Shown in pieces: positions 1-64,000 of a DNA stretch of 64,000 nucleotides; the first letter of the stretch is position 1; each line of letters opens with the position of its first letter. The notes beneath the pieces are model-generated. The model ran no database searches. It was not told where the DNA came from and worked only from the letters and a program-made list of their open reading frames with translations. The position numbers and the translations under genes were made by a program. Origin of the DNA: Candidatus Kryptobacter tengchongensis (lineage in GTDB: Bacteria > Bacteroidota > Ignavibacteria > Kryptoniales > Kryptoniaceae); assembly GCA_001485605.1 (NCBI GenBank), contig FAON01000011.1, forward strand, positions 124,001 to 188,000, given 5' to 3'.

Positions 1-167
1 AAATAGGCTCGGACAAAACTTCGGGCTTTCACTTCACAAAAATCCATTTACACTTCCATCAAGATTTTTTAAAAAAGATTCAATTGAAAACTAATAAATT
101 TACGCTCAGCTCCTTTCCATTTCAAATTGACGAGCGTCACATTTTTTAAACAAGCTTCCCTTCCTTA

Positions 168-196
168 TTGACAATCACGTATCTCTTTATTAAATT
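168..196 (+). promoter_or_regulatory. Predicted sigma70-type promoter for the propeller gene
   Basis: A perfect -35 hexamer TTGACA (168-173) is followed after 17 bp by a -10-like TAAATT (191-196). Transcription would start near 203, leaving a short leader with a strong AAGGAGG Shine-Dalgarno six bases before the ATG at 227. Bases 1-167 show no supportable gene; a minus-strand frame starting at 47 is open to the left edge but is too short to call. Confidence 0.55.
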
Positions 197-226
197 TTGA
201 AAAATTAACAAAAAAGGAGGCATATT

Positions 227-2407
227 ATGTCAAAGCTCAAAATTTTCTCTTTAATTTTAGTTTTATTTTTCAATTTTTCATTTTCTCAAAATAGAGAATG
301 GCTTAATTTTTATGCTGGTGGAAACTTTATAAATTCAATCGCAACTGAGGGAAATTATATCTGGGTTGGCACACAATTTGGTCTTGTTAGATTAGATACC
401 GCCAGTGGGAATAAAGTTTTTTACACCAGATCAAATTCTGATTTGCCGAATAATCGCATTAAAACAGTTGCAATAGATGACTCAGGAAATAAATGGATTG
501 GAACATTAGGAGGAGGAGTTGCAAAGTTTGATGGCATTAACTGGAAGGTATATAATACGTCAAACTCCGGTCTCCCATATGATTATGTTCATGCGATAGC
601 TATAGATGATTCAGGTAATATATGGATTGGAACTGGATCACTGATTGGAAGGGGAGGAGTTGCAAAATTTGATGGCGTAAATTGGAAGACATATAATACA
701 TCAAATTCTGGACTTCCGGCAGATTTTGTCACCGCAATATCTATAGATAAAAAAGGTAGAAAATGGATAGGGACTTTTGGAGGAGGAGTTGCAAGGTTTG
801 ATAGCGTATGGACAGTATATAATTCTTCAAACTCCGGATTACCTCGGAATTATATTAGCTCAATAGCTATAGATGATTCAGGAAATGTATGGATTGGAAC
901 GTCAGGAGGAGTTGCAAAATTTGATGGCGTAAATTGGAAAGTATATAACACATCAAATTCTGGACTTCCAAATGATTATATCACCGCAATATCAATTGAC
1001 AAATCAGGTATTAAATGGATTGGAATAGATCACGGAGGAGTTGCAAAGTTTGATGGTGTTAACTGGACTGTATATAACACATCAAATTCTGGATTGCCAA
1101 ATAATCAAGTTAATTCAATATTTGTAGATAGCTTGGGTATTTTATGGTTTGGAACAGATGGAGGCGGACTTGCAAAATTTGATGGTGTAAACTGGAAAGT
1201 ATATAATACATCAAATTCTGGACTTCCAGCTGATTATATCACCGCAATATCAATTGACAAATCAGGTATTAAATGGATTGGAACAGATCCAGGAGGAGTT
1301 GTAAAATTTGATGATGTAAATTGGAAAGTATATAATAAATCAAACTCTGGGCTTCCGAGCAATTATGTTAATACTATAGCTATTGATGATTCTGGTATCT
1401 TATGGATTGGGACAGAATCTTGGCTCTCAGTTGGAGGTGGTCTTGCCAAATTTGATGGAACTAACTGGACAATATATAATACATCAAACTCCGATCTTCC
1501 TGATAATGATATTGAAGCAATAGCTATAGATGATTCAGGTAATATATGGATTGGAACAGACGAAGGGTTAGCAAAGTTTGATAGAGTAAATTGGACTGTT
1601 TATGATCAGTCAAATTCTGATTTGCCAGATAATTATATTAATGCGATAGCGATAGACGATTCAGGAAACAAGTGGATTGGAACAGATAATGGATTAGCAA
1701 AGTTTAACGAAGTAGACTGGGTTGTTTATAACACATCAAATTCTGGATTGCCAGATAATGAAGTTACAACAATAGCGGTAGATAATTCGGGGAATATATG
1801 GATTGGCACTGATACTGGTGGAGTTGCAAAGTTTGATGGAACTAATTGGACTGTATATAAAAAATCAAATTCTGGCTTGCCAAGCAATAGTATTGAAATA
1901 ATAGTTGTAGATAGTTCAGGTAATATATGGATTGGAACAGACAAAGGGTTAGCAAAGTTTGATGGGGTAAACTGGAGGGTTTATAACACTTCAAATTCAG
2001 GTCTGCCAGATGATTGGGTTTATGCAATTGCGATAGATGGGCAGGGTAACAAATGGATTGGGACAGGTGGAGGGGGTCTTGCGGTATACAGAGAAGGTGG
2101 AGTGATACTTGATGTTTATGAGAAAGATGAAGAGATAACACCGAGAGAATTTGCATTATATCAGAATTATCCAAATCCATTTAATCCATCAACTTTTATA
2201 ATTTTTGATTTGCCGAGGGAAGCGAAAGTTAAACTCGGTGTGTATGATGTTATGGGTAGGTTGGTGAAGGTTTTGATTGATGAACAAATGCAAGCGGGCA
2301 GGTATAGAGTTGAGTTCAGGGGTGATGGTTTGGCAAGTGGGGTTTATTTTTACAGGCTTGAGGCTGGTGGTTTTGTGAGTGTTAAGAAGATGGTTTTGGT
2401 TAAGTGA
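227..2407 (+). CDS. Secreted two-component-regulator-type beta-propeller protein with T9SS sorting domain
   Basis: 726 aa. An N-terminal Sec signal peptide (about residues 1-20) precedes 14 repeats of about 42 residues, each carrying a W-I-G-T core, a VAKFDG segment and an SNSGLP linker. This is the Reg_prop repeat known from periplasmic sensor domains, and 14 blades fit two seven-bladed propellers. No kinase or membrane anchor follows; the last 80 residues are a T9SS type-A/FlgD-like sorting domain with the NYPNPFNPS signature and ending in KKMVLVK. It is therefore probably exported by Sec, then by T9SS, and displayed on or released from the cell surface. The ligand is unknown. The start is fixed by the AAGGAGG site. 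Repeats are nearly identical at DNA level (a 52-nt identical stretch at 974-1025 and 1232-1283), indicating recent internal duplication. Confidence 0.88.
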   Translation: MSKLKIFSLILVLFFNFSFSQNREWLNFYAGGNFINSIATEGNYIWVGTQFGLVRLDTASGNKVFYTRSNSDLPNNRIKTVAIDDSGNKWIGTLGGGVAKFDGINWKVYNTSNSGLPYDYVHAIAIDDSGNIWIGTGSLIGRGGVAKFDGVNWKTYNTSNSGLPADFVTAISIDKKGRKWIGTFGGGVARFDSVWTVYNSSNSGLPRNYISSIAIDDSGNVWIGTSGGVAKFDGVNWKVYNTSNSGLPNDYITAISIDKSGIKWIGIDHGGVAKFDGVNWTVYNTSNSGLPNNQVNSIFVDSLGILWFGTDGGGLAKFDGVNWKVYNTSNSGLPADYITAISIDKSGIKWIGTDPGGVVKFDDVNWKVYNKSNSGLPSNYVNTIAIDDSGILWIGTESWLSVGGGLAKFDGTNWTIYNTSNSDLPDNDIEAIAIDDSGNIWIGTDEGLAKFDRVNWTVYDQSNSDLPDNYINAIAIDDSGNKWIGTDNGLAKFNEVDWVVYNTSNSGLPDNEVTTIAVDNSGNIWIGTDTGGVAKFDGTNWTVYKKSNSGLPSNSIEIIVVDSSGNIWIGTDKGLAKFDGVNWRVYNTSNSGLPDDWVYAIAIDGQGNKWIGTGGGGLAVYREGGVILDVYEKDEEITPREFALYQNYPNPFNPSTFIIFDLPREAKVKLGVYDVMGRLVKVLIDEQMQAGRYRVEFRGDGLASGVYFYRLEAGGFVSVKKMVLVK

Positions 2408-2503
2408 CTCACCCCCTGACCCCCTCTCTAAGCTTAGAGAGGGGGAAAGATTTACTCACCCCCTGCCCCCCCTCTCTAAAAATTTAAAGAGGGGAAAAGA
2501 TTA
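2407..2503. repeat. Two tandem short palindromic repeat units
   Basis: Two tandem units each open with ACTCACCCCCT and contain a C-rich/CTCTCTAA arm that folds back on a TTAGAGAGGGG arm (2407-2453 and 2454-2503). The first hairpin is nearly perfect, about 13 bp per arm. The units lie just after the stop codon of the propeller gene and could also act as a transcription terminator. The same family occurs in longer form at 2504-2608 and 2745-2973 and as a variant at 48024-48051. Confidence 0.75.
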
Positions 2504-2608
2504 ACTCACCCCCTATCCCCCTCTCTAAAAATTTAGAGAGTCGGCGAAGCTCCAAAGGAGTCCCTTAGGGACGATCCCTTCGGGAGGGGAATTAAAGGGG
2601 GTGAGTTG
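2504..2608. repeat. Long-form palindromic repeat unit with outer inverted ends
   Basis: The left end ACTCACCCCCTATCCCCC pairs with the right end, which reads GGGG-AATT-AAAGGGGGTGAGT. Inside are a CTCTCTAA/TTAGAGAG hairpin and a core with TCGGCGAAGCTCC and further small palindromes such as CCCTTAGGG and CCCTTCGGG. A 33-nt stretch at 2532-2564 is identical to 2775-2807 in the next unit. This looks like a non-autonomous palindromic (REP/MITE-like) element; no transposase is present. Confidence 0.7.
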
Positions 2609-2744
2609 AAAAATTCAAATGTTGCAAAGGGGTTCTCCAAAAAGAGATTTTCTCAGCAGGATCACTTTGTGACTTAGGGGACCTGCCTCTCTTTGCAATG
2701 ATGAAAACAATTTATCATTGTTGCTAAGCGACAACCTTATATTT
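2609..2744. other. Spacer between palindromic units with small inverted repeats
   Basis: No coding potential is evident. The stretch contains an inverted pair CAATGAT (2696-2702) / ATCATTG (2714-2720) and a GGATCACTT motif that recurs at 2999-3007. It may be debris of a second, unrelated intergenic repeat family. Confidence 0.35.
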
Positions 2745-2973
2745 ACTCACCCCCTGTGTCCCCCCTCTCTAAAATTTAGAGAGTCGGCGAAGCTCCAAAG
2801 GAGTCCCCCTAAGGTCCGAAAGGACTCCCTTGGAGGGTCTCCTAAGGAGTCCATAGGACCTTTGGACCTTAGGGACGATCCCCCAAAGGCCCAAAGGGCT
2901 CCTTTAGGAGGGTCTCCTAAGGAGTCCATAGGACCTTAGGACCTTCGGGAGGGGAGTTAAAGGGGATGAGTTA
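2745..2973. repeat. Expanded palindromic repeat unit with internal duplication
   Basis: This unit has the same outer ends as 2504-2608 (ACTCACCCCCT at the left, GGGGATGAGTT at the right), but its core has grown by nested GGAGTCC/GGACTCC and AAGGTCC/GGACCTT palindromes. A 31-nt segment is directly repeated without change at 2832-2862 and 2907-2937. Short open frames here on both strands are made of repeat sequence and are not credible genes. Bases 2974-3054 hold only a short tail with another GGATCACTT motif. Confidence 0.75.
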
Positions 2974-3054
2974 AAAAATTATAAAGATTGTCCCAAAAGG
3001 ATCACTTCGGGGTTTCATCCCATTGCCTAAGGGATTCATTGAGCAAAAATGAGA

Positions 3055-5472
3055 TTAAAACACCCCCAAAATTTTTAACTCTCTTTTAAATCTAAAGGGA
3101 AATTCCAACATTATCTTATTACCTTCAACCCTGAAACCTTGCACAGATTTATCATCTATCATAACTTTTTCGACTAAGACACTACCCTCAAATCTTGGCT
3201 CAAAAATAACTTTAACCTCGGGCAAACTTCTCTTCTCAAATAAAAAACTAATCCAGTTATCTTCCCTTTTAACAAAAACATTGATACTCATATTTTGAAT
3301 TCTTAAATTCCTAATCTCCAGAAACCCCCACCCATTCTTCACAAATGGTGAGAAATAAATCTTCTTCGCAAAAGAATCAACATCAAAAACACAATACTTT
3401 GATAAAACTACATCAATGAATCCAGAAACCGAAAAAGCAGAATTAACATCAAAACAGTTACCAAAATTTACTTCTTGACCTCTACCGATATCCAAATTCC
3501 CCACGTCTCCCACCCCAAACCCACTTAACTTTTCAATCCACTCTTCATCTTTCAAAATTTTAGCAAATAAAAAAAGTGAATTAACAATGTCTCCTTCAAT
3601 TTTTTCAACTTCATAATTTTTGAACATCCTTTTCAATCTTCGCCATGTAAATTTTGCAAAAAGTTTATCTTTTGAACACCTTAAATAATCTGCACAAATC
3701 TTGATATAATCCCACTTTAACTTTTCATCTCCATATTCAAACACACCAAAAAGCGAAAATCTTGATGGTATCTCCCCGCTCAAATTAATATACCTCCCCA
3801 CAAATTCAAGCGTATCTCTGACGCCATCATATTCTCCAATTTTTAACATCACGGAAAGAACTTTGAAAACTTTTTTCAAATCCACATCAAACTTATTCAA
3901 CTCATCAATAGCGAAATCCCCAAGCGTCTTAACGCTTTTTATAAATTTCGGAACAAGGGCTACGGAAAACTTAAAATTTTCATTTAATTTTTCATTTGGC
4001 GTCAGAATGAGCAAGTGCTTTCTAAATCTATCCTTAACAAATTTAAAACTCTCTTTAAATACTTTGTGTGGAAACATCAAGGCAAACTTATAATTCCACT
4101 TTGCAACATTTATTACATCTTCACTTGGAAAAGGTTGTTTCACTTCTCCAACAACAGCAAAATTAAATGCTTTCTCAACACCAGCGAAAATTTTATAAAA
4201 AATTTTAATTATCAAATCCTCCTCGGTTTCAAATTCAACCAATTCCGGTTTCCTTGAACTACCACAAAAAAGTGAAAAATAAGAATCATTGAACACATAT
4301 ACGCTTTTTAATTTTTCCTCATAGCCAAAAGAAAAATTTTTAAACGGTATAATTGGCGAATTTAAAATTTTGGGCGAAATTTTCAATTCAAAACAAATTT
4401 CAAAATCAACTTCCGATGTCATCAAAAAATTTAAAATCAATATCGGCTTCTTCGGATGTGTAAAGATGTTTTCTTTAAATTTCACACCCCCGATTTCAAA
4501 CTCACGCAACACAGACTCTGGCTTGAAAACAACCCTGACATTTTGAGGCGCTAAAAAACCTAAACCGTCCCTTACATAAACTTTTAAATATTCAATAAAC
4601 TGAAATGGTGGAATTGACACCTGCCCTATTTCAGACTTTGAAACCCTCGCATAAATTCCCCTGCCCTGTATAAAGAAAGCATCGCCTTCTTCAAGCGAAA
4701 TCCCTGTTCCCCTTTCACCTATCTTTTTCTGTGCACTCCTCAAGGCTTTATCTTCAAGCTTTAAATTAACATGTTCAACCTTGGTATGAAAAGACCAATA
4801 TGTCCTCGGTTCTGGAAACTTTTTAGGATTGTTAAGATATAGCAGAGAATTAAGAACAAAACGATCAAGATTATAAAAAAATTTGTTCTCAACAGAAAAA
4901 TAAACATTCCCACCAATCCCTATCACCCTACCATTGTCTTCATATTCAAATAAAATTTTCTTTTCAAGTTTGATCTCATCGCCTATTTTTTCAACCGCAA
5001 TAACCTTTAACTTTTCTGGTGTTTGTTTTACATAAGCAACAGTTAGAAATTTATCCCCATATCTTGGAAGGTAAACATTAACCCCATTTTGAAGTTTTCT
5101 AAAAATCGGGTGACCGAAAAAAGAAACAAATCCTCTCGGGTTAAAATCAATCTCAAAACCTTCAAAATCAGGTTCAACTGGCTCAATTTGAATTTCATTT
5201 AAAAATTTCACTGCAGATAAGGTCAAAAGTAAATTTCCCCCGTTTTTTAGAAAATCAAGTAAAATTGCTCTGAAATTTTCATCCTTTACAATTTCTGGAA
5301 GTGTAAAGTTTTTATCATAATGCCACCAGATGATGTTAAAATCATAAAGATTTGTCCGAAAAATTTCATCAATTTCAACCTTGAAAGCACATCCAGTTCT
5401 TGCCCTGACCCATTTATATGCTTGAATTTGCTCATAGGTTGGTTCAGGGTCAAATAAAAAAGCAATTTTCAT
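3055..5472 (-). CDS. Unknown 805-aa multidomain protein with GATase1-like N-terminus
   Basis: I do not recognise a named family. Residues 1 to about 210 look like a Rossmann/GATase1-like domain, with an NGGNLLLTL segment typical of that fold. The middle (about 220-460) is strand-rich and the next 250 residues are helix-rich, resembling the alpha/alpha toroid of carbohydrate-active enzymes; a final beta domain ends in LKILGVF. No signal peptide or membrane segment is visible, so a cytoplasmic protein is likely. The ATG overlaps the stop of the acetyltransferase gene upstream by four bases (ATGA), making it the last gene of the operon. A glycoside-hydrolase or carbohydrate-related role is a guess from domain order only. 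Confidence 0.6.
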   Translation of the reverse strand: MKIAFLFDPEPTYEQIQAYKWVRARTGCAFKVEIDEIFRTNLYDFNIIWWHYDKNFTLPEIVKDENFRAILLDFLKNGGNLLLTLSAVKFLNEIQIEPVEPDFEGFEIDFNPRGFVSFFGHPIFRKLQNGVNVYLPRYGDKFLTVAYVKQTPEKLKVIAVEKIGDEIKLEKKILFEYEDNGRVIGIGGNVYFSVENKFFYNLDRFVLNSLLYLNNPKKFPEPRTYWSFHTKVEHVNLKLEDKALRSAQKKIGERGTGISLEEGDAFFIQGRGIYARVSKSEIGQVSIPPFQFIEYLKVYVRDGLGFLAPQNVRVVFKPESVLREFEIGGVKFKENIFTHPKKPILILNFLMTSEVDFEICFELKISPKILNSPIIPFKNFSFGYEEKLKSVYVFNDSYFSLFCGSSRKPELVEFETEEDLIIKIFYKIFAGVEKAFNFAVVGEVKQPFPSEDVINVAKWNYKFALMFPHKVFKESFKFVKDRFRKHLLILTPNEKLNENFKFSVALVPKFIKSVKTLGDFAIDELNKFDVDLKKVFKVLSVMLKIGEYDGVRDTLEFVGRYINLSGEIPSRFSLFGVFEYGDEKLKWDYIKICADYLRCSKDKLFAKFTWRRLKRMFKNYEVEKIEGDIVNSLFLFAKILKDEEWIEKLSGFGVGDVGNLDIGRGQEVNFGNCFDVNSAFSVSGFIDVVLSKYCVFDVDSFAKKIYFSPFVKNGWGFLEIRNLRIQNMSINVFVKREDNWISFLFEKRSLPEVKVIFEPRFEGSVLVEKVMIDDKSVQGFRVEGNKIMLEFPFRFKRELKILGVF

Positions 5473-6086
5473 TTGATTTCTTTATTAAATTGATTCCCAG
5501 CGTGATTTCTATTCAAAATAAAATATTTATCCCGTGTGATGCAAAAATCAACTATATCGTAATATCCGCCTCTGTAATAAATTCTGTTCCTATCCCTCCT
5601 CACTTCATCAAACCCGAGGGAATTAAAAAGACGAATTGACCTTTCATTAAACGAAAAAATATCTGTAGCGAAAATTTTATCCGCACCCATAACCTCAAAA
5701 GCGAATTTCAAAACCGTTTTTATTGCGTCTTTTCCATATCCCCTGCCCCAGTATTGTGGTTTTCCGATAAGCGTTGGGATACAATAGACAAGTTCATTTT
5801 TATCCTCAACTCCAAGTCGCTCATAATCATCATCATAAAGAAGACAAATTTCACCAATCGGTTCTGGCTCTGGAAGATCAATTGCCTCAATTATGAAAAG
5901 GAAACCGTTATTTGAAAGATATTCATAAACTTCAACAACTTCTTCCCAAGTATGTTCAGGTTCTCCTTCAGCCTCAAGGACAAGTGGATCGTTATTCCAT
6001 TTAAATGCCATCTCAAGGTCATCCAAAGTAAATGGACGAAGCAGTGTTCTCTCCCCTTTCAAAGTTATGTTATGAACCCTTATCAT
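5469..6086 (-). CDS. GNAT family N-acetyltransferase (RimJ/RimL-like)
   Basis: 205 aa. The opening strand-turn (LKGERTLLRPFTLDDLE) is typical of RimJ/RimL-type GNAT enzymes. The acetyl-CoA binding motif is visible as PQYWGRGYGKDAIKTVLKF, followed by a NERSIRLFNSLGF segment characteristic of the fold's last helix. It should transfer acetyl from acetyl-CoA to an amine, possibly a protein N-terminus or small molecule; the substrate cannot be told. It overlaps both neighbours by ATGA, so translation is probably coupled with the exonuclease before it and the unknown 805-aa gene after it. Confidence 0.85.
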   Translation of the reverse strand: MIRVHNITLKGERTLLRPFTLDDLEMAFKWNNDPLVLEAEGEPEHTWEEVVEVYEYLSNNGFLFIIEAIDLPEPEPIGEICLLYDDDYERLGVEDKNELVYCIPTLIGKPQYWGRGYGKDAIKTVLKFAFEVMGADKIFATDIFSFNERSIRLFNSLGFDEVRRDRNRIYYRGGYYDIVDFCITRDKYFILNRNHAGNQFNKEIK

Positions 6087-6685
6087 AATTGAATTTTAAA
6101 TTTCTTTGATTCATTCATTATCAACGCAATACATTTTGCCGTCAGCAAAGCATCCTCAAGTGCATTGTGCCCTTCAGATTTACGCTTGAGCCCAAAATAT
6201 TCAGCAATTGAATCCAAACTCAACGATTTAGGCGTGGGGAGATTGTTGTTCTTTAAAATCGTAAAGTAATAAAAAGCAAGTATGTGAAGATCAAGCACTT
6301 TACTTGAAAAAGGCCAATCATATTTAGCCTCCCTATATGCGAAGTGAAGAAAATTTATATCAAAAGTTACGCTTTGCCCACAAAGCGTCAATTCTCTTAA
6401 AACGCTTCTTGCTGATTCTGGCTTTTTAAGCGTTCTCAAAATCCACGATTCAAACTTTGGAATAACATCATAAATCATTGGGGCATCTTTCAAATCATAA
6501 AGCGAAAGTTGATGAACTCCCATCGCAGGAATTGAAAACCTATCCTCATGAATAGGATATACATTCGTCAAAAAAGTCCCAAGTTGATTCCAGTTCTCAT
6601 CAAACAAACACGCCCCAAGTTGAATTATCTCGTGATATCCGGGTTCTAACCCTGTTGATTCAACATCAATCACAAGATATTTCAT
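6083..6685 (-). CDS. DEDDh 3'-5' exonuclease (DnaQ-like)
   Basis: 200 aa, a stand-alone exonuclease domain. Exo I is VIDVESTG with catalytic D7 and E9; Exo II is visible in the SVTFDINFLHFAY segment; Exo III is GHNALEDA with H173 and D178, placing it in the DEDDh group with DNA polymerase III epsilon and RNase T. It probably trims 3' ends of DNA or RNA in a proofreading or repair role. The ATG directly follows the stop codon of the deoxynucleoside kinase gene (TAAATG), so the two are co-translated. Nothing points to a replisome partner. Confidence 0.87.
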   Translation of the reverse strand: MKYLVIDVESTGLEPGYHEIIQLGACLFDENWNQLGTFLTNVYPIHEDRFSIPAMGVHQLSLYDLKDAPMIYDVIPKFESWILRTLKKPESARSVLRELTLCGQSVTFDINFLHFAYREAKYDWPFSSKVLDLHILAFYYFTILKNNNLPTPKSLSLDSIAEYFGLKRKSEGHNALEDALLTAKCIALIMNESKKFKIQL

Positions 6686-7345
6686 TTACCTTTGGAATGC
6701 TTTGTTTTTAATCTCATAGCCAAGTTTTTCAAGCTCTTCACTCACTATATCAACAACCTTTTGAAAATCATTTTTATTATTTACAAAATCAATTTCATCA
6801 GTCTCAAGTATCAAAAGCCTCCCAAGATCATACCTTGCAATCCAATCTTCATAATGCTTATTAAGTCGCTCAAGGTATTCACGTGGGATATTTTGCTCAA
6901 ATGACCTGCCACGAAGTTTTATCTGTTTAATAAGCGTATCAACATTTGCACGAAGATAAATGATAAGGTCTGGGGGTTTGAGAAAACCCGTCATTATATT
7001 AAAAAGTTCAACATAATTTCTGTAATCTCGCTCATCCATATTCCCCATCTCATAAAGATTTCTGGCAAATATCTCCGCATCCTCATAAATTGATCTGTCC
7101 TGAATTATTGAATAAGGCGAATTCACAATCTCCATGTGATCCTTAAACCTTTTTGAGAGAAAATAAATCTGTAAATTAAACGACCAGCGTTTCATATCCT
7201 TGTAAAAATCATCAAGATATGGATTATCGTCAACCGATTCATAATAAGCTTTCCAACCAAAATGATCACTTAAAAGCTTTGTAAGAGATGATTTCCCTGA
7301 ACCAATGTTCCCAGCAACTGCGACGAATATCTTATCTTTTTTCAT
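6686..7345 (-). CDS. Deoxynucleoside kinase
   Basis: 219 aa, the usual size for the dCK/dGK/TK2-like family. P-loop GNIGSGKS (12-19), the ESVDDNPYL substrate-binding segment, the DRS motif in QDRSIYEDAEIF, and the arginine-rich LID at LRGRSFEQ are all present. It phosphorylates deoxynucleosides (most likely deoxyadenosine or deoxyguanosine) with ATP in the salvage pathway. It sits 13 bp after the binding-protein gene and directly before the exonuclease, so the operon couples nucleotide salvage with nucleic-acid turnover. Confidence 0.9.
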   Translation of the reverse strand: MKKDKIFVAVAGNIGSGKSSLTKLLSDHFGWKAYYESVDDNPYLDDFYKDMKRWSFNLQIYFLSKRFKDHMEIVNSPYSIIQDRSIYEDAEIFARNLYEMGNMDERDYRNYVELFNIMTGFLKPPDLIIYLRANVDTLIKQIKLRGRSFEQNIPREYLERLNKHYEDWIARYDLGRLLILETDEIDFVNNKNDFQKVVDIVSEELEKLGYEIKNKAFQR

Positions 7346-7358
7346 TTAAACACATTTT

Positions 7359-8231
7359 TTATTTTGAAAATTTGTTTATCATCTGTGCGATTACTTTAGT
7401 AGCAAGGATGACCCTTGGAGATGGGCGCAGGATAATGTCCGGCTCAATCTTAAAAATTCTATTCTCTTTTACCGCATTTATATATCTCCATTCGGGAAAC
7501 TGTTTTAAAAGTTCCTCTTTCTCAATTTCAGATTCAGTTAAAATTATCATATCAGGATTAACTTTCAAAATTTCTTCTCTGCTAAAGATAGGATAATTCT
7601 GCTTTAATTTTCCAGCCACATTAACTCCGCCAGCTCTCTCAATAATCTCGTTTATAAAAGTATTTTTACCGGCGCTCATCAGCGGGTTTAAAGATATAAG
7701 AACTAAAATTTTGGGCTTTTTCTTTCCAGTGTTAACATCTTTAATTTTTTCAAGTTCCAATTTCAAACTATCAACAAGATAATTAGCCCTTGCCTCAACT
7801 CCACAAATTTTCCCAAAGTCAAGTATCGTTTTTAAAATACCATCAAAATTCCGTGGATTTGTCACAAATATTTTAAATCCAAGTTCCGATAACTTATCAA
7901 ACGCCTCACGGGTATTTCCCTCAACAGTCATTATTATAAGATCAGGTTTAAGTGAAGCTATGATTTCATAGTTTGGATCTATAACCCCACCAATCACTCT
8001 TTTTCTTTGAGCTTCAGGTGGAAAATTACAATATCTTGTAACACCAACAACTCTATCCCCAAGCCCGAGAAAGAAAAGAATTTCTGTTATACTGGGAGCA
8101 AGCGAGACGATTCTCTGGGGTGGCGACTCAAATTCAATCTTCCTACCAAGATCATCATAAACTTTTATCTGTGTGAAAAGCTGATTTCCAATGTAAAGTA
8201 TAAGAAAAATTAACCTAAAGAAATTGCGCAT
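7359..8231 (-). CDS. Periplasmic cobalamin/Fe3+-siderophore-type binding protein (BtuF-like)
   Basis: 290 aa. A hydrophobic N-terminal signal is followed by a helical-backbone metal-receptor (TroA/BtuF) domain: RIVSLAPSITEILFFLG, VVGVTRYCNFPPE, an IASLKPDLIIM segment, and a second lobe with GRAGGVN-like and VNPDMIILTE segments. It should bind vitamin B12 or another chelate for an ABC importer. I start at the ATG at 8231, preceded by GGAG; a TTG at 8246 is also in frame. No permease, ATPase or cobalamin riboswitch lies nearby, so its importer is encoded elsewhere. It heads the five-gene minus-strand operon. Confidence 0.85.
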   Translation of the reverse strand: MRNFFRLIFLILYIGNQLFTQIKVYDDLGRKIEFESPPQRIVSLAPSITEILFFLGLGDRVVGVTRYCNFPPEAQRKRVIGGVIDPNYEIIASLKPDLIIMTVEGNTREAFDKLSELGFKIFVTNPRNFDGILKTILDFGKICGVEARANYLVDSLKLELEKIKDVNTGKKKPKILVLISLNPLMSAGKNTFINEIIERAGGVNVAGKLKQNYPIFSREEILKVNPDMIILTESEIEKEELLKQFPEWRYINAVKENRIFKIEPDIILRPSPRVILATKVIAQMINKFSK

Positions 8232-8374
8232 TAAACTCCATCTCAATTTTTATTTTAAAAAATATGAAAATTGATCAAATATGCCAAATTTTCTATTAAA
8301 TTTGTCTTAAAGGATACAGCAAGTTGGAGGGTTATAAGGGGGGTAAAATAAAAATTTTCATGATTTAACCCCAA

Positions 8375-8397
8375 GGGGCGAGGTTTAACCTCGCCCC
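8375..8397 (-). terminator. Hairpin between the Lys-rich gene and btuF-like gene
   Basis: A GC-rich stem, GGGGCGAGGTT paired with AACCTCGCCCC around a single central base, lies ten bases beyond the stop of the minus-strand gene ending at 8407. The following sequence on that strand has only short T runs, so termination may be partial. The rest of 8232-8406 shows no other structure. Confidence 0.5.
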
Positions 8398-8406
8398 AAG
8401 GAAAGA

Positions 8407-8640
8407 TTAGCTTGGTTTCCCTTCCTTTGGTTGCTTTTTAACCTTCTTTGCTTTCTTTACAGCTTTCTCCTTCTTCACTTCTTTTTTCTCAGCCTTCTTT
8501 GCCGTATCAGCTGGAGCTTTTTTGGTTTCAGTCACAGCAGGCTTGGGCTGTTGCCCCTGTTGTTGTGTTTGCTGTTGCCCTAAAACAGCAACATTTAGCC
8601 CAAGAATAAAGACCACCGCGAGGAGAATTAAGCGTTTCAT
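8407..8640 (-). CDS. Small secreted Lys/Gln-rich protein
   Basis: 77 aa. A clear signal peptide (MKRLILLAVVFILGLNVAVLG) is followed by a Gln-rich stretch and then a highly basic tail built from K, A, E and V with KKAEKKEVKK-type repeats. No Cys or lipobox is present. Low-complexity basic exported peptides of this kind are common and poorly characterised; binding to acidic envelope polymers, DNA or RNA is only speculation. It follows the histidine kinase gene by 95 bp and is probably a separate transcript closed by the hairpin at 8375-8397. Confidence 0.72.
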   Translation of the reverse strand: MKRLILLAVVFILGLNVAVLGQQQTQQQGQQPKPAVTETKKAPADTAKKAEKKEVKKEKAVKKAKKVKKQPKEGKPS

Positions 8641-8735
8641 CTTTAAATCCTTAAATTTTGTTTTTAAAATTTATTTTGCACTAACAATATACGAAGTGAA
8701 AATTAACGCAAGATGAAAATAAAATTAAACTTTTT

Positions 8736-10175
8736 TCATCTATTGGCAATGGGCAAGATGACGCTAAACCTACTCCCTTTCCCAACCTCGCTTTCAACTT
8801 CAATCTTTCCATTGTGTAATTGAGCTATCCATTTTGCAATTGATAAACCAAGCCCAGTTCCACCTGTATCCCTGCTCCTTGCTTTATCAACACGATAAAA
8901 TCTCTCAAAAATTAATTCTATTTCATCCTTAGGTATGCCAATTCCAGTATCAACTATTGAAACAATGACTGAGTCGTTTTTATTTTTTGCTGAAATTATA
9001 ACCTTTCCTCCCCTCTTATTATACTTTATTGCGTTATCAATTAAATTTAAGAATAGCTGTTTCAAACGCATCTCATCCCCCATAATAATTGCTGGCTCAA
9101 ATTGCTCAGTTCTAACTTTAACGCCTTTTTCCTTTGCAAGGATATACACATCCTCAAGCAATTCATTCAAAAGTTCAGCTATGTTAATTGGTTTAAAATT
9201 AAAACTTATTTGCTTTATATCTGCTTTGAAGAGGGTTAAGAGATCTTCAACCATATTTGAAAGTCGTATAACTTCATCAAGTATGTTTGCGAGCGTCTTT
9301 TTTAACTCGCTAACCTTATTTCTTTTTGAAATCGCCAATTCAATTTCACCACGAATTATCGTCAGAGGAGTTTTAAACTCATGTGATACATCAGCTGAAA
9401 ATTGTTTCATCCTCTCAAACGATTTTTCAAGTTGGTCTATCATATTATTAAGAGTTTTTATTAATCTGGAAATTTCATCGTTTGACCTCGGCTCAGGAAT
9501 TCTTTTATTAAGATTTCCAGCGGTTATCTCTTCTGCTGTTTTAACAATATCATTGACAGGCTTTAAAGAACGCCCAGCGAGAAAAGTTCCACCAAGAATT
9601 GCAAATATAAGAGCAAATGGAAGAAGAAAAATAAAAATTTCAAAAAGGTTAGTGATAGCGTGTTCCACCTCATCAAGTGGATAGGCAACACCTATGATTA
9701 GGTGCTTTGACTTTAAAACAGCCAATCTTATCTTATGAAAAGCAAATTTATCAACGGTCATTAAGGTAATTTCTCCCTCCTGGGCCGAGACTGAATCAAT
9801 CGGCAGGTCAAGCGAGCCTAAATTCAAAGAGCTATAAAGTTCCTTCCCGTTTTTATCTTTTATCTGGATAAATTGTTTCTTTGAGATCAACAACGAATGT
9901 TCATAGATTATGTCCCATATCTCGTTTTCAAGGGTTGAATCAGTTCTTGCAACTTCATCTTCATCTTGAATTTCAAGTATTGAGGATTCAAGATTTGATA
10001 TCTTTGGTTCTATAGCATCTTTGATCCATTTTACTTCTGAACGAAGCGAGTTATCAAGCCCATCAAGTAATTTCTCTCTGAGATAGAAATAAGTAAGAGC
10101 GTTATATATCGCAAGGGTGAGGAGCAAAGCAATAGAATAAAGAATTGCAAGTTTAAATTTAATTGACCAAAACAT
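8736..10175 (-). CDS. Sensor histidine kinase (HAMP, HisKA, HATPase_c)
   Basis: 479 aa inner-membrane sensor. TM1 is about residues 8-30, a periplasmic domain spans about 31-178, TM2 about 179-203, HAMP 205-257, then the HisKA dimerisation helix with phospho-acceptor H265 in VSHEFKTPLT. The ATP-binding domain shows N-box NLIDNAIKYN, G1 DTGIGIP and G2 GGTGLGLS. Architecture resembles heavy-metal/CusS-type sensors, but the ligand is unknown. It follows the response regulator gene by four bases with a GGAGGG site, so the pair is one unit. Confidence 0.93.
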   Translation of the reverse strand: MFWSIKFKLAILYSIALLLTLAIYNALTYFYLREKLLDGLDNSLRSEVKWIKDAIEPKISNLESSILEIQDEDEVARTDSTLENEIWDIIYEHSLLISKKQFIQIKDKNGKELYSSLNLGSLDLPIDSVSAQEGEITLMTVDKFAFHKIRLAVLKSKHLIIGVAYPLDEVEHAITNLFEIFIFLLPFALIFAILGGTFLAGRSLKPVNDIVKTAEEITAGNLNKRIPEPRSNDEISRLIKTLNNMIDQLEKSFERMKQFSADVSHEFKTPLTIIRGEIELAISKRNKVSELKKTLANILDEVIRLSNMVEDLLTLFKADIKQISFNFKPINIAELLNELLEDVYILAKEKGVKVRTEQFEPAIIMGDEMRLKQLFLNLIDNAIKYNKRGGKVIISAKNKNDSVIVSIVDTGIGIPKDEIELIFERFYRVDKARSRDTGGTGLGLSIAKWIAQLHNGKIEVESEVGKGSRFSVILPIANR

Positions 10176-10179
10176 AATT

Positions 10180-10851
10180 TCATCCCTCCTTAATTACATA
10201 TCCAACTCCACGAACGGTATGTATTAATTTTTTTGAGAATCCTTCATCAACCTTTTTCCTCAACCTCCTCACATACACATCAATTATATTTGATCCTGTG
10301 TCAAAGTGATAGTCCCAGATATGTTCAGCTATCATAGTTCTGGTTAAAACCCTTCCTTTATTTCGCATAAGATACTCAAGCAATGCAAATTCCCTTGCTG
10401 TTAACTCAATTATCCTGTCCCCTCGTTTTACAATATGCTTAACTGTATCAAGTTCAAGATCTGCAATTTTTATGATATTTGATTTTTCAGATGATGCCCT
10501 TCTCAGGATGGATCTAACTCTGGCAATTAATTCTGCAAAAGCAAATGGCTTCGTGAGGTAATCATCTGCCCCCAAATTTAACCCCTCAACCTTATCTTCA
10601 ATTGAACCTTTTGCAGTTAAGATCAAAACAGGTGTGTTAATTTTGTTCGCTCTCAAACTTTTCAAAACCTCAAGTCCGTTTTTCTTAGGTAAGAGTAAAT
10701 CAAGAATTATCAAATCATAGTCAGATGTTAAAGCCATAAATTCACCCTTTTCCCCATCGTAAGCGACATCAACACTGAAAAATTCCTCTTCAAGCCCCCG
10801 TTTTATAAAACTTGCAACTTTTTTCTCATCCTCAATTAGAAGTATTTTCAT
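10180..10851 (-). CDS. OmpR/PhoB-family response regulator
   Basis: 223 aa. The receiver domain (1-115) carries acidic residues E7/D8, phospho-acceptor D51 in LIILDLLLP, T79 and K101; a winged-helix Trans_reg_C domain follows, with ELTAREFALLEYL and a YVRRLRKKVD recognition segment, ending in HTVRGVGYVI. It is phosphorylated by the adjacent kinase and then binds promoter DNA. The reading frame extends 31 codons upstream to 10944, but that extension (MVARCEDGL...) is not part of the family; the ATG at 10851 gives the standard MKILLIEDE start. Confidence 0.93.
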   Translation of the reverse strand: MKILLIEDEKKVASFIKRGLEEEFFSVDVAYDGEKGEFMALTSDYDLIILDLLLPKKNGLEVLKSLRANKINTPVLILTAKGSIEDKVEGLNLGADDYLTKPFAFAELIARVRSILRRASSEKSNIIKIADLELDTVKHIVKRGDRIIELTAREFALLEYLMRNKGRVLTRTMIAEHIWDYHFDTGSNIIDVYVRRLRKKVDEGFSKKLIHTVRGVGYVIKEG

Positions 10852-10888
10852 GGTCGGATAAAATTTTATTTTAATTCTTTCCTGCTTT

Positions 10889-11062
10889 TCACATTTTATT
10901 ATCATTCTCGCAATAACCAAACCATCCTCGCATCGGGCAACCATAATGCCCAGCTCCTGAAATTACCAGTTTTATTCTCGCCTGACCATAGACATAAAAA
11001 TCACAAACTTTCGCATATGGTTCCATAAAAGCGTCGCTATGCAATCCCAATATCTTTTTCAT
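10889..11062 (-). other. Leader region of the two-component operon, with a doubtful 57-codon ORF
   Basis: Between the aldehyde dehydrogenase stop and the response regulator start lies a 247-bp gap. It contains one minus-strand ATG frame of 57 codons (MKKILGLHSD... ending KM) without a visible Shine-Dalgarno site and with no family I recognise. It could be a leader peptide or chance. No terminator is seen after 11099. Confidence 0.2.
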
Positions 11063-11098
11063 TTGACCGCACTTTGACTAAATTGTCTTTATTTTACT

Positions 11099-12670
11099 TT
11101 ATACCTTGCTTTCGTTCTTCCTAAATAAATTTATAGCAAGACTCGGCGCTGATTTCAGCCTTTGAACAAAAGAGGGTGAATAGAGAAAATTTATCGCATT
11201 TTTAATTGTTTCAAGAAGTTTGGCGTCATAACCAAACCACCACAGGCGATATGGTGAAATGAAATCAAAACTTTCAAATTTCACATTTACCATATCATAA
11301 ATTCCAAACTCAGAATGAACTCTCCCAAATCCACTTGACTTAACACCTCCACAGGGTGCTTTTGCATCACCATAATGAACGACGCACTCATTAACAAGAA
11401 CAGAGCCACTTTTTATTTTCTCAACAACTCTTTGAGCTCTTTTCTTATCCCTTGTCCACACGCTTGCAGAAAGACCATATTCACTTGAGTTCGCCATCTC
11501 TATAACTTCTTCCTCGCTCTTGAATCTCACAATTGGCAAAATTGGACCAAATGTTTCCTCCTTCATCAAAAGCATTGAATTATTCACATCAGTGATAACT
11601 GCTGGTTCAAAGAAATAACCTCTTAGTTCATTGCCTTCTTTATCTTTTGGGAAGATTCTTTTCCCACCTGTTAAAACTTTTGCACCTTTTGAAATTGCAT
11701 CTTGAATTTGATTTTCAATTATCTTGAGCTGTTTCTCGTTATTTATTGGTCCAATTTCAACATCAGGATCAAGCCCGTTGCCAATTTTAAGTTTTTTCGT
11801 TTTTTCAACAACTTTTTCAATGAAAGGTTCAAAAATCTTTTCATGAACATAACAAATTTCAACAGAGACACAGGTTTGACCAGCATTTGCAAAAGCTCCC
11901 CAGACAGCTGCACTTGAGGCAAGGTCAATATCAACATCATCAAAGACTATCATTGGATCTTTCCCGCCAAGCTCAAGTGTCACTGGGATTGGTTTTTTGC
12001 TTGCATTTTGCATTATAATTCGCCCCGTCTTTGTGCTACCCGTAAACGAAATTTTATCAACCTCTGAATTCACAAGTGCTTCACCAACATCACCAAACCC
12101 AATTACAATGTTAAAAACATTTTCTGGAAATCCAGCTTCTTTGAAAATTTCAAATATTTTCAAACCGATAAGACTCGTATATTCCGAAGGCTTGAATATA
12201 ACACAATTGCCCGCAACAAGCGCAGATATGATAGGTGCGATCGGAAGAAGCAAAGGATAATTCCAAGGTGAGATCACTGCTACAACGCCCAACGGTTCAA
12301 AGTGGATGTAATTTCTCTTCAACCAAAACAAGGGGATCTGGGAACGAACTTTCCTCGGCTTTAAAACTTTCTTAGCATTTTTAATATGGAAATCAAAAAG
12401 ATCAAGGGTTGGGAAAATTTCCATTGAATATGATTCCAATATCGGTTTGCCATTCTCAAGCGTTATCAATTTTGCGACCTCATCTTTAGTTTCATATAAA
12501 ATTTCTTTCGCTTTTTTTAAAAGCTTCAACCTATCATCAATCGTTGTGCTTGACCACTTCTTAAACGCTTCTTGTGCCTTTTTTGAGATCTCAAAAACTT
12601 CATCAACGGGCGTTGTTTCAAGTTCAGATATAACCTCAAGCGTTGCTGGATTAACTGAGCGCAATTTCAT
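11099..12670 (-). CDS. NAD(P)+-dependent aldehyde dehydrogenase
   Basis: 523 aa, slightly longer than the usual 480-500 because of a C-terminal extension. Catalytic residues are in place: N137 in SPWNYP, K160 in FKPSE, E233 in LELGGKDP and nucleophile C267 in GQTCVSVE. The glycine motif FTGSTKTG (209-216) contacts the cofactor. It oxidises an aldehyde to the acid; the substrate (fatty, succinic semialdehyde or other) cannot be told. It is the third gene of an rsmE-ABC-ALDH cluster, starting one base after the ABC gene's stop. Confidence 0.92.
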   Translation of the reverse strand: MKLRSVNPATLEVISELETTPVDEVFEISKKAQEAFKKWSSTTIDDRLKLLKKAKEILYETKDEVAKLITLENGKPILESYSMEIFPTLDLFDFHIKNAKKVLKPRKVRSQIPLFWLKRNYIHFEPLGVVAVISPWNYPLLLPIAPIISALVAGNCVIFKPSEYTSLIGLKIFEIFKEAGFPENVFNIVIGFGDVGEALVNSEVDKISFTGSTKTGRIIMQNASKKPIPVTLELGGKDPMIVFDDVDIDLASSAAVWGAFANAGQTCVSVEICYVHEKIFEPFIEKVVEKTKKLKIGNGLDPDVEIGPINNEKQLKIIENQIQDAISKGAKVLTGGKRIFPKDKEGNELRGYFFEPAVITDVNNSMLLMKEETFGPILPIVRFKSEEEVIEMANSSEYGLSASVWTRDKKRAQRVVEKIKSGSVLVNECVVHYGDAKAPCGGVKSSGFGRVHSEFGIYDMVNVKFESFDFISPYRLWWFGYDAKLLETIKNAINFLYSPSFVQRLKSAPSLAINLFRKNESKV

Positions 12671-12671
12671 A

Positions 12672-13451
12672 TCAATTTTCCCCCTGTGTTTTTATGCTTA
12701 AAACAGAGCTTATCAGTCTTTTCGTATATTCATGTTCTGGATTATAAAAAATTTTTTCAATTATTCCAGACTCAACAATTTTCCCTGCTCTCATTACAAA
12801 AACTTTGTCGGCTATTCTTCTTGCAACGCCAATATCGTGTGTGATAAAGAGAACCGTAAGATTTAACTCACTTTTCAAAGCTTTCAAAAGCTCTATTATT
12901 TGAACTTGTATTGAAACATCAAGTGCGGATACAATTTCATCACAGATTAAGAATTCTGGTTTTAGGGAAATGGCTCTTACTATCGCACACCTTTGAAGTT
13001 GTCCCCCGCTCAATTGGGATGGATACTTCTTTAATATATCTGGATGCAACGCCACGAATCTCATCAATTGAACCACATAATCTTCAACAAAGGAATGCTC
13101 AACAACTTTATGAAACTTAACAGACTCAAAAATTTGATTCCCAATTTTATAAATCGGATTAAAAGTCGTAAACGGATCTTGAAAGATCATTTGCATCTTT
13201 CTTCTCAAAGGTCGCATCTGTTCCTTGCTGAACCTTGTTATATTGATCCCGTTAAAGAAAATCTCCCCCTCATCTGGCTCAATCAATTTCAAAATCAACT
13301 TCCCAAGGGTTGATTTACCACTGCCAGATTCTCCAACAAGAGCATACACCTCACCCTCATTGATTGAAAAATCAACACCATCAACTGCTTTTATAAGCCC
13401 CCCACCAACTTTGAAATACTTTTTTAAATTCCTTACCCTTATCTTTTCCAA
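12672..13451 (-). CDS. ABC transporter ATP-binding protein, oligopeptide/dipeptide type
   Basis: 259 aa. Walker A GESGSGKST (40-48), Q-loop in MIFQDPF, signature LSGGQ (147-151), Walker B ending in CDE (D171 E172) and switch His in FITHDIG. The FQDPFTTFNP segment is characteristic of the OppF/DppF branch. It would power import of peptides or similar solutes, but no permease, second ATPase or binding protein is encoded nearby, so it must pair with subunits elsewhere. The start codon is TTG. Placement between rsmE and an aldehyde dehydrogenase gives no functional hint. Confidence 0.88.
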   Translation of the reverse strand: MEKIRVRNLKKYFKVGGGLIKAVDGVDFSINEGEVYALVGESGSGKSTLGKLILKLIEPDEGEIFFNGINITRFSKEQMRPLRRKMQMIFQDPFTTFNPIYKIGNQIFESVKFHKVVEHSFVEDYVVQLMRFVALHPDILKKYPSQLSGGQLQRCAIVRAISLKPEFLICDEIVSALDVSIQVQIIELLKALKSELNLTVLFITHDIGVARRIADKVFVMRAGKIVESGIIEKIFYNPEHEYTKRLISSVLSIKTQGEN

Positions 13452-13456
13452 CTTGC

Positions 13457-14218
13457 TTACCCGTTTCTTTTTGATGCAATGAAAAATTGTATCAAAACTC
13501 CTACGCCAATAATGCTTGCTGTTTCAGATCTCAACCTTCTTTCACCAAGCGAAATAACATCAAATCCTGAGTTAACAGCCAGTTTGATCTCCTCACTCGT
13601 AAACCCTCCCTCTGGTCCTGTAGCAACTAAAATAGAATTAACACCTTTCATCCGTTCAAGATAATTGTAAAGCAGAATCCTTTTAAACTCATCGCTTTCA
13701 TGAAAGATGACCTTTTTATCATATTCTGTAAATTCAGTGACAAAACTTTTAAAATCAACAGGTTCGCAAAGTTTGGGTATCAAAGCCCTGTTTGATTGTT
13801 TACATGCCGATAGGATTATCTTTTTCCATCTTTCAATTTTATTTCTTGAGATATCTTCTAAAGATTTTGCGGGGATCACACGCTCGGTTATAAGTGGAAT
13901 TATGCATTTTGTACCAAGTTCCGTTAATTTTTCAATTGCAAATTCAAATCTCTCTGGATTTTTCAAAATTGCCTGTGCAACCGCTATATCAACATCTATT
14001 TCACCTTTCATAAATTCCTCAGCGATTATCTCACATTTGGCTTTTTCACGAGTTATATTCACAATTTTTGCCGTATAAATTTTCCCACCCCCATCAAAAA
14101 GATAAATCAATTCGCCTACCCTCTTTCTTGAGACACGCGCAAGGTGATGAAATTCTTCACCTTTAATTTCCACAACTCCATTTTTTATGTCCTTTGGATC
14201 AATGTAAAAACTTTCCAT
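13457..14218 (-). CDS. rsmE: 16S rRNA (uracil-1498-N3)-methyltransferase
   Basis: 253 aa. RsmE has an N-terminal PUA-like domain and a C-terminal SPOUT knot. Family marks are EEFHHLARVSRKRVG near the start, the GPEGGFTSEEI SAM-binding loop, and the LGERRLRSETA knot motif. It methylates N3 of U1498 in 16S rRNA using SAM. First gene of a three-gene minus-strand cluster; a 143-bp gap separates it from the divergent GWxTD gene, and both promoters must lie there. Confidence 0.95.
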   Translation of the reverse strand: MESFYIDPKDIKNGVVEIKGEEFHHLARVSRKRVGELIYLFDGGGKIYTAKIVNITREKAKCEIIAEEFMKGEIDVDIAVAQAILKNPERFEFAIEKLTELGTKCIIPLITERVIPAKSLEDISRNKIERWKKIILSACKQSNRALIPKLCEPVDFKSFVTEFTEYDKKVIFHESDEFKRILLYNYLERMKGVNSILVATGPEGGFTSEEIKLAVNSGFDVISLGERRLRSETASIIGVGVLIQFFIASKRNG

Positions 14219-14299
14219 CGCCAGCGAAGAAAGTTTTCATTTTTAACAAAATTAACTTTTTTAACTTTTTCAATCAATACCTCTACTGCGCGTAAAAAT

Positions 14300-14328
14300 T
14301 TGATAATTTCTCAAAATTTGGTTAAAAT
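14300..14328 (+). promoter_or_regulatory. Predicted promoter for the GWxTD gene
   Basis: TTGATA (14300-14305), a 17-bp spacer, and TAAAAT (14323-14328) form a good sigma70-type promoter. The start of transcription would be near 14335, about 27 bases before the ATG at 14362. Confidence 0.5.
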
Positions 14329-14361
14329 AATTTTGAATACAAAACATAGGATTTTACCCCA

Positions 14362-15729
14362 ATGTATAGGGTTTTATTATCATTTTTAATTGGCATACAA
14401 CTTATTATGGGGCAAGATCAGCTTCGTATAAATGCTGACTATGCATCGTTCAAATATGACGCCTCAAGAAGTTATGTTGAAGTTTACTACTCATTTCACC
14501 ATAATCAACTTAAACTTGTGAAAGATGAATCTACCTTTAAAGGCGGGCTTGTGGTTCAGGTTTTGGTTAAAGATATCCAAAAAGATAGCATAATTCAAGG
14601 CAAAGCATGGAAAATCCCGATTGAAATTAAGGACACAAGCGAAATTAACCCAAACAAAAATTTAATTGGTGCAACTGCATTCCTCGTTGAGCCCGGGAAA
14701 TATCAATTTATCATAATTGCACGCGACCTTAACGATCTCTCAAGGTTTGATAGCGTTACAATACCTGTAGTGATAAATCAAGTGCCTGAAAATAAGCTGT
14801 GGTTAAGTGATGTCCAACTTTGCTCAAACATTTATCAATCAACCAATAAAGAAAGCATCTTTTATAAAAACACATTTGAAGTGATACCAAACCCAAGCCT
14901 GCTTTATGGACTTGGTTTGCCCGTCCTTTATTACTATGCCGAAATTTACAACATCAACACTGTAACTGCAGATAAATATGTGGTTGAATGGAGAATTTAC
15001 GATTCGTTTGGGAATATAGTTAAAAGCGGAAGAAAATTAAGGTTGAAAACATCCGCCAATGCTGTAGTTGAAGCTGGAACCGTTAACCTTTCAAATCTAC
15101 CGTCTGGAACATATCGTTTTATTTTAATTGCACTTGACACAGCTGAAAATAAGGGCGTTAGCTCAGTTAAAAGATTTTATGTTTTTAACCCGAATATAAT
15201 TCCACCCGATTCTCTTCAAACTACGGGAGGCTATGAACTCGCCTCAGAATATGCAGGGATGAGCGAGGCTGAACTTGACAAGGAATTTGCAATTGCAAGA
15301 TATATTGCAACCCCAGAAGAAATTAACAGATATAAACAGTTAAAAGGCGAAGAAGCAAAACGAAAGTTTCTCACTGAATTCTGGAAAAAAAGAGATCCGG
15401 ATAAAAGCACAGCTGTTAATGAAATGAAAATTGAATACTTCAAAAGAGTTGAATATGCAAATCAACATTTCACAGTGGGAAACAAAGAGGGTTGGAAAAC
15501 AGATAGAGGCAGAGTTTACATCATGTATGGTCCGCCAGATGAATATGAAAGGCATCCAAACGAAGTTGATAGCAAACCATATGAAATTTGGTATTACCAC
15601 AACATTGAGGGCGGGGTTGAGTTTGTCTTCGTTGATAAATCGGGTTTTTCAGATTATATTCTCGTTCATTCAACAAAAAGGAACGAAATAAGAGACGATA
15701 ATTGGCGAATCCACATTGCCCCAAATTAA
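14362..15729 (+). CDS. Exported GWxTD domain protein
   Basis: 455 aa with a signal peptide (about 1-17). The last 130 residues form the GWxTD domain: a basic, Arg/Lys-rich helix (FWKKRDPDKS), then the motif GWKTDRGRVYIMYGPPDEYE and a WYY segment. The middle is two or three beta-sandwich domains. The family is common in Bacteroidota, Ignavibacteria and Acidobacteria and has no settled function. The gene stands alone between divergent rsmE and a convergent HMA protein, and is closed by a strong hairpin at 15736-15760. Confidence 0.85.
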   Translation: MYRVLLSFLIGIQLIMGQDQLRINADYASFKYDASRSYVEVYYSFHHNQLKLVKDESTFKGGLVVQVLVKDIQKDSIIQGKAWKIPIEIKDTSEINPNKNLIGATAFLVEPGKYQFIIIARDLNDLSRFDSVTIPVVINQVPENKLWLSDVQLCSNIYQSTNKESIFYKNTFEVIPNPSLLYGLGLPVLYYYAEIYNINTVTADKYVVEWRIYDSFGNIVKSGRKLRLKTSANAVVEAGTVNLSNLPSGTYRFILIALDTAENKGVSSVKRFYVFNPNIIPPDSLQTTGGYELASEYAGMSEAELDKEFAIARYIATPEEINRYKQLKGEEAKRKFLTEFWKKRDPDKSTAVNEMKIEYFKRVEYANQHFTVGNKEGWKTDRGRVYIMYGPPDEYERHPNEVDSKPYEIWYYHNIEGGVEFVFVDKSGFSDYILVHSTKRNEIRDDNWRIHIAPN

Positions 15730-15735
15730 AATTAA

Positions 15736-15760
15736 AAAGGGCACCTTCACGGTGCCCTTT
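15736..15760. terminator. Bidirectional rho-independent terminator
   Basis: AAAGGGCACC (15736-15745), loop TTCAC, GGTGCCCTTT (15751-15760). The A run on one side and T run on the other allow it to end both the GWxTD transcript (plus) and the HMA-protein transcript (minus). Confidence 0.88.
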
Positions 15761-15769
15761 ATCTTATAA

Positions 15770-16354
15770 TCAATGCTCCATTTCTTTATGTTCCTTTTCT
15801 GGTTTTTTATCATTTGCAGTAAAGCCAGCTTTAACAATCGCATCCTCAAGATCGCTAACTTTAACTCTCTCGGGATCATAAACAACTTTGACCACACCAA
15901 ATTTCTTCTTATAATCTTTCTTTTCAAATTCAACGCTCTTCACCCCTTCAATTTTCTTGAGTGAATTTTCAACCGACTTAGCACAACCACCACATTCTAT
16001 CCCCTTAACATTTATCTTAACAGCTGTCCCCTCAACTTTTACTGACTGTTTCTTTACTTGCTTTAGGTCAGCTTCAAATCCCTTTTCACCCACCGCCTCC
16101 GCAAGTTTATCCAAGCTAACTTGCGCTGGATTATAGCTAACCCTGACAACGCCATAGCTTTTATTAAAATTCACCTCTTCAAACTTAACAGAATTGACAC
16201 CTTTTATATCCACCAATGCTTCTTTGACTTCATCCACGCAGTGATCGCATGTTATACCCTTAACTTTAAATTTCACAGTAGCTGGTTTGTCTTGGGAGAA
16301 AATAAAGCCCAAAAATAAAAAGCTAAGCATCAAGCCAAAGATGATCTTCTTCAT
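15770..16354 (-). CDS. Secreted protein with two heavy-metal-associated (HMA) domains
   Basis: 194 aa. After a signal peptide (MKKIIFGLMLSFLFLGFIFS) come two ferredoxin-like HMA domains, the first with metal site GITCDHC and the second with GIECGGC; the tail is charged and ends EKEHKEMEH. Such domains bind Cu(I), Zn or Hg through the CxxC pair. Because it is exported, it is likely a periplasmic metal carrier or scavenger and not the usual cytoplasmic CopZ. The two domains are about 35-40% alike and share a long beta3 insertion. No copper ATPase is adjacent. Confidence 0.85.
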   Translation of the reverse strand: MKKIIFGLMLSFLFLGFIFSQDKPATVKFKVKGITCDHCVDEVKEALVDIKGVNSVKFEEVNFNKSYGVVRVSYNPAQVSLDKLAEAVGEKGFEADLKQVKKQSVKVEGTAVKINVKGIECGGCAKSVENSLKKIEGVKSVEFEKKDYKKKFGVVKVVYDPERVKVSDLEDAIVKAGFTANDKKPEKEHKEMEH

Positions 16355-16441
16355 GGTAGCACCTTATTTTTTGTTTACGATTAGTTTAAAATTAAAAACG
16401 AAATTACTTACTCCGCAAGTTCCAATTAAAGCAACGCAAAA

Positions 16442-17239
16442 TTAAAAATTGTAAATCTCGTTTCGTCTCGGAAAAACCTCAATATGATTTACAAGCAAAG
16501 TTTTACGCAATCTTTCAAGAGTGTTGCGATATGATGAAAAACTATATAATTTCATTCTTCCCTGAAGAAATTCAAACTGCAATAAATCAAGGGACTCATC
16601 CACCGCATCAAGAAAATTCTTCGGTTTAAGACCTGTCCCCGCAAGAAGTTTGCTTTTACGAAGCAAACTTAAAATATAAAAATTCTTCTTAGTATGAGTA
16701 TGATACCGACGGATTGTATTTATTGCGTTTATCTCACTTCCAGAAAGCGCAACCGCAAGCGAAAAGGAAACAGCAACCTCCCTTCTATAAGTTTTATCAA
16801 GATAATCCCCGGTAATGAGGTTTATCATAATCTCAGTCCATCCCTCATAAAATAATGCCCAGCTTCCTGTTCCCCCTGTTAAGTATTGAATATGGTGGAT
16901 CAACTCGTGAAGTATCAAATCCATAGGTATAGGAATATATTCGGGTATAAGGTGTTCTTCGCCATCAACCAATGTATAATCCCTTATAACGATTGATTTG
17001 TCCGCATTATTATAAAATGAACTTGCCTCTGAATTTATCTCCTTCACATCGCTTGCTGTTTTGAGCCAGTGTTTTTTATCGGGATGACCAAATTGATATA
17101 AACTCGCATATTCAAGCGCAGACTTTGCAAGGATAATTTTCGGAATCGGAACCTCAAAACTTATATTCAAGTGATACTTCAAAAGATTAATTAAGTTTTT
17201 TAAAACTTTTTGTGGATATGGCTTCATTTCCCCCTTCAT
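16442..17239 (-). CDS. Putative zincin-type metalloprotein with HExxH motif
   Basis: 265 aa, no signal peptide. The central segment LILHELIHHIQYL carries HELIH, and a Glu-rich helix (FYEGWTEIM) follows about 20 residues later, the spacing of the third zinc ligand in gluzincin-like proteins. Residues 75-110 include a strand-rich stretch before the active-site helix. I do not recognise a named family. It starts nine bases after nadA and is presumably co-transcribed. An alternative ATG four codons downstream, at 17227, has a G-rich site closer to it. Confidence 0.62.
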   Translation of the reverse strand: MKGEMKPYPQKVLKNLINLLKYHLNISFEVPIPKIILAKSALEYASLYQFGHPDKKHWLKTASDVKEINSEASSFYNNADKSIVIRDYTLVDGEEHLIPEYIPIPMDLILHELIHHIQYLTGGTGSWALFYEGWTEIMINLITGDYLDKTYRREVAVSFSLAVALSGSEINAINTIRRYHTHTKKNFYILSLLRKSKLLAGTGLKPKNFLDAVDESLDLLQFEFLQGRMKLYSFSSYRNTLERLRKTLLVNHIEVFPRRNEIYNF

Positions 17240-17248
17240 TTGAAAATT

Positions 17249-18193
17249 TTATTTGCTCATTTCAAACATCCTTTCAAGTGGAATAAGTGCCTTTTCAATT
17301 ATCTCTTTTGGCAAAGTAACCTCGGGTTGTTGATTTTTCATACAAAGATAAAGCTTTTCAAGCGTATTTTTCTTCATATACGGACATTCATTACATGCAC
17401 AACCCGAATCAGACGGAGCTGAGATAAAAATTTTATCAGGGCAGGATTTTTTCATTTGATGAATTATCCCTGGCTCCGTGGCAACAATGAAAACCCTATC
17501 TGAACTTGATTGAACATACCTTAACAATGCACTTGTAGAACCGATGAAATCAGCTTTTTCAAGCACTGCATCTTCACATTCGGGATGAGCAATAACTTTA
17601 GCATCGGGGTACTGAAGCTTTATCTCAAGTATCTTTCTATCGCTAAAAGTTTCGTGAACTATACATGTTCCTGGCCAGAGCTCCATTTTCCTGCCGGTCT
17701 TTTTCATCAAATATCTGCCAAGATTTTTATCAGGGGCAAATAAAATTGGTCTGTCTTCAGGTATTTGCCTTATAATCTTCTCGGCATTGCTTGATGTTAC
17801 AATAATATCACTTAAGGCTTTGACCTCAGCAGATGAGTTAATATATGTCACCGCAATATGATCAGGGTGTGCTTCCCGCCATGCTTTGAAAAGCGTAGCT
17901 GGACAGTTATCCGCAAGTGAACAACCTGCTTCGGTGTCGGGAATTAAAACCTTCTTATCAGGATTTAAAATCTTCGCCGTCTCAGCCATAAAATAAACCC
18001 CAGCAAAAACAATAACATCCGCTCTGGTTTCCTTAGCTCTCCTTGAAAGCTCAAGGCTATCACCCACAAAATCAGCCAAATCCTGAATCTCTGACTCCTG
18101 ATAATAATGCGCCAAAATCACTGCATTGAGCTCTTTTTTCAACTTTATAATTTCCTCTTCAATATCAGTCAACATCTCTATTCCTTGATTCAT
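17249..18193 (-). CDS. nadA: Quinolinate synthase
   Basis: 314 aa. NadA condenses iminoaspartate with dihydroxyacetone phosphate to give quinolinate, the first committed step of NAD synthesis after NadB. It needs a [4Fe-4S] cluster; conserved cysteines appear in the [17 protein letters not shown] and [11 protein letters not shown] segments, and the VILAHYYQ and HPEC motifs are present. The frame extends to 18247, but the ATG at 18193 has an AGGGA site and gives the family's normal length. nadB and nadC are not in the window. Confidence 0.95.
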
Positions 18194-18334
18194 TTTATCC
18201 CTGGCGAATTGTTTTTCTTTGCGTGAATTTAAATTAAAAAAAATCAATTTGCAAATTTTTTAAAGACAACCAAATGGCATAAATTTTAAACCCGTTTAAC
18301 CCCCTACCGAAATCTTCAGAGGTTTCCCTTAAAC

Positions 18335-18390
18335 TTGACTTTTTGACTTTTACGCATTATATTATTTTCGACCAAAAAAACAAATTGGTC
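18335..18390 (+). promoter_or_regulatory. Promoter with overlapping TetR-type operator
   Basis: TTGACT (18335-18340), 17 bp, TATATT (18358-18363). Just downstream, over the expected start site, is an inverted repeat GACCAA (18370-18375) / TTGGTC (18385-18390) with a nine-base spacer. Its place ten bases before the TetR gene suggests autoregulation of the whole envelope operon. Confidence 0.55.
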
Positions 18391-18400
18391 AAAAATTCAA

Positions 18401-18979
18401 ATGATAGACATTGAAAGGACAAAAGACGAAATAGTTGAGATAGCAAGGGATATCTTCGCAAGATTTGGCTTTAGAAAGACAACAATGGAAGAAATTGCAA
18501 AGGCTGTGAAAAAGGCAAAAAGCTCACTTTATTATTATTTCCAAAGCAAGGAAGAGGTCTTCCAAGCTGTTATTGAACAAGAAGCTAAAGTTCTTCGTGA
18601 GAAAATTAAAAAGGCGATGGATCAAGAAGAAACGCCTCAAGGCAAGCTCCGTGCCTACATTATAGCACGCATGAAAGCTCTTAAGCAACTTGCAAACTTT
18701 TATAGCGCCTTAAAAGATGAATACCTTGAAAACTACAGGTTCATTGAAAAGTTCAGGAAAAAATATGATGAGGAAGAAACAAACGCAATAAATGAAATTC
18801 TAAAAGAGGGAGTTGAAAACGGAATTTTCAAGGTAAAAGATATTGAAATGACAACGCTTGCAATTTTAATCGCTTTGAAGGGTTTTGAATCGTGGATCTT
18901 TCAAGGTAACACAAAATGGACTGAAAAGGACATAGATAACCTGCTTGACATCCTGTTCTACGGGATAATTAAAAAATAA
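18401..18979 (+). CDS. TetR/AcrR family transcriptional regulator
   Basis: 192 aa. The N-terminal helix-turn-helix (about 10-55) reads ARDIFARFGFRKTTMEEIA followed by KSSLYYYFQSKEEVF, the classic TetR signature. The C-terminal ligand/dimer domain is all-helical and resembles regulators of lipid- or RND-exporter operons. It is first in a five-gene operon with an MMPL/RND transporter 12 bp downstream, so it probably represses that operon until a lipid or hydrophobic effector binds. A likely operator lies at 18370-18390. Confidence 0.92.
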   Translation: MIDIERTKDEIVEIARDIFARFGFRKTTMEEIAKAVKKAKSSLYYYFQSKEEVFQAVIEQEAKVLREKIKKAMDQEETPQGKLRAYIIARMKALKQLANFYSALKDEYLENYRFIEKFRKKYDEEETNAINEILKEGVENGIFKVKDIEMTTLAILIALKGFESWIFQGNTKWTEKDIDNLLDILFYGIIKK

Positions 18980-18991
18980 ACACGGCAAAAA

Positions 18992-21268
18992 ATGAAAAAA
19001 TTTTCACACTTTGTCATAAAGAATAGATGGCTTATTATCTTTTTTATCGCAACTCTAACTTTGATATTTGCTTATTCAATGAGAAATCTTAAAATCAACT
19101 CCGACTTCGCCTCTTATCTTCCAGAAACTGATGAAGCGGTTAAACTCGCACGATATATTGGCAATAAATACGGTGGGAACTTAACCGCAATCGTCGCAAT
19201 TGAAACTGACGATGTTTTTAATCACAAAACATTAACCGAAATTTACAATTTAACCGAAAAGCTAAAATATGTTGACGGCGTCTCCTATGTCACAAGTTTA
19301 ACAAATGTAATTGATATAAAAGGAACGGATGAGGGAATTGAAATTGGGAGATTGATCAACGAAATACCCGAAGACCCACAAAAGTTAAACGAACTTAAAA
19401 GCTATGTGCTTTCAAAAGATCTTTACAAAAACCTCATCTCAAGAGATGCAAGGGTAACTTTGATATTATGCAAATTAAAAGATGGTGTGGATAAGGCAGA
19501 GGTTGCAAAGAAGATAAAAAAGGAAGTTGAAGGGGAAAAGATAAACGGCAAAGTATATTACGGTGGATTGCCCTTCCAAATGGTTGATATGAACAAACTT
19601 ATAATTGACGATTTAAAGATATTAACACCGTTTGTCGGCATAGTGATGATTTTAATCTTGTTAATCAGCTTTAGAAACTTAAGAGGAGTTATCTTACCAT
19701 CTCTCTGCGTTGTGATGAGCATAATATGGACGCTTGGATTGATGTCAGCTTTGAATATACCCTTGACGATAATTTCAAATTCAATACCCGTAATTTTAAC
19801 AGCAATTGGAAGTGCGTATGGAATTCACATCGTGAATAAATTTAGAGAAGACATAAACATACTCCATCCGAAGGAAAGGGCGAAAGTTGCCCTCTCCGAA
19901 ATTGCTTTACCTGTTTTTCTTGCAGGGATCACAACAATTGCCGGTTTTTTATCCTTTGTTTCGGGTTCTTACTTAACAATGATAAAAGAATTTGGAATCT
20001 TCACAAGCATTGGCGTTTTCTTTTCCCTTATCATATCGCTTACATTAATCCCATCAATTCTCTCACTTTTAAAGCACGAACGAAAACTCGGAAGGGTTTT
20101 GGAAACTCAAGGAGATAGAAAATTTGTAGTAAAAATTACAAAGATGATCTCAAGGTTCAGACATTTTATTTTGATTTTCACAGTTTTAGTTGTCATATTC
20201 GGAACTATTGGAATTTTAAAAATCAGCCGTGAGGTGAGCATAATTGAATACTTTAAGCCAGAAACGAATGTCAGGGCTACAGAGGAAATGCTCAAGAGAA
20301 ACTTTGGTGGTTCACTGCCTCTTTACATCCTTATCAAAGGGGATGTGCAAGATCCAAAAATTTTGAACGAGATCAAAAAAGTTGAAGACTTTCTCAAAAA
20401 CCTTGAAGATGTTCATAACCCACAATCAATAGCAGATATAATTGAAGAGATGAACTATGTGATGGGCGAGGGGAGAAAACTTCCCGAAACAAGGGAGAAA
20501 ATAGCGAATTTAATGTTTTTAATAGAAAACGAAGAAATTTTTAGCCAACTTGTTTCCCCAGACAAAGATGAAGCCATTATTCAAGCGATGGTGACTTACG
20601 CAAGTTCAAACAAAGTCTCAAACCTCGTTCAAAAGATTCAGAATTATTTTAATTCAATCCCCGATAAAGAAATTGATATCAAATTTGAACAAACTGGTAT
20701 GCCATTGATTTATAAGCACCTTGACGATGCTATAATTAAAAGCCAAATACAAAGTTTAATCTTTGCTCTCATTTTCGTCTTTTTGATAATGATATTACAG
20801 ATGAAAACATTCCTTGGAGGACTAATTGGAATTATACCAATTTCACTGACCATTGTTGTCGCCTATGGATTTATGGGATATTACGGAATTCCACTTGACA
20901 TTGCAACCGTTTTAATTGCAAGTGTTTCTCTTGGGATGGGAATTGATTATTCAATTCATTTCATCAACAGGTTGAAAGTTGAAATTAAAGAAAGCTATTC
21001 ATTTGAAGAAGCCATAAGCAAAGTTTTTGAGACAACTGGGACTGCAATTTTAATAAATGTTTTCTCAGTTGCGCTTGGTTTTACAGTTTTAATTTTTGCA
21101 AGCGTCATACCATTGCAAAGGTTTGGGATAATGATTCTGCTGACGATGTTTTTATCAGGTGGGGCAACTCTCATTTTGCTTCCTGCACTCATTTTAACTC
21201 TGAAACCACGATTTTTGAAAAAGTCTCTCAAAAAAGTTGAACTTGAAACACATGTTGAACTAAGTTAA
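18992..21268 (+). CDS. RND superfamily (MMPL/HpnN-type) transporter
   Basis: 758 aa inner-membrane protein. Two homologous halves each have one TM helix, a large periplasmic loop and a block of five TM helices; the blocks carry GSAYGIHIVNKFRED and SLGMGIDYSIHFINRL, the sterol-sensing/MMPL motif. Proteins of this type move lipids or other hydrophobic molecules (hopanoids, mycolates, carotenoids) from the inner membrane using the proton gradient. Downstream LolA-like, DUF3108 and porin-like genes support export to the outer membrane. The cargo is unknown. Confidence 0.9.
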   Translation: MKKFSHFVIKNRWLIIFFIATLTLIFAYSMRNLKINSDFASYLPETDEAVKLARYIGNKYGGNLTAIVAIETDDVFNHKTLTEIYNLTEKLKYVDGVSYVTSLTNVIDIKGTDEGIEIGRLINEIPEDPQKLNELKSYVLSKDLYKNLISRDARVTLILCKLKDGVDKAEVAKKIKKEVEGEKINGKVYYGGLPFQMVDMNKLIIDDLKILTPFVGIVMILILLISFRNLRGVILPSLCVVMSIIWTLGLMSALNIPLTIISNSIPVILTAIGSAYGIHIVNKFREDINILHPKERAKVALSEIALPVFLAGITTIAGFLSFVSGSYLTMIKEFGIFTSIGVFFSLIISLTLIPSILSLLKHERKLGRVLETQGDRKFVVKITKMISRFRHFILIFTVLVVIFGTIGILKISREVSIIEYFKPETNVRATEEMLKRNFGGSLPLYILIKGDVQDPKILNEIKKVEDFLKNLEDVHNPQSIADIIEEMNYVMGEGRKLPETREKIANLMFLIENEEIFSQLVSPDKDEAIIQAMVTYASSNKVSNLVQKIQNYFNSIPDKEIDIKFEQTGMPLIYKHLDDAIIKSQIQSLIFALIFVFLIMILQMKTFLGGLIGIIPISLTIVVAYGFMGYYGIPLDIATVLIASVSLGMGIDYSIHFINRLKVEIKESYSFEEAISKVFETTGTAILINVFSVALGFTVLIFASVIPLQRFGIMILLTMFLSGGATLILLPALILTLKPRFLKKSLKKVELETHVELS

Positions 21269-21289
21269 AACAAAAAGAAAAAGCGAGAT

Positions 21290-22021
21290 ATGCGTTACCT
21301 GATTTATACTTTAATTTTAGTTCTATCCTTTAACACATTACTTGCACAGCTTAGCGCAATTGAAATTTTGAAAAAGGTTGATGAAGTATCATACGCTCCA
21401 AAGGACCAATTTTATAAATCAAAGGTCACATTAATTGACAAAAATGGCAGGGAAACCCATCGTGAAGCTTTGATGTATCAGAAGGGAACGAATAAGAGGT
21501 TGGTTAAATTTACAGAGCCAGCGGACATAAGAGGAATTGGTTTTTTGTCGCTACCTGAGGATGTAAATTATGTTTATCTTCCCGCTTTCAAAAAGAGCAG
21601 AAGGATTGCCTCACATATTAAAAACCAAAACTTCGCTGGAACTGATTTCACATATGAAGATATGGAAGCATTAACCTATTCAGAAAAGTGGGAACCAGAA
21701 CTTTTAAGAAAAGATGAAACTCACTATGTTTTGAAATTAACACCAAGAAAAGGGAGAACAAGTGATTACTCAAAGCTTATCATGTATGCCCGAGTTGACA
21801 ACTTCTATCCTGAAAAAATTGAATATTATGACAAAGCGGGAAACTTATGTAAAATTCTAACGAGAAGGAAAATTGAGAAAATTGGCAATTACTGGGTTGC
21901 GCTTGAAACCGAAATGAAAGATGTTACAAAAAACCATACGACAAAGCTTGTCCTTGAAGATATCAAATTTGACACAAACTTAAAAGATGACATCTTCACA
22001 CTAAGAAATCTTGAGCGGTGA
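21290..22021 (+). CDS. LolA-like outer-membrane lipid/lipoprotein-sorting protein
   Basis: 243 aa with signal peptide (about 1-20). The family (LolA-like, PF17131 type) is recognised by the opening LDK-like helix and then VTLIDKNGRETHREAL, the RLVKFTEPADIRGIGFL strand pair and the YLPAFKKSRRIA segment. It forms an open half-barrel that shields a lipid chain in the periplasm. Such genes nearly always neighbour an MMPL/RND exporter, as here, implying that it accepts the exporter's cargo. It ends 1 bp before the next ATG. Confidence 0.88.
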   Translation: MRYLIYTLILVLSFNTLLAQLSAIEILKKVDEVSYAPKDQFYKSKVTLIDKNGRETHREALMYQKGTNKRLVKFTEPADIRGIGFLSLPEDVNYVYLPAFKKSRRIASHIKNQNFAGTDFTYEDMEALTYSEKWEPELLRKDETHYVLKLTPRKGRTSDYSKLIMYARVDNFYPEKIEYYDKAGNLCKILTRRKIEKIGNYWVALETEMKDVTKNHTTKLVLEDIKFDTNLKDDIFTLRNLER

Positions 22022-22022
22022 A

Positions 22023-22823
22023 ATGAAATTCATTTTATCGTTTATCTTTTTAAAACTGTGCCTCTTAACCAACTTGACAGCAGATAATTTTAAATTCAGT
22101 TCAGAGTACCTTGAGTATGATGTCTATTGGAAGTTTTTAAACCTTGGAAAGATAAGGGTATGGACAAGGGTTGAGGGGGATAGCGTTTATTCAAAAATTC
22201 ATGTTGAATCAAATCCCTACATCTTCTTTGTAAGTGTAAACTATACATTTGAAAGCAAATTTCACAAAGAGAACCTGTTTGATAGCTACCTTAATGTCTA
22301 TGAAGTCAAAAGTGGCGTTCCACTCAAAACTGTTTTTTCAAGGGAAGGGAATGGGATAATCGCAAGGCAGTTTGATATGAGAAATGGTGAGATTATTGGG
22401 CAAAAGTCAATTTCTCGTCCTGATAGATACTACCATGGAATAACAGCCTTTTTCGCAGCGAGAAAACTATGCGGTACAGGGGTTATGGTTTACCTTCCCC
22501 TTTTATTTGCAACTGAGGAAAAATTTGAGCGACCTCCATTTATCGTTAGAATTGAAAATGTGAGATTTGACTTTCCTGAAAAAAAAGAGATTGTTAAGAT
22601 TTCATCGGTTGATTCAGAAATTCAAACGATTGAATTTAACGGGTATGCATCGTTTGTAAGCAAAGAGCTTGCTGGGATAACGGGTGAGTTCAGTGGATGG
22701 CTGTCAGATGATTGGGCAAGGGTTCCGATCAAAGCAACATTTAATACATTTCTTGGCGTTGTTCGGCTTGAACTTTCAAAATGGGAAAAAAGTGGATGGA
22801 ACCCACCTTTAAAAACAAATTAA
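22023..22823 (+). CDS. DUF3108 domain periplasmic protein
   Basis: 266 aa with a signal peptide (FILSFIFLKLCLLTNLTA). The body is a beta-rich DUF3108 fold: the opening EYLEYDVYWKFLNLGKIRV strand pair, then repeated hairpins. Structures in this group resemble LolA/LolB lipid cradles. I start at ATG 22023, one base after the previous stop; a TTG at 22011 is also in frame. Its place between a LolA-like protein and a porin-like protein suggests a role in passing a hydrophobic cargo across the periplasm. The exact step is inferred. Confidence 0.78.
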   Translation: MKFILSFIFLKLCLLTNLTADNFKFSSEYLEYDVYWKFLNLGKIRVWTRVEGDSVYSKIHVESNPYIFFVSVNYTFESKFHKENLFDSYLNVYEVKSGVPLKTVFSREGNGIIARQFDMRNGEIIGQKSISRPDRYYHGITAFFAARKLCGTGVMVYLPLLFATEEKFERPPFIVRIENVRFDFPEKKEIVKISSVDSEIQTIEFNGYASFVSKELAGITGEFSGWLSDDWARVPIKATFNTFLGVVRLELSKWEKSGWNPPLKTN

Positions 22824-22837
22824 ATTCCAACAGGAAT

Positions 22838-24181
22838 ATGAGAAGCATTAAAATTTTAACGCTGTTTTTTCTTTCAATCTCACTTACGATCTCACAAAAC
22901 CTTCAAATTAACGGATACATCCAAACAGATGACAGAATAAAATTAAAAGATAAAACAATATCTTGGGAAGAATATCGCCTTAATCTAACAGGTCAAGTTG
23001 AATTTGAAAGGATAAAATTTTTCTCTGAAATATGGCTGAGGAATTTTGGTTCAAGCGCTGTAAAGAAATTATCTGATCTTTCGGATAAGAATTATGTTGA
23101 ACCAGTTAACATTGAGATTCGCGAAGCTTATGTTGATGTGAAAGATTTTTTAATTGACAATCTTGATTTAAAAATCGGAAGGCAAAGAATCGCATGGGGA
23201 ACTGCGGATAAACTAAATCCAACAGATAATCTGAACCCAGATGACCTTGAAGATATCTGGGACTATGGGCGACATCTTGGTTCAAATGCAATTAAACTTT
23301 CATATTACGCTGGGAGCTTCACAATCACTTCAGTTTTCATCCCAACTTTTACCCCCGCTGTCTTACCAAGAGGAAATTGGGTTAAAATTTTTGCCGACGA
23401 ATTTTTCACCACGGATTTTCCCAATCTTGAAGAGCTCTATGAAAAAATCAAAATTCAAAATCCCGAATCATCACTCAAAGAAAGTTCAAAATTGGGTTTG
23501 AAGATATCAAAGCAAGATATTTTAGGTTTTGACTTTTCAATAAGTTATGTCTATGGCAGGGATGATATTCCAATACCTTACAAGACTATCTACTCTTTTA
23601 TGCCGATGCCGTCGGATAGATCTGTTCCTGACTCGGTTTATCTTTTCTTCCCAAGAATGAAAATCATAGGCTTTGATTTTACAGGCGATATAAAGGGAGT
23701 GGGCATCTGGGGCGAAGCTGGGATATTTTATCCTGAGGAAGTTAACCTTGAAATAGCAATTAAAACACCACAATATACCACATTTAATAAAATTCTTGAC
23801 AAGAAAAATTATACAAGGTTTGTCTTTGGACTTGATTATACATTTAAAAACGGGATCTACGCTAATGTTCAATATCTTCATGGTTTTCTCCACGAGCGCG
23901 GTCGGGAAAATTTAAAAAATTATATCGTCTTCAATTTTGAAAGGAAATTTATGAACGATAGGTTAAAAGTTAACTTCTTAAGTGGTGGAGCTGAGTTCAA
24001 GGCTCTGAAAAACATTAAGAGCAATTATGCTTTCATCTATAATCCGCAGATAACCTATAACCCCGTTGATAACCTGGAATTTATAATCGGTGGAAGGATA
24101 ATTGATGGCAAAGGAAAGACGACTTTTAGCAAGTTAAGTGACAGGGACGAGATTTATTTAAAGGTTAAATACAGTTTTTAA
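22838..24181 (+). CDS. Outer-membrane porin-like protein (DUF1302/alginate-export type)
   Basis: 447 aa. A signal peptide (RSIKILTLFFLSISLTIS) precedes a beta-barrel with the DUF1302-like signature LKIGRQRIAWGTADKLNP and ends KVKYSF, the aromatic C-terminus of outer-membrane barrels. I start at the ATG at 22838 with an AGGA site; the frame opens earlier, at 22781, inside the DUF3108 gene. As last gene of the TetR operon it is the probable outer-membrane exit or receiver for the exported compound. A hairpin terminator follows. Confidence 0.85.
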   Translation: MRSIKILTLFFLSISLTISQNLQINGYIQTDDRIKLKDKTISWEEYRLNLTGQVEFERIKFFSEIWLRNFGSSAVKKLSDLSDKNYVEPVNIEIREAYVDVKDFLIDNLDLKIGRQRIAWGTADKLNPTDNLNPDDLEDIWDYGRHLGSNAIKLSYYAGSFTITSVFIPTFTPAVLPRGNWVKIFADEFFTTDFPNLEELYEKIKIQNPESSLKESSKLGLKISKQDILGFDFSISYVYGRDDIPIPYKTIYSFMPMPSDRSVPDSVYLFFPRMKIIGFDFTGDIKGVGIWGEAGIFYPEEVNLEIAIKTPQYTTFNKILDKKNYTRFVFGLDYTFKNGIYANVQYLHGFLHERGRENLKNYIVFNFERKFMNDRLKVNFLSGGAEFKALKNIKSNYAFIYNPQITYNPVDNLEFIIGGRIIDGKGKTTFSKLSDRDEIYLKVKYSF

Positions 24182-24191
24182 AGCTTTAAAC

Positions 24192-24221
24192 GGGCACACC
24201 TTGAGCGGTGTGCCCATTTTT
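24192..24221. terminator. Bidirectional rho-independent terminator
   Basis: GGGCACACC (24192-24200), six-base loop, GGTGTGCCC (24207-24215), then ATTTTTT. It closes the plus-strand envelope operon and lies 7 bases from the end of the convergent S9 peptidase gene. Confidence 0.88.
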
Positions 24222-24227
24222 TGATTT

Positions 24228-26621
24228 TTAATCAATAAGAAACTCAAACTGCGGAAACTTTGAAATTTTAAATTTCATCTCACCTTTCAAATTTACCACA
24301 TCAAAGGCAAGCTTTAGCGGATAATAGCGATTTTCCCCCTTCGCTTCAAGGGTTGTTTTTATATCGCCAGTTAATAATCCTTTAACCCCACTGACCTCAA
24401 CGGGAATTCCCGATGAACTCACCTTGTTCCCTGCCAAGTCAAAAAGTGTAAAGTCGCTTGCAACTGTTATTTCAAATGGCTTTGCGTTCTCACCTGCTTT
24501 GAAAAGAAGTTCAATTTCAACGAATTTTCTCGTCGTATCAAAACCTGAATAATTTACATTTTTGTTCACCTTTACGATTTTTATCTCCCATCCATCTGCC
24601 CTAACCCATTCATCAACTCGGACAATTGGCTTTTTATCTGGTTCAATTCCAAGAAGATATTTATTGAACCATTCAAGACACCGATAAAACTCATCTATTC
24701 TATGATTTGGCTCCCTGAAGCCATGAGCTTCCCGTGGATAGCGAACAAATTCAACTGTTTTGCCAAGATGCTTCAACGCTTGATACATTTCCTTTGAATT
24801 ACTTATGAAGGTGTTGGGATCTTCATCTCCGTGCATGATTAAAACAGGCGTTTTAATGTTTTTAACATAATAAAACGGTGAACGTTCAAGATAAATTTTA
24901 AGGTTATTCCAATAATAATCGCCAAGATAATCTGGTTCCCAGCTTGGCAGATATGAATTGCTATAATCAGTAATCAAGTTAAATATCCCGAACATTGAAA
25001 CAGCAGCTTTGAATCTGTCTGTTTGAGTTATAGCCCAATTTGTCATATAGCCACCATAGCTTCCGCCAAATATGCCAAGTTTATTTTCATCAGCAATTTT
25101 AAGCTCTTTCACTATGTAATCAATCCCTGTCATTATATCTTTGAAATCGCCACCGCCGAGGTCTTTAAAGTTTGAAATTCCAAATTTGTTTGTATATCCA
25201 GAGCTTCCTCTGAAATTTGGTGCGAATACAAGATAACCTTCATTTGCCCACACCTGAAGATTGTAATACTGACGAAGTGTGTTTTGAATCCTTCCATAAG
25301 GTCCGCCATGGACTGCAACAAGCATAGGATATCTCTTACCCGTTTCAAAATTAACTGGCTTTACAAGTATTCCTTCAATTGTCCATCCGTCAAAACTTTT
25401 CCATCTTATTACTGTTTGCTCTCCAAATGTAAAGTTTTCAAGCTGTGGATTTAGGTTTGTTAGCTTTTTCAATTCCCCATTCTTAAAAACATATATATCT
25501 GGGGCATTATATTTATCTTCAATTAAAAATGAAATAACTTTATCAGATACAGCAATATCGCCGAAAACTTTTTCACCACCGAGAAATTCCTTTACCTTCC
25601 CATCAATTGAAACTGTATAAATATGCGTATAAACCCCGCTTGCGGTTCTCGCATAAATTACCCCGGGCTCAGATCTTGAAAACTCATATCCAACAATCCC
25701 AACGTCAAAATTTTCTGTTAAAATTTTAAGATCGCCCGTTTGTGGGTCAACGATGAAAAGCTCTTCCTGAGAGTATGTAAATTTTGGGTCAAGATCAGCA
25801 ACAAATGCGATATATCTCCCATCCGGTGACCATTTAGGTTGTCTCTCACCCCCAGGTCTTTTTGTGAGTTGCTTTGATTTACCTGTTTCAATTTCTAAAA
25901 TCCAAAGATCAAATTTCTTGCTATCATCAATATCGCCCGTGTAATTTGTATTATAAACGATTAACTTGCCATCTGGTGAAACATCAAATTGGTCAATTCC
26001 GTAATCCCCCGTGAAAATTTTTCTCTCTTTCTTCGTTTTAACATCAATTATATAAAACTCCTTCCGGTATTTTTCCCTGTCAACAATTGTCGGGTCAAAT
26101 TTTAATTTTTTATCCCTTTCCTTTTTTTCTTTTTCTGGTTTTGGAAGTGTTTCCTGCGTTAGATAAAGTATACCTTTAGAATCAGGCAACCATTGAAATG
26201 AGATGACGCCTTCAGGTGAATTTGTCAATTTATAGGCTTCACCACCATCAACAGGAAGAAGCCATATTTGTTCTTTTGTTTCCTTTTCATCGGCGTTCGC
26301 TTTACGATTTGAAATGAAAGCTATAAACTTACCATCTGGTGAAAATTTTGGATTTCTCTCATTTTCTTTTGAAAAAGTTAGTTGCCTAACTTCACCACCA
26401 TCGCTTGAAATAATGTAAAGGTCTGTGTTATATTTACTTTCCTCAAAATCAACCTTTGAAAGCACGAAAACGATATTTTTCCCATCGGGGGAAATATCAA
26501 TTTGAGAGGGGACATTGATTGAAAGCATATCCCGAATCGTGAACTTTTTCTTCTGCACCTGAGCGCAAAGCAAAGAAAAAGATAAAAAAATCATAATGAG
26601 AGAAAATATGATTTTCCTCAT
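24228..26621 (-). CDS. S9 family peptidase (prolyl oligopeptidase/DPP-like) with extra C-terminal domain
   Basis: 797 aa, periplasmic. Signal peptide (about 1-20), a WD40/TolB-like propeller of repeated SPDGK-type blades (about 35-400), then an alpha/beta-hydrolase domain with nucleophile Ser in GGSYGGYM, Asp in HGDEDPNTF and His in REAHGF. It cleaves short peptides. About 130 residues follow the peptidase domain and form a predicted beta-sandwich (ending KFPQFEFLID), which most family members lack. The ATG at 26621 is chosen for its GGAGGTG site; it follows the DUF5916 gene by 17 bases. Confidence 0.9.
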   Translation of the reverse strand: MRKIIFSLIMIFLSFSLLCAQVQKKKFTIRDMLSINVPSQIDISPDGKNIVFVLSKVDFEESKYNTDLYIISSDGGEVRQLTFSKENERNPKFSPDGKFIAFISNRKANADEKETKEQIWLLPVDGGEAYKLTNSPEGVISFQWLPDSKGILYLTQETLPKPEKEKKERDKKLKFDPTIVDREKYRKEFYIIDVKTKKERKIFTGDYGIDQFDVSPDGKLIVYNTNYTGDIDDSKKFDLWILEIETGKSKQLTKRPGGERQPKWSPDGRYIAFVADLDPKFTYSQEELFIVDPQTGDLKILTENFDVGIVGYEFSRSEPGVIYARTASGVYTHIYTVSIDGKVKEFLGGEKVFGDIAVSDKVISFLIEDKYNAPDIYVFKNGELKKLTNLNPQLENFTFGEQTVIRWKSFDGWTIEGILVKPVNFETGKRYPMLVAVHGGPYGRIQNTLRQYYNLQVWANEGYLVFAPNFRGSSGYTNKFGISNFKDLGGGDFKDIMTGIDYIVKELKIADENKLGIFGGSYGGYMTNWAITQTDRFKAAVSMFGIFNLITDYSNSYLPSWEPDYLGDYYWNNLKIYLERSPFYYVKNIKTPVLIMHGDEDPNTFISNSKEMYQALKHLGKTVEFVRYPREAHGFREPNHRIDEFYRCLEWFNKYLLGIEPDKKPIVRVDEWVRADGWEIKIVKVNKNVNYSGFDTTRKFVEIELLFKAGENAKPFEITVASDFTLFDLAGNKVSSSGIPVEVSGVKGLLTGDIKTTLEAKGENRYYPLKLAFDVVNLKGEMKFKISKFPQFEFLID

Positions 26622-26638
26622 GTTTTTCACCTCCATTT

Positions 26639-29104
26639 TTAAATTATTAATCCGTGAGTTATTTTAAGATAAATTCCGCTAATTGCTGGGGTTTTGAATG
26701 TTTGAATGATATCATTGCGCAAGCTTCTAAAATAATTATCATCTTTACCATTTCTTGACTGAGTGATGACGAAATATAAAGCGCTCCCGGGTTTATACTC
26801 CCAGCGAACTATAAAATTTAAATTAAACGATTGCGAATTAAAATCGGGATTTCCTGTATAATTATATGGCACAAGGCTCTCGGGAGTTTTTAAAACTTTG
26901 AAGTTTTCATAATGTCCTTTCGCAACAAAGGTTTGAGCATAAACTTGAAATGTTAAGTCCCGTGTAAATGTCACAGTCCCCCTTAATGTAAGATCAAATT
27001 CATCTGTTGATCTATCCCCAAAAATGCTTATTGTTCCTTCGTCATTTGCTATATTTTCAACCCATGCTTCCTCATTTCTAACAAATCTAAATTGGCTTCC
27101 TATTTCAAAATCTATCCAATCAACTGGTCTGAATATTATGCTTATCTCATATCGGTTTTGCCATCTTTTAATATCTTCTTTTTCTTTAAGACCCCATTTC
27201 CCAAATCCATATTCAAAATCAAATATCACGCTTTTTCTTGAATCAGTTCGCAATGAAAAATTAACATTATATCTGTCCTTTCCAAGATAAAGTCCGTTTC
27301 CTCTTGTTTCCCTATCATCATAAACTTTCCACGGACTATAAAAACCAAAAGTTGAAAAAGTCCAATAATTTAAAAACTCAATCATTTGATCAAAGCCGAT
27401 CCCACGCATAATCATAGCACCATCAAAATTCCATCTGTAATTATACCTAACGCCAGCGTAATAGCGTCTTATTATCCAAAATGGTTGAATGTCCTGCTTA
27501 AATCTCAACTCCGTTGATCCCCCATGATCATTATCTCGTGAAAAAAATCCGACATCGTTTATATAGAATCCCTTTGCTGTATAGTCATAACTTGTTGAAT
27601 AAAGGAAACTTTCACCTGCTATTTTTGCAATTGAAAATCTGCCTGCGGTTGCTGGTTTCCCATTATTTCTTGATGTTTTTGAAAAAGCAAGGAATCCATC
27701 AAAGGCATATGTATTATTTACAAACCTCAAACCCCAATCAAATCCACCAGTTACACTTGGGGTTGCCCCATCCCTTGATACATTTGTTAATATCATTCCA
27801 AACGCAGAATTATTCATTATATCCTTTTGAAAACGAAGAACAGAGTAATTTGCAAACGGCTCAACCGTAACTTTAAACTCACGCCCAAGCGAATCACTTA
27901 CTACAGCTTTTTCAGCACTTGTTAGAGCATTTATAAAACCAATTGAAATTCCATCTTGAGTTTTCCCTGTTAACTTAACCGCACCTATAATTTTTGTTTT
28001 TTCAGGATAATAAACAATTCTCCCGCCATCTGGAACATTTGGAAATCCAGATGGTCTTTTCCCTATCCTTCGTGAATAGAATATTTGCATACCTCCAAAC
28101 CTTCTTCCACCACCCCTACCTCCCGGCGCACCAAAGCTAAAAAATTGAGAACCATCTGTGAAAAATTGTCTTTTCTCGGGATAAAATGTTTCATAAGTTG
28201 TCAAGTTTAAAACAACCTGATCCGCCTCAACTTGACTGAAATCAGGGTTAAATGTTGCATTCAAAACAAAATCATTTGTTATCTTATATCTTAAATCAAC
28301 ACCAAAATCAAACTTGAAATCCTTTGTTTTAGCATTAAACTCCGCTTCAGGTGAAAATATAAGTTTTGGAGCAGCGTAAGGATAAATTTCAATGCCTTTC
28401 GGCGAGCTAATTTCATTTAATCCCACAAGATGTCCAATTTTTGATACCCTTCCAGTTTCTCTTTTTGAGATCAAAGCCCATTGGATTAGTTCCTTTTTTC
28501 TGCTTATGTATCTTTCAAAGTTAACACCCCACTCTTTACCATCAGCAAATCTCAAGGTTGCAAATGGAATTTTAACCTCACACACCCACCCAACTTCACT
28601 TATCATAACATCAGCTTCCCATATTCCATCCCATTCAGTATCAAATCTTGAACCATCGCCTGTAATTATACCGTCAACCCTGACACCTGCGGAATTTACA
28701 GAAAAGAAATAAGCAGTTTTATGATCGTGAAATGTGTCAAGTATTATATTGATTTTATCTGATTCAATATCCCTATCTCTTCTTGTCAGTCGTGCGGTTA
28801 TTTTTGAGGGTTCCGAATCATAAAGCATAAATCCAAAATAAATAGCCTTATCATCATATAAAATTTTAACTTCGGTCTTCTCGGTTGGATTTTCGCCTTC
28901 ATACGGGTCAAGTTGAACGAAATCCGAAATAGACACTGCCTTCTCCCATGCCGATTCGGAAAGGACACCGTCAACCTTAATTTCTTCATTGACTTTTATT
29001 GCTACAGCAGTTTTGTTCTGAGAATTATGCCCAGCTGAAAAATTATTAAATATCAAGGTTAAGAAAAGTAATTTAATCAGAATGTGCTCTTTTTTCAGAT
29101 TCAT
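26639..29104 (-). CDS. DUF5916 outer-membrane protein with N-terminal CBM9-like domain
   Basis: 821 aa. Signal peptide (about 1-25), then a carbohydrate-binding family 9-like domain (about 30-220; VDGVLSESAWEKA is its hallmark opening), then a DUF5916 beta-barrel of about 600 residues with FYPEKRQFFTDGSQFFSFGAPGGRGGGR at its start. Members are outer-membrane barrels found widely in Bacteroidota and Ignavibacteria, often near peptidases; the cargo or ligand is unknown. The gene overlaps the end of the tRNA nucleotidyltransferase gene by 32 bases. Confidence 0.85.
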   Translation of the reverse strand: MNLKKEHILIKLLFLTLIFNNFSAGHNSQNKTAVAIKVNEEIKVDGVLSESAWEKAVSISDFVQLDPYEGENPTEKTEVKILYDDKAIYFGFMLYDSEPSKITARLTRRDRDIESDKINIILDTFHDHKTAYFFSVNSAGVRVDGIITGDGSRFDTEWDGIWEADVMISEVGWVCEVKIPFATLRFADGKEWGVNFERYISRKKELIQWALISKRETGRVSKIGHLVGLNEISSPKGIEIYPYAAPKLIFSPEAEFNAKTKDFKFDFGVDLRYKITNDFVLNATFNPDFSQVEADQVVLNLTTYETFYPEKRQFFTDGSQFFSFGAPGGRGGGRRFGGMQIFYSRRIGKRPSGFPNVPDGGRIVYYPEKTKIIGAVKLTGKTQDGISIGFINALTSAEKAVVSDSLGREFKVTVEPFANYSVLRFQKDIMNNSAFGMILTNVSRDGATPSVTGGFDWGLRFVNNTYAFDGFLAFSKTSRNNGKPATAGRFSIAKIAGESFLYSTSYDYTAKGFYINDVGFFSRDNDHGGSTELRFKQDIQPFWIIRRYYAGVRYNYRWNFDGAMIMRGIGFDQMIEFLNYWTFSTFGFYSPWKVYDDRETRGNGLYLGKDRYNVNFSLRTDSRKSVIFDFEYGFGKWGLKEKEDIKRWQNRYEISIIFRPVDWIDFEIGSQFRFVRNEEAWVENIANDEGTISIFGDRSTDEFDLTLRGTVTFTRDLTFQVYAQTFVAKGHYENFKVLKTPESLVPYNYTGNPDFNSQSFNLNFIVRWEYKPGSALYFVITQSRNGKDDNYFRSLRNDIIQTFKTPAISGIYLKITHGLII

Positions 29105-30509
29105 ATTCAGCGATTATTTGATCTTTTATTTTCATTAAATAATCAAAGGCAGCATCATGTTCATTTGGAATTACTCCTTCAAGTATAGCTTCTTCTATCG
29201 CTTTTTTTAGACGACCAACAAGGGGTCCAGGATTCAAACCGAGCGCTTGCATTATCTCGTTCCCATCCACGGGTGATTTAAATGCCCTCAATCTGTCTTT
29301 TTCTTCAACTTCTTTAATTTTCTGAACAACTATATCATAATTGCGTGAATATTCTTCCACAAGTTTTGGATTTCGGGTTGTAATGTCAGCTCTGCAAAGT
29401 TTTATAAGGTCATCAAGGTCTTCACCTGCTTGAACGATCAATCTTCTAATTGCGGAATCCGTCACATTTTCATCCACAAGCGCCATTGGGCGAAGATGAA
29501 GACGAACAAGTTTTTCAACATATTTTGATTTATCTATTGGAAGTTTCATTCTTCTAAAAATTGAGCGAACCATTTTCGCACCGAGAACATCGTGCCCATA
29601 AAAAGTCCATCCAACACCCTCTTTAAATGCCTTTGTTTTTGGTTTTGCTATATCATGAAACAAACCAGCAAGCCGAAGCCAGACATTATCTGTTACCCCA
29701 GCAAGATTATCAACAACCTGACAGGTATGTTGAAAAACATCCTTATGATGATAAGGCGTCCTTTGTTCAGTTCCTTCAAGTTCCGCAACCTCGGGTAAAA
29801 CGACGCTCATGAGGCTGGTTTCCTGCATTAATCTCAACCCAATTGATGGCTTCGGCGATTGCATTATCTTCAAAAACTCATCCGTGATCCTCTCCTGTGA
29901 AACAATGATTAAACGATCCTTCATCTTCTTTATCGCCGAAAGCGTCCCTTCCTCTATTGTGAAGTTAAGTTGACACGCAAATCTTACCGCCCTCATCATT
30001 CGTAAAGGGTCATCATCAAATGTCTTCTCGGGATCAAGCGGAGTTCTTATTATCTTGTCAATCAGATCCTTCCTTCCGTTATACGGGTCTATAACTTTGC
30101 CAAATGTTTTCTCATTTATTGAAACTGCGATCGCATTTATTGTGAAATCCCTTCTTGCAAGGTCATCTTCAAGACTTCCACTTTCAACGATTGGTTTTCT
30201 TGAATCCCTGCGGTAACTTTCTTTCCTTGCCCCAACAAATTCAATTTTCCTATCCTCAAGCGCTATCATTGCTGTTCTGAATTGCTCGTAGATTGTAACT
30301 TTTTTTCTAAAATGCTTTGCGACAATCCTTGCAAATTTTATCCCCTCCCCTATCACAAGAAAATCAACATCTTTGACTTCTTTGCCAAGAAAAAGATCAC
30401 GCACATATCCACCAACGACATATGCTTCAAAGTTATTTTCATCCGCAATTTTTCCAACTAACTTAACAACCTCATCTTCTATTTCAATTACATCACGAAA
30501 TATATCCAT
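29073..30509 (-). CDS. cca: CCA-adding tRNA nucleotidyltransferase with HD domain
   Basis: 478 aa. The nucleotidyltransferase head has YVVGGYVRDLFL, the metal-binding DVD pair and RRDFTINAIA; the neck has the DPLRMMRAVRFA motif; an HD phosphohydrolase domain follows with HKDVFQHTCQVV and LFHDIAKPK. It adds or repairs the 3' CCA end of tRNA; the HD domain may remove 2',3'-cyclic phosphates. Only one such gene is seen here, and a split A-adding/CC-adding system cannot be excluded. Confidence 0.93.
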   Translation of the reverse strand: MDIFRDVIEIEDEVVKLVGKIADENNFEAYVVGGYVRDLFLGKEVKDVDFLVIGEGIKFARIVAKHFRKKVTIYEQFRTAMIALEDRKIEFVGARKESYRRDSRKPIVESGSLEDDLARRDFTINAIAVSINEKTFGKVIDPYNGRKDLIDKIIRTPLDPEKTFDDDPLRMMRAVRFACQLNFTIEEGTLSAIKKMKDRLIIVSQERITDEFLKIMQSPKPSIGLRLMQETSLMSVVLPEVAELEGTEQRTPYHHKDVFQHTCQVVDNLAGVTDNVWLRLAGLFHDIAKPKTKAFKEGVGWTFYGHDVLGAKMVRSIFRRMKLPIDKSKYVEKLVRLHLRPMALVDENVTDSAIRRLIVQAGEDLDDLIKLCRADITTRNPKLVEEYSRNYDIVVQKIKEVEEKDRLRAFKSPVDGNEIMQALGLNPGPLVGRLKKAIEEAILEGVIPNEHDAAFDYLMKIKDQIIAEYESEKRAHSD

Positions 30510-30547
30510 AGAAGTAAGCAGTTTAAACTTTGTTTTAAATTTAGTTT

Positions 30548-31570
30548 TTAAATATCAAGCGACATTTTTTCTTTTACAATTTTTTGTTGTTTCTCAACTT
30601 CTTCAATAATTTTAAACGCAACTTCAAGTGAAAGTTTTCCATCTTCCGCACTTACTGGCGTTGGCTTATCATGAACTATCGCATCAATAAACGCAACAAG
30701 TTCCATCTCAATTGGATTAACATCTTTTATCTCTAACTGTTCATAAACAATTTTTCTTTTTTTCGCACCCTCTTCAATTTTACCAAGCAGAATAGTTGGT
30801 TTAAGATTTTCATCGCTGTTTTCCTCATCAATAAGACGAAATATCTCAGCCACACCTTGAAGAAAATCAATTGAAATGTAAGCGTCTCTTTGAAAAATCC
30901 TCATCTTTCTTTCATTTTTTCTTGAAATCCTGCTCGCTGTGACATTTGCAACACATCCATTTTTAAACTGTATTCTCGCATTTGCTATATCAATTGAATC
31001 AGAAATCACAGCAACACCACTTGCTTTTATTTCTTCAATTTCGCTTTTAACAAGATTTAAAATTATATCAATATCATGAATCATCAAATCAAGTATCACA
31101 GCTACATCTGTTCCCCTTGGCTTAAACTGCGCAAGGCGATGCGTTTCAATGAAAACAGGGCTAATTTTATAGTCCGCAAGCGAAAGCAAAGCAGGGTTGA
31201 ATCTTTCAACATGCCCAACTTGGACTTTAAGATTTTTTTCTCGGGCAACTTTTATTATTTCATCTGCTCCAGCCACATCATCCGTTATGGGTTTCTCAAT
31301 AAAAGTGTGAATTCCACGCATCAAACAATAAAGCGCTATCTCCCGATGCGTTGTCGTCGGGGTTGCTATCACAACTGCTTTTACATTGTCAAGCAGTTCA
31401 TCAAGCGTTGCAAAACTTTTAACGCCAGTTTCGTTTGCAACTTGCTTCGCCCTTTGCTCATTTATGTCATATACACCCACAAAATTTGCAGACGAAATTT
31501 TTGAAAGAATTCTTGCGTGAATGCTACCAAGATAACCAACGCCTATAACCCCAATATCAACCTTTCCCAT
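30548..31570 (-). CDS. Gfo/Idh/MocA family NAD(P)-dependent oxidoreductase
   Basis: 340 aa. The Rossmann fold begins GVIGVGYLGSIHARIL, followed by the family motif EKPITDD and a C-terminal beta-sheet substrate domain with HDIDIILNLV. Members oxidise or epimerise sugars, inositols or UDP-sugars. In related phyla, similar enzymes sit near lipid A genes and act on UDP-GlcNAc, but no such neighbours are present. The C-terminus overlaps no other gene; spacing to the HAD/Plug gene is six bases, suggesting a shared transcript. Confidence 0.87.
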   Translation of the reverse strand: MGKVDIGVIGVGYLGSIHARILSKISSANFVGVYDINEQRAKQVANETGVKSFATLDELLDNVKAVVIATPTTTHREIALYCLMRGIHTFIEKPITDDVAGADEIIKVAREKNLKVQVGHVERFNPALLSLADYKISPVFIETHRLAQFKPRGTDVAVILDLMIHDIDIILNLVKSEIEEIKASGVAVISDSIDIANARIQFKNGCVANVTASRISRKNERKMRIFQRDAYISIDFLQGVAEIFRLIDEENSDENLKPTILLGKIEEGAKKRKIVYEQLEIKDVNPIEMELVAFIDAIVHDKPTPVSAEDGKLSLEVAFKIIEEVEKQQKIVKEKMSLDI

Positions 31571-31576
31571 AATCTC

Positions 31577-33550
31577 TTAACCCTTAATTTTTGTAAAACC
31601 AATTATTCTATCAAATCCACCAAATTGCGGATCTTTGTAATAAACAACAATATAGTAAGAATTGCTCGTCTGCCAATCATTTCCTTCAAGTCCAAGCCAA
31701 TCAACCACAACGACCTCATCTTTGGTATAATCGTAATAACCAATGACATATTGATAATCATAAATTCCACGCTTAAGCCATTTCTTGACAAAGTAATAAT
31801 TTCCAGCTGGATCATATTTTAAAACATCTTCCTTTTCTGGTTTCCAATTATTGAAAGCGCCGACGATATAAATATCACCCTTTATCTTCTGTTCAGTTTC
31901 CCTGTCAATCTCAAGCCGAAAGATGACCTCAAGATATTCCGAATACATCCCTTCCTCAACCACTTTACAACCTCCATCCATATCCCTTTCACCTTGCCAG
32001 AACTTTCTCACCTTATCAATTCCTCCAATCGGTATCACAGGCTGACCATTAGGATAGATTTTCTCATTTCTCAAATCAATCTGTCTGTATTCATTCAAGG
32101 GAAAAATCTTCCAAATTTTAAAAATTCTTGTCTTTGACGGAAAACCACTCACATAGGTATATTTTTTTCTCTCACCGAAATCAATCGCATAAGGATAAAA
32201 AATTTTCCAATTTTCATAAACATCCACTGTTGTGATATAATACCAGTTCAACGAGTCAGGGACATCAACCTCAATGTCAATTTGATTGACATAATTTTTA
32301 AAATCTGCCATCTCACCAAGTAAAACTTTACTTAACCTCGCTCTCACCTCCGTTAACTTATCAACCACTATAAATCTCCCACTTGCATAGATGACCGTAT
32401 CTGCTTTCGTGTTGTAAATCTCAAAAATATAATTTCCAGAATATGGAAATTGAACGATCCCATCGGGATCCGGGAAAACATTTTTGAAGTGATAATTATA
32501 ACCTTTTATTCCTTTTTCAGCAGTTGCGTAATTTAGATAAAGAGTTTTGCTGTGGAAAAAACTCTGAACGAATATATTTTCTGTCTTTCTCCAGTTCCTA
32601 TCACAGTGATAAAAGCGAATGCCAATATCAGGCAAAGATGCACATTTAACATCAAACTCAATGACAATATAGTCATTCATTGTATTAGGCTCTCCATTCC
32701 ATAGCGTATCATATCTGACTATAATTGGGGGATAAATTTCATCTTCATAACTATAAACTCTTAAACCCTTAATTTCAAAATCATCCTGAGTAAATAAAAA
32801 ATTCGTAAGGAGTAAAAAGGAAAGCAAAAAACACCATAAGATATTTTTGTTTTTCTCTTCGGGTGCAGAGATCAATTCGTCAAGTAATTTCTTAAGTTCA
32901 TCAACAGAGTAAACCACAAAATCGGGCTTTAACTCTATAACCTTTTCCTTTCCGTAAGAATCCCAAAGAGCCGATATAATTTTAACGCCTGCTTCCTTTC
33001 CTGCCTTAACATCGCTTACGGCATCCCCGACAAGTATAACTTCATCAGGTTTTAACCCGAGAATGTCAATAATTTTTCTAATTCCCTCGCCAGATGGTTT
33101 ATGTTGTTTTACATCATCCCCTGTTATCACAACATCAAAAAACTTTTCAATTCCAAGTTTTCTCAAAGTGATAGAAGTTGTAACCTTGCCTTTTCCCGTG
33201 AAGATGGCAAGTTTTATCCCCTTCTCTTTCAAAAACGAAAGTAAATCCTTTATCCCAGCATAAACCTTTGCCTTATCATGATTTCGCTCATAATATGAGT
33301 AGAACTCTCTTACAGCAGATTCTGTAAAAGAGTCAAGATTTTTGAGGACTTCCTCGTTGCTTGAAAAAAACTGTAATAATTTCCTTATCCCACCCTCTTC
33401 AGGTGGACCGAAAAAAAGAATGGGTATTTCTTCGTTTGAAAATTTTCTTCCCGTATACTTTTGAGATATGTAATTGAAGGTTTCAAAAATTAATTCATTC
33501 GTTTGTGCAATTGTCCCATCAAGGTCAAAAATTACACACTTTATCTTCAA
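31577..33550 (-). CDS. HAD phosphatase fused in frame to T9SS Plug (DUF5103) protein; possible frameshift artefact
   Basis: 657 aa from a TTG start. Residues 1-230 are a phosphoglycolate-phosphatase-type HAD domain (nucleophile FDLDGT, then TGKGK and VGDAVSD). Residues 240-256 (CFLLSFLLLTNFLFTQ) are a signal-peptide core and the rest is the DUF5103 domain, known as the Plug subunit of the SprA T9SS translocon. A cytoplasmic enzyme joined to a periplasmic protein with the signal buried is biologically odd. An ATG at 32837 lies one frame off; shortening the six-T run at 32831-32826 by one base would place that ATG in frame with a 419-aa Plug bearing a normal signal peptide, and would end the HAD frame at about 262 aa. 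True fusion, sequencing slip, or programmed slippage all fit. Confidence 0.8.
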   Translation of the reverse strand: MKIKCVIFDLDGTIAQTNELIFETFNYISQKYTGRKFSNEEIPILFFGPPEEGGIRKLLQFFSSNEEVLKNLDSFTESAVREFYSYYERNHDKAKVYAGIKDLLSFLKEKGIKLAIFTGKGKVTTSITLRKLGIEKFFDVVITGDDVKQHKPSGEGIRKIIDILGLKPDEVILVGDAVSDVKAGKEAGVKIISALWDSYGKEKVIELKPDFVVYSVDELKKLLDELISAPEEKNKNILWCFLLSFLLLTNFLFTQDDFEIKGLRVYSYEDEIYPPIIVRYDTLWNGEPNTMNDYIVIEFDVKCASLPDIGIRFYHCDRNWRKTENIFVQSFFHSKTLYLNYATAEKGIKGYNYHFKNVFPDPDGIVQFPYSGNYIFEIYNTKADTVIYASGRFIVVDKLTEVRARLSKVLLGEMADFKNYVNQIDIEVDVPDSLNWYYITTVDVYENWKIFYPYAIDFGERKKYTYVSGFPSKTRIFKIWKIFPLNEYRQIDLRNEKIYPNGQPVIPIGGIDKVRKFWQGERDMDGGCKVVEEGMYSEYLEVIFRLEIDRETEQKIKGDIYIVGAFNNWKPEKEDVLKYDPAGNYYFVKKWLKRGIYDYQYVIGYYDYTKDEVVVVDWLGLEGNDWQTSNSYYIVVYYKDPQFGGFDRIIGFTKIKG

Positions 33551-33571
33551 AACATTGTTTTGCTTTATTTT

Positions 33572-34711
33572 TTAAATTGTTGTTTTTGTAATCCCTTTAT
33601 GTCTCAACACAGCGCCAATCCCTTCCTGATTTAATGCGTCCGAGTAAAAAATCGGATAAATTTCAGAATTCTTTTCAACCGCTACATCAATTACTTTAAA
33701 AATTATATTCGGCACACGGATAAGATTTGTTCCACAATTTGGACATTTGTCTTCTTTCAAGGCGAGATAGTTGCAGGAGTTACAATATTTTCCCGAATAA
33801 GAAAAATTAAGATTAAAGACAAGTTTGCTCACATTTGACTCGTTCAATGCCCTTATCGTATCCTTAATCCCAATCACTGCCATCTCCGATGTCCTTGAAT
33901 GTGCATGTGTTTTGATTTGCTCAATTATCTTTTTCTCTTTTTCAACTTCAAGTTTCATTTCAAGTTCAAGCGTTTTTTTCAAGATATCGCTTTCCTTTGC
34001 GTCTATTGGAAGATTAAATGAGCCGCTATAAACTTTTTCCAAATAAGGATGAAGTTGCTCAACAAATAAATTAACATCTTGTTGCTTTGCACCGATGAAG
34101 AGAACATCAAATTTCTCACTTTGGTAAAACTCAAGCAATCTATTCGCAATTTTTTTGTAATGTTCAACAATTTTGTTTTCTTGATATTCCGTCACCCTTG
34201 ATTCATCAAACCCGTGATAGCCAGCAATTTTAACCCTTTTAGGTGTTTCATCGTAAATCTCTTCTTTTAAAATTATCTCGTTCCCGAAAATTTCAAAAAT
34301 TTTAGCCTTGCGATGGTCAAATATGACCGTATAAATTTTATGAAGTTTTGAAGTTATTATCAAAAGAGGGCGAATGTATGGATTTTTATCAATGACAAAC
34401 AAATTCGGCGGGGAAACATTTAATTCATAAACTTGCCAGAAATTTTCCTTACTGCACGAAAATATCACTATCCCTTTCGTTCTCACTATGTCAAGATTTT
34501 GTGAAATATATTGTTCCATTTTCCTTATATCTTGAAGCACATCTTCAGTTGCCTCAATTCTTTTCTCTTTTACAAGATCCTTGAATATTACCTCAATTTC
34601 CTTTTTTGAAAATTTGCTTCCATCCGTATTGAGGTAAAGTGAGGAAACGAGGCATGATTTAGGCTGGTAATTTTTCAGCTCTTTCAACTGTTTTTCAGAT
34701 TTGATTATCAT
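33572..34711 (-). CDS. Bacterial archaeo-eukaryotic release factor-like (baeRF) protein with zinc ribbon
   Basis: 379 aa. The protein has the Vms1/eRF1-like layout: an N-terminal alpha/beta domain, an eRF1 domain-2-like stretch (AGYHGFDESRVTEYQENK plus long helix, then DVLFIGAKQQ) and a domain-3-like C-terminus containing a Cys4 ribbon (CNSC...CPNC). Members are thought to act on stalled or damaged ribosomes, or as tRNA hydrolases. No GGQ is visible, so hydrolytic activity is doubtful. The ATG at 34711 is fixed by an AAGGAGG site; the frame continues to 34888 only by overlapping the rhomboid gene. Confidence 0.7.
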   Translation of the reverse strand: MIIKSEKQLKELKNYQPKSCLVSSLYLNTDGSKFSKKEIEVIFKDLVKEKRIEATEDVLQDIRKMEQYISQNLDIVRTKGIVIFSCSKENFWQVYELNVSPPNLFVIDKNPYIRPLLIITSKLHKIYTVIFDHRKAKIFEIFGNEIILKEEIYDETPKRVKIAGYHGFDESRVTEYQENKIVEHYKKIANRLLEFYQSEKFDVLFIGAKQQDVNLFVEQLHPYLEKVYSGSFNLPIDAKESDILKKTLELEMKLEVEKEKKIIEQIKTHAHSRTSEMAVIGIKDTIRALNESNVSKLVFNLNFSYSGKYCNSCNYLALKEDKCPNCGTNLIRVPNIIFKVIDVAVEKNSEIYPIFYSDALNQEGIGAVLRHKGITKTTI

Positions 34712-34737
34712 ATCTGCCTCCTTTTGAGTTTTTGATT

Positions 34738-35418
34738 TTAATACCGACCTCTCCTTATGAAAGCAAACGAAAGCAAAAACCCAGCAACAAATCCACCTAT
34801 ATGAGCCCACCAAGCAACCCCACCAGATGTCGCATAAGTTGCAGCACCAAGCGAAGCAACTCCATTGAAAAATTGAATCAAAAACCACAAGCCAAGAAAA
34901 ACAAAAGCTGAAACCTCAATCAAATCAAAGAAGAAAAAAATTGGAATTAAAGTTATAACCCTTGAATGAGGGAAAAGAAGAAAATAAGCCCCAAGAACCC
35001 CAGATATTGCACCACTTGCGCCAACAGCTGGAACTTCAGAGTGAGGATTAGTATAAACATGGGCAAAGGATGCAAAAACTCCACAAAGAATATAAAATAC
35101 AAAAAACCTCAAATGCCCCATCCTATCCTCAACATTATCACCAAAAACCCAAAGATAAATCATATTCCCAATTAAATGCATCCATCCACCGTGCAAGAAC
35201 ATTGATGTTAAAAATGGATAGTAAATTAACCAAAAAGGTGCTCCAGATTCTTTTAACTCAAAATAAGTTGCGGGAACCACACCAAAAAGATCAAAAAAAC
35301 CAGACAAATCTTCCCCGAGCGAAAGCTCAAACAAAAATGCAAAAACATTAAGAATAATTAAAGTTACAGTGACAATTGGATACCTCTGCGATGGTATTGT
35401 ATCTTTAAGCGGTATCAA
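34738..35418 (-). CDS. Rhomboid family intramembrane serine protease
   Basis: 226 aa with six TM helices. The catalytic Ser is in VGASGAISGVLGAYF (GxSG) and the catalytic His in the last helices, AHIGGFVAGF; the HGGWMHLIGNM segment of helix 2 and an early WLIYYPFLTSM loop are typical. It cleaves membrane proteins within the bilayer. The start is TTG, with an AGGAGG site seven bases before it. Spacing to the GlcF gene is 16 bases, so it is probably in the same transcript. Confidence 0.92.
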   Translation of the reverse strand: MIPLKDTIPSQRYPIVTVTLIILNVFAFLFELSLGEDLSGFFDLFGVVPATYFELKESGAPFWLIYYPFLTSMFLHGGWMHLIGNMIYLWVFGDNVEDRMGHLRFFVFYILCGVFASFAHVYTNPHSEVPAVGASGAISGVLGAYFLLFPHSRVITLIPIFFFFDLIEVSAFVFLGLWFLIQFFNGVASLGAATYATSGGVAWWAHIGGFVAGFLLSFAFIRRGRY

Positions 35419-35434
35419 CTTCTATCCTCCTTTT

Positions 35435-36775
35435 TTATTCCCGATTCTTAAACGCTTCATTATAGTTAATTACCGCAAAATTCCCAGAAGATTTCATCAT
35501 TTTATAAGCAATGTTTAGCAAGGAAACAGGATGCATAACTTTTATATCTGCTTTCGCTTTTTTAAGTCCGTATTCAATCTGCGCATGACAACCGGGGTTA
35601 GCGGTTAAAACAATTTCAGCTTTCGTTTCAAGTATGTTCTTTATCTTTCGGTCAAGTATCTTCATTGAATCGTCATATCTGAGAATGTTATAAATTCCTG
35701 CGCTTCCGCAACACCATGTAGATTCATTTAATTCAACAAGTTTAACGCCAGGGATTGACTTTATTAATGTTCTTGGTTGTGCGGTTATCTTTTGTGTATG
35801 TGCAAGATGGCAAGCGTCGTGGTATGTAACTTTTAAATCAAGTTCAACTTCTGGCTTTTTGAAATCAATTTCACAGAGAAACTCATTGATATCTTTTACT
35901 ATCTTGCTTATATGTTCGGCTTTCTCACTCAAAGTTTTATCTTTGTCCTCTTTAAATAGTTCACCATATTCTTTCATAAAAGCCCCGCATCCTGCTGAAT
36001 TCACAACTATTGCATCAAGTTCATATCTTGAAAACTCAATCACATTTTTCCTTGCAAGTCTTCTTGCCATTTCAATGTCTCCATAATGAGCCATAACAGA
36101 ACCGCAACAGACTTGTTTTTTGGGGATATAAACTTCACATCCATTTTCAAGCAACACCTCAATAGAATCAATGTTGATTCCCGAATACATAACATTCATA
36201 AAACAACCCGTTAAAAAACCAACTTTATATTTTACCTCCCCATTTGGTTTTAAAACTTCAGGCAAAACTTCATCTGAAAACTTATTTGAGATCATAGGGG
36301 CAAGTTCTTCTATTCTCCGCAAACGATCTGGGATAATTTTATAAATGAATCGTCTTAAAGTTTTTTGATACAATCCCATCAACCTCGCAAAAAATTTGAA
36401 AACAAAATTTGAAGCGAAAACAAATCTAAAGATCAATTTTTTAATCAAAACTTGCTTATCCTTCCCAAGCATAAAAGCTTTTATTCTTGCTGATTCAACA
36501 AGTTTCCCGTATTGAACACCTGCGGGGCAAACACTCTGGCATGCTTGACAGTCAAGACAAAAATACATCTCATCAACAAAATCGTCTGTCATAGGCAAGT
36601 TTCCGTCCTCAACCTCTTTAATAAGTCGTATTCTTCCCCTTGGCGATGACTTTTCAAGTAAAGTTAAATTATAAGTTGGGCAAACAGGAAGACACATCCC
36701 GCAATGCATACACTGAACGATGAGTTCAGATGGGATTTTTAGATCCATTAAAGAAACCCTTTTTGTTAAACCCAT
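35435..36775 (-). CDS. glcF: Glycolate oxidase iron-sulfur subunit (GlcF-like)
   Basis: 446 aa. Two [4Fe-4S] binding motifs (CMHCGMCLPVCP and CLDCQACQSVCP) are followed by two CCG domains with QVCCGS and TWCCGSAG. With GlcD it passes electrons from a 2-hydroxyacid to the membrane quinone pool. It overlaps glcD by ten bases; an ATG nine codons later, at 36748, is an alternative start with a better-spaced AAGGG. Substrate could be glycolate or D-lactate. Confidence 0.88.
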   Translation of the reverse strand: MGLTKRVSLMDLKIPSELIVQCMHCGMCLPVCPTYNLTLLEKSSPRGRIRLIKEVEDGNLPMTDDFVDEMYFCLDCQACQSVCPAGVQYGKLVESARIKAFMLGKDKQVLIKKLIFRFVFASNFVFKFFARLMGLYQKTLRRFIYKIIPDRLRRIEELAPMISNKFSDEVLPEVLKPNGEVKYKVGFLTGCFMNVMYSGINIDSIEVLLENGCEVYIPKKQVCCGSVMAHYGDIEMARRLARKNVIEFSRYELDAIVVNSAGCGAFMKEYGELFKEDKDKTLSEKAEHISKIVKDINEFLCEIDFKKPEVELDLKVTYHDACHLAHTQKITAQPRTLIKSIPGVKLVELNESTWCCGSAGIYNILRYDDSMKILDRKIKNILETKAEIVLTANPGCHAQIEYGLKKAKADIKVMHPVSLLNIAYKMMKSSGNFAVINYNEAFKNRE

Positions 36776-38214
36776 AAATCGCTATATTTATCAATTTCTT
36801 CCCTTGATATTGGAAGGCGTCCTTCACATCGTGGTTTGAGGTCAAAAATTTTACCCGTGTTTAAAATTCCATTTGGATCAAGAACTCTCTTGATGTTCTT
36901 CATAAATTCAATCGCTGGTTTGTTGAACTGTTTTTCAAGAAATCTCTTCTTTGCAAGACCAACTCCGTGCTCACCTGTGATTGTCCCGCCAAGTTTGATG
37001 GCATAATTAAAAATCTCCTCAAAAGCCATCTCAACTTTTTTCATTTCCTCCTTATCTCTTTCATCCGTCAATGCGGTTGGATGAAGATTCCCATCTCCAG
37101 CATGACCAAAATTTCCGATAATAATTTGATACTTACCCGCTATCTCTTGAATTTTCTCAACCATTTCTGGGACAAAACTCCTTGGAACAGTTGCATCTTC
37201 AAGTATTGTGGTTGGTTTAACACGAGCAAGCGCCGCAAACGCAGCACGCCTTGCGGTTTTTAGCTTTAAGGCTTCATCTTCCGATTTTGCAAGTTTATAA
37301 TCCGTTGCGTTATTCTTAACACAGATCTTTACTATTTTCTCTGCTTCCTCCTCAACTTGAACCGGATGTCCATCCACCTCAATCAGAAGCAAAGCCCCAG
37401 CATTTACTGGCAAACCAAGGTGAGCATAATCTTCAACGCATTTTATCGTTGTGTTATCAAGAAATTCAAGCGTTGCTGGCATGATGTGATTTGCGATTAT
37501 ATCTGCAACGGTCTTTCCAGCTTCCCTTATTGATTTGAAAAACGCAAGCATTGTCTTTGAGGCTTGCGGTTTTGGTATAAGCTTCAACAAAATTTTCGTA
37601 AAAACGCCAAGCGTTCCTTCTGAACCAATTAAAACATCTTTTAAATTATATCCGGCGACATCTTTAACATTTTTCCCACCAACATTTATTATTTCACCTG
37701 TTGGAAGCACAACCTCAAGCCCAAGAACATAATTTTTTGTAACGCCATACTTTAATCCCCTTAAACCTCCTGCGTTTTCAGCTACATTACCACCAATTGT
37801 TGAAATCGTCATGCTACCAGGGTCAGGCGGATAAAACAAACCATATTTCTCAACCTCTTTATGAAGTTGCGCGGTTATAACACCTGGCTCAACCAAAGCT
37901 GTTAAATTTTCCGAATCAATTTCTAAAATTCTTCTCCACCTATTCATTAATAAAACAACGGAATTAGGCAAGGGCACAGCACCGCCACTTAACCCAGTTC
38001 CAGAACCCCGAGGGATGACGATAAAATTTTCCTCATTGGCTAATTTCAAAACCTGTGATACATGTTCGGGCGTCTCTGGAATCACAATAGCATCAGGTAA
38101 ACTTGCAAATGTTGGCGTAGCATCGTATGAATAGGCTATCCTGTTCTCTATTGAAGTTAAAACTCGTCCTTTCCCAACGATTTCCTCAAGACGACGAATG
38201 ATTTTTATATCCAT
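36766..38214 (-). CDS. glcD: FAD-linked glycolate/D-lactate oxidase subunit (GlcD-like)
   Basis: 482 aa. The FAD-binding domain (PCMH type) has PRGSGTGLSGGAVPLP and GGNVAENAGGLRG; the C-terminal FAD-linked oxidase domain has HAGDGNLHP and GEHGVGLAK. It oxidises glycolate or D-lactate, with electrons leaving through GlcF. A third subunit, GlcE, is absent here, as in many D-lactate dehydrogenases. It heads the long minus-strand run; a consensus promoter lies at 38243-38271. Confidence 0.92.
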   Translation of the reverse strand: MDIKIIRRLEEIVGKGRVLTSIENRIAYSYDATPTFASLPDAIVIPETPEHVSQVLKLANEENFIVIPRGSGTGLSGGAVPLPNSVVLLMNRWRRILEIDSENLTALVEPGVITAQLHKEVEKYGLFYPPDPGSMTISTIGGNVAENAGGLRGLKYGVTKNYVLGLEVVLPTGEIINVGGKNVKDVAGYNLKDVLIGSEGTLGVFTKILLKLIPKPQASKTMLAFFKSIREAGKTVADIIANHIMPATLEFLDNTTIKCVEDYAHLGLPVNAGALLLIEVDGHPVQVEEEAEKIVKICVKNNATDYKLAKSEDEALKLKTARRAAFAALARVKPTTILEDATVPRSFVPEMVEKIQEIAGKYQIIIGNFGHAGDGNLHPTALTDERDKEEMKKVEMAFEEIFNYAIKLGGTITGEHGVGLAKKRFLEKQFNKPAIEFMKNIKRVLDPNGILNTGKIFDLKPRCEGRLPISREEIDKYSDLWV

Positions 38215-38242
38215 AGGTGTTAAATTTTTTTTCTACACTTTA

Positions 38243-38271
38243 AAGATAAGCAAGATAAATGCAAATGTCAA
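38243..38271 (-). promoter_or_regulatory. Predicted promoter of the glcD-headed operon
   Basis: On the minus strand TTGACA (38271-38266), 17 bp, TATCTT (38248-38243). The transcription start would be near 38236, 22 bases before the glcD ATG. The same TATCTT -10 is seen before rsmI. Confidence 0.6.
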
Positions 38272-38323
38272 AAAACCAAATCAATCACATTTAAAACTCA
38301 AATTAGGAACAACCAGTTGATAC

Positions 38324-38797
38324 CTAAAAAATTTTGCCTTTTGAGGAAAACATATCAATAATTTGGTGGCTCAGCACCACACCCACTATCCCTCCAAGGA
38401 AGAGAGAAGATAAAACTTTAAAAATTACAATCTCAAGCCCAACAAATTTTTCAAGCGAAAACTCAACAACAGAAGGAAGAAGACCAACAATGAGCAATAA
38501 ATTTCCATTTTTTACAAAATTATGTCTATTTACAATTGGAAAAATTAAAACGCCGATCAAAGCACCAAAGTAAATTAAACTACACCTTGAGCAAACCGCA
38601 AGTTTAACCCCATTTATATGAAAACTTCTTGAATCAATCTGGTGACATAAAGGGCTGAAATAACAGTAAATTATCTTCGCAAATTTATTTAAACCCAAAT
38701 TCACAAAAATCACAGGGCTTATTGTTAAAAGGTTAAATATAAATACAGCCAAAACAAGTCCAATATAAACTCTCATTTTCCCCAACTTTGGACTCAT
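38324..38797 (-). CDS. DUF2085 membrane protein
   Basis: 157 aa with four predicted TM helices. The family's motif is visible as PLCHQIDSRSF followed by CSRCSLIYFGALIG, giving one Cys-His and one CxxC pair that may bind metal. Function is unknown; members are common in archaea and bacteria. It is the last gene of the uvrB-headed run, 14 bases after the antiporter, and 109 bp precede the glcD promoter. Confidence 0.85.
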   Translation of the reverse strand: MSPKLGKMRVYIGLVLAVFIFNLLTISPVIFVNLGLNKFAKIIYCYFSPLCHQIDSRSFHINGVKLAVCSRCSLIYFGALIGVLIFPIVNRHNFVKNGNLLLIVGLLPSVVEFSLEKFVGLEIVIFKVLSSLFLGGIVGVVLSHQIIDMFSSKGKIF

Positions 38798-38811
38798 CTT
38801 AAATTAACCTT

Positions 38812-40773
38812 TTATCCTTCAAGAAACTCAGCTGTCTTATCTATTTCCCTTGGAGTTCCGATAATAAACATCACATCGCCCGCCTTAAAAACAAAATCAG
38901 AAGATGGATTTACCAAAATTTCATCACCACGTTGAACAGCAATTACCAAAACACCTGTCTGTGCTTTCAAATTTAACTCCGCAATTGATTTATCCTTTGC
39001 TCTTGAATTTACACCCACAATATAGGTTTTGATATTGAGATACTTCAAAAGTTCAATCTCACTAGTTAATTTTTCAATTTTAGGTTCAGCCACCCTCAAA
39101 GCTTTATAAGCATCTTCTCTCAGCTTGCTTATATATTCTCTCACAACATTTAAAGGTAAATTAAAATAATTCAAAACTCGGGATATTATTTCTATTGATG
39201 TTTCAAATTCCTCTGGGATGACCTCATCAGCTCCGAGCTTTTTCAATTCGTCAATTTCCGACACATACCTTGTTCTGACAATTATGTATATATCTGGATT
39301 TTCAAAGCGTGCGAGCGAGACAATTTTTCTTGCTGACGCTGGGTCTGAAATCGCTATAATTATTAATCTTGCTTTGCCAATCCCAACTTTTCTTAACACA
39401 TCAACACTTGTTCCATCGCCATAATAAATTAGCTCACCCATTTCACGCATCTTCTTAACCGTAAAGATATTAAGTTCAACGACAACATATGGAACTCCAA
39501 TAGCCTTCAACGCTTTTGCGATATTTTTACCATTCAAACCAAAGCCAACAATTATAACATGATTTTCAAGGTTCTGTCCCTTTTCAACCACATCAAAAAT
39601 TTCACCTCTAATTTTCACATATTTTCCCACCAGCTCAGAAAGCCTTGGTGCAAAAATCATCAAAACAGGGGAGAAGAGCATCGTTATCACGGACGCAGAT
39701 ATAAAAAAATTATAAAAGTCGTCATTTATAACACCGCTTTCCTTTCCAAGCAAAGTTAAAACAAACGAAAATTCACTCATTGGGGTTAAAGCAAAAGATG
39801 AGATCAAAGCTACCCTTGAACTACCACCAGCAAGCGCAACACTTGCGAACCCACCAACTATTTTAATCAAAATAATTAAAGCCGAAATAAGAATCACCGC
39901 TAACAAATTTTTGCCTACAAAATCAACATTAAAAAGCATCCCAATTGATATGAAAAATACAGCCATAAAACTTTCCCTGAAGGGAATTATATCAGCAGTT
40001 ACTTGATGTGCATATTCAGATTCAGAAATTAAAAGCCCCGCAAGGAAAGCCCCAAATGCAAGTGAAAAACCGATCTCTGAAATAAGCAGAGCGACGCTAA
40101 AACACAAAAATAAAACCGAAATTATGAAAAGATCCCTTATCTTCAATTTAACAATCTGAAGAAATAGAAAGGGCACGAGATTCCGTGAAGTCCATAAAAC
40201 AATAAACACAATCAAAAGCGATAAAATAATTTTAACTGTGAATTCACCGGCTTTTAAATTTCCACCCGAAAAGAGCGGGATAAATCCAGCTATAAAAACG
40301 GCAACCAAATCCTGAAAAATCAAAATCCCAACCGTTATCCTCCCATGCGGTGTATCAATCTCACCTTTATCAGCAAGATATTTCAAAGCTATTGCAGTGC
40401 TACTCAAAGCAATAACTATCCCCGCAAAAAGTGCAACATTAAAATTTAGAAAAATTAAAGATATAAGCACAACAAAAAATAATGTAACCAAAATTTGTAA
40501 AGCACCGCCAAGGAAAATAAATCTTTTCATTTCAAATAATTTCGTCGGTGAAAGTTCTATCCCAAGAACAAATAAAAGCAAAATAACCCCTATCTCAGCG
40601 AAGATCTCAACAAGAGAGACATCTCTCACAAGCCCTACTCCATAGGGTCCAGCTATAACCCCAGATAGCAAAAAACCTATGACAGGGGGTAACTTTATTT
40701 TATGCAGCAAATAAACAATAAAAGTAGAAAGACCAAAAATTATAACAAAAGTTTTCAAAAACTCCTCAGTCAT
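38812..40773 (-). CDS. CPA2-type cation:proton antiporter with RCK domains (Kef/YbaL-like)
   Basis: 653 aa. Twelve or so TM helices of a Na+/H+ exchanger domain (about 1-380) are followed by a TrkA-N/RCK nucleotide-binding domain opening VIIVGFGLNGKNIAKAL (about 395-515) and a TrkA-C domain (about 565-650). It exchanges K+ or Na+ for H+ and is gated by NAD(H) or another ligand at the RCK site. It begins one base before the purC stop-distal spacer, so translation is likely coupled. The physiological cation is not predictable. Confidence 0.9.
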   Translation of the reverse strand: MTEEFLKTFVIIFGLSTFIVYLLHKIKLPPVIGFLLSGVIAGPYGVGLVRDVSLVEIFAEIGVILLLFVLGIELSPTKLFEMKRFIFLGGALQILVTLFFVVLISLIFLNFNVALFAGIVIALSSTAIALKYLADKGEIDTPHGRITVGILIFQDLVAVFIAGFIPLFSGGNLKAGEFTVKIILSLLIVFIVLWTSRNLVPFLFLQIVKLKIRDLFIISVLFLCFSVALLISEIGFSLAFGAFLAGLLISESEYAHQVTADIIPFRESFMAVFFISIGMLFNVDFVGKNLLAVILISALIILIKIVGGFASVALAGGSSRVALISSFALTPMSEFSFVLTLLGKESGVINDDFYNFFISASVITMLFSPVLMIFAPRLSELVGKYVKIRGEIFDVVEKGQNLENHVIIVGFGLNGKNIAKALKAIGVPYVVVELNIFTVKKMREMGELIYYGDGTSVDVLRKVGIGKARLIIIAISDPASARKIVSLARFENPDIYIIVRTRYVSEIDELKKLGADEVIPEEFETSIEIISRVLNYFNLPLNVVREYISKLREDAYKALRVAEPKIEKLTSEIELLKYLNIKTYIVGVNSRAKDKSIAELNLKAQTGVLVIAVQRGDEILVNPSSDFVFKAGDVMFIIGTPREIDKTAEFLEG

Positions 40774-40774
40774 A

Positions 40775-41680
40775 TCAAATTTTCAGTTTCTTTAACAAAT
40801 CCTCACCTGTCAATAGCCTGTATGCTTCAAGATATTTATCTCTTGTCTTTTTAATAACTTCTTCTGGAAGTTCCGGCGCTGGCGGTTTTTTATCCCAATT
40901 TATGGACTCAAGATAATCACGAACATACTGCTTATCAAATGAGGGCTGGGGTTTACCAGGTTCATATTCTGAAAGTGGCCAAAAACGAGATGAATCAGGA
41001 GTTAAAACCTCGTCAATTAAAATTAACTCGCCATTCTCATCAAGACCAAACTCAAACTTTGTATCTGCTATAATTATACCCTTTTTGCGCGCGTATTCTT
41101 CAGCCTCAATATAAATCCTTAAACTCAAATCACGAACCTTTTCAGCTAATTCTCCCCCAATTAAATCTACAACTTTTTCAAAAGTGATATTTTCATCATG
41201 ACCTGTTTCAGCTTTCGTTGATGGAGTGAAAATTGGCTCGGAAAGTTTATCCGATTCCCTCAAACCTTCGGGAAGTTTTATTCCACAAACCGAGCCATAT
41301 TTTTTATATTCCTTCCATGCTGAACCCGATATATAGCCCCTAACTATGCACTCAACTGGAAGTGGCTTTGCTTTTTTAACAAGCATTGAGCGATAAACAA
41401 CCTGCTCATAACTTTTTTTGAAAATTTCAGGAAACAAATTAACATCATCAGTTATGAAGTGAGTCTTTACAACACCACTTAAAAATTTGAACCAGAAAAC
41501 AGAAATTTGATTCAAAACATAACCTTTATAAGGAATTGGGTTTGGAAGCACGACATCAAATGCCGAAATTCTATCTGTCGCAACTATTAAAAGATACCCA
41601 TCCGCCTCATAAACATCACGAACCTTACCTCTTTTTATTAATTTTGCCCCTATATTACTTTGTGAAAGCACTTGATACAT
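40775..41680 (-). CDS. purC: SAICAR synthase
   Basis: 301 aa, the longer type found in yeast and Bacteroidota. Phosphoribosylaminoimidazole-succinocarboxamide synthase joins CAIR and aspartate with ATP in purine synthesis. Family segments are [44 protein letters not shown] and the Asp-rich [14 protein letters not shown]. It sits between a lipoprotein gene and an antiporter; no other purine genes are nearby. Confidence 0.96.
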
Positions 41681-41687
41681 AAATCTT

Positions 41688-42158
41688 TCACATTTTTTGT
41701 TTTAAAAATGAATGAAGCACTTCAAGCGATATTGGCATATCAGCCGAAAGCCATATTAATTTATCTTCATCAGCGTAAATATAATGCGACTGACCCATGC
41801 CAAAAACAAGAAAAATGTCCCTGTTTTGAATTCTAAATTGGTTATGAAGGACAAACGGCGTTCCACCATGAGCAATCTTAATTAACATTTGCTCAAGTTT
41901 TTGTTCCGCTATTTCAGAACTTTTAAACTTTGAGATATAAAGAACTGCTTTTAAAGTATCAAGTGAATAAAATCCAACCTCGTTTCTATCACCAGCAACC
42001 ATACCGCTCACATGCATTTGATTTATAAATTCTCTTGCCTCTTTCCCAACCAAAAATTTATCAAGCTTTAATTCCCCAAGCGATTGGGGTATCATTTGGG
42101 GTTTCTTTGAGCATGAAGATATTATAAGCAAGATGATTAAGGGTAGTTTTTTAAGCAT
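41688..42158 (-). CDS. Hypothetical lipoprotein
   Basis: 156 aa. The N-terminal [19 protein letters not shown] has a lipobox with Cys16, so it is probably lipid-anchored in the envelope. The remainder is an alpha/beta domain ([14 protein letters not shown], ending [12 protein letters not shown]) without recognised motifs, resembling DUF6599-type proteins but not clearly so. It lies 20 bases after uvrB and seven before purC, so it is expressed with both. Confidence 0.65.
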
Positions 42159-42178
42159 TAAACGAAGAAGTTTTGTTT

Positions 42179-44197
42179 TTAATTTTTCATCAAACTCATC
42201 AACCTTTGAATTTCATCTCTTATCTCAGCTGCTCTCTCAAATTCAAGGTCTTTAGCTGCTTTTATCATTTCACGCCTCAATTGTTCTATCAATTCTCTTC
42301 TCTGTTCCGGTGTCATAAATTTAAAGCCTATATCCGTGACAATTGAGATTTTTGTTCTCTCTTTAACCTCATACTTTGGCTTCACATCCGCAACGATTGT
42401 CGTCGCAAGTATGTCCTCAATTGTTTTATAAACTGTTTGAGGCTTAATTCCATGTTTTTCGTTATACTCCATTTGAATTTTCCTTCTTCTATTAGTTTCA
42501 TCAATCATTTTCTGCATTGATTTCGTAATTCTATCGGCATAAAGTATGACTTTACCATTAACATTTCTTGCTGTTCTACCAGCGATCTGAATGAGCGATT
42601 TTTCAGAGCGAAGGAAACCCTCTTTATCAGCATCAAGAATTGCTACAAGTGAAACCTCCGGAAGGTCAAGCCCCTCACGAAGAAGATTAACCCCAACGAG
42701 CACATCAAAATCACCCAGGCGAAGATCTCTCAAAATTTCAACTCTTTCAAGTGCATCAATATCCGAATGAATATACCTAACCTTTATCCCTATTCCCTGT
42801 AAAAACTCCGCAAGGTCTTCGGCCATTTGCTTCGTAAGCGTCGTAACAAGAACTCTTTCTTTTCTTTTAACCCTTTCCCGAATCTCATGAATCAAATCAT
42901 CAATTTGATTTTTTGTGGGCTTAACTACAACCTCGGGATCAAGAAGACCGGTCGGTCTTATTATCTGTTCAACTACAACCCCTTTACATTTTTCAAGTTC
43001 ATAATCCCCCGGGGTTGCGCTTACGAATATAACTTGATTTATCAGCGACTCAAATTCTTCAAATTTCAAAGGTCTGTTATCAAGTGCAGATGGCAATCTG
43101 AAGCCATGCTCAATCAGGGTTTCCTTTCTTGATTTATCACCATTATACATCCCGCGAATTTGTGGTATTGTCACATGTGATTCATCAATTATCATCAAAT
43201 AATCATCTGGGAAATAGTCAATCAAAGTATAAGGTCTTTCACCGGGTTTTCTTCCAGTAAGATGTCTTGAATAATTTTCAATTCCCTTGCAATATCCAAT
43301 TTCCCGCATCATTTCAATATCAAATCTTGTTCTGCTTTCAAGTCTTTGCGCTTCAAGGAATTTACCTTGCGCTCTTAATTCAGATAACCTTTGTTCAAGT
43401 TCCTCCTCAATACTTTTAATTGCCCTCTCAAGCGTTGGTCTATCCATAATGAAATATTTCGCCGGGTAAATTACAACTTCTTCAGTTCTACCGATAACTT
43501 TCCCAGTTAATTTATCAATGAATGAAATTTTCTCAATTACATCATCAAAAAACTCAATTCTTATCGCCTCCTCATTTTCATAAGCTGGTAAAACCTCAAT
43601 CACATCGCCCCTGACCCTGAATGTTCCCCGTGTGAATTCAAAATCATTTCTCGCGTAGTGGATATCCATAAGTTTATACAAAAGCGAATTCCTATCAATT
43701 CTATCACCAACTCTTATGGTAACAATTTGCCTGACATAATCCTCAGGAGAGCCAATGTTATAAATACAGCTAACAGAAGCAACAATTATTACATCTCTTC
43801 TTCCTGAAAGCAATGCGCTTGTCGCCTTTAAACGGAGACGATCAATTTCATCATTTATAGCAGCATCCTTCTCAATATAGGTATCTGTCTCCGGAATATA
43901 AGCCTCAGGTTGGTAATAATCATAATAGCTTATAAAAAACTCAACTGCATTTTCAGGAAAGAATGACTTAAATTCACCGTAAAGCTGAGCAGCAAGCGTT
44001 TTATTATGAGAGATAACAAGCGTTGGTTTATTCACCTTTGCGATGACATGGGCAAGCGTGAATGTTTTACCACTTCCAGTAACGCCAAGAAGAGTTTGGT
44101 ATTTCTCACCTCTTAAAATTCCCTCTGTGAGTTCCTTTATCGCTTTCGGTTGATCACCCGTCGGTTTATATTTTGAAACAAGTTTGAATTTATCCAT
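42179..44197 (-). CDS. uvrB: Excinuclease ABC subunit B
   Basis: 672 aa, full length. Walker A GVTGSGKT (38-45), the beta-hairpin [12 protein letters not shown] that locks the DNA strands, DESH helicase motif II, helicase motifs V/VI ([22 protein letters not shown]) and a C-terminal UVR motif ([15 protein letters not shown]) that binds UvrC. It verifies damage in nucleotide excision repair. The ATG has a GAGG site seven bases upstream. It heads a five-gene minus-strand run; no LexA box could be identified in the 262-bp divergent gap to rsmI. Confidence 0.97.
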
Positions 44198-44398
44198 ACA
44201 ACATCCTCACCTCCCAAAAACTAATTCGCTTTACTTTAAATTTAACTAAAAAAGCATAAATGAAAAACTGGTTAAAGATCTGAAAAATTCGCTAACCGTT
44301 TTTAGATTTTTTAGCCAAACATTTTAATAGAAGTTTTCTGACCGAAAATCAAGGATATTATCTCAAAAGTGAATTTTTTGCTTTTCAATGATAAAAAT

Positions 44399-44427
44399 TT
44401 GACTGAATGCGGTTTTATTTATATCTT
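44399..44427 (+). promoter_or_regulatory. Predicted promoter for rsmI
   Basis: TTGACT (44399-44404), 17 bp, TATCTT (44422-44427). Start near 44434, leaving a 26-base leader before the rsmI ATG. The remaining gap (44198-44398) must hold the uvrB promoter, which I could not place. Confidence 0.55.
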
Positions 44428-44459
44428 GATTTAGCGGAAAAATTTAATAGAGAAAAATC

Positions 44460-45134
44460 ATGTCAGGGAAACTTTACATTGTTTCAACACCAATTGGCAA
44501 TCTTGACGATATAACCTTAAGGGCGATTGAAGTTCTAAAAAGTGTTGATTTAATAGCTTGCGAAGACACAAGGCGAACCATGATATTGCTTGAAAAATTT
44601 GGTATTGCAAAAAAACTAATAAGTTATTATAATTATAATGAAAGGCAAAGAGCAGAGGAATTAATCTCATATCTCAAATCAGGCAAAAACATCGCCCTTG
44701 TTTCTGATTCGGGAACACCGGGCATATCCGATCCTGGATATGCTTTGATCAGAAGAGCCATTGAGGAAAATATACAAGTGATACCAATACCAGGAGCAAC
44801 CGCCTTCGTTTGTGCGCTTGTGGCAAGTGGATTGCCAATGGATGAGTTTGTCTTCGTCGGATTTTTACCCCATAAAAAAGGTAGAAAAACAAAGCTTCAA
44901 AAATTAGCACAGGAAGAAAGAACGGTGATTTTATACGAGTCCCCACATAGGGTTTTAAAAACTTTAAATGAAATTCTTGAAAATTTCGGCGATAGAGAAA
45001 TAGCAGTAGCAAAAGAGTTAACAAAAATTCACGAAGAAATTTTTAGAGGCAAGATATCAGAAGTTTTAAAAAAATTAACGCCAGATAAAATTAAAGGTGA
45101 GTTCGTAATTGTAATTTCAGGAAAAACAAATTAG
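44460..45134 (+). CDS. rsmI: 16S rRNA (cytidine-1402-2'-O)-methyltransferase
   Basis: 224 aa. A tetrapyrrole-methylase fold that uses SAM to methylate the ribose of C1402 in 16S rRNA. Marks are LYIVSTPIGNLDDITLRA at the start, CEDTRRT, LVSDSGTPGISDPG and the GFLPHKKGR segment. The family is usually 270-290 aa; this protein ends at FVIVISGKTN, so it lacks the extra C-terminal domain. It is first in a four-gene operon with the inositol-lipid genes. Confidence 0.94.
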   Translation: MSGKLYIVSTPIGNLDDITLRAIEVLKSVDLIACEDTRRTMILLEKFGIAKKLISYYNYNERQRAEELISYLKSGKNIALVSDSGTPGISDPGYALIRRAIEENIQVIPIPGATAFVCALVASGLPMDEFVFVGFLPHKKGRKTKLQKLAQEERTVILYESPHRVLKTLNEILENFGDREIAVAKELTKIHEEIFRGKISEVLKKLTPDKIKGEFVIVISGKTN

Positions 45135-45145
45135 GAGGGAAAGTT

Positions 45146-45940
45146 ATGAATAAACTTAAAATTCTCAAGCATTTCGCTGAGATCGCTCCCGTTTACCGCC
45201 ATGTTAGAACACTTGACCCCGAGCCGATCTTCGCCATAAAAGATATCCTTGTAAAACATAAAAAATGGAAAAAACCGTTAAAAATTGCCGATATAGGAGC
45301 TGGAACGGGTAGATATACAGAACTTTTGATAAAAATTCTCAAACCCGAAAATGTTAAAACAATTCTCGTTGATGCAAGTTTTGAGATGCTCTCGGTGGGG
45401 AAAACACACATGGGAAGATACAACGCACACTTTGTAAATTCGCTCGCTGAACATCTCCCCTTTAAAAATGAGGTTTTTGATGTCATCATGGTTTTTAACG
45501 CAATTCATCACTTTGACTTTAAAAAGTTCATACGAGAGGCAAGAAGAATCTTAAAAACTGGTGGCTTTATCTTCATCTATACGAGGACACAAGAACAAAA
45601 TAGAAATTCAATCTGGGGTCAATACTTTCCGAAATTCTCAGAAAAGGAATATCGCTTGTTCTGGAAAGATGAATTGATTAAAAAGATCAAAAGATTGAAA
45701 AATTTTAAAGTTATAAGTTACATTGAGTTTGAATATCCCCGCATCTCAACAATAGATGAACTTCTTAAAAAGGCATTTGCAAAACATTATTCTACTTTTT
45801 ATCTTTATAAAGATGATGAATACGCCCAAGCGATTGAGATGTTTAAGGAAAATCTGATGAAATATTATGAGCCTGATGAGCAAATAATTCACACGGATGA
45901 AAATACACTTGTTGGCTTGAGAAAAATTAGCAGAGAATAA
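45146..45940 (+). CDS. Class I SAM-dependent methyltransferase
   Basis: 264 aa. SAM-binding motif I is IADIGAGTGRYTELL, an acidic motif II is in TILVDASFEML, and motif III appears near LPFKNEVFDVIMVFNAIHHF, typical of UbiE/Methyltransf_11 enzymes. The target is unknown; its place before a CDP-alcohol phosphatidyltransferase could mean a lipid or small-molecule substrate. A strong AGGAGGG site 11 bases after rsmI's stop fixes the start. Confidence 0.87.
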   Translation: MNKLKILKHFAEIAPVYRHVRTLDPEPIFAIKDILVKHKKWKKPLKIADIGAGTGRYTELLIKILKPENVKTILVDASFEMLSVGKTHMGRYNAHFVNSLAEHLPFKNEVFDVIMVFNAIHHFDFKKFIREARRILKTGGFIFIYTRTQEQNRNSIWGQYFPKFSEKEYRLFWKDELIKKIKRLKNFKVISYIEFEYPRISTIDELLKKAFAKHYSTFYLYKDDEYAQAIEMFKENLMKYYEPDEQIIHTDENTLVGLRKISRE

Positions 45941-45942
45941 AA

Positions 45943-46680
45943 TTGACATCAAATTTAATCCCAAAGAAACTTGAAACTTTTTATCTTAACACGATAGAAA
46001 AAATTCTTGGCTTTGTCCTGCATTTTAATTTGAATCCGAATTTTTTAACAACACTCGCACTTATCATTGGTATTTTTGCCGGATATTTTTTCGCGATAGG
46101 GAAATTTATAATAGCTGGGATTTTAACTCTGTTGAGCGGGATATTTGACACAGTTGATGGGAAAATTGCAAGATTAACAAACAGAGTTACAAAATTTGGA
46201 GCACTTTATGATTCAACGCTTGATAGATATGCAGAGGTGATCGTGTTTTTTGGGATAGGTGTTTACTTGATAAAGTATAATTTTTACATTACATCAGTCG
46301 CTGCCGTTTTCGCTATTGGTGGTTCAATGATGGTAAGCTATATAAGAGCAAGAGCTGAAGGGCTCGGATTTGAGTGCAACATCGGGTTTATGAGAAGAGC
46401 AGAAAGGATTGTTTTGTTAGGTTTTAGTTCGGTTTTCTATTTTTTGCATGATCATTTTGTAAGTTTTTTTGATTATGTTTTTGAAAAGATTAATTTTGAT
46501 CTCCCCGCATATCCGCCTATGCCACTTTCAATCGCAATTTACATAATGGCTGTTCTTACAAATATAACGGCGTTTCAAAGACTCCATTACGTTTGGAAAA
46601 AATCAAAAGAAATAGAAAAACTCGCAACTCAACCTGAAAATGAATTTGCAACACAAAATAATAAAGAGGTGAAAAAATGA
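45943..46680 (+). CDS. CDP-alcohol phosphatidyltransferase, probably phosphatidylinositol phosphate synthase
   Basis: 245 aa, TTG start. The CDP-alcohol signature D(x2)DG(x2)AR(x8)G(x3)D(x3)D is complete: D69, D72, G73, A76, R77, G86, D90, D94. About six TM helices. It moves a phosphatidyl group from CDP-diacylglycerol to an alcohol. The stop overlaps the start of myo-inositol phosphate synthase (ATGA), so the alcohol is probably inositol 1-phosphate, giving phosphatidylinositol phosphate. Serine or glycerol phosphate cannot be excluded without structure. Confidence 0.85.
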   Translation: MTSNLIPKKLETFYLNTIEKILGFVLHFNLNPNFLTTLALIIGIFAGYFFAIGKFIIAGILTLLSGIFDTVDGKIARLTNRVTKFGALYDSTLDRYAEVIVFFGIGVYLIKYNFYITSVAAVFAIGGSMMVSYIRARAEGLGFECNIGFMRRAERIVLLGFSSVFYFLHDHFVSFFDYVFEKINFDLPAYPPMPLSIAIYIMAVLTNITAFQRLHYVWKKSKEIEKLATQPENEFATQNNKEVKK

Positions 46681-47999
46681 TAAGGACAAAATCTGGAGCA
46701 CAAATAAAAGAACCCATTGGGAAAGTTGGCGTGCTTTTACCTGGGCTCGGAGCTGTTGCGACAACTTTTATAGCTGGAACCCTACTTGTCCGCAAGGGTT
46801 TAGCATTACCAATTGGCTCGCTCACACAAATGGGAACAATTAGACTTGGGAAAAGGACTGAAAGAAGATTCCCAAAAATTAAAGATTTTGTCCCACTTGC
46901 GGATTTAAATGATCTTGTCTTCGGTGGATGGGATATTTTTGAGGACAATGCTTATGAATCAGCTCTAAAGGCAGGGGTATTGAGAAAAGAACATCTTGAT
47001 CTTGTCAAAGATGAACTTGAACAAATAAAACCTATGAAAGCAGTATTTGATAAAAAATATGTTAAGAAACTTGACGGTCCCAATGTGAAAAAAGCGAAAG
47101 ACAAATTTGAACTTGCTCAGATGTTAAGAGAGGATATAAAAAATTTCAAAGAGAAAAATAACTGTGATCGCCTTGTCATGATCTGGTGTGGAAGCACGGA
47201 GATTTACATGGAGCCAACCGAAGTTCATCAAACACTCTCTAAATTTGAAGAAGCGATGAAAAGAAATGATGATGCAATCTCGCCAAGCATGATCTACGCC
47301 TATGCGGCGATCGCAGAAGGTGTCCCATATGCAAACGGTGCACCAAATCTATCAGTTGATATCCCTGCTTTAATTGAGTTTGCAAAAGAGATGAATGTTC
47401 CAATCGCTGGAAAAGATTTTAAAACAGGTCAAACCCTTGTTAAAACAGTGATAGCACCAATGCTAAAGGCAAGAATGCTTGGGCTTACGGGGTGGTTTTC
47501 CGTCAATATCCTTGGCAACAGAGACGGCGAAGTCCTTGACGATCCAGACTCATTTAAAACGAAAGAAGTAAGTAAGCTTGGCGTTCTTGAGTATATCTTA
47601 CAGCCAGAGCTTTACCCCGATTTATATGGAAATTACTATCATAAGGTGAGAATTAACTTTTATCCACCGCGTGGGGATGAAAAAGAAGCTTGGGATAACA
47701 TTGATATATTTGGATGGCTTGGCTATCCGATGCAAATTAAAATAAATTTCCTCTGTCGGGATTCAATACTTGCAGCTCCAATTGTGCTTGATCTTGCCCT
47801 TTTCCTTGACCTTGCCCAAAGAAGCGGAATGCATGGAATTCAAGAATGGCTATCTTTTTACTTCAAAAGCCCAATGCATGCCCCAACAATTTACCCAGAA
47901 CATGATTTATTCATACAGTTAATGAAACTCAAAAACCGACTCCGTCACCTGATGGGAGAGGAATTAATCACACACCTTGGACTTGAATATTACGATTAA
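46677..47999 (+). CDS. Inositol-3-phosphate synthase
   Basis: 440 aa. NAD+-dependent myo-inositol phosphate synthase isomerises glucose 6-phosphate to inositol 3-phosphate. The Rossmann fold opens VGVLLPGLGAVATTFIAG, and the family's catalytic region is at SVDIPALIEFAKEMNVPIAGKDFKTGQT. The ATG overlaps the upstream stop and has an AGAGGTG site, so it is translationally coupled to the phosphatidyltransferase. Together they give a short inositol-lipid pathway; no inositol monophosphatase gene is seen. Confidence 0.93.
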   Translation: MIRTKSGAQIKEPIGKVGVLLPGLGAVATTFIAGTLLVRKGLALPIGSLTQMGTIRLGKRTERRFPKIKDFVPLADLNDLVFGGWDIFEDNAYESALKAGVLRKEHLDLVKDELEQIKPMKAVFDKKYVKKLDGPNVKKAKDKFELAQMLREDIKNFKEKNNCDRLVMIWCGSTEIYMEPTEVHQTLSKFEEAMKRNDDAISPSMIYAYAAIAEGVPYANGAPNLSVDIPALIEFAKEMNVPIAGKDFKTGQTLVKTVIAPMLKARMLGLTGWFSVNILGNRDGEVLDDPDSFKTKEVSKLGVLEYILQPELYPDLYGNYYHKVRINFYPPRGDEKEAWDNIDIFGWLGYPMQIKINFLCRDSILAAPIVLDLALFLDLAQRSGMHGIQEWLSFYFKSPMHAPTIYPEHDLFIQLMKLKNRLRHLMGEELITHLGLEYYD

Positions 48000-48023
48000 A
48001 AATTTGGAGTTGACTCATCCTCA

Positions 48024-48051
48024 CCCACTCTCTAAGAATTTAGAGAGTGGG
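48024..48051. terminator. Palindromic hairpin between convergent genes
   Basis: CCCACTCTCTAA (48024-48035), four-base loop, TTAGAGAGTGGG (48040-48051). A perfect 12-bp stem lies 24 bp after the inositol phosphate synthase gene and 17 bp before the convergent small ORF at 48069. It lacks a T tract, and its sequence and ACTCATCCTCACC left flank relate it to the palindromic family at 2407-2973, so it may be both repeat element and terminator. Confidence 0.65.
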
Positions 48052-48068
48052 ATTTATTCTCCACATCC

Positions 48069-48200
48069 TTAGCTTGTGTGTTTATCATTTGCGCCTAATT
48101 CTTTTGAAAATTTTTTATAAAGCATATAAGTTATCACAAAGGAAACCGTGAAGATGCCAAATGGTATAATCAACCCCCATATAATCGTATCACTGTTCAT
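48069..48200 (-). CDS. 43-aa single-TM membrane protein
   Basis: Too short for a standard ORF screen. Translation gives MNSDTIIWGLIIPFG... with one TM helix (about residues 6-27), a positively charged turn (YKKFSKEL) and a polar tail ending DKHTS. The ATG overlaps the stop of the 37-aa gene before it (ATGA), a strong sign of a real coupled cistron. With the two genes upstream it forms a block of small membrane proteins after a sodium/solute symporter, so an accessory-subunit role is plausible but unproven. Confidence 0.6.
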   Translation of the reverse strand: MNSDTIIWGLIIPFGIFTVSFVITYMLYKKFSKELGANDKHTS

Positions 48201-48310
48201 TTTTTGATACCCTTTCTTTTCTTATACGAAATATACGCAAGTATCAAACCAAGAAATGAAACGAAATATGCGATTGTCATCCCTAAAACTACACTTAAAC
48301 TTTTTTCCAT
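48197..48310 (-). CDS. 37-aa single-TM membrane protein
   Basis: The peptide starts MEKSLSVVLGMTIAYF, has one TM helix (about residues 5-27) and a very basic end (SYKKRKGIKK), so the C-terminus probably faces the cytoplasm. Its ATG shares a base with the stop of the 102-aa gene upstream (TGATG) and has a GGAGG site five bases earlier. Its stop overlaps the next gene's start. Both junctions argue for coding. No family is recognised. Confidence 0.62.
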   Translation of the reverse strand: MEKSLSVVLGMTIAYFVSFLGLILAYISYKKRKGIKK

Positions 48311-48618
48311 CACTCCCTCCAACTCACTATCTTTTCAAGATTTTCTATATATTCTCGTTGCTTCTTCTCATATTCGTTTGAAATAGCCTTCAGCTTTGGA
48401 TCTATTATCCAGTGCATAATGCCAGTCAAAATTATCCCAATCAAAAGAAACACAAAGCCCCATATAAAAAGAAATAAACTTAAAGCAACTCCGATCATCA
48501 AGAAAGCATATGCAAATGGCGAGATAACAATAGCAATTATATCCTCACGAGTCCATTTATCCGCTTCTTCAGGAGTCCAATTCCTTCTTATGATGTTAAG
48601 ATTTCTTAGTAAATTCAT
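48310..48618 (-). CDS. 102-aa membrane protein, two TM helices
   Basis: Opens MNLLRNLNIIRRNWTPEEADKW, then two closely spaced TM helices (about 28-50 and 52-72) and a charged helical tail (YEKKQREYIENLEKI). Unknown family. First of three coupled small genes, in the same direction as the symporter at 50263-51831 but separated from it by the HEAT-repeat cassette. The direct repeat at 48621-48693 ends two bases before its start codon and would supply its upstream sequence. Confidence 0.75.
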   Translation of the reverse strand: MNLLRNLNIIRRNWTPEEADKWTREDIIAIVISPFAYAFLMIGVALSLFLFIWGFVFLLIGIILTGIMHWIIDPKLKAISNEYEKKQREYIENLEKIVSWRE

Positions 48619-48620
48619 AT

Positions 48621-48693
48621 AAGTGTTTCATCCTCTATTGTTTATTTTTACTTTTCCGAATGACCTTTTTATGCCATTTGTTGTCCTCGCCAT
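48621..48693. repeat. Direct repeat copy A flanking the HEAT-repeat gene
   Basis: 73 bp that match 50049-50122 with two substitutions in the 56-bp main block (48638-48693), an identical 11-bp end AAGTGTTTCAT, and a 6- versus 7-bp unmatched part between. It lies just after the HEAT gene's stop codon. In copy B the same sequence is the HEAT gene's leader and start codon (ATGAAACACTT on the minus strand). Confidence 0.9.
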
Positions 48694-48697
48694 CCAC

Positions 48698-50059
48698 TTA
48701 TTTTTTTATAAATTTCTTTTTATTTTCTCGCCACCAGCTACTCCATCTGTTATGGTCTATACCAAAATCCTGTCCTGTAATCTTCCCAAGAGCCTCGGCT
48801 ACTGCATAGCGAACACGCCAATTTTCATCCTTCAATGCAGAAATAAGTGGTTCAACTGCACGAGGGTCTTTTATCTTTCCAAGTGCCTTGGCTGCTACTT
48901 CGCGGACACTACTATCTTCATCCTTCAATGCAGAAATAAGTGGTTCAACTGCACGAGGGTCTTTTATCTCTCCAAGTGCCTCGGCTACTGCCCAACGGAC
49001 AAACTCATCTTCATCTTTCAGTGCGAGGATAAGGAATTCAACTGCACAAGGATCTTTTATCTCTCTAAGTGCCCAAGCTGCTGCCCGACGAACAAACTCA
49101 TCTTCATCCTTCAATGCGAAGATAAGGAATTTAACCGCACGAGGATCTTTTATCTCTCTAAGTGCAGAAGCTACTGCCCAATGAACAAACTCATTTTCAT
49201 CCTTCAATGCGAAGATAAGCGGTTCAACTGCACGAGGATCTTTTATCTCTCCAAGTGCCTCGGCTACTGCATAGCGGACATTACTATCTTCATCCTTCAA
49301 TGCGAAGATAAGCGGTTCAACTGCACGAGTGTCTTTTACCTTTCCAAGTGCCCAAGCTGCTGCATAGCGGACACGCCTATCTTCATCCTCCAATGCAGAG
49401 ATAAATTCTGGGACAGCCTTCCTTGCCTCCTCAGTCTCATTCCACCTCGGATTAATCTTCTCAAGTGCCCAAGCCGCTGCCTTGCGAACCTCCTCATCTT
49501 TATCTTTCAATGCAAAGATAAGTGGTCCAACCGCACGAGGATCTTTTATCTCTCCAAGTGCCTTGGCCGCTGCCCAGCGGACAATCTCGTCTTCATCCTT
49601 CAATGCATAAATTATAGGAGATATTCCATGTAAATACCCAACAAATATAAATAGTTCCGGCAAAAAACCTTTTTTAAATACCTCCATAAAAGGTGCATCA
49701 TCGGGAGCTTTAAATGAAGAAAATGAGTTTATACTCTCAAATGGTCCTACGCTGGAGGAAAATTCTTTAGAAAGTGTCTTTTCACCCCCGGAGAAAACTA
49801 TTTTCACTTTTATAGTGGCCTGTGTCCAACGGTACTCACTTCCACCAAAACGAGCGATACTATAATATGCTCCTCCAGGGATACCTTCTGCCTCAATCGT
49901 AAAAGTTGCATTATAATCTCTCGCATCTTCTCCTACTACCTCATAACCAGCATACTCCAGTATCCTTTTTGTATATTCAAAAAACGGAAGACTCACCATC
50001 TCTGCATTCTCATATCTCTGACTTACCACAACGCGAATAATTTCGGTAAAGTGTTTCAT
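48698..50059 (-). CDS. HEAT-repeat (PBS-lyase-like) protein
   Basis: 453 aa. Residues 1-145 form an alpha/beta region without recognised motifs ([18 protein letters not shown]...). The rest is nine HEAT/PBS repeats of about 31 residues with the pattern [29 protein letters not shown]. These make a curved scaffold for protein binding. At DNA level the repeats are almost identical with a 93-nt period, which also leaves a long but meaningless open frame on the plus strand (48623-49633). No signal peptide. The gene is bracketed by direct repeats at 48621-48693 and 50049-50122. Confidence 0.86.
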
Positions 50060-50122
50060 ACTACACTTGTTTATTTTTACTTCTCCGAATGACCTTTTTA
50101 TGCCATTTGTTGTCCTCGCTAT
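50049..50122. repeat. Direct repeat copy B (HEAT gene leader)
   Basis: Contains the HEAT gene's first codons and leader on the minus strand. The 56-bp main block is 50067-50122. The distance between the copies, 1,428 bp, is the HEAT gene plus leader, as expected for one unit of a tandem array or an inserted cassette. Bases 50123-50262 hold only a weak CAGTGA/TCACTG inverted repeat (50159-50176). Confidence 0.9.
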
Positions 50123-50262
50123 GAGCCTGGAAATCCTTAAAATCTGTTAAACTGAGGCCAGTGAGTTCTTTCACTGCCATGGGTGTGTCTTCCTTATTCC
50201 TTTAATCTTCAATTTACACATAAAATTTAAAATTTTAAACTGCCTTTTTCTTATGAAGCTCA

Positions 50263-51831
50263 TTATTTTATCAATCCCCTTTTCCTTGCTTCATTTTCAA
50301 CAGGTTTCCACCATCCAATCGGTCTTGTCATAACATAATACTTGACAAGATGTTCCATATCCTCAGGTTTTGTCAGAAGAGTCACGGGAATATAAACAAG
50401 AGCAGTTAAAACCATTAAAATCCAAAATTGCAAATAATCAGGCAATTCGGGGATAATTCCAAATGCGGGCAGAATCCACACAACAAGCCATGAAAATCCA
50501 AGGTTTGCAATCCAAGCTGAAAGATAACCCCAAGAATTAAATCTCCACCATACAACTTGCAGGATGTTTGGAAGCCACATCCCGGCACCCATTATCCACA
50601 GTGCAAAAATCAACCATTTTGTTATTTCCTCCATCATTGAGCCATAAATAAACGAGCCAATTAGAAGAATAAATGTTGAAATTCTCCCAACCCACACAAG
50701 CTCTTTTTGGCTTGCGTTTGGATTTACATAATGATGATAAATATCACGGGTTAGGTAAACTGAACCAAGATTTAAATGCGTTGAAATAGTTGATATATGA
50801 ATTGCCACAATACCTGCGAACAAAAATCCAGCCATGCCAGCTGGGAGATGTTCAAAAGCAATTCTAAACCATGCCATCTCATACTCTTTTGTGTCGGTCA
50901 TATATGGATACATCACAAAAAAAGCAATTATAGCAACAGCCCAAAGGGCATTTCTTGTCAATGTCAACGCAGTGCCCCACCAGATACTATACGAGGCATC
51001 ACGAACCGTTTTTGATGATTGAATTCTTTGAGCTTCAACATACCAATCAATACTTGTTCCCATTCCAAACCCACCTAAAACAGCAATAATTATCATAGTT
51101 ACAAACCACGCAATTGGGAAATCGCCTGAGAAAAGCCCCGTGAAACTAAACGGATTTAATCGCCAAGCTTCACCAATTTCATATAGTTTTTGAACAATCC
51201 CATAAGGACCACCAGCTTCACGAATTCCCCAAAATGAAGCAATAATTATAACAAGAAGTGCAATTATTCCCTGTTGAAAGTCAGCCATCACAACACCCCA
51301 ATATCCTGCTGTCAATACATAAATTGCAGTTATAGCTGAAAATGAAACTAATCCAACCCAGCTTTCCCAACCGAAAAGATAATTACAGAGTTTTCCCATT
51401 GCTATACCAACCCATCCAAGGATAAACATGTTAAGGAATGAACCCCATCCAGCCATCCAACCTCTTAAAAGTTCAGCCCCAAGCCCTGAATATCTCAAAC
51501 TTTGCCATTCCGCCTGTGAGTACGCAACTGATCTTCTGAAAATTCTCGCCGAAACAAATGCAGCAATCGCACACCATGCGGAGAAAAAGGTATACCAAAG
51601 CCCTCTCAAGCCATGTTTATAGATAACACCGCTTACCCACATTGGCGTATCTGTTGCTGTATGCGTAGCATAAACGCTCATTGCAGGAAGCCACCATGGC
51701 AATGCTCTCCCAGCAAGAAAGAAATCCGCCTCAGATCTTTTACCAAGATTATAGAACAAAACCCCCGCCCCAGTCATCAAAATAAGGTAAAGAACAAGCC
51801 AAAAGTAATCCAGAAAGACAAACTTTACCAT
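50263..51831 (-). CDS. Sodium:solute symporter (SSS family)
   Basis: 522 aa with about 13 TM helices of the LeuT-type fold. The start (DYFWLVLYLILMTGAGVLFYNLGKRSEADFFLAGRALPWW) has the family's RSEADFFLAGR motif. It imports a solute with Na+. The substrate is unknown; sugars, amino acids, pantothenate, proline and others are all used by SSS proteins. Its ATG is 19 bases after the HU-SPOR stop. Small membrane proteins downstream (48069-48618) may be partners. Confidence 0.88.
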   Translation of the reverse strand: MVKFVFLDYFWLVLYLILMTGAGVLFYNLGKRSEADFFLAGRALPWWLPAMSVYATHTATDTPMWVSGVIYKHGLRGLWYTFFSAWCAIAAFVSARIFRRSVAYSQAEWQSLRYSGLGAELLRGWMAGWGSFLNMFILGWVGIAMGKLCNYLFGWESWVGLVSFSAITAIYVLTAGYWGVVMADFQQGIIALLVIIIASFWGIREAGGPYGIVQKLYEIGEAWRLNPFSFTGLFSGDFPIAWFVTMIIIAVLGGFGMGTSIDWYVEAQRIQSSKTVRDASYSIWWGTALTLTRNALWAVAIIAFFVMYPYMTDTKEYEMAWFRIAFEHLPAGMAGFLFAGIVAIHISTISTHLNLGSVYLTRDIYHHYVNPNASQKELVWVGRISTFILLIGSFIYGSMMEEITKWLIFALWIMGAGMWLPNILQVVWWRFNSWGYLSAWIANLGFSWLVVWILPAFGIIPELPDYLQFWILMVLTALVYIPVTLLTKPEDMEHLVKYYVMTRPIGWWKPVENEARKRGLIK

Positions 51832-51850
51832 ATATCTTCTGAATTTACTT

Positions 51851-53143
51851 TTACTTGGTTATACTTCTTACAGCCTCACTTACCCAAATCTTTTCAACCC
51901 TTGCATCTTTTTTCAATTTCCTTGCCATTTCATTCGCCTGTTCAATTGAATCAAAAAATCCGACCCGAACACGATACCAATTTCCACCCTTCCATTCAAC
52001 AAACGCCCTCTCAACAAACGCATTATAACCCTTTTTCTTCAAATCACTTGCAAGAGCATCAGCTAACTTTTTATCTTGAAATGAAGCAACCTGAATCACA
52101 TAACTTTTCCCTACCTTTGGAATCGGCTTTGAAATACTTGGCTTCTCGGGCTTTGGAGTTGTAATAACTGGCTGTGGTTTTCTTTCCTCACTTACAGGCG
52201 GAGTTTCCACCCTTGGCTTGACCTCTGGCGTCGTCACAATAACTTCTTCTGGCTGTTTAAATTCAACTTTGCTTGTCTTTTTACCTTCACCCCAAAGATG
52301 AATATAACCATACTGATTCAGGAGAAATATAACCCCGCCAACAAAGATTAAAAACACCACAAAAAGAAAAACCCAAAAACCTGTTCGCTTGTTGTTTTCT
52401 TCCTCATATTCAAACGCCATAGATGGCACCTCCTCTTTTTGTGTATCATCAAAAAATTTTTTGGATGTTTTTTTCTCCGGCTGCTGTCGTGGTTCTTCGG
52501 TTAAATCAAATTCTGGCATTTTTACCTCCTTATTATTAGTTTTTATTTTATCTTCATACATCTCCTCGCCATTTTTAATCATCCTAACATTTTGAAAAAC
52601 ATCAAAAACTGGAACATCAATATCTATATCCTCAAACCTTTCAACCGCTTTAGATTCATCAGGCAAATAAAGGTAATCTTCCCCATCTTTAAGTTTAGAA
52701 ATTTTAAACTCCTCAACAACTGGTTCTTCTTCCACCGCATTAAATTCAATTTTTACATCTTCCTGTTTTTTCCCCGACTCAAAAAATGTGAGATTGAACT
52801 CATCCAAATCTTTCTCTTCAACAACTGCTGATTGAGCCTTGACGACAACTGGTTTCAGATTCTTATACTTTATGTTGACCTTCTCAAGGAAAATTTTTGC
52901 TGGTGAAAAGCTAACAACAATTTTTGATGGGATGACTTTTTCAAATCCTGTCTTTGGGTCAAAAACTCTTCTTGTCTTTCGCGCTTTTTCTTTGAACTCG
53001 CCAAAACCGGAAATTCTAACGCTTTGTCCCGATTTCAGAACTTTTACAAATCTTTGAATAAATTTATCATAAAACAACTTCGCTTCATCATAGGAAATCC
53101 CCGCACGCTTTGACAGAGAATTTAAAAATTCATTTTTATCCAT
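51851..53143 (-). CDS. HU-like DNA-binding domain / transmembrane / SPOR fusion protein
   Basis: 430 aa. Residues 1-90 form a HU/IHF fold (ISGFGEFKEKARKTR and FDPKTGFEK arm). An acidic linker (about 105-250) leads to a single TM helix (256-276, WVFLFVVFLIFVGGVIFLL), then a Pro-rich periplasmic spacer and a SPOR domain (346-424, SYVIQVASFQDKKLADAL ... YRVRVGFFDS). SPOR binds denuded peptidoglycan at the septum. The protein would thus reach from DNA in the cytoplasm to peptidoglycan in the periplasm. It starts nine bases after a stand-alone HU gene. HU-SPOR fusions occur in Bacteroidota, often with CCDC81-like HU; function is untested to my knowledge. Confidence 0.88.
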   Translation of the reverse strand: MDKNEFLNSLSKRAGISYDEAKLFYDKFIQRFVKVLKSGQSVRISGFGEFKEKARKTRRVFDPKTGFEKVIPSKIVVSFSPAKIFLEKVNIKYKNLKPVVVKAQSAVVEEKDLDEFNLTFFESGKKQEDVKIEFNAVEEEPVVEEFKISKLKDGEDYLYLPDESKAVERFEDIDIDVPVFDVFQNVRMIKNGEEMYEDKIKTNNKEVKMPEFDLTEEPRQQPEKKTSKKFFDDTQKEEVPSMAFEYEEENNKRTGFWVFLFVVFLIFVGGVIFLLNQYGYIHLWGEGKKTSKVEFKQPEEVIVTTPEVKPRVETPPVSEERKPQPVITTPKPEKPSISKPIPKVGKSYVIQVASFQDKKLADALASDLKKKGYNAFVERAFVEWKGGNWYRVRVGFFDSIEQANEMARKLKKDARVEKIWVSEAVRSITK

Positions 53144-53151
53144 GAAAAAAC

Positions 53152-53430
53152 CTACCTATTGTTAATTGCGCTAATTATTGATTTACTTGGCTTGAAATAA
53201 GGATACTCTTTGGGTGGCAAAATCAATTCCTCGCCAGTTTTTGGATTGCGCCCCTTTCTGCTTGCCCTATGTTTTACAGTGAAAACCCCGAATCTGAATA
53301 AATTTAACTTTTTCTCCTTTATCAAAATTTCAGATACGAGATTAAAAAACGCATCAAGAACTCTTTCCGTCTTTGCCACGCTCCACTTCATATCTTTCGC
53401 AAGCAACTTTGTAAATTCATCTTTGGTCAT
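53152..53430 (-). CDS. HU/IHF-family DNA-binding protein
   Basis: 92 aa, normal size. N-terminal helices (MTKDEFTKLLAKDMKWS) and the beta-arm core (FRFGVFTVKHRASRKGRNPKTGEE) with the conserved RNPxTGE and a Pro-rich arm that intercalates in DNA. It bends and compacts DNA as a dimer. A perfect GGAGG site precedes the ATG. Directly followed by the HU-SPOR gene, so the two may form heterodimers. Confidence 0.93.
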   Translation of the reverse strand: MTKDEFTKLLAKDMKWSVAKTERVLDAFFNLVSEILIKEKKLNLFRFGVFTVKHRASRKGRNPKTGEELILPPKEYPYFKPSKSIISAINNR

Positions 53431-53449
53431 CTTAAAACCTCCAACTTAT

Positions 53450-55117
53450 TTAAAACCTATATTCTACTCCACCAATGACCACAATATCTGGTTCAAGATA
53501 ACTCTGCCATAGATAAAACCTCTGTGCAAATAAATTATCAAAATTCACAAAAACTTTAAAATTCCTGAAAACCTCATACTCACTTCTCAAATTAGCAAGA
53601 GCAAAACCTTTCAATTCGTCTCCCTCAAAGTTATAGACTCTACTACTAATTAAATTAATTTCCAGATTAATTGCAAGTCCAAACCCAAATTTATGCCCAT
53701 ACCCAAGATTTGCAGAAAAATTAGGATAATATGGGACTGGCTTTTTACTTCTTGCGTTATATGAAGAATTTAAAATGACCCCGAAAATAAATTCACTCCG
53801 ACGATAATTTAAATATCCCGAACCTTTCAACTCAATAAATTGAACTCGCTCAAACTCAACTGAATAGAAACCTTTTTTATACTCAACATAAACTGGGAAA
53901 TTTTTGAATGCTCTAAAATTCAATCCCGCATCAAGACCAATACCCCCCTTCCCATACCTCACGCCAAACCCAAAATTGAAATATCCATCTGGATGAACGA
54001 TGTTTAGATTTTTCGTCAAAAATCTGTTCGCCTTTAAATGATTAAAAATGGTCAAATTTAAAACTTCTGGAGCAAAAAAGGCATATAATTGCGTTTCCTT
54101 CCCTGCAAGATATTTAAATGAAACATCTGGATAAATCCTCAACCCCGTCATCATATCAGAATTTTTAAAGGAAAATAACTTAACCCCAAAATCAAGCCAA
54201 TAACTTCTTCCAATTTCAAAAAATTCAAGCAAATTTCCAGCAAATAAAGCAAGCTTAAAAAATTTCCCCTGTGAAGATGTATAATCAGCGTTAAACCTCA
54301 AACTCAAAAAATCAACAGCACGCCTAAAGTTAAAACTAAAATCAAATCTTTTCTCCCGCCCATCAAACCTTGAACTTTCATAGTTTTCAATTGTATCAAG
54401 CACGGTAAAAATTGAATATCTAACCCTCAAATCATAATCAAAAAATTTTCTGTATGGTGACTCAAGCGAAAACATTAAACTTAAATTATTCATGTTCCTG
54501 TGAAATGATGGGACGGGAGAACCGTAAAATCCAAAACTATATGTCCAATAGTCCATCGTGCTTGAAATTTTAGAATCAGCAAGCCAATTAAAAATTTTAT
54601 CCCTGATTTGTGGAAGATAAAACTTAGCACCAATTGAGAACTGGTTTTGTATATAATCAGCGTTCTCAATAAAACCTTGACTTGAGCGATGATAAAAATT
54701 TGAGTTTACAAACAAACCTTTAAAAACTTTCCCCTGAACCATCCCATCAAAATATGCAGTCAAATACCTCCCCACACCAGCTTTAAATTTTGCAACCGAG
54801 CTTTCCTCTGAAAGTTTTACATAATCATCCTTCCAAGTTTTGATAGAGACATCAGAACTGATTTTTTCGCCGTGTAAAATCTCATAGTGTTTCAAATCCA
54901 CTTTAGGGAGGTTAATCTCATTAGATTCAATTTTTTGTCCAGATTCAATTTCAATTGTCTCCCGTCCCGTTATAACAAATTCGGGAAGGACAAATTCATT
55001 TTTCGTTTCTCTTAACGCTGTCGTATCAACCTTAAATCTTCTCTCTTCAGGTTTCACCTCCTGCGCGAAAAGATTCAGTGAAGAAAAGAACAAAAATGTA
55101 AAGATAACTTTTTTCAT
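53450..55117 (-). CDS. Outer-membrane beta-barrel protein of unknown function
   Basis: About 555 aa. Signal peptide (KKVIFTFLFFSSLNLFA), a short acidic/Pro-rich periplasmic segment (about 20-95), then roughly 450 residues of alternating strands rich in Tyr, Phe and Asn, ending GGVEYRF as in barrels inserted by BamA. No TonB plug domain is visible. I start at the ATG at 55117; another lies three codons upstream. It sits between cytochrome c and HU genes and is likely co-transcribed with the TPR gene. Confidence 0.75.
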   Translation of the reverse strand: MKKVIFTFLFFSSLNLFAQEVKPEERRFKVDTTALRETKNEFVLPEFVITGRETIEIESGQKIESNEINLPKVDLKHYEILHGEKISSDVSIKTWKDDYVKLSEESSVAKFKAGVGRYLTAYFDGMVQGKVFKGLFVNSNFYHRSSQGFIENADYIQNQFSIGAKFYLPQIRDKIFNWLADSKISSTMDYWTYSFGFYGSPVPSFHRNMNNLSLMFSLESPYRKFFDYDLRVRYSIFTVLDTIENYESSRFDGREKRFDFSFNFRRAVDFLSLRFNADYTSSQGKFFKLALFAGNLLEFFEIGRSYWLDFGVKLFSFKNSDMMTGLRIYPDVSFKYLAGKETQLYAFFAPEVLNLTIFNHLKANRFLTKNLNIVHPDGYFNFGFGVRYGKGGIGLDAGLNFRAFKNFPVYVEYKKGFYSVEFERVQFIELKGSGYLNYRRSEFIFGVILNSSYNARSKKPVPYYPNFSANLGYGHKFGFGLAINLEINLISSRVYNFEGDELKGFALANLRSEYEVFRNFKVFVNFDNLFAQRFYLWQSYLEPDIVVIGGVEYRF

Positions 55118-55129
55118 ACTGTGCAAAAT

Positions 55130-55513
55130 TTATTTTAATGCACCTTTAATCTGTGGTTTGGTTTGTCCACGATGGCATGTATAGCAATCAACCACCTCAG
55201 CGCCTTCCCAGTTGATGAAATCCCGATTTATCGTCATAACCATTTTAAGCATCACTCTTGCTTTTTTCTTTGTTTCCTTGACATCGCTCGCATAATTGTT
55301 TACATCGTGACAGTAATTGCACTTAACACCAAGTGCATCTGCAATCCCTTCCATAATTTTTTGCAGTTGTTCCTTTGATTGAACCTCCGTCAAAACTTGA
55401 AGATTCCGCCCGAATCTTCTTTGAGATTGTGAATTCGTTAAATCAACCGCAACGACTAACCCAATTATAACCAAAAATATAAACGATGTATAAAAAAGAG
55501 CTGTCTTTCTCAT
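55130..55513 (-). CDS. Membrane-anchored diheme c-type cytochrome
   Basis: 127 aa. One N-terminal TM helix or uncleaved signal (about 6-24), then two CxxCH haem sites: CNYCH and CYTCH. The layout (LQVLTEVQSKEQLQKIMEGI, CNYCHDVNNYASD, MLKMVMTINRDF, CYTCHRGQ) matches the family related to the photosynthetic reaction-centre cytochrome subunit that also occurs in non-phototrophs. It carries electrons in the periplasm. It sits two bases after the TPR gene, so it is coupled to it. Confidence 0.88.
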   Translation of the reverse strand: MRKTALFYTSFIFLVIIGLVVAVDLTNSQSQRRFGRNLQVLTEVQSKEQLQKIMEGIADALGVKCNYCHDVNNYASDVKETKKKARVMLKMVMTINRDFINWEGAEVVDCYTCHRGQTKPQIKGALK

Positions 55514-55515
55514 TT

Positions 55516-58506
55516 TTAACCTGTTATTTTTGTTTTTAATTGTTCAAGTTTTTCAATAACCTTGCTTCTCATTTCGTCACTTATGTTCATTTTCAAGAGC
55601 TCATTTAAAAAATGTCCGGCTTTTGCATAATCGCCTTTGATTTCATAGCATTGTGCGATGCGATAGTAAGCCATCGGCAAAAAATTAACATATTCTCCAT
55701 AAAGATATCTCACCCTCAAAAACTGAAGTATAGCCTCATCAACATTCCCGAGTTTAAAAAATGACTCAGCATAAAGATATTGCGCCTGTGCAGAAACTTC
55801 ATCCGTTGCCCTGTGCAAAATAACGGGCTTTAAAATTTCAACTGCGTCGTCAATTTTATCATAATTCAATAAAATTTCAGCTGATTTAACCCTTGCTCTA
55901 TCGGCAAAATCGGAAGTTTGAAATCCATTTATCACCTCTCTAAATTTTCTCAAAGCGTTTGCGGTATCACCAAGTGAAAAATAGTTTAACCCCATAAGGT
56001 ATAGAACCTCATCATAAAATTTTGCCCTCGTTTCAATTTTCCCGAGATGCTCTATTGCTTCAGCAAATTCACCAGAATTATATTTCATCCATCCAAGCCT
56101 AAGAAGTGCACTTTGAGAAAATTCGTTTAGCGGATACTTTACGATAAGACTTTTATAAATTTCCATCGCCTCAAAATTTCTTCCCATCAGCTCATAAGCC
56201 CTGCCAAGCTCATAATAAACCTTTGGCAAAAATTTGCTCTCTGGATAGTTTGAGACGAATTTTTTGTAAAGATTTACACCTTCAAGATAATTCCCCTGTG
56301 AAATTTGAAACTCCGCCTTCTTGAATGAAGCAATTTCAAGAAACTCTGGATTTTTGCTCTTTGAGATAAGTTCATCAACAAGATCTGGGTTTTTCCCCTG
56401 TGCCGAAAGTGAATATTGAATTCCTGAGATCGCATCACCTGCATATTTTGAATCCGGGTATTTTTCAATCACTTCAAGATACGTTTTTATGGCAAGTTCA
56501 TATTTCCCCATGTTATAATAAGCATCTCCAATTCCGTAAAGCGCTCGGGGAGCAAGTTCGCTATTCGGATATCTCTCAACAACCTCACGGAATGAGTTTA
56601 TTGCAGGGGTATAATTTTTATCTTGGAAATAAATCCAACCGATTTGATACCTTGCCGACGGAACAAGCGCTGAATTGGGGAATTTATTAAGCAAAAGATT
56701 TAACATTTCAAGCGATCGCAACATTTGACGCTGACGGAAATAAACTTGGGAAAGTTGAAAATATGCATAATCAGCTCCTTCTTGATCTCCGAAAAGACGA
56801 ACAAAGGAAAGGTAATTCAATTCCGCTTGTTTGTAATTTTTCATCATAAAATAAGAATCTGCAAGCCTAAGCCGTGCATCAAGCGCCCTTTTACCGATTG
56901 AGTATTGACTTAAAAATTTTTCAAATTGTTTTACCGCTTCGGCATAATTCCCTTCTTTAAAATATGACCAAGCAATTGAGTAAAGCGCTTGCTCTGCGTT
57001 TGTGCTTTTCGGAAAGCGATTTAAAATCTCAATGTAACATCTTCTTGCGTTTTTATAATCCCCAAGTTTGTAATATAATTCGCCCGCGTACAAAAGAGCA
57101 AACTCAACATTTACATTATTTGGAAACTTTGATAAAAATTCCTCAAAAACTTTTATTGCCTCGTTAAATTTTCCATCCCTCATCAATGCAATCCCTTCAC
57201 TGTAAATGTTAACCGCTTCATTGTCACTTGAAAGTTCAAATTCATTCCTTATCATTCGCAGAATAGATGCACCTTTTGAATAATTCCCCATTCTTATATA
57301 AGATTGAGCAAGAAGTTCAAATGCTTTTATCTTAACATCGCTCGTATCTTCAAGATGAATTTTTTCAAGATGGGCAATTGCGCTATCATATTTCCCTTGT
57401 GAAAAATAAATCAAGCCAAGTTCATAATTTGCCCGAGCATAGAGATTTGTATAATTTCTGCTTCTCTCAATAAAATTCTTAAATACAGAAATTGCGCCAG
57501 CGGTATCACCTGCAACTTTTTTGACTTCTCCAAGGTAAAAAAGGGAAAGCCCAGCTATCTCACCATCTCCTTTTGAAAGTGAATCAAAAACTTGAATGGC
57601 TTCCGCATGTTTCCCTTGCTTATAATAAATCCAGCCAATTGAATAAGAGGCATGTTGTCTGAACTCACCGTTTGGAAATTTTTTCAAATAATCGTCATAA
57701 TAAAATTTTGCCGAATCATATAATCCAATTGCGTAATAGCTCTCGCCAAGAAGAAAAACAACCCTTTCATTTTCCCCTTCTTTCAGAGCCTCGCGAGCAA
57801 ATTCAATCGCATTTTCATAATTTTTCAACTTATAATAACATTCAGCAAGATTTAATCTCGCATCGTTAAGAATTTTTTCAAGTTTCCCTCTGCCTTCGCC
57901 AAATTTTTCAATCAGACTTTTATACTTTTCAATTGCTTCTTGAAACTTCCCCTGTTTATGAAGGATGAAACCAGCTGAAAAAATCGCAAAGGGCGCAACC
58001 TCACCCGTAGTATCAACCTCATAAGAAAGCGTGTAATATCTCAAGGCATTTCTTAAATCATTCTGTTCAAAATAAATTTCACCAAGGTAATACGCAGATT
58101 GAGAAATTAACAACTTATCTGATGATGTTTCAATTGCTTTTTTAAAATTTTCAATCGCCGAAATAAAATTTTTCCGCTTCAGGTATATCTCTGCGATTCT
58201 ATAGTTTGCTTTGTCTTTAAATCTTGTGCTCGGGAGGTTGGATAAAATGGAGATGTAAATTTTAAGGGCGGAGTCATATTCCCCAAGTTTGAACATTGAT
58301 TCAGCGCTAAAAAACTGTGCTTCTTCAACGAACTTACTTTCGGGATAATTTTTTATAAACTTCTGAAATTCGGTAAATGCAAGTTGATACATTCCATCTT
58401 CAAAGAGGGAATAAGCAAATTTAAAATCACGCATCTCCTGCAGATTTACCTGTGCAAGCATAAAAGTTGCCAGCGTAAAGAAGAGTAAACTAATTTTCTT
58501 TAACAT
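55516..58506 (-). CDS. Large TPR-repeat secreted protein
   Basis: 996 aa. Signal peptide (MLKKISLLFFTLATFMLA) and then about 25 tetratricopeptide repeats over the whole length, many with a YxxALxxFxxFLxxFPxS pattern like BamD and YbgF/CpoB. No catalytic or anchor domain is seen. It probably works as a periplasmic or outer-membrane-associated scaffold. First gene of the run leading to the diheme cytochrome, outer-membrane protein and HU genes. Confidence 0.88.
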   Translation of the reverse strand: MLKKISLLFFTLATFMLAQVNLQEMRDFKFAYSLFEDGMYQLAFTEFQKFIKNYPESKFVEEAQFFSAESMFKLGEYDSALKIYISILSNLPSTRFKDKANYRIAEIYLKRKNFISAIENFKKAIETSSDKLLISQSAYYLGEIYFEQNDLRNALRYYTLSYEVDTTGEVAPFAIFSAGFILHKQGKFQEAIEKYKSLIEKFGEGRGKLEKILNDARLNLAECYYKLKNYENAIEFAREALKEGENERVVFLLGESYYAIGLYDSAKFYYDDYLKKFPNGEFRQHASYSIGWIYYKQGKHAEAIQVFDSLSKGDGEIAGLSLFYLGEVKKVAGDTAGAISVFKNFIERSRNYTNLYARANYELGLIYFSQGKYDSAIAHLEKIHLEDTSDVKIKAFELLAQSYIRMGNYSKGASILRMIRNEFELSSDNEAVNIYSEGIALMRDGKFNEAIKVFEEFLSKFPNNVNVEFALLYAGELYYKLGDYKNARRCYIEILNRFPKSTNAEQALYSIAWSYFKEGNYAEAVKQFEKFLSQYSIGKRALDARLRLADSYFMMKNYKQAELNYLSFVRLFGDQEGADYAYFQLSQVYFRQRQMLRSLEMLNLLLNKFPNSALVPSARYQIGWIYFQDKNYTPAINSFREVVERYPNSELAPRALYGIGDAYYNMGKYELAIKTYLEVIEKYPDSKYAGDAISGIQYSLSAQGKNPDLVDELISKSKNPEFLEIASFKKAEFQISQGNYLEGVNLYKKFVSNYPESKFLPKVYYELGRAYELMGRNFEAMEIYKSLIVKYPLNEFSQSALLRLGWMKYNSGEFAEAIEHLGKIETRAKFYDEVLYLMGLNYFSLGDTANALRKFREVINGFQTSDFADRARVKSAEILLNYDKIDDAVEILKPVILHRATDEVSAQAQYLYAESFFKLGNVDEAILQFLRVRYLYGEYVNFLPMAYYRIAQCYEIKGDYAKAGHFLNELLKMNISDEMRSKVIEKLEQLKTKITG

Positions 58507-58544
58507 CCATCTCGTTTTTTGATTTTGCGTTGCAATTTACTTTA

Positions 58545-58573
58545 AATATAATCATCAGAGATTTGGGAAGCAA
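58545..58573 (-). promoter_or_regulatory. Possible promoter for the TPR-headed operon
   Basis: On the minus strand TTGCTT (58573-58568), 17 bp, TATATT (58550-58545), 39 bases before the TPR ATG. The -35 matches only partly, so this is tentative. Confidence 0.35.
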
Positions 58574-58631
58574 GAAAAAGCGTGAAGATTGTAAAGAGTG
58601 GGGTCAAGTTAATTTACACTTAAAGATGCAG

Positions 58632-59273
58632 TTATTTTTCTTGAGCTACTTGAGGTTGTTTTCTCTGGATGCGTTGTTTTGTGGGGCTTGAAATATACTT
58701 TTCAATTATTGAGAGCAATTCATTTTTACCAACGCCAGTAATAGCTGAAAAAATGATAAAGTCCTGACAGTATTTTAATTTTCCAAAGGCATTTTTTATC
58801 ATATCAACTTGCTTCGTTATTTTACTTCTGGCAATTTTGTCAATTTTCGTTATCACGATAACATAAGGAATTTTAAAGTAATCAAGCCATCCAGCCATCA
58901 TTTTGTCAAGCTCAGTTGGTTCGTGCCGGGCATCAACGATGTGAAGGACAAGTTTTATTTGTTCCCTGTTGCTGAGGTAATTTTCTATAAGCTTGCTCCA
59001 CCCAGCTTTAACATGTTCGGGGACACGAGCATAACCATAACCAGGCAAATCAACAATGTAGAATGATTCGTTGATCAAGAAGTAATTTAAAGCTTGTGTT
59101 TTTCCAGGGGTTGAGCTTATAAAGGCGAGATTTTTTTTGCCACAGAGTTTGTTGATAAGTGATGATTTCCCCACATTTGATCTTCCAACAAGTGCAATTT
59201 CAGGAAGTCCATCGGTTGGGAGCTGTCTCACATCTGTCAGGCTTGCCACAAATCTTGCGGATGTTATCTTCAT
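58632..59273 (-). CDS. engB: Ribosome biogenesis GTP-binding protein EngB/YsxC
   Basis: 213 aa. TrmE-Era-like GTPase with G1 GRSNVGKS, G2 within SSTPGKTQ, G3 DLPGYG, and G4 TKID. EngB is needed for 50S ribosome assembly. Downstream of the ribosomal-protein operon but separated from rplQ by the terminator at 59296-59325, so it needs its own promoter. The C-terminal tail (KQRIQRKQPQVAQEK) is basic. Confidence 0.95.
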   Translation of the reverse strand: MKITSARFVASLTDVRQLPTDGLPEIALVGRSNVGKSSLINKLCGKKNLAFISSTPGKTQALNYFLINESFYIVDLPGYGYARVPEHVKAGWSKLIENYLSNREQIKLVLHIVDARHEPTELDKMMAGWLDYFKIPYVIVITKIDKIARSKITKQVDMIKNAFGKLKYCQDFIIFSAITGVGKNELLSIIEKYISSPTKQRIQRKQPQVAQEK

Positions 59274-59295
59274 AGCTTCTTTAGATTCTATGTTT

Positions 59296-59325
59296 AAAAA
59301 ACCAGCGGAGCCGAAAAGCTCCGCT
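59296..59325 (-). terminator. Rho-independent terminator of the ribosomal-protein operon
   Basis: On the minus strand AGCGGAGC, loop TTTTCG, GCTCCGCT, then GG and TTTTTT (59301-59296). It starts six bases after the rplQ stop and is the end of the long ribosomal operon. Confidence 0.93.
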
Positions 59326-59330
59326 CATTA

Positions 59331-59777
59331 TCAAGTTGATGGCTGTTTTGAGACTTGTTCTCCAGCAGGTTGAGTTTCTGCTTTCTTTTCTTTCTTTGGT
59401 TTAACCATTCCAGTTCCAATATTATAATCAACAAGTTCAAGCACAGCAAGCTCAGCTGAATCACCACGCCTAAAGCCAAGGCGAACAACTCTGGTATAAC
59501 CACCAGGTCTATCCATAACTCTTGGTGCAATCTCGTTGAACAGCTCCTTTAAGGCTTGTCTATTTCTTATAAATTTTGCCACAAGTCGTCTTGAATGAAC
59601 ATCACCACGTTTTGCCTTGGTTATCAACTTTTCAGCGAATCTTCTTGCCTCCTTTGCCTTAGCAACGGTTGTAACGATTCGCTTATGAAGAAATAGTGCG
59701 GTTGCAAGTGCAGAAAGAGTTGCTTTCCTATGGCTATGTGTCCTTTTGAGTTTCCTTCCCTTTTTCAGATGTCGCAT
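59331..59777 (-). CDS. rplQ: 50S ribosomal protein L17
   Basis: 148 aa. The core (MRHLKKGRKLKRTHSHRKA, FAEKLITKAKRGDVHSRR, RPGGYTRVVRLGFRRGDSAELAVLELV) is standard L17; a lysine-rich tail of about 30 residues (from about 118, ending KQPST) is longer than the E. coli protein. Start has a GGAGG site. Last gene of the operon. Confidence 0.97.
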   Translation of the reverse strand: MRHLKKGRKLKRTHSHRKATLSALATALFLHKRIVTTVAKAKEARRFAEKLITKAKRGDVHSRRLVAKFIRNRQALKELFNEIAPRVMDRPGGYTRVVRLGFRRGDSAELAVLELVDYNIGTGMVKPKKEKKAETQPAGEQVSKQPST

Positions 59778-59799
59778 TTAAACCTCCAGAAAAATTTTT

Positions 59800-60813
59800 T
59801 TAACTTTCCTTCAGATATTTATCCACATCAAAACCAAAGTGTAAACCGTATCCTTCAATAATTTTCTTTATCTCGTTTAACGAGGTTCTACCTAAGTTTT
59901 TGAAGCTCAAAAGTTGATGCTCTTGATACCTTACGATATCACCAATTGTATTTAAACCGTTCGTCTTTAAAATGTTAAAAGCTCTCATGCTCAGAAAAAG
60001 TTCTTCAATCGGCGTCTTCAAAATTTTCCTGATACGATCCTTCTCATTAACAGCCTTACCTTCCTCAGTGGATTTAATTGGTTCAGGTTCTGCCTGTGGA
60101 TGGAGTTCAATCACAATTTCAAAATGTTCCTTCAAAATCTTTGCTGCACTGACAAGAGCATCATCCGGGGCTATTGAACCATCTGTTTCTATCTCAAGGG
60201 TCAATTTTTCATAATCACCTTTTTGCTTCAAACGAACATTCTCAATAAAATATCTCACATTTTTTATCGGGGTAAAAATTGCATCAAGCATTATTATTCC
60301 CTGCTGCGGGGTCACTGGAGGAGCTGGCTCAAGATATTCAAGCTCTTCAGCTGGAACATAACCTTTCCCATAACCAATCCACAAGTCCATTTCAAATTCA
60401 GTATTTCCTGTAATCTCTGCAATATGATGCTCGGGATTCAAAATCTCTATACCAGAATTTTGCTTCTGTATATCTCCAGCTTTGAATTTACCGGGTCCTT
60501 TGACAAGTACATTTACTTTTTTTATTGATTTATCAATCAACTTAAATCTAACGCCCTTTAAGTTGAGCACAATATCTGTAACATCCTCAACAACTCCAGG
60601 AATTGTTGAGAACTCATGAAGCACTCCTTCTATTTTCACAGCAATGAAAGCATAACCAGGAATTGATGAGAGAAGAACTCTTCTTAATGCATTCCCAATT
60701 GTCACCCCATATCCACGCTCAAGCGGTTGAATAATAAACCTTCCAAAAGTATTTGAATATGTCGCTTCATCCATCACTACATTTTCTGGAAAAGTCAATG
60801 AAATATTTAACAT
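59800..60813 (-). CDS. rpoA: RNA polymerase alpha subunit
   Basis: 337 aa. N-terminal dimerisation domain with GNALRRVLLSSIPGYAF and the C-terminal domain (LKTNGLNTIGDIVRY, LLSFKNLGRTSLNEIK), which contacts UP elements and activators. A flexible linker (about 235-260) joins them. Lies between rpsD and rplQ in the conserved order. Confidence 0.98.
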   Translation of the reverse strand: MLNISLTFPENVVMDEATYSNTFGRFIIQPLERGYGVTIGNALRRVLLSSIPGYAFIAVKIEGVLHEFSTIPGVVEDVTDIVLNLKGVRFKLIDKSIKKVNVLVKGPGKFKAGDIQKQNSGIEILNPEHHIAEITGNTEFEMDLWIGYGKGYVPAEELEYLEPAPPVTPQQGIIMLDAIFTPIKNVRYFIENVRLKQKGDYEKLTLEIETDGSIAPDDALVSAAKILKEHFEIVIELHPQAEPEPIKSTEEGKAVNEKDRIRKILKTPIEELFLSMRAFNILKTNGLNTIGDIVRYQEHQLLSFKNLGRTSLNEIKKIIEGYGLHFGFDVDKYLKES

Positions 60814-60835
60814 TTTTACCTCTATAACTTAATTT

Positions 60836-61465
60836 TTACTTGGAATAAAGTTCAACGATCAACTGCTCATTGACATTTATCGGTATCTCTGAACGCTCTG
60901 GTATATACATAAACACGCCACTTAAAGTTGCTTTATTAAGTTGAAGCCATGGGACAAGGCTTGATTCAGTGACACGCTTTAATGAGTTATGAATTATTTC
61001 AAGTTCTTTGCTTTTATCCCTTACTCTTATCTCATCACCAGGTTCAACAAGATATGAAGGGATATCAACAATCTTACCATTTACAAGGATATGCCTATGT
61101 TTAACGAGTTGTCTTGCAGCTTTCCTTGATGGAGCAAATCCAAGACGATATACAACATTATCAAGCCGTCTTTCAAGTATCTTTATTAAATTTTCTCCGG
61201 TTTTACCTTTTTGCCTTGTTGCCATTTCAAAATATCTCCTGAATTGACGTTCAAGAACCCCATAAATTCTGCGTAACTTCTGCTTCTCACGTAATTGAAT
61301 CCCATACTCCGACAGCCTCGCTCGCCTCAACGGTCCATGTTGACCGGGCGGATAATTTTTTCTTTCAAGAGGACATTTCTCTGTATAACATTTCTCACCT
61401 TTAAGATAAAGTTTCATCCTCTCCCTTCTGCAAAGTTTACAAACTGGACCTGTGTATCTTCCCAT
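60836..61465 (-). CDS. rpsD: 30S ribosomal protein S4
   Basis: 209 aa. The N-terminal zinc-binding form: [18 protein letters not shown] and CPLERK supply four cysteines. An S4 RNA-binding domain ([29 protein letters not shown]) follows. S4 starts 30S assembly by binding 16S rRNA. Conserved order after rpsK. Confidence 0.98.
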
Positions 61466-61488
61466 GATTTTTTAGTTTTATTTAATTT

Positions 61489-61872
61489 TTAAACTCTTCT
61501 TCTCTTAGGTGGTCTACAGCCATTATGCGGAATTGGGGTCACATCCCGAATTGTAAGTATCTCAAGCCCTGCGGTTTGAAGCGCACGAATAGCTGCTTCT
61601 CTTCCAGAACCTGGACCTTTAACAAGGACATCAACTTTTCTAACACCAAGATTATATGCTTCCTTTGCCGCTGCTTCAGCAGCAAGTTGTGCCGCAAACG
61701 GTGTTCCTTTTTTAGTACCTTTATAACCTATCCTACCACCAGATGACCATGCAAGGACATTACCATATCTATCCGTTATCGTAACTATGGTATTGTTAAA
61801 TGTCGCCTTGATATGTGCTATACCGTGAGCGTCTACCTGGATTTTCTTTTTTTGCTTCTTTACCTTCGCCAA
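61489..61872 (-). CDS. rpsK: 30S ribosomal protein S11
   Basis: 127 aa, standard length. Conserved features: [55 protein letters not shown], and the C-terminal [12 protein letters not shown]. It binds the platform of the 30S subunit near the mRNA exit. 24-base gap to rpsM. Confidence 0.98.
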
Positions 61873-61895
61873 CTTTTATCCTCCAAAATTAATTT

Positions 61896-62279
61896 TTATT
61901 TCTTAGCTGTTGCCTTCTTCTTGCCTGGAACTGTTTTCCTCTTCCCTTTCCTTGTTCTCGCATTCGTCCTCGTTCTCTGACCACGAACTGGCAATCCACG
62001 GCGATGCCTTAAACCACGATAACACCCAATATCCATAAGACGCTTAATGTTCATTTGGATCTCAGCCCTTAAAGCACCCTCAACCTTATATTCAGCGTTT
62101 ATAATATCTCTTATCTTGCTGATTTCCTCATCTGTTAACTCACCAATTTTTTTCATCGGGTCAACACCCGCTTTCTGGAGTATCTTAAGAGCTGAGCTTC
62201 TCCCTATTCCATAGATATAAGTTAAAGCGATAAATGCTCTCTTATTTCTCGGCAACTCTACTCCTGCTATCCTTGCCAT
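61896..62279 (-). CDS. rpsM: 30S ribosomal protein S13
   Basis: 127 aa. [51 protein letters not shown] and the lysine-rich tail are all typical. It contacts the 50S subunit and the P-site tRNA. Starts five bases after rpmJ's stop. Confidence 0.98.
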
Positions 62280-62284
62280 ACCTT

Positions 62285-62401
62285 TTAACCTTGCCTTTGT
62301 TTATGCTTTGGGTTTTTCTTACAAATGACCCTTATAACTCCCTTCCGTTTGATGATTTTGCAATGTTCACAAATTTTTTTAACTGATGAACGAACTTTCA
62401 T
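62285..62401 (-). CDS. rpmJ: 50S ribosomal protein L36
   Basis: 38 aa, below the usual ORF cut-off. Translation begins [20 protein letters not shown] and ends PKHKQRQG. Zinc ligands C11, C14, C27 and H33 are all present, so this is the zinc-containing (C+) form. It lies between infA and rpsM as expected. Confidence 0.96.
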
Positions 62402-62418
62402 TTTCTCGTCTCTGAATT

Positions 62419-62637
62419 TTATTTATATCTATAAATGATTCGTCCCTTCGTTAGGTCATAAGGTGAAAGTTCAACTTGAACCTTATCACCTGGCAAAATT
62501 TTAATAAAATGCATTCGCATCTTTCCCGAAACATGCGCTGTAACCTCAAGACCGTTATCAAGTTTCACCTTAAAAGTTGCATTCGGTAAAGCTTCAATCA
62601 CAACGCCGTCAACCTTGACACCTTCTTGCTTTCCCAT
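62419..62637 (-). CDS. infA: Translation initiation factor IF-1
   Basis: 72 aa, the standard size. An S1/OB-fold protein ([58 protein letters not shown]) that binds the A site during initiation. Its ATG overlaps the map stop codon by one base. Confidence 0.98.
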
Positions 62638-63410
62638 TACAAAGTTAAAATTTCTGGTTTTCCTTTTCTCACAACAATTGTATGTTCAAAATGAGCCGAT
62701 GGAAGACCATCAAGTGTGTAAACAGTCCAACCGTCACTTCCAAAATAAACTTGCCAAGTCCCAGCATTAACCATCGGTTCAATTGCAAGCGTCATCCCTT
62801 CACGAAGTTTGATTCCTTTGCCTTTTTGACCAAAGTTCGGAACCGGTGGTTCTTCATGAAGTTTTTTACCGATTCCATGCCCGACTAAATCACGGACAAC
62901 GGAAAAACCTTGAGATTCAACATAGCTTTGAATTGCATACCCAATGTCAAAAAGCCTGTTCCCTTCAACTGCCTGTTCAATTCCTAAGTAAAGTGCTTTC
63001 TCAGTTACCTCTATTAATCTTTTCTTTTCACCATTGACCTCGCCAACTGCAAATGTCTTAGCTGCATCTCCATAATAACCGTTTTTTATAACTCCAACAT
63101 CAATTGAAACTATTTGACCTTCTTTCAAAACTTTATCTTTCGTTGGGATTCCATGAACGACCTCATTGTCAATTGATACACAAATTGTCGCTGGGAAAAG
63201 ATTTCTCTTGTTAAAACCATAACCTTTAAATGCAGGTTTCGCTCCTTGCGAAAGTATAAAATCCTCCGCTATTTTATCAAGCTCATAAGCCGAGACACCA
63301 GACTTAATATATTTTCCAAGCAATCTCAAAACATCCGCAACAATTTTGCCAGCTTCTCTCATCAAATCTATTTCCTTTTGCGTCTTTATGCTCACTCCTT
63401 TAATATCCAA
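62637..63410 (-). CDS. map: Methionine aminopeptidase type I
   Basis: 257 aa from TTG at 63410. Removes the initiator Met. Metal ligands are visible: Asp in [16 protein letters not shown] (two Asp), His in [11 protein letters not shown], Glu in [10 protein letters not shown] and the final Glu in FEHTIVV. The start is uncertain: GTG at 63395 would give the family-like [12 protein letters not shown] opening, while TTG at 63410 overlaps secY by 11 bases. Both fit. Confidence 0.95.
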
Positions 63411-64000
63411 CTCTGCTCTTTATTCTACCTGTTTTCATAAACCCATCATAATGTCTCATCAAAAGATATGTCTCAATTTGCTGTAATGTATCAAGTGCAA
63501 CTCCTACAACGATTAGCAAACTCGTTCCACCAAAAAACGAGGCCATGGTTGGTGAAACTCCCAACCTTATCATAAAACCAGGTAAAACCGCAATTATTGC
63601 AAGGAAAATTGAACCAGGCAGAGTTATCTTCGTTAGAATATTGTCAATGAAATCCGCTGTATTTTTCCCAGGTCTTATTCCAGGAATAAAACCTCCTTGC
63701 TTTCTCATCGTATCGGCGATATCCTGAGGATTGAAAACAATAGCTGTGTAAAGATATGTGAAAAATATAACCAGCAAAGCGTAAACAAAATTATACCAAA
63801 ATGATGTATAATTAAAGTTCGCCGCAAATTCCTGCAAAGCTTCACTTTGCGGGAAGAATGTTATTATTGTGCTTGGCAAAAACATAACTGATTGGGCAAA
63901 AATTATCGGCATCACACCAGCTGCATTTACCCTTATTGGTATATACTGCGTAACCCCACCATAAACTCTTCTACCAACAACTCTCTTCGCATACTGAACT
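63400..64000 (-). CDS. secY: Preprotein translocase subunit SecY (3' end only)
   Basis: The C-terminal 199 residues or so are inside the window; the rest runs off the right edge. The frame is open from 64000 and reads VQYAKRVVGRRVYGG then QYIPIRVNAAGVMPIIFA, the conserved cytoplasmic loop 5 and TM8-TM9 of SecY, and ends GRIKSRVGY. It forms the Sec channel. It overlaps the map start. Confidence 0.96.
   Translation of the reverse strand, partial: VQYAKRVVGRRVYGGVTQYIPIRVNAAGVMPIIFAQSVMFLPSTIITFFPQSEALQEFAANFNYTSFWYNFVYALLVIFFTYLYTAIVFNPQDIADTMRKQGGFIPGIRPGKNTADFIDNILTKITLPGSIFLAIIAVLPGFMIRLGVSPTMASFFGGTSLLIVVGVALDTLQQIETYLLMRHYDGFMKTGRIKSRVGY

Follow-up and report, generated by a model that had tools for sequence, protein, structure and literature searches.

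A small HU gene (HU1) followed by a gene encoding an HU domain (HU2), a transmembrane (TM) helix and a SPOR domain in one chain is found throughout the phylum Bacteroidota, and the pair carried by Kryptonia appears to represent a Bacteroidota protein family that is already known, but in an unfused form closer to DNA-binding HU. The pair described here is located in a 64,000-nucleotide stretch (the window) of a contig from the hot-spring bacterium Candidatus Kryptobacter tengchongensis, to which all coordinates refer. Sequence comparisons point to an obligate HU1:HU2 heterodimer, and the HU-SPOR gene seems to encode, in addition to the full-length product, a second, HU-less TM-SPOR version from a conserved internal start.

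Both genes map to the minus strand, and 8 bases separate the HU1 stop from the HU-SPOR start. HU1 (P0002, 53152-53430) encodes a stand-alone HU protein of 92 aa (PF00216, 3.2e-26) featuring the family motif LPPKE and a canonical arm, GRNPKTG, which is invariant in the four Kryptonia proteins compared; the gene is preceded by a GGAGG Shine-Dalgarno (SD) sequence (53438-53442). An earlier sequence-only reading of this DNA had listed it as an ordinary HU gene nine bases upstream of the HU-SPOR gene. The long form of the HU-SPOR protein (P0001, 51851-53143, weak SD) is 430 aa long. Its HU2 domain (residues 1-90, 52874-53143; PF00216, 1.2e-18), recognisable also by its contact positions, carries the arm RRVFDPKTG and runs into the motif VNIKYKNLKPVVV (residues 89-101, 52841-52879). 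Alignments revealed that this motif, in the form N.[KR][YF]..L.PV, is common to HU-SPOR proteins of other families: P0001 has VNIKYKNLKPV, the others INYKYVGMEPI or VNHRFAGLEPV, and N90 and Y93 are nearly invariant in A3. An acidic linker, predicted to be cytoplasmic, follows (residues 92-256, 52376-52870; 24 K/R vs 43 D/E over residues 94-250), with low pLDDT and no predicted structure. The single TM helix (residues 257-275, 52319-52375; mean Kyte-Doolittle value 3.03, AF2 helix at 251-284) is the only hydrophobic segment of the protein, and a proline-rich stretch, presumed periplasmic, leads from it to the SPOR domain (residues 346-413, 51905-52108; PF05036, 1.1e-17; pLDDT about 87), which includes Q351, F355, R391 and R393. 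The sequence-only reading had listed an HU fold, an acidic linker, one TM helix and a C-terminal SPOR domain in one chain; Pfam and hydropathy bear out all of these domains, but the linker comprises about 165 residues rather than the 145 then counted. Within the linker, Kryptonia proteins feature the sequences DIDVPVFDVF, DIEVPIFDVF or DVEVPVFEVF (P0001 residues 172-183; 52595-52630, minus strand), which resemble the FtsZ C-terminal peptide; the FtsZ protein of the genome carrying P0001 has LNVPAYIRR near its C-terminal end.

The pair is retained in five genomes of the same genus at 58-70% identity and is therefore not a chance open reading frame, and this conservation likewise rules out a sequencing artefact. 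Two plus-strand ORFs of 72 and 183 aa overlying the pair are antisense shadows. A lineage-specific duplication giving rise to HU1 and HU2 was ruled out by the tree, in which HU1 and HU2 proteins each group Kryptonia with family f12 (support 94/87 and 96/78). A Foldseek search with the AF2 model of P0001 retrieved the SPOR structures 1x60, 6ztg and 6i09, as well as the DNA-bound Anabaena HU 1p71. AF2 runs for both HU domains used four-row alignments and gave weak models; in P0001 the SPOR part is confident, and the HU part, though of low confidence, has its helices and strands in the expected sequence. Because of this low confidence, conclusions on the HU arms were drawn from alignments.

P0001 is best read as an N-in protein because SPOR ligands are periplasmic. 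The flanks of the Kryptonia TM helix are ambiguous, as either side has 2-4 basic residues. In short TM-SPOR relatives and in several proteins of families f32 and f23, basic residues are concentrated N-terminal to the helix (for example 8 to 0, 7 to 0 and 9 to 1). The proposed span of the inner membrane, with HU inside and SPOR outside, thus agrees with the charge pattern of the homologues. In the SPOR domain of RlpA, denuded glycan is bound by the conserved Gln Q270 and a basic cluster formed by R302, R309 and R311 (PMC6895207). Q351 and R391 of P0001, which are invariant in the eight sequences aligned, map by motif position to Q270 and to the R309/R311 cluster, indicating that the domain carries the predicted glycan-binding Gln and basic cluster. 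The protein scores 35.5 bits against the NCBIfam ftsN equivalog, below the cut-off of 107.65.

The five same-genus genomes and four f12 genomes have HU followed by HU-TM-SPOR with a gap of -4 to +10 bases, and two additional f12 genomes have the same arrangement. In a sample of 247 genomes of the phylum, 64 HU2 proteins occur among the matches listed. For 48 of these 64, found in 47 of the 247 genomes, a small HU1 match lies directly upstream. The HU1 profile picks up small HU genes upstream of HU-SPOR genes in other families, and the HU1 and HU2 genes adjoin wherever both were seen. Six of the other 16 listed HU2 proteins were looked at individually: three (L089, L145 and L146) proved to have a small HU gene upstream, one (L142) has two HU domains in a single chain, one (L147) starts at a contig end, and one (L143) is an HU-LysM-like protein with an HU gene upstream. 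Within the class, the pair is found in Kryptonia and f12 and, with longer chains, in families f7 and f14. The HU1 and HU2-SPOR pairs of f7 (L152, L153 and L155) and f14 (L148, L149 and L154), with chains up to 899 aa, adjoin a gene cluster unlike the Tol locus.

In other lineages, two HU domains, a TM helix and a SPOR domain are fused, an arrangement corresponding to Pfam HU-CCDC81_bac_1 and HU-CCDC81_bac_2 plus TM and SPOR. For instance, the relative L042 has PF18174 (bac_1), PF18175 (bac_2) and PF05036 in one chain. The Kryptonia proteins are not recovered by these models, as P0001 scores 19.5 bits against PF18175, below the 35-bit cut-off, and P0002 does not match PF18174 (cut-off 26 bits). 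Position-specific profiles indicate that Kryptonia HU2 is homologous to fused bac_2. Kryptonia HU2 scores 99.5 against the HU2 of other families vs 38.8 against their HU1; the latter HU2 proteins score 60.9 against fused HU2 and 28.5 against fused HU1; and the HU1 of other families scores 45.0 against fused HU1 and 25.1 against fused HU2. Profile probabilities are 99.1 for Kryptonia/f12 HU2 to other HU2 and 97.4 for other HU2 to fused bac_2, both exceeding the HU1 cross-match. For HU1, probabilities are 97.5 from Kryptonia to other families and 95.9 from these to fused bac_1, but only 12.7 for the direct comparison, and the Kryptonia HU1 profile scores 148 against housekeeping HU vs 62.5 against other HU1. 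The presumed equivalence of Kryptonia HU1 with the HU1 of other families rests on gene order and on the PP[KR][DE] motif.

In the numbering of Anabaena HU, HU1 keeps K53, R55, R58, G60, R61, N62, P63, K64, T65 and G66, K53 standing for R53. P0001 HU2 keeps K53, R55, R58, P63, K64, T65 and K83 and has V60, F61 and D62 at the tip. Much of the arm of this domain is thus kept in the alignment, except for R61 and N62, which are lost. By the same alignments, the unfused Kryptonia form appears to keep HU arms that most relatives have lost. In other families, HU1 lacks helix 1 and HU2 lacks the arm. Since each HU partner has lost what the other keeps, homodimers are hard to reconcile with the alignments. 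Moreover, no HU gene was found at any of the 14 sampled short TM-SPOR loci whose SPOR gene lacks HU2. Complementary loss and joint absence together indicate that the HU1:HU2 heterodimer may be obligate, and the earlier suggestion that the neighbouring HU is the dimer partner gains further support from the fused relatives.

Within the HU-SPOR gene, a second GGAGG sequence (52525-52529) precedes the ATG encoding M209, from which a short isoform of 222 aa, beginning MPEFDL and consisting of the TM and SPOR parts, is predicted (51851-52519, minus strand). All six Kryptonia genes carry GGAGG at the internal site, 5 nt from the ATG. Of the six f12 genes, four have GGAGG, spaced 8 nt from the ATG, and two have GGGAG. 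Five of the six Kryptonia genes have another internal GGAGG (52429-52433, minus strand), located 8 nt before the ATG of M242 (52420), a residue 15 positions upstream of the TM helix. The start of the long form, in comparison, has a weak SD and lies at or over the HU1 stop. The predicted short isoform matches stand-alone genes in size and start: sister families f2, f4, f6 and f17 possess at the same locus only a TM-SPOR gene, encoding 191-232 aa, which in f4, f6 and f17 starts MPDLNL or similar. The same motif scan found no internal start in f7 and f14, most genes of which fell outside its pre-filter. A recent addition of HU to a TM-SPOR gene was ruled out, as paired or fused HU-HU-SPOR proteins are spread through the phylum. 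In the simplest history, an old HU-HU-SPOR module gained the internal start in part of the class, and the front half was then lost in several families.

These features suggest a mechanism in which HU1 and the HU2 domain of the HU-TM-SPOR protein would form the heterodimer at the inner membrane, on its cytoplasmic side. The TM and SPOR parts would bring it to the septum, the site of denuded glycan accumulation, beside a Tol-type outer-membrane machine. With one arm canonical and the other modified, the Kryptonia heterodimer would most likely bend or hold non-specific DNA near the closing septum, a contact that may help the constricting cell to clear, orient or sense its chromosome terminus. Translation coupled to HU1 would produce the long form, whose weak start lies behind HU1, and would give 1:1 stoichiometry. 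The internal start, endowed with a strong ribosome-binding site, would yield a separate FtsN-like TM-SPOR isoform devoid of HU, so that the cell could tune what share of the septal SPOR protein is DNA-linked. We give roughly even weight, for and against, to the core of this proposal, namely that the two genes form one module in which a stoichiometric heterodimer tethers DNA to the septal wall beside a short FtsN-like isoform. More tentatively, and with a little less than even confidence, we propose that one gene gives two septal proteins, a DNA-tethered HU-TM-SPOR form heterodimerised with and coupled to the upstream HU, and an HU-less FtsN-like form, and that the HU-less sister families dropped the front half and kept the internal start as their gene start. 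If so, the ratio of the DNA-tethered to the HU-less form would link wall constriction to chromosome position.

Alternatively, division may depend on the short TM-SPOR isoform as the active protein. The HU part would then be an accessory specific to some lineages that controls how much of this isoform is present or where, such as a DNA-dependent brake on constriction resembling nucleoid occlusion. The retention of the TM-SPOR part alone in sister families and the conservation of the internal SD would both fit this role, which we consider a real but minority possibility; both HU domains, however, persist elsewhere in the phylum, fused or paired, even where their sequence has decayed, as is not expected of a recent accessory.

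The HU pair could also be a protein-protein adaptor, no longer acting mainly on DNA, through which a division partner in the cytoplasm is attached to the SPOR protein. An adaptor-type role has reportedly been proposed for eukaryotic CCDC81. Most families have a deletion of the HU2 arm and no HU1 tip motif, while the residues of the dimer core and the N.[KR][YF] motif stay. HU2 of f12 has SALLN or NALLN at its tip and has lost P63, and the net charge drops from +11 to +14 in Kryptonia to between 0 and +6. On these alignments, DNA binding need not be what the module is conserved for; since most of the family has lost the arms, its members may have protein docking in common, and only certain lineages may have retained DNA binding. 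We consider an adaptor less likely than not. In Kryptonia, HU1 has a fully canonical arm and HU2 keeps P63, T65, K83 and a strong positive charge, and NPQT arms are also retained by another HU pair, which is fused to a LysM-like domain.

As for the internal start, GGAGG-ATG might be an unused by-product of glutamate-rich codons, as the linkers are rich in glutamate and a random synonymous draw gives GGAGG at the internal site 6-13% of the time per gene. In the first scan, though, GGAGG was present at this site in nine of ten genes. Near an internal Met, it occupies 14 of 20 eligible codon sites; at the remaining eligible codons of these genes the count is 12 of 146 (Fisher 3e-9, a value that overstates the surprise because related gene rows are not independent), and at those of other ORFs in the window it is 20/257. 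Short homologues, moreover, share both the motif at which they begin and the SD, and we hold a codon by-product to be unlikely. That HU1 is an ordinary nucleoid protein placed here by chance while HU2 homodimerises is most improbable, since, despite the closeness of its profile to housekeeping HU, the genome has a separate housekeeping HU, dozens of genomes have HU1 immediately before HU2-SPOR, and HU1 is absent at sampled loci lacking HU2 and fused to HU2 in many families.

The genome encodes three PF00216 proteins, i.e., HU1, HU-SPOR and the housekeeping HU, which is located on another contig; SPOR matches occur at three further places, and FtsZ is present. Upstream of HU1 lie genes for an outer-membrane beta-barrel-like protein (53450-55126, minus strand), which has no Pfam match, and for a TPR protein (55516-58506, minus strand; Pfam TPR). 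The barrel gene holds this position in f12, f6, f32 and other loci as well, and the TPR gene precedes it in several loci. The genes run barrel, HU, HU-SPOR, TolQ/ExbB and TolR/ExbD in f12 as in a large number of other families, the link to Tol being seen at L012, L072 and other loci. Compared with the full arrangement starting from TPR, the TPR/barrel side is kept here and the tolQ-tolR side in f12; a tolQ-tolR-tonB-like cluster in the Kryptonium genome sits on another contig. In Sinorhizobium meliloti, a TolQ pull-down enriched the FtsN-like SPOR protein RgsS (PMC7327166), which, taken with the TolQ/TolR neighbourhood of the relatives, would fit a role in late constriction. The cytoplasmic part of RgsS also varies between families (PMC7327166). 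Like RgsS and E. coli FtsN and DedD, the Kryptonia protein features a single TM helix, a periplasmic linker and a C-terminal SPOR domain, and its relatives have a Tol-type gene neighbourhood; it differs from them in having a cytoplasmic HU domain and a partner HU, and in scoring below the ftsN cut-off. Compared with HU/IHF proteins (PF00216), both HU units are full domains with a canonical (HU1) or partial (HU2) arm, but HU2 is predicted to be tethered to membrane and wall, has lost R61/N62, and is encoded next to its partner.

Among the closest known systems is the fused HU-CCDC81-SPOR family, for which Burroughs, Kaur, Zhang and Aravind (Cell Cycle 16:1093, 2017) reportedly predicted a role in chromosome partition. 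As fused relatives are said to have been given this role earlier, the idea of a DNA-to-wall link is already known as a prediction. The fused proteins have the same order (HU1, HU2, TM, C-terminal SPOR), and several have a barrel gene upstream and ExbB/TolQ downstream. The Kryptonia form differs in consisting of two genes that do not reach the bac_1 and bac_2 cut-offs, in keeping the arms and helix 1, and, together with f12, in having the internal start. Our literature search retrieved no experimental work on HU-SPOR proteins. In this limited search, which is weak evidence of novelty, we found no description of the unfused arm-bearing form, of complementary decay with joint absence, or of the conserved internal start. 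Little is established about how Bacteroidota coordinate wall constriction with the segregation of their chromosomes, and we know of no tested DNA-wall linker in this phylum. Because its arms are kept, its two proteins are separable and its source is a thermophile, the Kryptonia form is a practical one for asking whether HU-SPOR proteins really bind DNA. The phylum-wide pairing may offer a clean case of an obligate HU heterodimer, and the internal start, if used, would be a simple genetic switch between a DNA-linked and a free SPOR protein.

Family f32 carries a second type of HU pair (L143:2389-3910, minus strand; L144:1967-3959, plus strand), in which an HU protein of 97-104 aa is followed by an HU domain, an acidic linker, a TM helix and a LysM-like C terminus. 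Both an NPQTG or NPQTQ arm and an NA.YAH motif are featured. The C terminus is a putative LysM, on which Pfam makes no call at E 0.05; if this reading is true, the f32 pair would link DNA to the wall in parallel. The window also has a gene for a small CXXCH cytochrome-like protein (PF02276, 1.8e-17; 55130-55513, minus strand), inserted between the TPR gene and the barrel gene, which are adjacent in several relatives. Downstream of the pair, a HEAT-repeat protein with near-identical repeats is encoded at 48698-50059 (minus strand), and the long plus-strand ORF lying over it (48623-49633) looks like an antisense shadow.
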